NCBI GenBank assembly: GCA_016196545.1
Contig: JACPXM010000004.1
Span: 1-36,011 of the forward strand
Source: Candidatus Omnitrophota bacterium
Lineage (GTDB): Bacteria; Omnitrophota; Omnitrophia; Omnitrophales; Aquincolibacteriaceae
Length of the DNA: 36,011 bases
Reading direction: 5' to 3'
How positions within the stretch are numbered: the first letter of the stretch is position 1; every line of letters begins with the position of its first letter. Both the position numbers and the translations under genes were made by a program. The notes below the pieces were generated by a model, which searched no databases, was not told the origin of the DNA, and was given only the letters and a program-made list of their open reading frames with translations. This document shows, in pieces, positions 1 through 36,011 of this stretch.

Positions 1-210
1 AACTCTTTAAAACCTTAAACCCCTTCAAACTCAGAAGGGCAATCGATAAGAAAATTGCTATCATTCACAAGCTCGCTCGGTAACCTTGTATTATGAGTCA
101 ACGATTCCAGCTACGGTTACCTTTTATCTTGAGTCAACTGGACGGAAGTCATTGGCTGGCTTTGGGTAGCAAGCGTCCTAAGTGGACCTTCCATTTCGGC
201 GAATCTTTGA

Positions 211-240
211 TTGACAGAGGCCCGAGGCACGTGATATATT
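211..240 (+). promoter_or_regulatory. sigma70-type promoter upstream of the BamD-like gene
   Basis: TTGACA at 211-216, 18-nt spacer, TATATT at 235-240; start codon at 283. The -10 lies inside a short palindrome CGTGA-TATAT-TCACG. Confidence 0.6.
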
Positions 241-282
241 CACGCGCTTTGATCATCCTAACTCTAAGGACTATCCCCGGTT

Positions 283-3200
283 ATGAGAAATTATAGAGTG
301 CTATTTTTTGCCGTCTTTTTAGGGTTTAATTCCTCGTTGGCACACGCCTATTGGGTATGGTCTCCGGAATCTGGAAAATTCGTTAATCCTGAAAATGCGG
401 TTCAAGACACCGCCGATGAACAATACGACTATGCCATGAAACTCTACCGCCAAAAAAACGTTAAAGAGGCGGCCGAGCAACTCAAAGCCCTTTTAAAAAA
501 ATATCCGGCCGCGCGCATTGCCCCGGAGGCACAGTATCGCCTTGGAACAATTTACGAAGAAACGGAAGACTACATGAAGGCCTTCGGCGCTTACAAAGTG
601 CTTCTAGAATCTTACCCTCAAAGCGAAAGAATCCCGGAGGTCGTGGAGCGGGAATTTAGAATCGGAAATTTATTTTTATCCGGGAAAAAAGCAAAATTAA
701 TGGGTCTTGAGATTTTACCTTCCCTTCCGCGCGCAACGCAGATTTTCAAACACATTGTGGAATTTGCACCGTACAGCGAATACGGCGATGAGGCCCAATT
801 TCATATGGGCCTTGCCTACAAAAAATGGGGCCATTTTGGAGATGCCTTACAGGCCTTTCAATCTTTAATTGACAATTATCCCGACAGCTCTTTAGTTTCA
901 CAGGCGCGATTTCAAATCGCAGAATCCGCCTTCCTTCTTTCCAAATCTCAGGTTCGCGATCAGCGCATGCTGGATGATGCCTCCAAACAACTCGACCGCT
1001 TTTTGACCCGTTATTCCGACACCGAGGCCTCTGAAAAGGCCGAAAAATTGCGCCAGCTCATCGATGAAAAAAACGCCGAGAAAAATTTCCGGATTGGGCT
1101 TTATTATGAGAAAGAGAATTATTTTTCGAGTGCCCTCATTTACTACTCGGATGTTGCCAGCCGCTACGCTCACACGGGGTGGGGTGCCAAGGCTAAGGAG
1201 AAAGTAAAATCCCTCAGCGAAACTGCGGCTTATCATGAAGACCAAAACTTGCGCGTGGAGCAGGAGAAGGCATTTCTTAAGGCAAAATTAGCAGAGATTG
1301 AAAACGGCGACGGCGTCCAAAAGGCGGAGCTTCAAAAGGAGATTGAAGCGCTTGAGAAAAAGTACATCAAGCTTTCCGACGATCAAAAAAGGGACTTGAA
1401 GCGTAAACGTAAAGATCTTACCCGGCGCGAGAAGGAACTTCGCCAAAAATTCAAGAATCTTAAAGAAAAGCAGGGCCTTCAAAAGAAAAATCCCTCAGAA
1501 GATTTTAAGAAGGTGCTGGACCGTTGGCAGGCTTCCTTGGAGGAAGAGCGGGCTGCCTTGGCGGAGGACAAGCATCAGCTGAGCGCGGCTCATCAGGATT
1601 TAGGCATGAAGGAAAAGGGCCTTTTAGGGCTTCCCATCGGTTTGGACTATGACACTCCGGTTGAAAAAATTCGGCAAGTCGAGGCAAAAAAACTCTACCG
1701 GCTTTCCCGCCAGAAAAGGGAAATTCTCGAAGCCAAAGAATCGCTTTATAAACGGCACGGGGAATTAAGCTACCGCTTGTCCCAATTTGAAGAAATGCCC
1801 CTTCCGCGAGGCACGAGCCTTCCCCCGACGGCCGGTGAACTTGATTTGTCCCGCCGCGCACAGTTTAAAAAATTATTAGATACCCAGCAGTCCGTTCAAA
1901 GACTTGAATCCGATCTTCAGCTGAAGCGTAGTCTTTATGAGCAGCATTTTGGCCGAGATGCCTTAAATGCCCTCTTTCGTCTGCCGGTCGAAATTGTGGC
2001 AAAGTCGGGAGGCGTCCTTGGCGCATCGCTCGATAAATCCTTCGATGCCCTGAATCCCTTTGGGGGGAGTGGGTCGGGCCGCTTCGAAGATAAAAGTGTC
2101 GAAGAGCTTGCCGAGCACCGTATGCATTTGCGCGAAAAAGTGAATGCGAGCGAAAGCATGATGGAAACCTTAACTCAGGCATTCGACAAAGAGCTTGCCC
2201 TCGCCGAACAAAAAAGGCTTCTGGAGGGTCTGGAGGTGAAGGACCAACCCGATCCTCGCCAGCTGCGTCATACCGTTCGGGCACGGGAAAAGGAAATTCG
2301 CGAGCGTTATGAGGAAATTGAAGACCGTCATGAGCGTAAAAAAAATCTCGTCAAGCAGCTTGAAGGAACGCTTCAAGAGCGCATCGACCAAAACATTTTT
2401 TTAAAAACAGGTCAGCTCGTGACTGCCCCCGCGCGCACCTTTGCCCGCGGGGCCCGTTCCTTTTTCTTGGGGCTGCCGACCAAGGAAGTCGAGCTCACGA
2501 AGTCTGCAAAAAATATCAAATCTAATTCTGAGGAATCGGAAGCGGCAAAAAAACTTAAAGAGGAAATTGAATTCGAAAGTCTCTTAATCGAAGCGCGCAT
2601 ACGCGAAATTAAAACCCTCGAAAAGGAAGTAGAGATTTTGAAAGCCAAGGCATCCCTGGCCGGCGGATTCCGGTTTCGTTCCCCCTTGGTGCGTATTCCC
2701 TATGACGTTATTGGCGAGGCGATTGAAAATGCACAGCGCATTGTGCCGCGCAAGAACCGCCAGGAAGTTTTGGTTTCTAAAATCCAGGAAGAAAGCAAAC
2801 GGCTTGAGGAATTAAGGACGCTGCTTGCTGAACTGGATCAAATTATGGCTAAGAAAACCCCTCAGGAGATTCCCCAAAAGGTGGAATTGGCTGAAGTCGT
2901 TCCCTCACTGAGGCCCGATGAAACTCAACTCAAAGAGGAAATTCGGGATCTTCAGGGCCGGCTTGAGAGTGAAAAAATAACACTTCAAAAGGAAAATGCC
3001 CTGCGGGAGGGGCAAAACACCTACCTGGAAACCGTCGGAAAAAAACTGAATGCCAAAGATGAAAAGGAGACCAAATCACTATCCCGTATTCAACGCGAAC
3101 TGAGGGACATCGAAAATGAAATCAAAAAACTCATTACCGATGAAAGTGAGCTTGAAGGAAGCGAGGCTCATATTCTTGAAAAGCGGATTCAGCAAATTGA

Positions 3201-3357
3201 TAAAATCATTCCCGAAGTTAGCTCCAAAGCCCTCTCGCAGGACCTTTTGACCGAACGCGACCGTCTTGAAGAAAGGCTTTCAGAAATAGCCTCCCGTAAA
3301 AATTTTCTTGACCGGGAACGGGAACGTTTCCAAACCCTCAAAACCACGACGCGTTGA
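283..3357 (+). CDS. BamD/YfiO-like TPR protein with very long C-terminal coiled-coil region
   Basis: 1024-aa ORF; signal peptide (MRNYRVLFFAVFLGFNSSLAHA); TPR-like repeats in about the first 300 aa (YDYAMKLYRQKNVKEAAEQLKALLKKYP, EAQFHMGLAYKKWGHFGDALQAFQSLIDNYPDS); remainder rich in E/K/L/R/Q heptad-like sequence. Confidence 0.75.
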   Translation: MRNYRVLFFAVFLGFNSSLAHAYWVWSPESGKFVNPENAVQDTADEQYDYAMKLYRQKNVKEAAEQLKALLKKYPAARIAPEAQYRLGTIYEETEDYMKAFGAYKVLLESYPQSERIPEVVEREFRIGNLFLSGKKAKLMGLEILPSLPRATQIFKHIVEFAPYSEYGDEAQFHMGLAYKKWGHFGDALQAFQSLIDNYPDSSLVSQARFQIAESAFLLSKSQVRDQRMLDDASKQLDRFLTRYSDTEASEKAEKLRQLIDEKNAEKNFRIGLYYEKENYFSSALIYYSDVASRYAHTGWGAKAKEKVKSLSETAAYHEDQNLRVEQEKAFLKAKLAEIENGDGVQKAELQKEIEALEKKYIKLSDDQKRDLKRKRKDLTRREKELRQKFKNLKEKQGLQKKNPSEDFKKVLDRWQASLEEERAALAEDKHQLSAAHQDLGMKEKGLLGLPIGLDYDTPVEKIRQVEAKKLYRLSRQKREILEAKESLYKRHGELSYRLSQFEEMPLPRGTSLPPTAGELDLSRRAQFKKLLDTQQSVQRLESDLQLKRSLYEQHFGRDALNALFRLPVEIVAKSGGVLGASLDKSFDALNPFGGSGSGRFEDKSVEELAEHRMHLREKVNASESMMETLTQAFDKELALAEQKRLLEGLEVKDQPDPRQLRHTVRAREKEIRERYEEIEDRHERKKNLVKQLEGTLQERIDQNIFLKTGQLVTAPARTFARGARSFFLGLPTKEVELTKSAKNIKSNSEESEAAKKLKEEIEFESLLIEARIREIKTLEKEVEILKAKASLAGGFRFRSPLVRIPYDVIGEAIENAQRIVPRKNRQEVLVSKIQEESKRLEELRTLLAELDQIMAKKTPQEIPQKVELAEVVPSLRPDETQLKEEIRDLQGRLESEKITLQKENALREGQNTYLETVGKKLNAKDEKETKSLSRIQRELRDIENEIKKLITDESELEGSEAHILEKRIQQIDKIIPEVSSKALSQDLLTERDRLEERLSEIASRKNFLDRERERFQTLKTTTR

Positions 3358-3884
3358 TGAAACGGATCCTGACGCGCCCTCTGCTTGTTTCATGGTTAGT
3401 TTTCTGTCTCTTCCCCGGTTGTGGGTATACCACGAAGACACGTCTTCCCGAAGCTATTAAGACGATTCACGTGAATACGGTGGGCTTTGGTATTCCGATT
3501 GAAGAAATTTACGCCTATGAACCGGGGCTGGAAATTAAAATTACGGACGCCATTATCCGACGGCTGGAACAGGACGGCAATCTCAAAGTCGTGGGTCGGG
3601 AAGAGGCCGATGCGATTCTTGAAGCAACGCTTATCCGTTTTGACCAAGAGGGGGTGCGATTTAATATCATCGAGCAGGTCGAGGAGTACCGAATGTTTCT
3701 TACGCTGGATTTGTATTTGTTAAATGGTAAAAGAGACGCCATTATTTGGCACGAACCCAATTTTTCGGGAGACACCGAATACTTTGTCTCGGATGTCCGT
3801 TCGGTGGGCCGCCAAGAGGCTGCGGAGCGTGCGATTGACAAGCTGGCACGCAACGTGGTCGACCGGGTTGTGGAAGACTGGTGA
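3357..3884 (+). CDS. lptE: LptE-family LPS-assembly lipoprotein
   Basis: Lipoprotein-like N-terminus (LVFCLFPGCGYTTKTRLPEAIKTIHVNTVGF) and LptE-like layout; ATG at 3357 overlaps the upstream stop (TGATG). Confidence 0.7.
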   Translation: MKRILTRPLLVSWLVFCLFPGCGYTTKTRLPEAIKTIHVNTVGFGIPIEEIYAYEPGLEIKITDAIIRRLEQDGNLKVVGREEADAILEATLIRFDQEGVRFNIIEQVEEYRMFLTLDLYLLNGKRDAIIWHEPNFSGDTEYFVSDVRSVGRQEAAERAIDKLARNVVDRVVEDW

Positions 3885-3912
3885 TTTAAACGTTTTTTCC
3901 CTTGGGATTCCC

Positions 3913-4857
3913 TTGACCTACCTTTTAATCGGCGACCCCTTTTTGGTTGAAAATAAATTTCGCGAGATTTTTGAGGACAGAAAAAAAAATCTCAAAGCCG
4001 AGCCTCATCTCGCTTCCTTCCGGTTAACTGAAACGGCGCTTGAAACGGTTGTTTCCGAGGCCCGCGGTCTTCCCTTTACGGCCCCTTTCCAGATTTTTAG
4101 AATTAAGGAAATCGAAAAGCTTAAGGAGAAAAACCTCGAATCGCTGGAACAGTATTTGGAGAAACCTTCGGATTTCACAGGGCTCATTTTTGAATCGCCC
4201 TCGCTTCCCGCCGACCACGCCCTGGTCAAGCTTTTAACTCAGAAAGGAAAGGTGCTGCGATTTGACGAGGCCCAACTCAAGGGCAGCGTGGCACCCTTCA
4301 CAAGGGCGAAATTGAAACAATTTGGGAAAACACTAACGGCCCCAGCATTGCAAAGATTAGAAGAACAGTTTGCGGACGCCCCGATTTATCTGGATTCCGT
4401 GCTCGAACAAGTGATTGCCTATTCCGGAAAAAAATCCGAAATTGACGAATCGATGATCGAAGCGTTTCAGGAAAATTGGAGTCAGCCCAGCGCCTTTGAA
4501 TTGACGGATGCGATTGCCGGACGAAGAAGGGGAGAGGCCCTTCAGCTCTTGAAAACGTTGCTTGAAGAAGACAAGGATTTAATCGGATTGGTCGGATTGC
4601 TTCATTGGCAAATGCGCAGATTTTGGCAGGCTAAGGTGCTTTTGGAAGGGGGCAAGTCCGAGGCGGAGGTTTTAAAGCGCGTTAAGGTTTACGGATACCA
4701 AACTGGAAAATTTACCCAAGCCCTCCGATCCTTTTCGAGAAGGCAGCTGGAAATGGCCTTGGAGGAGCTTTTTCAACTCGATTGGGACCTTAAGACGGGA
4801 AGGGTTGAGGGGATTGCGGCAATGGAATCCTGGGTCTTGCACTGCCTTGAAGCTTGA
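3913..4857 (+). CDS. holA: DNA polymerase III delta subunit
   Basis: TTYLLIGDPFLVENKFREI N-terminus and HolA-like C-terminus (LHWQMRRFWQAKVLLEGG...ALEELFQLDWDLKTGR). The listed ORF start (3724) lies inside lptE; the TTG at 3913 is the plausible start. Confidence 0.8.
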   Translation: MTYLLIGDPFLVENKFREIFEDRKKNLKAEPHLASFRLTETALETVVSEARGLPFTAPFQIFRIKEIEKLKEKNLESLEQYLEKPSDFTGLIFESPSLPADHALVKLLTQKGKVLRFDEAQLKGSVAPFTRAKLKQFGKTLTAPALQRLEEQFADAPIYLDSVLEQVIAYSGKKSEIDESMIEAFQENWSQPSAFELTDAIAGRRRGEALQLLKTLLEEDKDLIGLVGLLHWQMRRFWQAKVLLEGGKSEAEVLKRVKVYGYQTGKFTQALRSFSRRQLEMALEELFQLDWDLKTGRVEGIAAMESWVLHCLEA

Positions 4858-4880
4858 ATCTGGAAGGTTAGACGATTCGG

Positions 4881-5144
4881 TTATGCAGATTTCAATCCCG
4901 AAAGAAATTTCGCGATGCGGGATTTTTTTCGGTCCGCACGGCCGCGGGGAATAATGCCTCGGGATACGGCCCGGTCGTAGCGGGAAATGACTTTAACGGC
5001 CAACTCCCTTGCCTTGGCGGGTTCGCCGGCCATTTTTTTGAGCCGGTCACCGAGGGTTTTGAGTTCGGAAATACATGCAAGATTCGTGATTCGCTTTTTT
5101 GCGTCGCTTCTCATTCTCTTTTCGGCAGATCGAATATTCGGCAT
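4881..5144 (-). CDS. rpsT: 30S ribosomal protein bS20
   Basis: 87-aa protein MPNIRSAEKRMRSDAKKRITN...RGIIPRGRADRKKSRIAKFL, characteristic of S20. The upstream part of the listed ORF is spurious; ATG at 5144. Confidence 0.9.
   Translation of the reverse strand: MPNIRSAEKRMRSDAKKRITNLACISELKTLGDRLKKMAGEPAKARELAVKVISRYDRAVSRGIIPRGRADRKKSRIAKFLSGLKSA
4895..4929 (+). terminator. possible intrinsic terminator for the holA operon, inside the 3' end of rpsT
   Basis: ATCCCG (4895-4900) pairs with CGGGAT (4918-4923), followed by a T-run to 4929. Confidence 0.4.
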
Positions 5145-5162
5145 TTGGAGAGATCCTCTTTC

Positions 5163-6821
5163 ATGGAAAAAAGTTCGCAGAATGTAACACAGCCCTCCGT
5201 TTCTGTCAATCCTAACCCTGAATCCTCTTTCAAGGCCCAAGGCAGAAGGCATTTGATCAAGGCCGCGGGTCTGGTGGGGATCTTCACGCTCACAAGCCGC
5301 ATTTTGGGATTGATTCGCGATATCGTAAGCGCTAACCGATACGGCACAAGCTGGCATTGGGACGTTTTTCTCTTTGCCTTTATGCTTCCCAATTTTCTGA
5401 GGCGGATTGTGGGCGAGGGTGCGCTTGCCAGTGCCTTTATTCCCGTCTACACAGAAATTTTGAATCAAAAGGGCCGCGAGGAGGCGTTTCGTTTTGCCAA
5501 TCTCATCGTCACTCTATCCGCCTGCTTTCTTGCGGTATTTAGCCTGGCGATGGAAGGTCTGCTCGGGTTAGGCCTGTCTTTTCTTCCGGATTCGGGAAGG
5601 CTCTCTTTGGTCTTTGATTTGCTTCGTTTTTTTATTCCTTACCTTTATCTGATTTCCCTTTTTGCCATGGGGATGGGAATTTTGAATTGTCACCAGCATT
5701 TTTTGGCACCTTCGCTGGGCCCCGTGATCTTGGACCTTTTTTGGATTGCCGGAATTCTGTGGATTGTGCCCTGGGTTCAGAGCGGAGGAAGGGTGGTGGA
5801 GCTGCGCTGGCTTGCCGGAGTCATTATGCTTTCAGGCATCGCTCAAGTCGCGGCGCAAATCCCTCCGCTTTACCGGCTGGGTTTTCGCCTCCAATGGATT
5901 TGGAATTTTAGGGATGCCGGTCTTCTAAAGACCGCAAGACTTTTTCTGCCCACCGTTTTGGGATTCGCGGTTGTACAAATTAATTTGCTGGTGGATTCCT
6001 CCATGAGTTTCATGATTGGCCCGGGCGCAAATTCCAGCCTTTGGTACGGTAACCGCATCATGCAGTTTCCGCTGGGAGTTTTTGCCATTGCGATGGGGAC
6101 AGCGCTTCTTCCCGCACTTTCCCACCAAAGGGCGCAAAAGGATTTGGCCGCGGCGCGGAAAACTCTGTCCTTTGCGCTTCGGAGTATTTTTCTGATCATT
6201 CTTCCCTGCACGGTCGGGCTGGTTGTCTTGAGCCAGCCCATTGTCCAGCTGCTCTTTGAAAGAGGAGAATTTGACGCGGCCTCCACCGGCCGGGCCGCGG
6301 CGGTGCTTGCGGCTTACAGCCTTGGTCTTTTTGCTTACTCCGGACAAAAAATCATCACTTCAGCCTTTTACGCGGTTCAGGATACGCGGACGCCTTTAAA
6401 AATTGCAGTGATTGCCTTGATCTCCAATGTCGCTTTGAATTTTATTTTCATGCGGCCCTTTCAAGAGGCGGGCCTTGCGCTTTCCACGACGCTTTCCGGA
6501 ACCTTGCAATTTTCACTCCTTGTGTTTTTTTATCACCGCAAAATTGCGGCCTTTCCGCTCAGAGAGGTTTTTGTTTCTTTTGGCCGTATTTTCGCTTCGT
6601 CCCTGGCCATGGGCCTTGCGGCGGCTGGGGTTTATCAGGGGTTCGTGCGCAGCCTGCCCGGTACCACCCTTTTCAATTTTCTTTTTCAAGTGTTTGGGAC
6701 CATTCTCATCTCGGTGGTGGCCTACGGATTGTTTTGCATTTTATTTCGGGTCTCTGAGCTTGGCGAGTTCTGGCGGGGACTGCAAAAAAAAGAGGGGCGC
6801 GGGCCTCTGCCCTTACCATGA
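5163..6821 (+). CDS. murJ: MurJ/MviN lipid II flippase
   Basis: Multi-TM protein with MviN hallmarks (TLTSRILGLIRDIVSANRYG, LLPALSHQ, SQPIVQLLFERGEFD). ATG at 5163 preferred over TTG at 5145. Confidence 0.92.
   Translation: MEKSSQNVTQPSVSVNPNPESSFKAQGRRHLIKAAGLVGIFTLTSRILGLIRDIVSANRYGTSWHWDVFLFAFMLPNFLRRIVGEGALASAFIPVYTEILNQKGREEAFRFANLIVTLSACFLAVFSLAMEGLLGLGLSFLPDSGRLSLVFDLLRFFIPYLYLISLFAMGMGILNCHQHFLAPSLGPVILDLFWIAGILWIVPWVQSGGRVVELRWLAGVIMLSGIAQVAAQIPPLYRLGFRLQWIWNFRDAGLLKTARLFLPTVLGFAVVQINLLVDSSMSFMIGPGANSSLWYGNRIMQFPLGVFAIAMGTALLPALSHQRAQKDLAAARKTLSFALRSIFLIILPCTVGLVVLSQPIVQLLFERGEFDAASTGRAAAVLAAYSLGLFAYSGQKIITSAFYAVQDTRTPLKIAVIALISNVALNFIFMRPFQEAGLALSTTLSGTLQFSLLVFFYHRKIAAFPLREVFVSFGRIFASSLAMGLAAAGVYQGFVRSLPGTTLFNFLFQVFGTILISVVAYGLFCILFRVSELGEFWRGLQKKEGRGPLPLP
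5181..5209 (-). promoter_or_regulatory. sigma70-type promoter for rpsT
   Basis: On the minus strand: TTGACA (5209-5204), 17-nt spacer, TACATT (5186-5181), about 30 nt upstream of the rpsT ATG; antisense within the 5' coding part of murJ. Confidence 0.6.
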
Positions 6822-8308
6822 CTCTACTCAGACAAAAAATTGATGCCTTACCGCTTGAGCCCGGCGTTTATTTTATGAAAGACGCCCGCGGGGAAATCCT
6901 TTATATCGGAAAGGCCCTCTCCTTGAGGAAAAGAGTGAGATCTTATTTTTCCAGTCGAGGAGGCCCCGAATTTGCGAAGATTCGAATTTTAATGAGTAAG
7001 GTTGAGGAAATTGATTGCATCGAAACGGCGACCGAAGTTGACGCGCTGCTTTTGGAAGCCAGCCTGGTTCGCAAATATCAGCCCCGATACAATAAAGAAC
7101 TCAAGGATGATAAAAGCTATCCGCTCCTTAAAATCACCCATGAGGCATTTCCCCGAATTCATTTAACGCGCTCTAAGATCGACAAGCAGGCAACCTATTA
7201 TGGCCCCTATACGGATGTCAAACTTTTGCGTGAGGCCATTGCGCTGATTAATCATCTTTTTCCGCTGCGTAAATGTCAGAAACTACCCAAAGCCGCCTGC
7301 CTTTATTATCACATTGGCCAGTGCCTGGCGCCCTGCATCAAACCCGATATCCGATCCGAGTATGACCGTGTGCTGGGGGAGGTAAAAACGTTTTTAAGGG
7401 GCGGAAAAAAAAGTTTTGTGGACTACCTGACGGAAAGAATGAAGGAAGCGGCCTCGGAGCTGCGCTTTGAGGACGCCCAGTTTTTTAAGGGACAAATTGA
7501 CGCGCTCGGCCGGCTCCGGCGTTCTCGCTTTAAATTGAAGAGGCCGGAGGCCTCCATTGTGCTCTCAGCGACTTTGGAATTAAAGCAGCGGCTTGGAATG
7601 GAAAGGCTTCCGGAAAAAATTATTTGTTTTGACGTGTCCAATATTCACGGGAAGGAGGCCGCGGCCTCCAAAGTCAGTTTTTACCGTGAGCTTGCGGATA
7701 AGCTGGAATACCGGCGCTATAAAATAAGGTCCGTTTCGGGAATTAATGATTATGCCATGATTCAGGAGGCCCTCGGCCGAATGCTGATTGGGATTAAAGA
7801 GGGGCGTGAAACCTTTATACCGGATCTCGTCATGATTGACGGCGGCAAGGGCCATTTGCATGCTGCAAGGGAAGTCTTGATTCAGGAAGGATTCGAAACG
7901 ACTGAGTTAATCGCGCTTGCAAAAAAATTTGAAACCGTTTTTCATTACAAAACTCAAAAAAGCAGAGAGGGTACCGCTTTTCCCTCTCCGGCAGGGGTTG
8001 CGCTTGACATTCCCAAGGATTCGCCGGCGCTGCGTCTGCTTCAAAGGGTACGTGACGAGGCCCATCGATTTGCCATCACTTATCACCGCTCCCTTAAAAA
8101 AAGTGCGCTTGAGAATTCGGTTTTAGATGCGATTGAAGGTATCGGGAAGAAACGAAAACGTCTTTTACTAAAGCAATTTGACTCGACCGATGAGCTCAAG
8201 CGAGCAGGAAGGGAGCAGCTTGCCGGCCTTCCGGGAATGAATCGATCCGCAGCCCGCCGGGTTTGGAATTATTTTCATGCCGCAATTGCGGATTCTGAAA
8301 AAGGCTGA
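6818..8308 (+). CDS. uvrC: UvrABC system protein C
   Basis: GIY-YIG-type N-terminus (PGVYFMKDARGEILYIGKA), YGPYTD, CLYYHIGQCLAPC, DGGKGHL, C-terminal HhH (GLPGMNRSAARRVWNYF); 4-nt overlap with murJ. Confidence 0.95.
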   Translation: MTLLRQKIDALPLEPGVYFMKDARGEILYIGKALSLRKRVRSYFSSRGGPEFAKIRILMSKVEEIDCIETATEVDALLLEASLVRKYQPRYNKELKDDKSYPLLKITHEAFPRIHLTRSKIDKQATYYGPYTDVKLLREAIALINHLFPLRKCQKLPKAACLYYHIGQCLAPCIKPDIRSEYDRVLGEVKTFLRGGKKSFVDYLTERMKEAASELRFEDAQFFKGQIDALGRLRRSRFKLKRPEASIVLSATLELKQRLGMERLPEKIICFDVSNIHGKEAAASKVSFYRELADKLEYRRYKIRSVSGINDYAMIQEALGRMLIGIKEGRETFIPDLVMIDGGKGHLHAAREVLIQEGFETTELIALAKKFETVFHYKTQKSREGTAFPSPAGVALDIPKDSPALRLLQRVRDEAHRFAITYHRSLKKSALENSVLDAIEGIGKKRKRLLLKQFDSTDELKRAGREQLAGLPGMNRSAARRVWNYFHAAIADSEKG

Positions 8309-8330
8309 TAAACTACCGAGCTTATATTCC

Positions 8331-9438
8331 ATGAAAGAAAGAATCGAGTACCTTCGGGAACAGTTGAACCATCTCCAAAGCAGGCTTCAAGAGATAAGGG
8401 GGTATCTTTGACCTCGAATCTCGCGAAGGGGAAATAGAGACCCTCAATCAAAAAATGGCAGCTGCCGGTTTTTGGGACCGTCCGGAAGAGGCCCAGAAAA
8501 TCGTGGAATCCCTCAAGACCCTCAAAAAAGTCGTAGACCCCTGGCATAAGGCGAATCGGGCGGCGTCTGATTTGGGAGAGCTTTTGGGGCTTCTCGATGA
8601 GAAGCAATCCGATCAGATTCAGGAAATGGAAGCAGAGCTTGCAGCGCTTGGCCGCGAGATCGAGGCCCTTGAGTTTCATCGGTTGCTTTCCGATCCGCTC
8701 GATCCTCGCGCCGCCATTGTCAGTCTCAATGCCGGGGCGGGTGGCACGGAGTCCTGCGATTGGACGGCCATGCTCGTGAGAATGTATATGCGTTGGGCCG
8801 AGGCGCGCGGCTTTAAAGTTTCTACGGTGGATTTAATGCAAGGGGAGGAAGCGGGCATCAAAAACACGACCTTCATCGTTGAAGGTCCCTACGCCTACGG
8901 TTATCTGAAAACCGAGGCCGGCGTGCACCGCCTTGTGCGCATTTCCCCCTTTGACTCCAACAAAAGACGCCATACCTCCTTTGCCTCTGTGGATGTCATT
9001 GCCGAAGTTGAAGACATCCCCGAAGTCGAGGTCAAGGAATCCGAGATCCGCATTGACACTTATCGTGCCGGCGGCGCCGGAGGCCAGCATGTCAATAAGA
9101 CTTCCAGCGCGGTGCGCATCACGCATCTTGCAACGGGCATCGTGGCTCAATGTCAGAACGAACGCTCCCAATTCCAAAACAAAACGGTTGCGATGAAAAT
9201 TCTAAAGGCGCGGCTCTATGAGCGCCTGCGCCAGGAAAAGGAAGAAGAGCTTAAAAGAAAATACGGCGAAAAAAAAGAAATCGCATGGGGATCGCAAATC
9301 CGTTCCTATGTTCTCCATCCTTACAATATGGTTAAAGATCACCGGACTCAGATTGAAACTTCCAACACACAGGCCGTGCTGGATGGCGATCTGGATGCCT
9401 TCATGATCGCTTATTTGAAAAAGGGTGCAGGAAAATAA
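8331..9438 (+). CDS. prfB: peptide chain release factor 2, programmed +1 frameshift
   Basis: ATG at 8331, in-frame TGA at 8409-8411 in AAGGGGG TAT CTT TGA C, then +1 frame [23 protein letters not shown]... with the GGQ motif ([19 protein letters not shown]). The listed ORF (8455) begins after the frameshift. Confidence 0.95.
8396..8412 (+). promoter_or_regulatory. RF2 recoding site (SD-like AAGGGGG, CTT-TGA-C slip site)
   Basis: AAGGGGG TAT CTT TGA C read directly; matches the conserved prfB frameshift element. Confidence 0.95.
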
Positions 9439-12050
9439 TGATTCAATACGCACTTAAAAAGATTTTTGGGACACAGAACACGAGAATGCTTAACCGCATT
9501 TGGCCTCTCGTGCATCAAGTCAGTGCGCTGGAAGCCAAGACAGCGGCGTTTACAGACGGTGAACTTCGCTTAAAAACAGAGGAATTTAAAAAGCGTTTAA
9601 AAGACGGCCAGACCCTGGATCAAATTCTTCCTGAGGCCTTTGCGGTGGTTCGCGAGGCCTCCAAACGTACCACCAAGATGAGACATTTTGACGTCCAAAT
9701 CCTGGGCGGCATTGTGCTTCACATGGGAAAAATCGCGGAAATGTCGACAGGAGAGGGAAAGACGCTGGTGGCCACGCTCTCCATTTATTTAAACGCTCTC
9801 GAAGGCAAAGGCGTTCATCTCGTTACGGTGAATGATTATTTAGCGCGTCGTGACAGGAATTGGATGGGGCCCATTTATGAATTCTTGGGAATGTCGGTGG
9901 GGGTTGTTCAACACGATATGACCCAGGAGACCCGTCGCGCGGCTTATCACTCGGATATCACCTACGGCACCAACAATGAATTCGGTTTTGACTATTTACG
10001 GGACAATATGGTGCCGAGCCTGGAGCACCGCGTTCAGCGGCCGCTTCATTATGCCATTGTCGACGAAGTGGACTCTATTTTAATTGATGAAGCGCGTACC
10101 CCGCTTATTATTTCGGGCCCGGCGGAAGAGTCGACCGACAAATATTACAAAATTGACCGCATTATTCCTCATCTTCAAAAAGAAAAAGATTATAAACTCG
10201 ATGAAAAGGCCCACACCGTCACGTTGACGGAGGATGGCATCAAGCACTGCGAAGAGCTGCTTCATGTCGATAATCTTTATGAAAATACTCAAATTGATTT
10301 GATCCATCATATCAATCAGGCCCTGCGAGCCCATGTGCTTTTCAAACTCGATGAAGAGTATGTTGTTAAAGACGGCAAAGTGATTATAGTCGATGAATTC
10401 ACGGGACGCCTGATGCCGGGCCGGCGATTCTCGGACGGGCTCCATCAGGCGCTGGAAGCCAAAGAGGGTGTCCGCATAGAACGTGAAAATCAAACCCTTG
10501 CTACCATTACCTTTCAAAATTATTTTCGTATGTACAAGAAATTGGGCGGGATGACGGGAACCGCAGCTACGGAGGCTGTGGAATTCGAAAAAATTTACAA
10601 ACTGGGAGTCGTGATTGTTCCGACCAACAAAACTTGCGTTCGCCGGGACCCTTCGGATTGCATTTACCGGACGGAAAGGGAAAAATTCGAGGCCGTGGTT
10701 CAAGAAATCGTCAGAGAGCATAAGCAAGGACGTCCGGTGCTGGTCGGTACGGTTTCCATTGAAAAATCTGAACGCTTGTCCTCTATGCTCAAGCGCCAGA
10801 ATCTTCCCCATACAGTCCTCAATGCGAAATATCATGAAAAGGAAGCCGAAATTATTGCACTGGCCGGCCAAGAGGCGGCCGTCACGATTGCGACAAATAT
10901 GGCGGGTCGAGGCACCGACATTGTGTTGGGTGACGGTGTCGCTAAAAAGGGGGGGCTTGCGGTGATTGGAACCGAACGCCATGAGGCGCGGCGCATCGAC
11001 AATCAGTTGCGCGGCCGCAGCGGTCGCCAGGGTGATCCGGGGTCTTCCAAATTTTTTATTTCCTTGGATGATGATTTGATGCGTATCTTTGGTTCCGACC
11101 GCATCGCCGGCATCATGCAAAAACTTGGCATGCAAGAAGGCGAAGAGATTCAGCATCCCTTGGTGAGCCGAGCCATTGAAACGGCCCAAAAACGTGTCGA
11201 GACGCGCAATTTCGAAATCCGCAAACATCTTCTTGAATATGACGACGTTATGAATCGCCAGCGCGAGATTATTTATGCGGAACGCGATCGTATGCTGTTT
11301 GGCGAAAAAATTGAGGAACATGTTTTTGAGATGATTGAAGATGTGATCGAAGGATTGCTCGGAACTTATATTCATCCGGATATGCGTGAAGAGGATAAAA
11401 ATCCGGAGGGTCTGGCCGAGGCCTTAAGGCTCAAATTCGGGACGGTTTTTAAAAAGGAGGTGGAAGAAAGCGGAACAAATCTCGATGACGCGCGCGATAA
11501 TATTTTAAAGAAAATAAAAGAGCATTACGAAGAGCGCCGCCGCGCGTTTACCGACGAAAAACTTCACTTCCTGGAGCGTTATATTCTCCTACAAATCATT
11601 GATGCTAAATGGAAAGATCACCTTTATTCGCTGGACAGCTTAAAGGAAGGTATTGGGCTTCGCGCCTATGGGCAAAAGGATCCTCTTGTGGAGTATAAAA
11701 GAGAGGCCTTTCATTTGTTTGATTCAATGGTGCAAGGGATTAAAGACGAAACCGTGGAAATGATGTTTCGTGTTCAGGTGGTGCGCGAGCAGGAGCCGCT
11801 TAAAAGCACCCCCGTTCCTCAAGCACAATTTTTGCATCCGCAGTCCGAAAGCCTTTCCGATTCGGTATCGCGGATTCGTACGACCGACTCTCCGTCCCCG
11901 GTGGGATTATTACATCCTAACGCTGAAAATGATGAAGCCCCACCCTCGTCCTCGATTCATCATTCCGGTTCAAAAGTGGGACGCAACGATCCCTGTCCTT
12001 GCGGTAGCGGGAAAAAATATAAAAAATGTCACGGCACGAATGAATCGTGA
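9438..12050 (+). CDS. secA: preprotein translocase ATPase SecA
   Basis: [48 protein letters not shown]-terminal SEC-C zinc motif [20 protein letters not shown]; 1-nt overlap with the prfB stop. Confidence 0.97.
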
Positions 12051-13618
12051 AGGTCCACGACTTTAGTGTTCGCCCCCCAGTTTTAGCGCTTATTTCTGGC
12101 GTTCTGCTCACCTTGAGTTTTCCCGATGTTTCCTGGGGATTTTTGGCTTGGATTGCCCTTATTCCGCTTCTTGGGGCCCTTCATTACGCAAAATCAGTTT
12201 TTGAATCCATGAAGCTGGGTTTTATCACGGGATTTGTTTTTTTTGCGGTTTCTCTTCATTGGCTGACCCAGGTCACGGTGTTCGGCTGGATCTTTTTGAT
12301 TTTGCTGGAGACGTGTTCTCTAGTCTTATTTGCCGTGCTGGTTTATCAGGGGAGGGCCATTTCCTATTCCATTTTGAAGCTCCTCTGGATTTCCTCGGCC
12401 TGGACTTTGGCAGAGCTCGTCCGTTCTGAAATTCCCATTTTTGGATTTGGCTGGAATTTGCTGGCCTATTCGCAAGCCGATTATCTTTGGGTAATTCAGG
12501 CGGCGAATACGATTGGCGCTTACGGTCTCGGGTTTGTCATTGTATTTGTGAATGCTTGCGGGTTTGAAGGGGGCCGGAAATTGGCAAATCAAAAGGTACA
12601 AGGTTCCTTTGTCCTCCAAAAAAACTATGTCCCTTTTGGGTTTTTAATTTTAGTTTTGGGACTTTTGGCGGGACACGGATTTTTTTATCTTCATCAAAAC
12701 TCGAATCCCCGTCGCGAAGTCCGCATTTCCGTGATTCAAGGCAATATTCCTCAAGTGATTAAATGGGAACCTGCAGCACAAGATCCCATTGTTGAACTTT
12801 ATTCGCAACTGACTCGGCTAGCGGTTTTAGAAGGACCAGAAATTATTTTTTGGCCGGAAGCCGCCTTCCCGGGATATTTTAATCGGGACTTGCGCCGCGA
12901 AAAAATCCTGGAAATGATAAGAGGCACGTCAATCCCCTTGGTTTTGGGGAGCCCTCATTTGGAAGATAATTTAAGGGCTTATAACAGTGCATATTTAATC
13001 GGGGCGGACGGTGAGATGAAAAACAGATACGATAAACGCTATCTGGTCCCGTTTGGGGAATACATTCCTTTAAAACCTCTCTTTGGATGGTTGAGTCCTA
13101 TTGCCGAAAGCCTCGGCGTGAGCGATTTTTACGAAGGGGATGAAGCCACGATTTTTTCGGTTCTAAACGACGATTTCAAATTTTCCACACTGATTTGCTT
13201 TGAAGATATTTTTCCCTCGCTTTCCCGCTCGTTTACGCAAGCCGGGGCCCATCTCTTGGGCGTTCTCACCAACGACGCCTGGTTTGGGAAAACCGCAGCG
13301 CCTTATCAACATCTTCAAGCTTCAATTTTCCGGGCCGTGGAAAATGGAGTTCCCATCGTGCGTGCAGCCAATACGGGAGTCTCCGCATTTATTTCTCCGA
13401 AAGGTGAAGTTTTGGTGCGGATTGAAAATCAGAAAGGGGAAAGTATTTTTATCTCAGGCCACAAGACGATGAATATCCCCTTTGAGGATAATCCCCGAAA
13501 AACTTTGTATCAACAAGGGGGATGGATTTTCCCATACGTTGCGTTGATAGGATTTGTTATAATGTTTTTTGCAATGGGACCCCAGACTCGAGACTTAAAG
13601 AAAAGCAAAAGAAAATAA
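12047..13618 (+). CDS. lnt: apolipoprotein N-acyltransferase
   Basis: N-terminal TM segments plus nitrilase-like domain ([82 protein letters not shown]). GTG start. Confidence 0.93.
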
Positions 13619-13641
13619 ATTTTACGAATGGCTAGAATTTA

Positions 13642-13845
13642 ATGAAGCCGCATCGGTTTCTCTATTTCATAATTCCAGTGTCTTGCGTCTTGAGTCTGAT
13701 ATCTTTTTTTTCCAGTTGTATCCGTCTTGTCGGCACTGCGGGTTACACCAAATACAGAGCTGAAGACGAAGCGCCCGTGACAAAGTCCGCAACTTTCGAT
13801 ACTCAAAATTATGTTCCCGGAGCAAAAACGGATGACCACTCTTAA
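13642..13845 (+). CDS. small secreted or lipoprotein-like hypothetical protein
   Basis: 67-aa ORF with basic N-terminus and hydrophobic stretch ending in FFSSC; fits between lnt and the reductase gene. Lipobox is poor. Confidence 0.4.
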   Translation: MKPHRFLYFIIPVSCVLSLISFFSSCIRLVGTAGYTKYRAEDEAPVTKSATFDTQNYVPGAKTDDHS

Positions 13846-13859
13846 AAAAGGAAGGGACA

Positions 13860-14972
13860 ATGATTAAAGGCTTTGCGACTCCTGAAGGAACCGCCGCTTA
13901 TAAATCTCGATTTACCCATCTTGCCGAGGGCCATTTTCGCCAGAGGCAAGGACTTTGGTTTTCATCCATTGGTTGTGGCAGTTATTTGGGCGAGTTGGAC
14001 AAAGAAACCGATCGGGGTTATGAAGCCTCTTTGAAAGAGGCCCTGCTTTGCGGTATCAATGTGGTCGATACCGCAATTAATTACCGTGCCCAGCGAAGTG
14101 AACGCGCCTTTGGACGGGCGCTGACGGAATTAGTTCAGGACGGAAAAGTAAAGCGGGAAGAAGTCATTATTTGCACCAAGGGCGGTTTTATTCCCTATGA
14201 CGGAGAATATCCCGAAGATCCGGCGGCTTATCTTCAAGAGGCTTTTTTAAATCCAGGCCTATTAAAACCACACGATATTGTGGCAGGTTGTCATGCCATG
14301 ACCCCTGCTTATATCGAAAATCAAATCGAACAAAGTTTGCGCAACTTAAATCTTGAAACCATTGATATCTATTATTTGCATAATCCCGAAACCCAGCTTT
14401 CTGAAATTGACCGCACAGATTTTCACCGCCGGCTTCGTGAGGTCTTTGAACTCCTTGAAATGAAAGTGAAGCAAGGCGTGATTCGCATGTATGGAACCGC
14501 GACTTGGACGGGTTATCGGGTGGGCCACGACGCCAAGGATTTTCTAGATCTTGAAGATATTTTGATTGCGGCGCGGGAGGATGTCGGGGCCCATCATCAC
14601 TTTCAAGCCCTTCAATTGCCCTACAATTTAGCCATGCCAGAAGCTTGGATTTTGCCTAACCAGCATTATGGAGGCCATCACCTTCCGCTTTTTCAGTTGG
14701 CCGAAAAATCGAAGATGGTGGTCGTGGGAAGCGCTTCGCTGCTTCAAGCCCGCTTGATCCATCATTTCCCTGAATTTCTAAATTCTTATTTCCCCGGCCT
14801 TCTGAAACCCTCCCAGCGCAGCCTTCAGTTTGCTCGCTCGGGCCCTGGCCTTACCACAGCCCTTGTGGGCATGAAAACTAAGGCTCATGTCCTGGAAAAT
14901 ATCGAAACCGCCAAAGTCCCGCTGCTTAAGGAAGAAGATTTGGTTTTGATGTTTCAAAAGAAGGAACGCTGA
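13860..14972 (+). CDS. aldo/keto reductase family protein
   Basis: SIGCGSYLGELD, VVDTAINYRAQRSERAFGRAL, EVIICTKGG, IDIYYLHNPE; AKR-type layout. Confidence 0.85.
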   Translation: MIKGFATPEGTAAYKSRFTHLAEGHFRQRQGLWFSSIGCGSYLGELDKETDRGYEASLKEALLCGINVVDTAINYRAQRSERAFGRALTELVQDGKVKREEVIICTKGGFIPYDGEYPEDPAAYLQEAFLNPGLLKPHDIVAGCHAMTPAYIENQIEQSLRNLNLETIDIYYLHNPETQLSEIDRTDFHRRLREVFELLEMKVKQGVIRMYGTATWTGYRVGHDAKDFLDLEDILIAAREDVGAHHHFQALQLPYNLAMPEAWILPNQHYGGHHLPLFQLAEKSKMVVVGSASLLQARLIHHFPEFLNSYFPGLLKPSQRSLQFARSGPGLTTALVGMKTKAHVLENIETAKVPLLKEEDLVLMFQKKER

Positions 14973-14983
14973 AGGAATTCGAA

Positions 14984-15742
14984 TTAAATAAGAGAGAGGC
15001 CGCCATCGGCCACTATGGTTTGGCCGACAATCCATTCGCTTTCGGGGGAGGCGAGAAAGCCGACCACTTTGGCGATATCTTCCGGTTTGCCAATGCGTCC
15101 TGCCGGCGTTCGCTTTACAACTTCATTTTTAAAGGATTCGTATTGAGGGAATGACTTGACGGCGTCGGTTTCCACAAGGCCACCCGAAACGCAATTGACG
15201 CGAATTTTTTTAGAGGCAAGCTCCACCGCGAGATAGCGGACTAGGGTTTCAAGCGCGGCTTTGGAAATTCCGATGGCGCCATAATCCGGGATAAAGCGCC
15301 TTGCCCCGAGGCTGGAAATGGTCATCATGCTCCCTCCTCCTCGTTGCTCCATGGAAGGCAGGGCCTTTTGGGCGAGTAAGTAAAAGGCCTTCGTATTCAC
15401 ATCCATCGAAAGGTCCCACTGATTGATTTTGAGTTTGTGAACAGGTTTGAATGCTCCAATGGCCGCATTGTGAACCAAAATATCAACTCCTCCGAAAATC
15501 GAAATCGTGGCCATTACCAAATCATCAATGATTTTGGGATCTCCGACATTGCCTTGAAAAAGAGATGCTTTTCGGCCCAGAGATTCCACCTCATTTTTTG
15601 CCGACAAAGCGGCCTCCTCATTACGGGCAAAATTGACCATAATATCCGCTCCGCGGGAGGCGAGTTCAAGCGCAATGGCGCGTCCGATGCCCCGAGAAGC
15701 CCCGGTAATGAGGGCGATTTTACCCGATAAGAGTTTTGTCAT
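14984..15742 (-). CDS. SDR oxidoreductase, FabL-type enoyl-ACP reductase-like
   Basis: Rossmann TGASRGIG; SSLGARRFIPDYGAIGISKAALETLVRYLAVEL with YX6K spacing; VSGGLVETDAVKSFPQYE; RTPAGR; GQTIVADGGLSLI. ATG at 15742 (MTKLLSGKIALITGAS) preferred. Confidence 0.8.
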   Translation of the reverse strand: MTKLLSGKIALITGASRGIGRAIALELASRGADIMVNFARNEEAALSAKNEVESLGRKASLFQGNVGDPKIIDDLVMATISIFGGVDILVHNAAIGAFKPVHKLKINQWDLSMDVNTKAFYLLAQKALPSMEQRGGGSMMTISSLGARRFIPDYGAIGISKAALETLVRYLAVELASKKIRVNCVSGGLVETDAVKSFPQYESFKNEVVKRTPAGRIGKPEDIAKVVGFLASPESEWIVGQTIVADGGLSLI

Positions 15743-15810
15743 GGCCAAGAGAATATTCAGCTTAGACTGAAAATGCAAACAAAAAGATTCTTTATCCTTC
15801 TGTGGAGGCT

Positions 15811-15820
15811 ATGTTATAAT
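15811..15820 (+). promoter_or_regulatory. extended -10 promoter for the FAS/PKS-like operon
   Basis: TGT-TATAAT (TATAAT at 15815-15820) in the divergent intergenic region; weak -35. Confidence 0.5.
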
Positions 15821-15822
15821 CC

Positions 15823-16470
15823 GTGCCTCAACTTAAGGACTCACCGGGGGTTGTGAATTCCATTAAGGTTTTGATTCGAAATGCACAGCGCCGATGGCTG
15901 GACACCCTTGTGGCCCGGTTTCCCAAGCTTGGTTTGGATCAAAGGGCTGAGTATTTCGTTTCGCTTTTTGAAAAGGATTTGCCTTCGCGGTCCCGTGTTT
16001 TGGATATCGGGGGAGGATGGGGATTTTATTCGGAACCCCTGAGGCGCCGAGGTCATTGGCCTACGGTGCTGGATGTCGTAAAGCCGGGGATTCAAAAAAG
16101 CCCGCTTGTCATTTATGACGGTAAGCGAATCCCATTTCCGGATAAGAGTTTCGATGTCAGCTTATTCGTTACGGTGCTCCATCATGTGCCGGATCCTGAA
16201 GCGCTGTTGAACGAAGCTTCCCGTGTCACGCGCAAACAAGTCATATTGATTGAAGATATTTATCGGCACGGGTTGGGGCGTTTTTGGACAGAATGGCGCG
16301 ACCGGTTTTATAATTTTGAGTTCATCGGGCATCCGGCGAATTTTAGAAAGTCCGAGAATTGGATTCAAACCGCTGAACGTCGAGGTTGGCGCCTTATCCG
16401 CCAACACAAAGTTTACACTTGGCTGAGTGGCCTGCGGATTTGGAACGGAGTTTTTATCTTTGAGGTCTAA
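15823..16470 (+). CDS. class I SAM-dependent methyltransferase
   Basis: RVLDIGGGWGFYSEPLRRRGH and DKSFDVSLFVTVLHHVPDPEALLNEASRVT, methyltransferase-11-like. Start uncertain (GTG 15823 or GTG 15853). Confidence 0.85.
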   Translation: MPQLKDSPGVVNSIKVLIRNAQRRWLDTLVARFPKLGLDQRAEYFVSLFEKDLPSRSRVLDIGGGWGFYSEPLRRRGHWPTVLDVVKPGIQKSPLVIYDGKRIPFPDKSFDVSLFVTVLHHVPDPEALLNEASRVTRKQVILIEDIYRHGLGRFWTEWRDRFYNFEFIGHPANFRKSENWIQTAERRGWRLIRQHKVYTWLSGLRIWNGVFIFEV

Positions 16471-16476
16471 GGGGTT

Positions 16477-16887
16477 ATGAGACACGGTTGGAATATCGAA
16501 AAGGTTTTCTGGGCCAAAAAGGGGAAGGGCATTTCCGCCGCAGGCCAAATTCCTCCCGATGAAGAATTCTTTCAGGATCATTTTCCCGGATTTCCCGTGC
16601 TTCCGGGTGTCCTTGCGATTGAAATGCTCCGTCAAAGTGCCGAACTTTATTTTGAGATTACCGAGCCCGGCCACCGCCGCCAGTTATCCCTGAAAAAAAT
16701 TAAATCTGCAAAATTTTCTCATTATTTAAAGCCGGGGGATGCCTGGCAAAGCGAATTGGAGTTGATTTCAGAAGAGGAAGGAAAATCCGTTTGGAACGGG
16801 CGTGTTTTACATCAGGGCCGTCCCGCGATGGCGGCTGCCTTCGAACTTACGGTGGCGACGATTCCAGAATCCGCACTTGTTTCCTAA
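16477..16887 (+). CDS. FabZ-like hotdog 3-hydroxyacyl-ACP dehydratase (DH1)
   Basis: FFQDHFPGFPVLPGVLAIEMLRQSAELYF; His and Glu of the FabZ motif present. Confidence 0.85.
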   Translation: MRHGWNIEKVFWAKKGKGISAAGQIPPDEEFFQDHFPGFPVLPGVLAIEMLRQSAELYFEITEPGHRRQLSLKKIKSAKFSHYLKPGDAWQSELELISEEEGKSVWNGRVLHQGRPAMAAAFELTVATIPESALVS

Positions 16888-16902
16888 GGAGGAAAATGCG
16901 CT

Positions 16903-17295
16903 ATGCAGGATGAAATTTTTCAAAAGATTCAGTATATTTTAGCAGCGGCATTGGGGGTCGAGCGAAACGAGATTCATCCCGAATCCTCGCTGACGCGTGA
17001 CCTCGGTGCTGAATCCATCGATTTTATTGATATTATCTTCCGTCTTGAAAAAACATTCGACATTAAAATTCCCAGCGGTGAATTGTTTCCGGCAAACCTT
17101 TTGAATGATGACCGGTTTGTGAAAGAAGGAAAGGTGACAGCCCTGGGTCTTGACGAGCTCCGCGTCAGGGTGCCTTATCTGGACGTTGATACGTTTTCCA
17201 AAGACCCTCAAATTCATAAACTTTCGGAATTTTTTACGGTTCAGATGATTATTGCATATGTCCAGGACCGTCTTGCAAAAGCCAGTAAAGTTTAA
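16903..17295 (+). CDS. acyl carrier protein with internal insertion
   Basis: LTRDLGAESIDFIDIIFRLEKTFDIKI with phosphopantetheine Ser38 (codon 17014-17016); C-terminal helix FFTVQMIIAYVQDRLA; RBS-like AAGGAGG upstream. Confidence 0.88.
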   Translation: MQDEIFQKIQYILAAALGVERNEIHPESSLTRDLGAESIDFIDIIFRLEKTFDIKIPSGELFPANLLNDDRFVKEGKVTALGLDELRVRVPYLDVDTFSKDPQIHKLSEFFTVQMIIAYVQDRLAKASKV

Positions 17296-17300
17296 AGCCC

Positions 17301-17687
17301 GTGCCCCGAAATAAAGGGAAGCTTCTCGGCATTGGCATCGACCTCATTGCGATTTCCCGCGCCCGGGATTTTCTTTCAAGTCATCGGGATTTTATTTATC
17401 AACGTTTTTTATCGCGCCAAGAAGCGCAAAGACTGGGTTGTGCCCGCAAGCTTACTCCTTCCCTGTTTTCTAGAATGTTTTCTGCGAAAGAGGCCTATTT
17501 TAAATCCTTAAATGAGAAATGGCTGGGTCTTGGAGGATTTCGATCCATCGAAGTTAGGTTCTTGCCGGGAGATCGATTTCGAGTAAAATCTAACCTCTGG
17601 CCGATTTGCAGGCGATCTGTTGCAGAAGGCGCTTTTTTTTACGCTTCTGGACTTGTGGGTGCTCAAGTCTGTTTATGGAGATCCTGA
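17301..17687 (+). CDS. acpS: holo-ACP synthase, AcpS-type phosphopantetheinyl transferase
   Basis: LGIGIDLIAISRARDFL and FSRMFSAKEAYFKSLNEKWLGLGGFRSIEV; GTG start. Confidence 0.85.
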   Translation: MPRNKGKLLGIGIDLIAISRARDFLSSHRDFIYQRFLSRQEAQRLGCARKLTPSLFSRMFSAKEAYFKSLNEKWLGLGGFRSIEVRFLPGDRFRVKSNLWPICRRSVAEGAFFYASGLVGAQVCLWRS

Positions 17688-17694
17688 TCCTACG

Positions 17695-18126
17695 ATGCGA
17701 TGGCTTTTATTGGATGAAGTGGTTGAAATCATAAAGGGTAAAAAAGCGCGGGCGCGAAGCCACCTTTCAAACTCTGCTTTCAGCCCTGAAGTTCTCATGA
17801 TTGAAATGATGGCGCAAACTGCAGGACTTTTGTTCGGGGCCGAGTCGAATTTCCGCGAGGATTTAATTTTCGCTAAAATTGAATCGATGGAATTCAAGCC
17901 GCCCTTTCCTTACGGTGATGAATTATCAATTTATGCCGAGTCCTCAGAAATACGTCCAGAAGGTGGCTGGCTAAACACTTCCATTTATTGCCAGAACGAC
18001 TGTCTCGGACAGGGAAGAATCCTTCTCATGAATGTGGGGCGCCTTTTATCCGGTCACCCCGAGCCCCTCACATTTCACGCGGGGTTTATGGACCATTTTA
18101 AAGTCAAAGAGAAATTGCATTCATGA
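17695..18126 (+). CDS. hotdog dehydratase-like protein (DH2), divergent FabZ/FabA-type
   Basis: ARSHLSNSAFSPEVLMIEMMAQTAGLLFG aligns without gaps to HFPGxPVxPGVLxIExMAQ; His and Glu retained. Start at 17695 (MRWLLLDEV), since the listed start lies inside acpS. Confidence 0.75.
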   Translation: MRWLLLDEVVEIIKGKKARARSHLSNSAFSPEVLMIEMMAQTAGLLFGAESNFREDLIFAKIESMEFKPPFPYGDELSIYAESSEIRPEGGWLNTSIYCQNDCLGQGRILLMNVGRLLSGHPEPLTFHAGFMDHFKVKEKLHS

Positions 18127-19412
18127 AACAACGAATCGCGATAACGGGTATGGGTTTGATCACCTCGTGCGGGCTGGGCGTCGAGCCCTATTGGGAAGCC
18201 GTGAGCCGCGGGTTGTCCTACCTTGGTTATTTTTCAGATCCTTCTTATCAAAATTCCCCGGTTCGCATTGGCGGCCAGATCCGAGATTTTAACCCGATTG
18301 CGTTTGTAAAATCCCGAAAATCCCTAAAATTAATGTCCCGTGAAATACAGTTGGCCGTTGCTGCGAGTCAGCTTGCGGTTCAGGATTCCGGCCTTGATTT
18401 ATCTCAGGTGAACCGCGACCGGTTTGGAATTTCCATTGGGACCGGAATCATCAATAGCGAGCTGGATGAAGTCGGTTTGGGTATAAAAAATGGTTTGACG
18501 GACGAGGGGGAGTTTTGTTTTCAAAAATTCGGGCAAAGCGGTATCCGCTCGCTCTATCCTCTTTGGCTTTTAAAATATCTTCCCAATATGCCAGCCTGCC
18601 ATATTTCTATCGCGCATGGACTGCGCGGGCCCAGTAATACCATTACGACCTCTTCGGCAGCCGGGACCCAGGCTATCGGTGAAGCCTGCCGCATTATTGA
18701 GCGCGGTGACGCGGATTTAATGCTTTGCGGCGGCACAGATTCAAAAATCAACGCCATGGGACTGGCGAGATTTAATTCGCTTGGGCTTTTGTCCTTTCAT
18801 AATCATATTCCGCAAAAGGCCTATTGTCCTTTTGACAGGTGCCATGATGGAATCATTTTGGGGGAAGGTGCGGGACTGCTCGTCTTGGAGGGTTGGGAGC
18901 ATGCCCGGCGCCGGAGTGCCCGCATTTACGCGGAGATCGTCGGTTACGGTTCCTCTTCGGATTTTAATTATGATCCGAAGCATCCTGAGGATTTTACGGG
19001 CAAAAGGCAGGCCATGATGGGTGCGCTTCAGGATGCGGCCATGGCTCCAAATGAAATTGGATTTTTGCTGGCGAATGGAAGCGGCATTCCTTTGGAAGAC
19101 ATCCAGGAATCGCATGCCATTCAATCGGTATTTCAATCCGCGCTGAGTGAGATTAAGGTAACGGGGGTAAAACCTATCACGGGCCATGTGGTGTATGGGG
19201 CGGGGGGGGTCGAACTCGCGGCCGGCATTATGGCCTTGCGGGAGGGCAGGGTACCGCCGCTTGCAAATCTGGATGTGCCCGATCCGGAATGTGATCTTCC
19301 CTTCGCAAAAAAGGCGGAAAGCTCTGAAGCGAAGTCTTTTTTATTTAATTCTTTCGGCTTTGGCGGACAAAATGCTGCCCTTGTCGTGGCGCAGACGGAT
19401 TCCCGTGATTGA
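18123..19412 (+). CDS. degenerate beta-ketoacyl synthase, CLF-like (KS1)
   Basis: KS fold motifs (ITGMGLITSCGLGVEPYW, GEGAGLLVLE, FNSFGFGGQNAALVV), but TSSAAG replaces TACxSG and LANGSG replaces NAHGTxT. Confidence 0.88.
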   Translation: MKQRIAITGMGLITSCGLGVEPYWEAVSRGLSYLGYFSDPSYQNSPVRIGGQIRDFNPIAFVKSRKSLKLMSREIQLAVAASQLAVQDSGLDLSQVNRDRFGISIGTGIINSELDEVGLGIKNGLTDEGEFCFQKFGQSGIRSLYPLWLLKYLPNMPACHISIAHGLRGPSNTITTSSAAGTQAIGEACRIIERGDADLMLCGGTDSKINAMGLARFNSLGLLSFHNHIPQKAYCPFDRCHDGIILGEGAGLLVLEGWEHARRRSARIYAEIVGYGSSSDFNYDPKHPEDFTGKRQAMMGALQDAAMAPNEIGFLLANGSGIPLEDIQESHAIQSVFQSALSEIKVTGVKPITGHVVYGAGGVELAAGIMALREGRVPPLANLDVPDPECDLPFAKKAESSEAKSFLFNSFGFGGQNAALVVAQTDSRD

Positions 19413-20733
19413 AAAATCTTATTCTCCATTAACGGCACGGCGTGTGGTGATCACAGGCATGGGTGCTGTCACTCCCTTGGGGCTTTCGGTGCGCGAGATT
19501 TGGCCTCGTATGATCGAAGGCCATTCGGGGATTGGGCCTATCACGCTTTTTGACGCTTCTGAATTTCCCACCCGGATTGCGGGGGAGGTTAAGGGCTTCG
19601 ACTTCAACGCCTGGCTCGAGCGTGATTCCGCGCTGCAATTTGCCGGCCGCGGGACTTTTTTCGCTTTGAAGGCCGCAGAGGAGGCCTTCCGCGATTCCCA
19701 CCTGCGTTCCTTTAATATCAATCCCGATCGATTTGGAATCTATTTCGGTGCTGGGGATAGCGGGAGCGAATTTATTCCATTTGTGGAAATGGTGAAATCC
19801 TCTTTTTCAAATGCTTCCTCCGTGAACCCAGATTTGGTGGATAAAGGCCTTTTTGTCGGGCATTCCACGGAAAAAATGCATGGTCGCAAGGAGCTTGAAA
19901 TGCAGCCGTTTATGACAGTAGCGCATCTGGCGCGGCGTTTTGACATTCGCGGCCCCGTTTCCAACTGCCTTACGGCGTGCGCTGCTTCGTCCCAAGCCAT
20001 TGGTGAAGCGAGTGAATGGATTCGACGTGGGGATGCAGACATTGTGATGAGTGGAGGCGCGCATTCCATGGTTTATCCGCTTGGGATCGCCGGATTCAGC
20101 TCCCTTACTGTACTCTCTTCCTATAACGAGGACCCCGCTAAGGCTTCGCGTCCCTTCGATAAGAGGCGAGATGGTTTTGTGCTTGCAGAAGGGGCCGGAG
20201 TGGTTCTTCTCGAAGAATTACAGCATGCCCTAAAACGCCACGCCCGCATTTACGGAGAAATTATTGGTTATGGTTCAACGACGGATGCCTACCGACTGAC
20301 GGATATGGATCCGATTGGAGTGGGTGGGGCTCGGGCCATTGAAATGGCGCTAAAAAAGGCGCATCTTACAGCAGATGACATTAATTATATTAATGCCCAT
20401 GGGACCGCGACCTCGGTGAATGACGCCATTGAGACCTTGGTCATTAAAAAAGTTTTAGGGGCTAAAGCCTATGAAATACCGGTGAGCTCGATCAAGTCGA
20501 TGATAGGTCATATGATTGCTGCCGCCGGTGTCATGGAAGTGATTACTTGCTTGCTTGCGATGAAAGATAAAGTGATTCCTCCGACTATTAATTACGAGGA
20601 GCCGGACCCCGATTGCGATCTCGATTATGTGCCGAATCTTGCCCGCGAAAAGGAGGTCAAGGTTGCGCTTTCCAATTCCTTTGGATTTGGAGGGCAAAAT
20701 ATATGCCTGGCCCTATCCCGCTATGATGAATAA
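19405..20733 (+). CDS. beta-ketoacyl-ACP synthase with intact catalytic residues (KS2)
   Basis: NCLTACAASSQAIGEA (Cys codon 19978-19980), INAHGTATSVNDAIET, KSMIGHMIAAAG. GTG at 19405 overlaps the KS1 stop by 8 nt. Confidence 0.92.
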   Translation: MIEKSYSPLTARRVVITGMGAVTPLGLSVREIWPRMIEGHSGIGPITLFDASEFPTRIAGEVKGFDFNAWLERDSALQFAGRGTFFALKAAEEAFRDSHLRSFNINPDRFGIYFGAGDSGSEFIPFVEMVKSSFSNASSVNPDLVDKGLFVGHSTEKMHGRKELEMQPFMTVAHLARRFDIRGPVSNCLTACAASSQAIGEASEWIRRGDADIVMSGGAHSMVYPLGIAGFSSLTVLSSYNEDPAKASRPFDKRRDGFVLAEGAGVVLLEELQHALKRHARIYGEIIGYGSTTDAYRLTDMDPIGVGGARAIEMALKKAHLTADDINYINAHGTATSVNDAIETLVIKKVLGAKAYEIPVSSIKSMIGHMIAAAGVMEVITCLLAMKDKVIPPTINYEEPDPDCDLDYVPNLAREKEVKVALSNSFGFGGQNICLALSRYDE

Positions 20734-21838
20734 TCCCGCTCCTTCTTCCCGTTTTATTTTTCTCACGGGTTCCACTGGTTGCCTTGGCAAAGAGCTCCTC
20801 CGCCGTCTGCTTGCCTCTCCGGAAGTCAAACTGGGGCTCTTGATACGGCGCAAAGGTCGGCATTCCTGCTGGGATAGGGCGCGAAAAATCCTAGCGGCTT
20901 TTGAACTGGATTATTTGCTTGGAACACGCGTTGAAGTCTTTGACGGTGATATTACGATGCCTGATTTTGGGCTCGATCAAGAAGAACTGGATTTTTTGCG
21001 CCGCCGCACCGATGAGTTTTATCATGTCGCCGCGCTGACGGCTTTAAATGGTTCTGAAGAAGATTGCCGGGAGATAAACACGGAAGGCTCCCGCAGAGCG
21101 CTTCAAATGGCCTGGGATTTTCGCAATCACGGACGGTTGAACCGGTTTGTTTATTACAGCACGGCCTTTGTGGCCGGAAGCCTGCAAACTTATAAGGCGC
21201 TCGAAGACTCACTTCCCGAACAGCCGGCCCATGCGAATTTTTACGAGTCCAGCAAATATCAAGCGGAATTGTTGGTGCGCCAGGCCATAAGCGCAGGACT
21301 TCCTTGCACGATTTTTCGCCCCAGTATTGTCGTTGGGAATTCACAAACCGGAGAAGTTTCGGAATTTAATGTGATTTATCCTTTTATGCGTCTTTTTGTC
21401 CACGGGGTTCTCTCCACATTGCCTTCCCGGCTCGAACATTCTTTCAACATTGTTCCGATTGACTATGTGATTGAGGCCTCTCTTGCCATTGTCAGAATAC
21501 CTCAATCGATCGGCAAGACGTTTCATCTGGTGACGGAGACACCGCCTTCCGTTGCGGATTTATTCCGGCTTCGCGAAAGCGATTATTCTTTCGTGCCTCC
21601 GGTTCGGTTGGTGGATCCGGATCATTTTCGCAAGGAGGGCCTCTCGGCCGATGAGCAGTTGGTTTTTGAAATGCTTCAGCCTTATCTGGGCTATTTAAAC
21701 GGCGAACTCAGTTTTGATACGACCAATACCCGAAACGCACTCGAAGGCACACGGATTACCCCACCCAAAACCGATCAGGTTTTTCTTAAACGGTTGTTTC
21801 AATATGCCGTTGAGACGGGCTATTTAGTCGTAAAATAA
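20726..21838 (+). CDS. extended SDR, thioester-reductase-like NAD(P)-dependent reductase
   Basis: FLTGSTGCLGKELLRRLL, YYSTAFVAGS, FYESSKYQAELLVRQA (YxxxK), CTIFRPSIVVGNSQTGE. ATG at 20723 or 20726, overlapping the KS2 stop. Confidence 0.8.
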   Translation: MNNPAPSSRFIFLTGSTGCLGKELLRRLLASPEVKLGLLIRRKGRHSCWDRARKILAAFELDYLLGTRVEVFDGDITMPDFGLDQEELDFLRRRTDEFYHVAALTALNGSEEDCREINTEGSRRALQMAWDFRNHGRLNRFVYYSTAFVAGSLQTYKALEDSLPEQPAHANFYESSKYQAELLVRQAISAGLPCTIFRPSIVVGNSQTGEVSEFNVIYPFMRLFVHGVLSTLPSRLEHSFNIVPIDYVIEASLAIVRIPQSIGKTFHLVTETPPSVADLFRLRESDYSFVPPVRLVDPDHFRKEGLSADEQLVFEMLQPYLGYLNGELSFDTTNTRNALEGTRITPPKTDQVFLKRLFQYAVETGYLVVK

Positions 21839-21845
21839 AAGCCCC

Positions 21846-23000
21846 TTACCGCCAGCTTGTTTTGCCACGCGTGAATGCGATCCAAAAACTATTCCAAAGA
21901 ATTCCGCTTAAAATTAACGCTGCAAGAGAATGGACTAGGCTATAGCGAATCGGGGCCCTGACAATACCATAGCCGAGCATACAAACGGTGGTAATTAAAA
22001 CATTCAGGAGAAACCATGCTCCCCAAGGGCCCTGCCATACACTTTTTTCGTTCGAAAACATGAGGGCCGCTGTGACTCCCATAAAAATGAAAAAGGGGAG
22101 AGCGGAAAAAAACAAAAGATTAAGAGTCTTTATGAGTAATCTCACCGGATTTTGTTCAAAGGCGTGAAGATAAATACGCCTCCAGCCCTTCCAAAGAGAC
22201 TCGAAATTATCGTACATGCGTGTTCCGTAAACCTCGGTTCCCAGAGCACACTGGACTTTCGCACCGCTTTGCTTTGCTTTCTTCATCAATGCAAAATCCT
22301 CCAGAAAAGCTTCCCGGACGGATTCATGCCTGCCCAATGATTCATACAATTTACGGCGTATGAGAAGATATTGACCGTTCGCGAAGGCAAGCGGGTCGGT
22401 GGGATCATTGATTCGCTCAATGGGAAACCAAAGGCCGATATAACACATGGCAGCCGGTTGAATAAGATGCTCGCAGAATCCCTCCATAAGGGCTTCCGGT
22501 AAGAGAGTCAAAAAGGAAACCCCATGCCTTTGAGCGTGAGCCAGCGCAAGCCTAAGTCCCGCGGGTTTATGGCGTGTGTCGGCATCCGTGAAGAGGAGCC
22601 AATCTCCCGTTGCGTCCAGAGACCCGTGATGCAGGGCATAATTCTTTCCGGTCCATCCTCCCGGTGTGGCTGAAGTTGCCCGAGGCTGGATTTGCGGAGT
22701 CATAGAGGCTAACAAGGCAGGGGTTCGGTCACTGGATTCATTATCGATGGCGAAAATCTCTTTGGGCTCATAATCTTGAAGGACGAGAGACTCTAGACAG
22801 GCTGCAATATTTTTTTCTTCATTTTTCGCTGGGACGAGAATGGAAACCCGTTCCGGACAAGGGGCGTGTGATTCAGGCTGAGGGTTTTTTGAGATAACCG
22901 GTAGCTTTCTAAGCGTGAAAAGAGCCCGCCCCGAACGATACAGCCAGACTAGGGAGCTTGCGGCAAAAAGACACCAAAGTGAAACGGAAATAAATTGCAT
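21846..23000 (-). CDS. GT2-family glycosyltransferase, HpnB/CrtQ-like, membrane-associated
   Basis: VSILVPAKNEEKNIAACLESLVLQDYEPKEIFAIDNESSDRT, LLFTDADTRHKP, N- and C-terminal TM segments. ATG at 23000 (MQFISVSLW). Confidence 0.82.
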   Translation of the reverse strand: MQFISVSLWCLFAASSLVWLYRSGRALFTLRKLPVISKNPQPESHAPCPERVSILVPAKNEEKNIAACLESLVLQDYEPKEIFAIDNESSDRTPALLASMTPQIQPRATSATPGGWTGKNYALHHGSLDATGDWLLFTDADTRHKPAGLRLALAHAQRHGVSFLTLLPEALMEGFCEHLIQPAAMCYIGLWFPIERINDPTDPLAFANGQYLLIRRKLYESLGRHESVREAFLEDFALMKKAKQSGAKVQCALGTEVYGTRMYDNFESLWKGWRRIYLHAFEQNPVRLLIKTLNLLFFSALPFFIFMGVTAALMFSNEKSVWQGPWGAWFLLNVLITTVCMLGYGIVRAPIRYSLVHSLAALILSGILWNSFWIAFTRGKTSWR

Positions 23001-23042
23001 TTTCGAAGTGATTTTATCATAGAATAAGCCGAAAATTAAATC

Positions 23043-25385
23043 ATGCTTCTCTTTCGCAAAATAGCCGAATTCATCCTCCTTTTGAAGTGGCCCATTCTCC
23101 TTTGTTTCGTTCTCATCAGTTTGCTTATGATGAATGCGGCCTTTAAACTTCAAATCGATCCTTCCATGGAGCCCCTCTTTATCAAAGGCTCCGAAGAGTA
23201 TCGCTATTATCAAGAATACAACCTCCGCTATGGAAGCGATGAAATGATCGCTGTGGCCATGGCGACCCCCGACCTTTTTACCGTACGCCATTTGGCCAAG
23301 CTTGAGGAGCTCACCTCCAGTTTAAAAAAATTTCCGCAGGTTGAAAAGGTCATGAGCCTGGCATCCGTCATGGATATCAAACACAAATTCATGGGAGTCA
23401 AAATCGTCCCGGCCCTTGAAGCCTTTTTTGAGGGGGAAGAATCCCTCACCGAACTCCGGAAAAACATTCTCTCCAACCCTCTCTTCGTCCACAATCTTGT
23501 TTCTGCGGACGGGAAAATTGCAAACCTTGTCGTTTATTTAAAAACCACAGGTCCGGATAAGGCAAAAGGGGCAGGCTTATTCATTAAAGAGCTCCAGCAG
23601 CTCCTTAAAAAGGAAGCAAGGGAAGGAGTTGAGTTTTACATGGCCGGCTCTCCGGTCGAGCAGTATGAATTTATCAGCCTGATCCGCCGCGACCAGTTTC
23701 TCTTTGTCCCTTTAATCGCACTTTTATTGATTGTTACAACGCTCATCATTTACCGAAGTTTTGCCTGCATGATCCTTTCCATGACCATTGTCTTTATGAC
23801 GCTCACGTGGACACTCGGTACGATTTCCTTGTTGGGCAAGGAACTTAATTTGATGACTTCGCTGCTTGCACCCGTCATCATGATTATTGCGGTTGTCAAC
23901 ACGGTCTATCTCATGAATCTTTTCTTTGAGATTCGCCCTCATCATCCGAGCATGCGCTATTCCGTGATCCTGACCATTGAGCAGCTCGGGGTACCTTCCT
24001 TTTTGACCCATATGACGACGTTTCTCGGATTTTTTTCTTTAGCCCTCAATTCCATTCCCGCGATTCGGAGTTTTGGAATATTCGCAGCCGTGGGCACTTT
24101 TTATTCTTACGTGATTGAACTTGTGATGACGACCATTCTTCTTCCCATTCTTCCGTACCGCCGTTTGCGCGAATTTTTTGATGAGCGGAAATTTTTTAAC
24201 CGCATTGTCATCAATTTTTTGGAAAACCTCGAGGCCCATTGGAAATGGGTCATTTTGGCGGGCGCTGCACTAACGTTCATTTTTTCGGTGATCGGAATCT
24301 CGAAAATCCGTGTCGATACGAATATTGTCAAACAAATGAAACCCGATGTTCCCTTGGCAGTAGCCACGCGGTTCATTGATGAAAATCTGACCGGTGTTTA
24401 CTCGCTTGGATTTGTTATGAGAAGAAAGAACGGCGGCACTTTTGTGGATTATGAAACCCTTGAGAAAGTGGACCGCTTTGTTCAATACCTTGAGTCGAAG
24501 CCTGAAATTCCAAAGGCGAACTCTTTGACGACGCTTTTAAAGAAAATTAATGCGGCCAAGGAAGGCGAAATGACAGAAATGAAAATAACGAGCGATCCGG
24601 AAATGTTGGAGAGGTATTTTAAGGGTATCAGTGAATCCGAGGATCCGGAGGTATGGAAGTATATCTCCACCGATTTGAGAGAGATGCGTATCGAGGCTCG
24701 CATGAAGGCGGTTGGGACGACGGAAGGTGCCGCCGTGGAACGGGATATCCTTCAGTACCTCGACCAGCAATTAGGTCACGATTTTGATTATCATGTGACG
24801 GGAAATGTGGTTTTGCTCGGAAAGATTGCTGAAGAGCTTGTCCAGGAGCAAGCCAAGAGTTTCGGTTTTGCATTCGCAGCCATCTTGATTTTAATCACAC
24901 TGATTTTCCGTTCGCTCCTGATGGGTCTTTTAGCAGCAGTTCCCAATCTTATTCCGATTCTTGCGGTTTACGCGGTTACGGGATTTATGGGTATTGAGCT
25001 CTCTTCAGCGACGGCGATGATTGCCAGCATTGTCCTGGGGCTTGTCGTGGACGCCTCCATTCAGTTCCTCTATCGTTTTCGTCATGAGTTCAAACGTCGC
25101 TTCCATTATTTGCAGTCGTTGCATCATACTTACCGGAATATGGGGCAGTCCATGATCATTTCGACGATTATTCTTTGTGCGGGTTTTGGTTCCAGCGTCT
25201 TTTCGAGCTTTCATCCCACGGTTCACTTCGGATTGATGACAAGTCTTGCAATATTTTTTGCGCTTATTTGTACGTTGATTGTGCTGCCTGTATGTTTGAT
25301 GATGTTGCGGCCCTTTGGGAAGGAAAAGCTCTTTAAAAAGGAGCCTCGGACTGACGAATTTAAAGTGATTGTAACTTCCGATTAA
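23043..25385 (+). CDS. MMPL/RND-family exporter (HpnN-like)
   Basis: 780-aa two-repeat TM architecture; hydrophobic blocks around FVPLIALLLIVTTLIIYRSF and FAFAAILILITLIFRSLLMGLLAAVPNLIPILAVYAVTGFMGIELSSATAMIASIVLGLVVDASIQFLYRFRHE. Confidence 0.85.
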   Translation: MLLFRKIAEFILLLKWPILLCFVLISLLMMNAAFKLQIDPSMEPLFIKGSEEYRYYQEYNLRYGSDEMIAVAMATPDLFTVRHLAKLEELTSSLKKFPQVEKVMSLASVMDIKHKFMGVKIVPALEAFFEGEESLTELRKNILSNPLFVHNLVSADGKIANLVVYLKTTGPDKAKGAGLFIKELQQLLKKEAREGVEFYMAGSPVEQYEFISLIRRDQFLFVPLIALLLIVTTLIIYRSFACMILSMTIVFMTLTWTLGTISLLGKELNLMTSLLAPVIMIIAVVNTVYLMNLFFEIRPHHPSMRYSVILTIEQLGVPSFLTHMTTFLGFFSLALNSIPAIRSFGIFAAVGTFYSYVIELVMTTILLPILPYRRLREFFDERKFFNRIVINFLENLEAHWKWVILAGAALTFIFSVIGISKIRVDTNIVKQMKPDVPLAVATRFIDENLTGVYSLGFVMRRKNGGTFVDYETLEKVDRFVQYLESKPEIPKANSLTTLLKKINAAKEGEMTEMKITSDPEMLERYFKGISESEDPEVWKYISTDLREMRIEARMKAVGTTEGAAVERDILQYLDQQLGHDFDYHVTGNVVLLGKIAEELVQEQAKSFGFAFAAILILITLIFRSLLMGLLAAVPNLIPILAVYAVTGFMGIELSSATAMIASIVLGLVVDASIQFLYRFRHEFKRRFHYLQSLHHTYRNMGQSMIISTIILCAGFGSSVFSSFHPTVHFGLMTSLAIFFALICTLIVLPVCLMMLRPFGKEKLFKKEPRTDEFKVIVTSD

Positions 25386-26119
25386 ACCTTTGCTTGCATG
25401 TTTACGGAGACTTCATTGTCTGCTTGAAGGGGCTCCGAATACCAATCGAAACGGCCCAAATCCGTCTCAGGCAGGGAAGCCAGCGGATCGGAATCTTCAG
25501 GGAGCAAATCCAACCCTAAAATCATAAAATCGGCAAGGTGATTTTCCGTAAAATCAGGATTCGCGATAAGCCGCAGGGAATGAATTTCGGAATACGGAAA
25601 CTTAGACGGAAGTTTAAAGTAAACGTTTTCCGGCTCGACGGATGATTCTAGATACACAAAAAAGGGCCTATCGCGCCGGCCTTCGTCATGATCAAAAACT
25701 ATGGCAAGCTGATTTACGCCCGTGCCCGCGTAGCGAAGGTGAAACCATCGGTTTCTAAGGTCTAATGACTTCTCGAAGACAAGAAAAAAGGATGCGTGTC
25801 CTGAAAGTTCGTCAAATCTTAACCGATAACCCGAACCCTCCAATGCTTGATAGGTCATGGCTCCTTGAAAACCCTCGAGCAAGGGTTTTTTTAGGAGAGA
25901 AATTCCGTTGAGGGGATCCACAAAAGCGGGTTTTTCTGCAAGGCGAAGCGGTGGGGCCAGGGTATTTTTCCCAAAAGTTTCTGTCTCATAATATTTGTTT
26001 TGCACCTCTTCCTCGGTCATTTCACGGAACGGACCCGCGATCCCCTGAGGGGAACTTAGGCTGAGAATACATAATCCAATGATTAGAATTGAAAATTTAT
26101 AGAGTAAATTTATTTTCAT
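25382..26119 (-). CDS. secreted hypothetical protein, predicted beta-rich
   Basis: Signal peptide MKINLLYKFSILIIGLCILSLSSPQGIAGP; start at 26119; no family recognised. Confidence 0.6.
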   Translation of the reverse strand: MKINLLYKFSILIIGLCILSLSSPQGIAGPFREMTEEEVQNKYYETETFGKNTLAPPLRLAEKPAFVDPLNGISLLKKPLLEGFQGAMTYQALEGSGYRLRFDELSGHASFFLVFEKSLDLRNRWFHLRYAGTGVNQLAIVFDHDEGRRDRPFFVYLESSVEPENVYFKLPSKFPYSEIHSLRLIANPDFTENHLADFMILGLDLLPEDSDPLASLPETDLGRFDWYSEPLQADNEVSVNMQAKV

Positions 26120-26250
26120 GGTGATTTGCGGATGCCCGCCCCCCTGATTTTTTGGCCTAGATTTTTCGGTAACTCTCAAAACTTACAATCTGATTAAAGG
26201 TTACCCGACGATGATTGAAAATGCAAAGACCGCTCCAGAGGGTATTGAGT

Positions 26251-27591
26251 TCAGGACTTTTGGGTTTGGGGGATTTTTCCAGGAGAGATGTTCATGAAGC
26301 CAAAGGTTTCCATCCCGTGAATGACCTCTTCAGGAGATTCCGAGCCTTTTTGGGCCCAGTGCGTTTTGTAGATAAGCTCACTTGTTTTTAAAGTAGAAAT
26401 ATCGGCTTGATACTTATTGAGAAATTCCTGAAATCGGCCCCTTGCCGAGATTTCCTTATAAACGGCCTGAATGTCTTCGGGGGGAGTTTCTCCGTAAGCT
26501 TTATAGCGGGACATAAAAAGGAGAAAATGATCTTCATTGGCGCTTGCGCGCAAGGCATCTTTGATAAAACTTTCCATATCTTGGCTCGTGTTTTTTTCTA
26601 AAAAAAAAGGATGATTGATTTCCTGGCTCACAAGATCACTTATGGATATTTTCATTCCGAGTTTTGTTGCAAGGCGAAGTCCTTCCTGATAGGCGTCCGT
26701 GGCCTCCGTGTGGCGTCCCAGGAGCCTTAAAAGAAAGTGCCGCTGCATTTGACATTTCGGATCAAAAGGGGAAAGCAGAATGGCTTGATCAATATCCTGA
26801 AGATTTTCGGAGGATACGCGGTCAAGCAGGGGGTTGGCGCCGAGCCAGGAGCGTTCATAGTAAGGGCGATAGTCCCGTGGATTGGCCCGAATGAGGTCTG
26901 CGAATTTCTGCCAGGAATTTCTAAAACTGAGGTCTCTTGTATCCTTGGTGACAAACCCCGCGACGGATCCGGCCCGAGCACCGCGGGCGAGGGTCAGAAT
27001 ATCCTGATAAAGCTCTTGGGCGCTGCGCCAAACTCCTTCCCGTTTTTCCGCAGCCTCCTTTTCAAAGCGAAGAAAGACTTCCTTTTGAATAAACGGCCGG
27101 CGCGTGTCAACAAACCCCAATCCCATCTTGATCAGTTCGCTGTTCAAGAGACGATCTTGAGTTTGATAACCAAGGCCCTTTTCCCCTTGGCTCGATGCTG
27201 GATCCGCTTTCAGATGAAGGCTATACCATACATAGGCAAGTAGCCTCCCGTTTTCGTCAAAGTGAGAAGTACCGGCATTCGAGGAATCAAAAGAAAGAAT
27301 AAGAGGCCTCTGTCCCACATTGGTATCCATGAAATTCATTGCCTGTGCGGAAAGACTCGAAAGCGACATCGACTGCATTTGACGGTAGCTTGCCTTGAAG
27401 CGCTCACTCAATATCAGCTGAACATTGTTGGTGGCAACGCCAATGAGACGGATGACCCGGCCGTCTGTTAGCTCCAGTGTTTCTCCATCTAAGGCGCGTT
27501 TTAAAGTAATGTCATCGCCATACATTTGAATGGGGCTTAAGAGCAGGGATAGTAAAAGCAATACAGAAGAAAAAAAAATGTTTTTTTTCAT
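26251..27591 (-). CDS. secreted SNase-like domain protein with C-terminal TPR-like region
   Basis: ITLKRALDGETLELTDGRVIRLIGVATNN, HFDENGRLLAYVWY, LLNSELIKMGLGFVDTR, RFEKEAAEKREGVW resembles thermonuclease; later DIDQAILLSPFDPKCQMQRHFLLRLLGRHTEATDAYQEGLRLA. Confidence 0.65.
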   Translation of the reverse strand: MKKNIFFSSVLLLLSLLLSPIQMYGDDITLKRALDGETLELTDGRVIRLIGVATNNVQLILSERFKASYRQMQSMSLSSLSAQAMNFMDTNVGQRPLILSFDSSNAGTSHFDENGRLLAYVWYSLHLKADPASSQGEKGLGYQTQDRLLNSELIKMGLGFVDTRRPFIQKEVFLRFEKEAAEKREGVWRSAQELYQDILTLARGARAGSVAGFVTKDTRDLSFRNSWQKFADLIRANPRDYRPYYERSWLGANPLLDRVSSENLQDIDQAILLSPFDPKCQMQRHFLLRLLGRHTEATDAYQEGLRLATKLGMKISISDLVSQEINHPFFLEKNTSQDMESFIKDALRASANEDHFLLFMSRYKAYGETPPEDIQAVYKEISARGRFQEFLNKYQADISTLKTSELIYKTHWAQKGSESPEEVIHGMETFGFMNISPGKIPQTQKS

Positions 27592-30308
27592 GCCTTCTTT
27601 CCTTCGTCTAAAACTTCCCTGACTTTTTTGGCGAGAGCCGAAGGAGTTAGAGGTTTTTCAAGGAGAGGCATTTTTATGCCTGCGGCGTTTTTTTCAATGA
27701 AGTCATCATCCACATAACCGGACATAAAAAGGACTTTGATGCCCGGTTTCAGAGCAAGAAGACGTTCGGCCAATTCCCGACCGTTCATTTTTGGCATGAC
27801 AACGTCTGTTAATAACAAATCGATTTTTCCCTCCGTGTGTTCTTCCGCGAGTCTCAGGGCCTCCGAGCCATTCAACGCAACCAAAATTTTGTAGCCCAGA
27901 TCCGTTAAAATTCCATGTGCGAATTCCCTCACAAGGTCCTCATCTTCAACTAAAAGAAGAGTTTCTACACCCCGCGGCAGGGGCTCCATAAAATCTTCCA
28001 GGCTCAACATCATGGCCTTTCCCGTGGACTTGGGCAGATAGAGATGAAAGGTTGTGCCTTTTCCGAGTTCGGTGTCCACTTCAATAAAACCGCGAGCCTC
28101 TTTCATAAAATTCCAGCAAGTGGCAAGCCCAAGCCCCGTTCCCTTGCCGACGGGTTTGGTTGTAAAAAAAGGTTCAAAAATTTTCTTTTTGATTTCTTCC
28201 GTCATTCCTGTCCCCGTATCTGAGATCGATAGACAGACATAGGAGCCGGCTTCAAGTTCTTCATGGCTCGCCAATGGGGCCTCCGTGACTTGCTCGTTTT
28301 TTGTGCTGAATGAAATTCTTCCTCCATCGGGCATGGCATCACGTGCATTGACGGTGAGATTGGCAAGTACCTGCTCAAATTGGCCGGGATCAATTTTAAC
28401 GGTCCAGATGTCTTCGGTGGGAATCACCACGATCTCAATATTTCCGCCCCCAATGAGTTTGAGCATTTTTATCATCCCGTTAATGACTTCATTGAGATTG
28501 ACGGAGACGGGTTTTGTGACCTGGCGTCTTGAAAACGAAAGCAATTGCCGTGTGAGGGCCGAGGCCTTGCGTCCTGCTTTTAGGATTTGATTGATGTCGG
28601 AACGTACCGCTAAATTTTCATTTTCTTTAAACATCAGGATTTTTTCGCTGTAACCATTGATTACGGTTAGCATATTATTGAAGTCATGGGCCACGCCGCC
28701 AGCGAGTTTGCCGATAGCATCCATTTTTTGAGCCTCTCGAAATTGCCTTTCCAGAGCTTTATATTCCCTCATGTCACGGCTGATAAGTACCTTTCCGTGC
28801 TCACGGCCGTGGGAGTCCCTTAAAGCCGTCACCGAAAGCAATACGGGAATGAGGGCTCCGTCTTTAGTTTTATATTCCATATCGACGTTAAAGGCCTTCC
28901 CTTGGCGGATTTTTTCCATGTTCTCATGTTCCCTGCGGCTTTCTTCGCTAAAAAGGGCTTCGACGGGATAGTTTTCGAGTTCTTTGGTTTCAAAGCCGAG
29001 CAATTTTGTGGCCGCGGGATTGGTGGTTTGGATGCGGCCGCTAGAATCGATCACAATCAAGGGATCAAGAATGCTTTTAATAATATTATCCGTGAAGTCC
29101 CGGGATTGCACGATTTCAATCTGGGCCTTACTGAGGTTCTTAATCATGTCATTGAAGGATCCTGCAAGCATGCCGATCTCATCGCTTGAAGTCACGTCAA
29201 TCGATCCGGAAAAATCGCCTTTAGCCACAGTACGCGTAAAATCCGCAAGTTTTTCGACGGGCCTTGTGATGCTTTGCGTCAAAAAAAGTGAAATGACCGA
29301 CGCGAGCAAAGCTACGAGAATGCCTAGGAGAAACACCTGCATTTGAAGATGGCGAATGGGGCTCAAGGCCCTCTCCGCACTTTGAAAGACAAGGAGGGAC
29401 CATCCGAATCCATTAAAATCACGGTAACCTGACGACGACGCATAACTGATAAAATCGAGGGTCCCATAATGCCCGGGCTCAATCGTATAACCATTTTTCC
29501 CTTCGGAGGCGAAGGCCGCGGCCTTAATTCCCTCGGTCCTAAGGTTACGGGTGAACATGACTGCCTTTTCGTCAAAATAAGGCTGCGTGAGGGCAATCCC
29601 GTCTTTATTCACTAATAAGGCATAAGCCTGCGGGGTTTGGTCTTTGCCTTCCAGCACGGGCATGAAATTTAAAAGATCTGTCATTTCATTCCACTCTAAA
29701 ACGGCTACCAGAATGCCGAGGACGGGTGTTTTCCAGGATTCAAGCACTTCAAGGATGCGCTGTGTTTCGGAGCTTGGAACAGACTCAGCCTTAATTTGAT
29801 TTATTAAGTCTTGCGTGTGTAGGGGTGCTGCAAAGAGCGTAGTAGGTCCACCCGGGAATTCCGTGGAAATAAGGCTGAATACTGTGATTTCTGTGGATTT
29901 TAGGGCGCCTTTAAACCAGGGCTCCTCCCGGATATTTTTCCGGACATGCTTGGGATTGGAGGATGCAACGAGAGTTCCTGTCAAATCGACGGCCATCAAA
30001 TCACGATAAAGCCCGTACTCCTTTTTCATATTCAAAAGAAAATCCCGGATACGTCCCTCTTTGTCGTCCTTCAGGAGGTCCATCATGATGGGTTCTTTGG
30101 CCCAGCCGTCCATATTCTGATAACGCTCAAACATCATGCGGTCAATTTGTCCCATCATGGACGAGGCCTGGATTTTCATGCCCTGTCCTATACGCTCTTT
30201 CAAAGACTTTTCAGCGATTCGAGACAGATGGGTTCCCAGAACTCCGATGGAGATAAAAACAAGAAGCAGTGTAAAGAAGGTGATTTTGCTGCGAATGGTC
30301 ACGCGCAT
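27588..30308 (-). CDS. hybrid sensor histidine kinase (Cache-like sensor, HAMP, PAS, HisKA, HATPase, REC)
   Basis: HAMP-like SITRPVEKLADFTRTVAKGDFSGSIDV; H-box LAGGVAHDFNNMLTVINGYSE; N/G boxes LTVNARDAMPDGG, GTGLGLATCWNF; REC LLVEDEDLVREF...LLLTDVVMPKMNG. Confidence 0.92.
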   Translation of the reverse strand: MRVTIRSKITFFTLLLVFISIGVLGTHLSRIAEKSLKERIGQGMKIQASSMMGQIDRMMFERYQNMDGWAKEPIMMDLLKDDKEGRIRDFLLNMKKEYGLYRDLMAVDLTGTLVASSNPKHVRKNIREEPWFKGALKSTEITVFSLISTEFPGGPTTLFAAPLHTQDLINQIKAESVPSSETQRILEVLESWKTPVLGILVAVLEWNEMTDLLNFMPVLEGKDQTPQAYALLVNKDGIALTQPYFDEKAVMFTRNLRTEGIKAAAFASEGKNGYTIEPGHYGTLDFISYASSSGYRDFNGFGWSLLVFQSAERALSPIRHLQMQVFLLGILVALLASVISLFLTQSITRPVEKLADFTRTVAKGDFSGSIDVTSSDEIGMLAGSFNDMIKNLSKAQIEIVQSRDFTDNIIKSILDPLIVIDSSGRIQTTNPAATKLLGFETKELENYPVEALFSEESRREHENMEKIRQGKAFNVDMEYKTKDGALIPVLLSVTALRDSHGREHGKVLISRDMREYKALERQFREAQKMDAIGKLAGGVAHDFNNMLTVINGYSEKILMFKENENLAVRSDINQILKAGRKASALTRQLLSFSRRQVTKPVSVNLNEVINGMIKMLKLIGGGNIEIVVIPTEDIWTVKIDPGQFEQVLANLTVNARDAMPDGGRISFSTKNEQVTEAPLASHEELEAGSYVCLSISDTGTGMTEEIKKKIFEPFFTTKPVGKGTGLGLATCWNFMKEARGFIEVDTELGKGTTFHLYLPKSTGKAMMLSLEDFMEPLPRGVETLLLVEDEDLVREFAHGILTDLGYKILVALNGSEALRLAEEHTEGKIDLLLTDVVMPKMNGRELAERLLALKPGIKVLFMSGYVDDDFIEKNAAGIKMPLLEKPLTPSALAKKVREVLDEGKKA

Positions 30309-30316
30309 AAAAGGCT

Positions 30317-30338
30317 CCGTTATCTTTCTATATAACGG
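30317..30338. promoter_or_regulatory. 7-bp inverted repeat next to the histidine kinase RBS
   Basis: CCGTTAT-CTTTCTAT-ATAACGG; on the minus strand it ends at the GGAG ribosome-binding site of the gene starting at 30308. Confidence 0.4.
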
Positions 30339-30366
30339 CTAATGGAGGCCACCTATTAAACGAACA

Positions 30367-30393
30367 CTCCTTTACGGGCACCCCTCCTTTACG
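30367..30393. repeat. direct repeat CTCCTTTACG x2, 17-bp period
   Basis: CTCCTTTACG at 30367-30376 and 30384-30393, upstream of the histidine kinase gene. Confidence 0.5.
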
Positions 30394-30476
30394 TCTCCCT
30401 ATTTGAAACACAGAGTTTCGAACTTCCAATCTGCTAGAAGAAAAAGAAGTTCACGCTATAAAAGGATTGGGATTGA

Positions 30477-30485
30477 TGGTATGAT
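30477..30485 (+). promoter_or_regulatory. extended -10 promoter for the Bax-inhibitor-1-like gene
   Basis: TGG-TATGAT; downstream RBS AAGGAGG before ATG 30554. Confidence 0.4.
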
Positions 30486-30553
30486 CACATCCATTCCAAT
30501 TTTTAGTTTGGGCAGAAATCATTTATGTTGAGAAGCACTTCAAGGAGGATACC

Positions 30554-31282
30554 ATGATGCGTTCGGGAAATCCGGTTCTAAGCCCCAAAACCTTTTCCAT
30601 AGACCGAACCGCTGCGGGAAATACCATGACGATTCAGGGAACAGTGAATAAAACCCTGCTTTCCCTGCTGATTGTCGTGGGCGCGGCCTCTCTGACCTGG
30701 GGGCGAGTGATTGAAAATTCCGTCGGATTGATTATGCTGGGAGGGTTTGGCGGATTTATCGTAGCCCTAGTTACGGTTTTTAAAAAGGAATGGGCTCCCG
30801 TGACAACGCCGATTTATTGCGCTCTTGAGGGGTTGCTACTGGGAGGTATTTCCTTTCTTTATGAAAGGCAGTTTCCGGGGATTGTGATTAACGCGGTGTC
30901 CCTTACCTTCGGAACGCTTTTTGGACTATTGATGGCCTATAAGTCGGGAATGATTCAGGTGACGCAGAATTTCCGACTGGGAGTGGTTGCGGCGACGCTG
31001 GGAATCGGTGTCCTTTATTTGGTGAATTTCGTGATGATGTTTTTTGGAGCAAACATCGGATTCGTTCATGAAAGCGGATGGCTGGGTATCGGCTTCAGCC
31101 TTTTCGTGGTAGTGATTGCGGCGCTGAATCTCGTGTTGGATTTTGATTTTATTGAAAAGGGTGCCCAGCAAGGAGCGCCTAAATACATGGAATGGTATGG
31201 TGCCTTTGGTTTAATGGTCACACTGATTTGGCTTTATTTAGAATTGCTTCGTCTCCTTGCGAAACTCAACCGACGCCGTTAA
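30554..31282 (+). CDS. Bax inhibitor-1/YccA-like membrane protein
   Basis: N-terminus MMRSGNPVLSPKTFSIDR... and seven-TM hydrophobic profile; strong RBS. Confidence 0.75.
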   Translation: MMRSGNPVLSPKTFSIDRTAAGNTMTIQGTVNKTLLSLLIVVGAASLTWGRVIENSVGLIMLGGFGGFIVALVTVFKKEWAPVTTPIYCALEGLLLGGISFLYERQFPGIVINAVSLTFGTLFGLLMAYKSGMIQVTQNFRLGVVAATLGIGVLYLVNFVMMFFGANIGFVHESGWLGIGFSLFVVVIAALNLVLDFDFIEKGAQQGAPKYMEWYGAFGLMVTLIWLYLELLRLLAKLNRRR

Positions 31283-31299
31283 TTTCCTTCAGAGTTTTT

Positions 31300-32715
31300 A
31301 TGCCCAATGATGTTGCCCTCATAGGCCTTGCGGTCATGGGCCGCAATCTGGTTCTCAATATGGAACGAAACGGATTCTCCGTTGCGGTCTTTAATCGCAC
31401 CTACGCTGTGACCGAGGAATTTCTAGCCGGTGAGGCCGGGGGCAAAAAAATCTCCGGTTTTAAAACTCTGGAATCCCTTATAGCTTCTCTCCAGCGCCCG
31501 CGAAAGATTATCCTTATGGTCAAGGCAGGCCCGGCCGTGGATGAAATCCTAAATCAGCTCATCCCCTTTCTGGAAAAAGACGACATTTTAATCGACGCCG
31601 GCAATTCCTTCTATCGTGATACGGAAAGCCGAGTCTCGCGATTGGCAGAAAGGGGAATTCATTTTTTCGGCATGGGCGTAAGCGGCGGTGAAGAAGGCGC
31701 ACTTTGGGGGCCCAGCATGATGCCGGGAGGGGATAAGGGGGCCTATGAATTGCTCGCTCCGATTCTGGAAAAAATAAGTGCGGAGGCGGACTCAGGCCGA
31801 TGTTTTACCTATGTGGGCCGTGGGGGCGCGGGGCATTTTGTGAAAATGGTGCATAATGGCATTGAATATGCGGATATGCAGCTGATTGCCGAGATTTACG
31901 ACCTTATGCGCCGCAGCTTTGGAATGAATCCTTTGGAAATTTCAGAAATATTTTCCCAATGGAACAAAGGCCCGCTTCAAAGCTATTTGATTGAGATTAC
32001 CGCGGAAATTTTAAAATTTAGGGAAACCCCCGAGTCCCCATTTTTGGTCGATCTTATTTTGGACAAAGCGGGGCAAAAGGGGACCGGCGGCTGGACGGTT
32101 CAAACGGCCTTGGAAGAGGGCATTCCAATTCCCACTATTTGCGCGGCCGTGGATGCGCGCACTTTAAGCAGTCAAAAAAAAGAGCGCCTGTTTGCCGCAA
32201 AAAAATATCAAAACCTTCTCCTTTTAAAATCTAAGGCCGAGCGCCCGGGCAAGGAATGGATGGAAAAATTAATGCGCACACTTTACGCCGCGAAAATCTG
32301 TGCCTATGCCCAGGGTTTCGGACTCATGAGTGCTGTCAACAAGAATCACGGTTTTGGAATCGATCTGGCCGAAATCGCGCGTATTTGGAAAGGCGGCTGT
32401 ATTATTCGTGCCGCATTTTTAGATCGCATTCAAAAAGCTTATGATGCGGACACGGCCCTCTTGAATCTGATAACGGCTTCGGGCTTTCAGGATGATTTAA
32501 CCCCTTCGGCCTCTGCCTGGCAGGACGTATTGAATTTTTCCCTTAGGCATGGAATTGCCGTACCGGCCCTAAGCGCTTCCTGGAATTATTTTCTTTCTTC
32601 CGTGACTGAAAATCTTCCGATGAATTTGATTCAAGCCCAGCGGGATTATTTTGGCGCACACACCTATGAGCGTAAAGACAAACCGGGCAGTTTTCACACC
32701 CGCTGGAAGAGGTAA
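31300..32715 (+). CDS. gnd: 6-phosphogluconate dehydrogenase, decarboxylating
   Basis: [95 protein letters not shown] at 31300. Confidence 0.96.
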
Positions 32716-32720
32716 AAGAG

Positions 32721-34262
32721 TTGCAAACCCATGTCCCGATTAAAGTCACGGCGCATGATCAACTTTGCCTTGAACGCGTCCCGGACCGCGCCGCGAGTTT
32801 TGTGCTCTTCGGAGCCTCGGGGGATTTAGCACACCGTAAACTAATCCCCGCGATTTTTAATCTCTACCGAGCCGGATTACTTCCCAAAAGTTTTTTTCTT
32901 CTGGGGACGGGAAGAAGCCCTTGGACGGATGAAATATTCCGCCACCGGGTTGAAAAAACCCTTGGTCTTGACGCCAAACGGGATAAAAATGAAATTCAAA
33001 ATTTTCTACATTTAATTTATTACACCCCCTGTGAATATACAAAGAGGGAATCTTATCTCCCTCTAAAGGAAGCCTTAGAACGACATTGCAGACATTACGG
33101 TTCCGCGGCCAACGTCATAATCTATCTTTCCATACCGCCCTCCCTTTATGAAGCTGTACTCGAGAATCTCATCTTGAATGGATTGATTACGGCCAGCGCT
33201 TCCGATACCCCGAACTCCCGCGTGGTGGTGGAAAAACCCTTTGGCCGGGATTTTGATTCCGCCAAGCGCCTTGCGGACCCCGCCCGTACCGGGCTTTCGG
33301 AAAAACAAATTTTCCGCATCGACCATTATTTAGGCAAAGAAACGGTCCAGAACATTTTGATGTTCCGCTTTGCCAATTTAATTTTCGAACCGGTTTGGAA
33401 TCGCCAATACGTGGACCATGTGCAAATCACGGCCGCGGAAACACTGGGCGTGGAGCACCGGGCCGGATATTATGAATCGGCTGGTGTTTTGCGTGACATG
33501 TTTCAAAATCACATGATGGAGCTGCTTTCATTGGTGGCCATGGAACCGCCTTTGAGATTTGATTCCACGCATTATCGCGATGAAAAAGCGAAAGTGCTCC
33601 AAGCGATTCGGCCGTTTCCGGAAAAGGGACTTGACGATTATTTTGTGAGGGGACAGTACGGAAAAGGGAAAATTGCCGGCATCTCTGTGTCCGCTTATCG
33701 CGAGGAAGAACTCGTGAGGCCGGACTCAGAAATTGAGACTTTTGCGGCGCTTAGGCTTTTTGTGGACAATCCTCGCTGGCAGGGCGTACCCTTTTATTTA
33801 AGGTCGGGCAAACGCATGGCCCAGCATCTGACCGAAATTATCATTCATTTCCGGGCGCTCCCTTATTCCGTATTTCAGAGCGTGGCCGCAGAAAATATAC
33901 CACACAATCACCTTTGCCTGCGTATTCAGCCCGAGGAAGGCATTCGCATTCTTTTTAATGCGAAGCACCCCGGCCCCAAAATGTGTATGGCCACCTTAGG
34001 GCTTGAATTTGATTACGGCACGGTCTTTCAGGAAAAAGATTTGAATGCCTATGAACGCTTGATTCTGGATTGCATGAACGGGGACTCCACGCTCTTTGTG
34101 CGCCAAGACATGGTGGAGATTTCCTGGGCCTTGATGGAGAGTCTTTTGAAGCCGGTTCGTGACGGTAAGGGGCCGGCGCTTCATTTATATCCGGCGGGTT
34201 CCTGGGGGCCTCGCGAGGCAGAGGCTTTGATAACAAAGGACGGGCGCGCGTGGGGAGAATAA
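32721..34262 (+). CDS. zwf: glucose-6-phosphate 1-dehydrogenase
   Basis: [74 protein letters not shown] start. Confidence 0.96.
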
Positions 34263-34963
34263 GAGAATTCACGAATGCGGAGGCGCTTTTTCAGAGCGCC
34301 GCGGAACTTATCTTGGCACTTGCGCTGAAGCTGGAGTCCGGAAATCCTTTTACGATTGCGCTTTCAGGCGGTTCCACACCTAGAGGTCTTTATCAGCGAA
34401 TGGCCTCAGATGGGATGAAGTCCCAGTTTCCCTGGCCAAAAATGCATTTTTTTTTAACCGATGAGCGCTGGGTGCCGGCCACGGACCCTCAGAGTAATTT
34501 CCGAATGGCTCAGGAGACCTTGCTCAAGCCTGTAGAAGTTGCGCAAGGCCATATTCATCCGATCCATACTTCGCTTGGATCTCCTGAGGCCTCGGCCAGG
34601 GAATATGAGGAGAAAATCACACATTTTTTCAACACCGGGCCCGGGGAGTTTCCGGTCTTCAATTTAATTTTGCTGGGCCTGGGCACAGACGGGCACACGG
34701 CCTCGCTTTTTTCAGGCGACCCTGCGACGCTGGAGGAAAAAAGGCTGGTCATGCCCGCGCTTTTAAACTCGGAACTGCCGCGCGTAACTTTGACATTTCC
34801 TGTGATCAACCGCGCTCAAAATGTGGTTTTTTTGGTGTGCGGCGCTGAAAAACAAGCTATTTTTCATAAAATTTTTCATCAAAATCCCGGCCCCAAACCT
34901 CTGCCTGCACAAAAAGTCCGCCCCGCGGCAGGGGAACTCTATTGGTTTGTATCTCGCGGATAA
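34250..34963 (+). CDS. pgl: 6-phosphogluconolactonase
   Basis: [62 protein letters not shown]; 13-nt overlap with zwf. Confidence 0.93.
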
Positions 34964-35003
34964 ATTTAGCAGCATCCTTGTGGAAATTGGATCGGGGAGG
35001 AGA

Positions 35004-35009
35004 TATAAT
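35004..35009 (+). promoter_or_regulatory. candidate -10 element upstream of the YjbQ-family gene
   Basis: Perfect TATAAT 14 nt before ATG 35024; no convincing -35. Confidence 0.3.
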
Positions 35010-35023
35010 TTCGAATTGATTTT

Positions 35024-35440
35024 ATGAGATCTCACACCGAATACCTCTGGTTTGAAACCAAAAAACGCCATGAGTATCTCAATATTACGCCGCAAGTGGA
35101 AAAGGCGGTAAAAAAAAGCGGTGTTCACGAGGGCCTGTGCCTGGTCAATGCCATGCACATCACGGCGAGTGTCTTCATTAATGATGATGAGCCGGGGCTT
35201 TTACGTGATTTTGAGGAATTCCTTGAGAAGACTGCGCCCTATGATGTGAAAAAATACAGGCATCACGCGACCGGTGAGGATAACGGCGACTCCCACCTAA
35301 AGCGCCAGATCTTTGGCCGCGAAGTGGTGGTCGCGGTGACGCAGGGCAAGCTTGATTTCGGTCCCTGGGAGCAGATCTTTTACGGAGAATTCGACGGCCG
35401 CCGCAAAAAGCGTGTCCTCGTTAAAATTTTGGGCGAGTAA
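35024..35440 (+). CDS. YjbQ/UPF0047 family protein (secondary thiamine-phosphate synthase family)
   Basis: [110 protein letters not shown]. Confidence 0.9.
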
Positions 35441-35636
35441 GCCCCTTCGGCATTTCATTCAATTTCTTGTTAATTTCGATGATGTTTGGTTCCGCTTCAA
35501 GTAGTTCATCCTCGGTATACCATTTGAAATGTCTTATGAACTCATTCGTTGAACCAACGACACCTCGGTTTTCCATCTTGCTAAAGCAATAGGATTTATC
35601 CGTCCAGAAATTTACTTGATTTCCTCTGCACTAAAT
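35421..35636 (-). pseudogene. short frame-disrupted coding remnant
   Basis: Minus-strand reading [67 protein letters not shown] looks protein-like but has no upstream start in frame; overlaps the 3' end of the YjbQ gene. Confidence 0.35.
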
Positions 35637-35662
35637 TCTTCATAGAACATTGCCGAAACGGC

Positions 35663-35965
35663 CTAACCTAAAATCTGTCCGACTTTTGGGGACAGGTCAG
35701 GGGCTCGAGACTGATCAAAAAGGGCCACCGAACCAAGCTTCTGATAACGTAACCAGATCTTGTATCCGGTGACCCTTGAAATTCCAAATTCCCGGCACAA
35801 GGGCGCCATTTTTTCACCCGACAAAAGACGCCCAATAAATTTCATTCGCTCATCCATAACACATATTTCCTTCCACGGCATATCTGCCTTCTTTAAAAAT
35901 GATATGCCGTAAAGTGTAAACTATGTGCTCAGAATGATCTGTAAACCATGTGCCCGGAATATACC
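35663..35965 (-). mobile_element. truncated IS481-type insertion sequence remnant
   Basis: ORF 35663-35881: MPWKEICVMDERMKFIGRLLSGEKMAPLCREFGISRVTGYKIWLRYQKLGSVALFDQSRAPDL..., an IS481-like transposase N-terminal HTH that ends early; imperfect repeats TGTAAACTATGTGCTCAGAAT / TGTAAACCATGTGCCCGGAAT upstream. Confidence 0.65.
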
Positions 35966-35969
35966 GAAA

Positions 35970-36011
35970 TGGTCGGGGCGGCAGGATTTGAACCTGCGAC
36001 CGCACGCACCC
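35970..36011 (-). tRNA. 3' portion of a tRNA, probably tRNA-Pro (NGG), truncated by the window edge
   Basis: Minus strand reads GGGTGCGTGCGGTCGCAGGTTCAAATCCTGCCGCCCCGACCA: T-arm GCAGG-TTCAAAT-CCTGC, CGGTC variable loop, encoded CCA, G72/A73; anticodon positions 35-36 read GG. Confidence 0.8.

Follow-up and report, generated by a model that had tools for sequence, protein, structure and literature searches.

Introduction

The closest characterised parallel to the protein described here is AcpXL, a rhizobial acyl carrier protein (ACP) represented by the PDB entries 2kw2 and 3lmo and by the models NF005079 and PRK06508. AcpXL combines an ACP core and a similar helix II with an extension between helices II and IV, and its operon, like our locus, contains a FabZ and a pair of ketosynthases (KS). 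It differs in the size of the extension, which at 16 aa is too short to hold the helix found in the insert of the long ACP. Its partners differ as well, since AcpXL is accompanied by LpxXL and a dehydrogenase, whereas the long-ACP loci have a thioester reductase or a hydrolase and a second FabZ. The long ACP may resemble AcpXL in the way it works, although it is a different protein. Housekeeping AcpP (TIGR00517, NF002148) shares the phosphopantetheine site and the four-helix bundle but, with a typical length of about 80 aa, is about 44 residues shorter and is encoded at another locus.

A third point of comparison is offered by type II polyketide synthase (PKS) systems of the KS-chain-length factor (CLF) kind, in which a Cys-containing KS and a Cys-less KS stand in tandem beside an ACP. 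The same arrangement is present in our locus (TACAASS in KS2, TTSSAAG in KS1). In the accessible text of the KS-CLF catalogue, such pairs are recorded from Ca. Omnitrophica and Planctomycetes; our locus differs from the systems treated in that text by the insert in its ACP and by the FabZ pair that flanks the ACP (PMC10132072). Cys-less FabB/F paralogues have been reported from R. baltica and Kuenenia, and, in the accessible text of that report, position Cys163 is occupied by Asp or Glu in two FabF paralogues of R. baltica (PMC2649909), which matches the Asp or Glu that we found at the catalytic Cys position of planctomycete KS1 (L038, L041, L047, L102). Within the accessible text of these two publications, no mention was found of an ACP with such an insert (PMC10132072, PMC2649909). 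Searches of the accessible literature for ACPs with a comparable insert, or for Omnitrophota polyene clusters, likewise returned nothing relevant.

Here we analyse a long-insert ACP gene and its surroundings in a stretch of 36,011 nucleotides from a Candidatus Omnitrophota bacterium (contig JACPXM010000004.1), referred to below as the window.

Results

The long ACP and its gene cluster

The long ACP is encoded from an ATG start that is preceded, approximately 10 nt upstream, by AGGAGG (Table 1). It passes the Pfam PP-binding model PF00550 at 42.8 bits (cut-off 20.8), with the match covering residues 8-62 only. All NCBIfam ACP models end by residue 66 of the protein, and none is reached at its cut-off. 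Specifically, the housekeeping AcpP models score 52.3 against 70.45 bits (TIGR00517) and 61 against 71 bits (NF002148), and the AcpXL model NF005079 scores 46.1 against 83 bits on residues 5-59 only. The attachment residue Ser38 is invariant in 22 of 22 members of the long-ACP family (alignment A1). Judged by the Ser38 motif, the neighbouring AcpS-type enzyme and the surrounding gene set, the assignment of the long ACP as a carrier is secure. The host genome (1.2 Mb, 72% complete) contains one other ACP, which belongs to a housekeeping set of the fabG-acpP-fabF type, separate from the long-ACP locus. One long and one short ACP were present in each long-ACP genome that we inspected individually.

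The eight genes from the methyltransferase to the thioester reductase (methyltransferase-FabZ1-ACP-AcpS-FabZ2-KS1-KS2-thioester reductase) are encoded on the same strand, neighbouring genes being either separated by small gaps or overlapping. A scan for promoters and terminators gave no more sites than expected by chance. Against TIGR01746, the thioester reductase scored 153.8 bits, under the cut-off of 213.

Table 1. Coordinates of the long-ACP cluster, of the parts of the long ACP, and of the host genome's housekeeping ACP (window positions unless a contig is given).
Feature	Position	Strand	Basis or remark
SDR reductase, closest to FabL/FabG models	14984-15742	-	divergent neighbour, conserved in family f1
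SAM methyltransferase	15823-16470	+	first gene of the run
FabZ1, 3-hydroxyacyl-ACP dehydratase-like	16477-16887	+	motif; HFPGFPVLPGV intact
Long ACP, 130 aa	16903-17295	+	ATG start; Pfam PP-binding, 42.8 bits on residues 8-62
Ser38 codon, phosphopantetheine attachment site	17014-17016	+	motif DLGAESID
Insert, residues ~57-103 (SGELFP...DTFSK)	17071-17211	+	two AlphaFold models, alignment, insert-only HMM, dN/dS
Canonical helices III (104-110) and IV (113-128), after the insert	17212-17286	+	AlphaFold; Foldseek across the gap
AcpS-type phosphopantetheinyl transferase	17301-17687	+	PF01648; FSAKEAYFK
FabZ2, FabZ-like	17695-18126	+	catalytic-His HFPG motif absent in the window's family
KS1, ketosynthase-like, chain-length-factor-like	18123-19412	+	active-site Cys absent (TTSSAAGTQ); first His replaced (LANGSG)
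KS2, ketosynthase	19405-20733	+	Cys-His-His intact (TACAASSQ, NAHGTATS, SMIGH); start codon uncertain
Thioester reductase, candidate chain-release enzyme	20717-21838	+	NAD_binding_4; start codon uncertain
Family 2 glycosyltransferase	21846-23021	-	conserved neighbour in Omnitrophota
MMPL/HAE3-type RND transporter	23043-25385	+	
Housekeeping ACP, own genome	G000:C7:22104-22307		normal length, no insert; adjoins SDR and KS genes

Position and fold of the insert

A sequence-only reading of the locus had proposed that some 45-50 extra residues separate helices II and III of this ACP, and that typical ACPs lack them. Alignment and structure prediction agree with both points. Since DPQIHKLSEFFTVQMIIAYV of the long ACP aligns with the canonical helix III/IV region, where AcpP of the same genome has DEDAEKIQTVGDAIRYI, the insert must fall after helix II and before helix III. 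The same alignment columns hold 49 residues in the long ACP as against 5 in housekeeping ACPs, a net gain of approximately 44, and the insert was absent from all 20 housekeeping ACPs compared (the host's own and 19 others from these phyla). In the AlphaFold model of the window ACP (pLDDT 89.8, pTM 0.83; 22-member alignment A1), helices I (residues 2-17) and II (38-52) are followed by the insert and then by helices III and IV, the topology that the earlier reading had given. The insert itself is predicted to consist of an extended loop, a beta-hairpin (73-78), a helix (80-89) and a short helix (95-98). A model of a planctomycete relative, built from an alignment that contained no Omnitrophota sequences, has an identical order of elements (pLDDT 92.9). 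The residue blocks named in the earlier reading were quoted exactly; however, the block assigned there to the insert (ending ...HKLSE) takes in canonical helix III (DPQIHKLSE).

In Foldseek comparisons, small ACPs aligned over their whole length, with the insert left as a gap, and target TM-scores reached 0.88. Among the top Foldseek matches listed there was no solved ACP of similar length, the largest ACP chain being AcpXL with 101 residues, and a sequence search of the PDB gave no chain aligning convincingly over the insert. No Pfam or NCBIfam model covers it, and Pfam yielded nothing convincing across the 22 family members. Moreover, a profile of the insert alone, applied to all reading frames of the DNA examined, matched only ACPs and gave no instance of the insert as an independent domain.

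Conservation of the insert

The length of the insert is nearly constant (48-52 aa). In alignment A1, Thr79 and Gly82 are invariant across the 22 members and Pro91 is nearly so. Within Omnitrophota, identity is 59% in the insert and 65% in the core; between phyla it falls to 40% and 51%, a level of conservation that speaks against chance. Pairwise dN/dS has a median of 0.165 in the insert as against 0.134 in the core, values that are approximate because dS, at about 1.5, is near saturation; these ratios indicate purifying selection on the insert similar to that on the core. The ACPs matched by the insert-only profile, a search that the earlier reading had proposed, came from Omnitrophota, from planctomycetes, including diverged loci (E 7e-5), and from Streptomyces plasmids (E 2.5e-4 and 8.8e-4). 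Taken together, sequence conservation, dN/dS and the restriction of profile matches to ACPs identify the insert as a common, selected element. Its conservation, its absence from housekeeping ACPs and its position beside a dedicated acyl-chain gene set also bear out the earlier proposal of a specialised carrier subfamily. The long ACP is a conserved and apparently undescribed variant of ACP.

Distribution of long-insert ACPs

A long ACP was found in 33 of the 237 Omnitrophota genomes sampled and in at least 59 of 294 Planctomycetota genomes, at least 50 of these with a strong match and at least 9 with the diverged type only. The search considered up to 14 candidates per genome, so that the planctomycete counts, above all for large genomes, are lower bounds. 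A scan of 84,980 species genomes with patterns derived from the window protein, which reaches close relatives only, located 21 loci, all in Omnitrophota and Planctomycetota. Full-length relatives were also present on Streptomyces plasmids (L108-L110) in type II PKS-like clusters. These resemble the window in their homologous insert, of 52 residues, and in the placement of the ACP beside FabD and KS genes. They differ in their identity of only 35%, in additional KS-like and KSIII-like genes and in their secondary-metabolite context; the clusters contain FabD, two KS, a KS-family protein of ~790 aa and a KSIII-like gene, with an AcpS in two of the three. A diverged planctomycete ACP used as query against plasmids found no match, and phage records yielded ordinary ACPs only. 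Because the tree of the ACP core has only ~76 columns and its deep branches have weak support, it does no more than suggest that the insert arose once.

Several further ACPs were encountered during these searches. An IMG/VR contig of 390 kb with phage-like genes (L105), putatively from a large phage, encodes at 5001-5360 a long-insert ACP that is 42% identical and adjoins a phage-type DNA methyltransferase. Viral contigs L106 and L107 carry relatives with the same LFP core and only ~12 residues at the insert site. In planctomycetes, the clusters L085-L094 encode diverged long-insert ACPs, several of them beside nitroreductase, SDR, FabZ-like and radical SAM genes, a gene content that points to a different pathway using the same kind of carrier. 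The Photobacterium plasmid pDA100 (L134, 5998-6456) encodes an ACP of 152 aa whose extension, also in the middle of the protein, is of another kind; four ketosynthase-like genes come after it.

Gene neighbourhood in relatives

The earlier reading had suggested a carrier tied to this pathway and had asked whether ACPs with the insert always occur together with the KS pair. In Omnitrophota they do: the pair was present in 21 of the 21 loci with enough contig to judge. In planctomycetes they do not: two KS occur in 4 of 25 loci, one in 12 and none in 9. Constant co-occurrence with the KS pair is therefore refuted, and what the insert accompanies is the pair of FabZ-like genes. A tie to this pathway alone is too narrow, homologous inserts being present also in the Streptomyces plasmid clusters and in the planctomycete clusters with nitroreductase and radical SAM genes. 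Omnitrophota loci had a downstream FabZ in 24 of 24 testable cases and an upstream one in 23 of 25; for planctomycete loci the figures were 25 of 26 and 22 of 26. Where no KS lies near the planctomycete long ACP, either the KS is encoded elsewhere or the role of the carrier differs.

Gene order is stable across Omnitrophota genera, and five of the longer loci there have an adjoining MMPL/HAE3-type transporter. The order FabZ-(SDR)-ACP-FabZ is stable in planctomycetes, often with an alpha/beta hydrolase next, and most planctomycete FabZ2 homologues keep the HFPG motif. KS2 retains its Cys across the two phyla, and KS1 is without it in most Omnitrophota and in the planctomycete pairs. In one Omnitrophota family (f7; L072, L073) KS1 does retain the Cys, so that KS1 there need not be a pure chain-length factor.

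Proposed pathway and alternatives

We consider it probable that a second, type II fatty-acid or polyketide-like pathway, of KS/CLF type, making a long-chain acyl product and distinct from housekeeping fatty acid synthesis, has the long ACP as its dedicated carrier, and that the insert is a partner-recognition or acyl-shielding element. In such a pathway, the neighbouring AcpS-type enzyme would load phosphopantetheine onto Ser38. KS2 would then elongate the chain on the long ACP, presumably paired with the Cys-less KS1 as chain-length factor, and dehydration would fall to FabZ1 together with FabZ2, the latter predicted to be catalytically degenerate in the window's family. In Omnitrophota the chain would probably be released reductively by the thioester reductase, after which it may be glycosylated and exported by the MMPL transporter. 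In planctomycetes, the alpha/beta hydrolase occupies the release position, and release there is predicted to be hydrolytic.

As an alternative, the long ACP might carry a very-long-chain acyl group for lipid A, as AcpXL does with a very-long-chain hydroxy fatty acid. The S. meliloti acpXL locus (L111) is ordered ACP-FabZ-KS-KS-dehydrogenase-lipid A acyltransferase (PMC11901934), and at the site of the insert AcpXL is also extended, though less so (16 residues, against 5 in housekeeping ACPs). The two cores are alike, AcpXL being placed closer to the long ACPs than to housekeeping ACPs in the core tree (0.93), and LpxC was found in 24 of 25 genomes of the family. We nevertheless regard a lipid A role as unlikely. 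The long ACP fails the AcpXL model, and AcpXL is not matched by the insert-only profile. The conserved neighbours of the cluster include a thioester reductase and a glycosyltransferase instead of a lipid A acyltransferase or alcohol dehydrogenase, and lipid A acyltransferases are located elsewhere in relatives. Furthermore, in two genomes of the family (G009, G010) LpxC is present and no long ACP was found.

The gene content also recalls pigment synthesis, and the long ACP could be the carrier of an aryl-polyene-like pathway. Our cluster agrees with the usual composition of aryl-polyene clusters in its KS/CLF-type pair, in its methyltransferase, glycosyltransferase and MMPL exporter, in an SDR that resembles ketoreductases and in two dehydratase-like proteins, one of them degenerate. 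To our knowledge, however, a thioester reductase is not usual in such clusters, and none of the annotated window neighbours is an AMP-ligase for an aryl starter. The ACPs of an enterobacterial cluster of aryl-polyene type (Klebsiella, L136) are short, with 5 residues in place of the insert. This reading seems to us somewhat less credible than a role in lipid A.

It is more doubtful still that the insert is an expansion tolerated at the surface, without a task specific to the pathway. Such an expansion would fit the lower conservation of the insert relative to the core between planctomycetes (44% versus 64% identity) and the existence of the insert-poor viral relatives with an LFP core. It fits poorly with an element of near-constant length that folds confidently in two models, has invariant Thr and Gly residues, is under core-like purifying selection and recurs in Streptomyces and diverged planctomycete ACPs. 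Finally, a sequencing or frameshift artefact is excluded by the occurrence of the insert, in frame, in dozens of independent genomes, and a general trait of the phylum's housekeeping ACPs is excluded by the 20 ordinary ACPs that lack it; we give virtually no weight to either.

How would the insert serve a dedicated carrier of a second acyl-chain pathway? ACPs contact their partners mainly through helices II and III, and for this reason the most plausible function of a folded insert between the two would be to determine which partners are recognised or to shield a long chain. The hairpin and helix are predicted to lie on the partner-contact side of the ACP, next to the acyl pocket. There the insert would most likely serve as an identity element by which the carrier is admitted to the FabZ pair and KS of its own pathway, as a lid that enlarges the pocket for a long chain, or as both. 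More tentatively, the long ACPs of Omnitrophota, Planctomycetota, Actinomycetota plasmids and a putative large phage might together form an undescribed class of ACP, in which a hairpin-helix recognition subdomain, working with the FabZ-FabZ pair or other dedicated partners, insulates a long-chain lipid or polyketide pathway from housekeeping synthesis; we see this broader proposal as possible and hold it with less confidence than the carrier assignment for the pathway itself.

A conserved fold between the partner-choosing helices of otherwise uniform ACPs offers a natural test of how two acyl-chain pathways are kept separate. The group also points to a conserved set of lipid or polyketide genes in Omnitrophota and Planctomycetota, whose lipid chemistry is poorly characterised, and the insert-only profile provides a sequence handle for finding such pathways elsewhere.

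Other features of the genome and window

No PF01648 match other than the AcpS of the cluster was found in this genome (72% complete), so that the enzyme might activate the housekeeping ACP as well. Outside the cluster, the genome has a single FabA/FabZ-family match (G000:C46:15493-16743), which lies in the same 435-aa open frame as LpxC and thus represents an LpxC-FabZ fusion. Elsewhere in the window, prfB, the gene for release factor 2, occupies 8331-9438 on the forward strand. A short ORF from the ATG at 8331 stops at AGGGGGTATCTTTGAC before the main frame, and the gene appears to need a classic programmed +1 frameshift at a site near 8398-8412.
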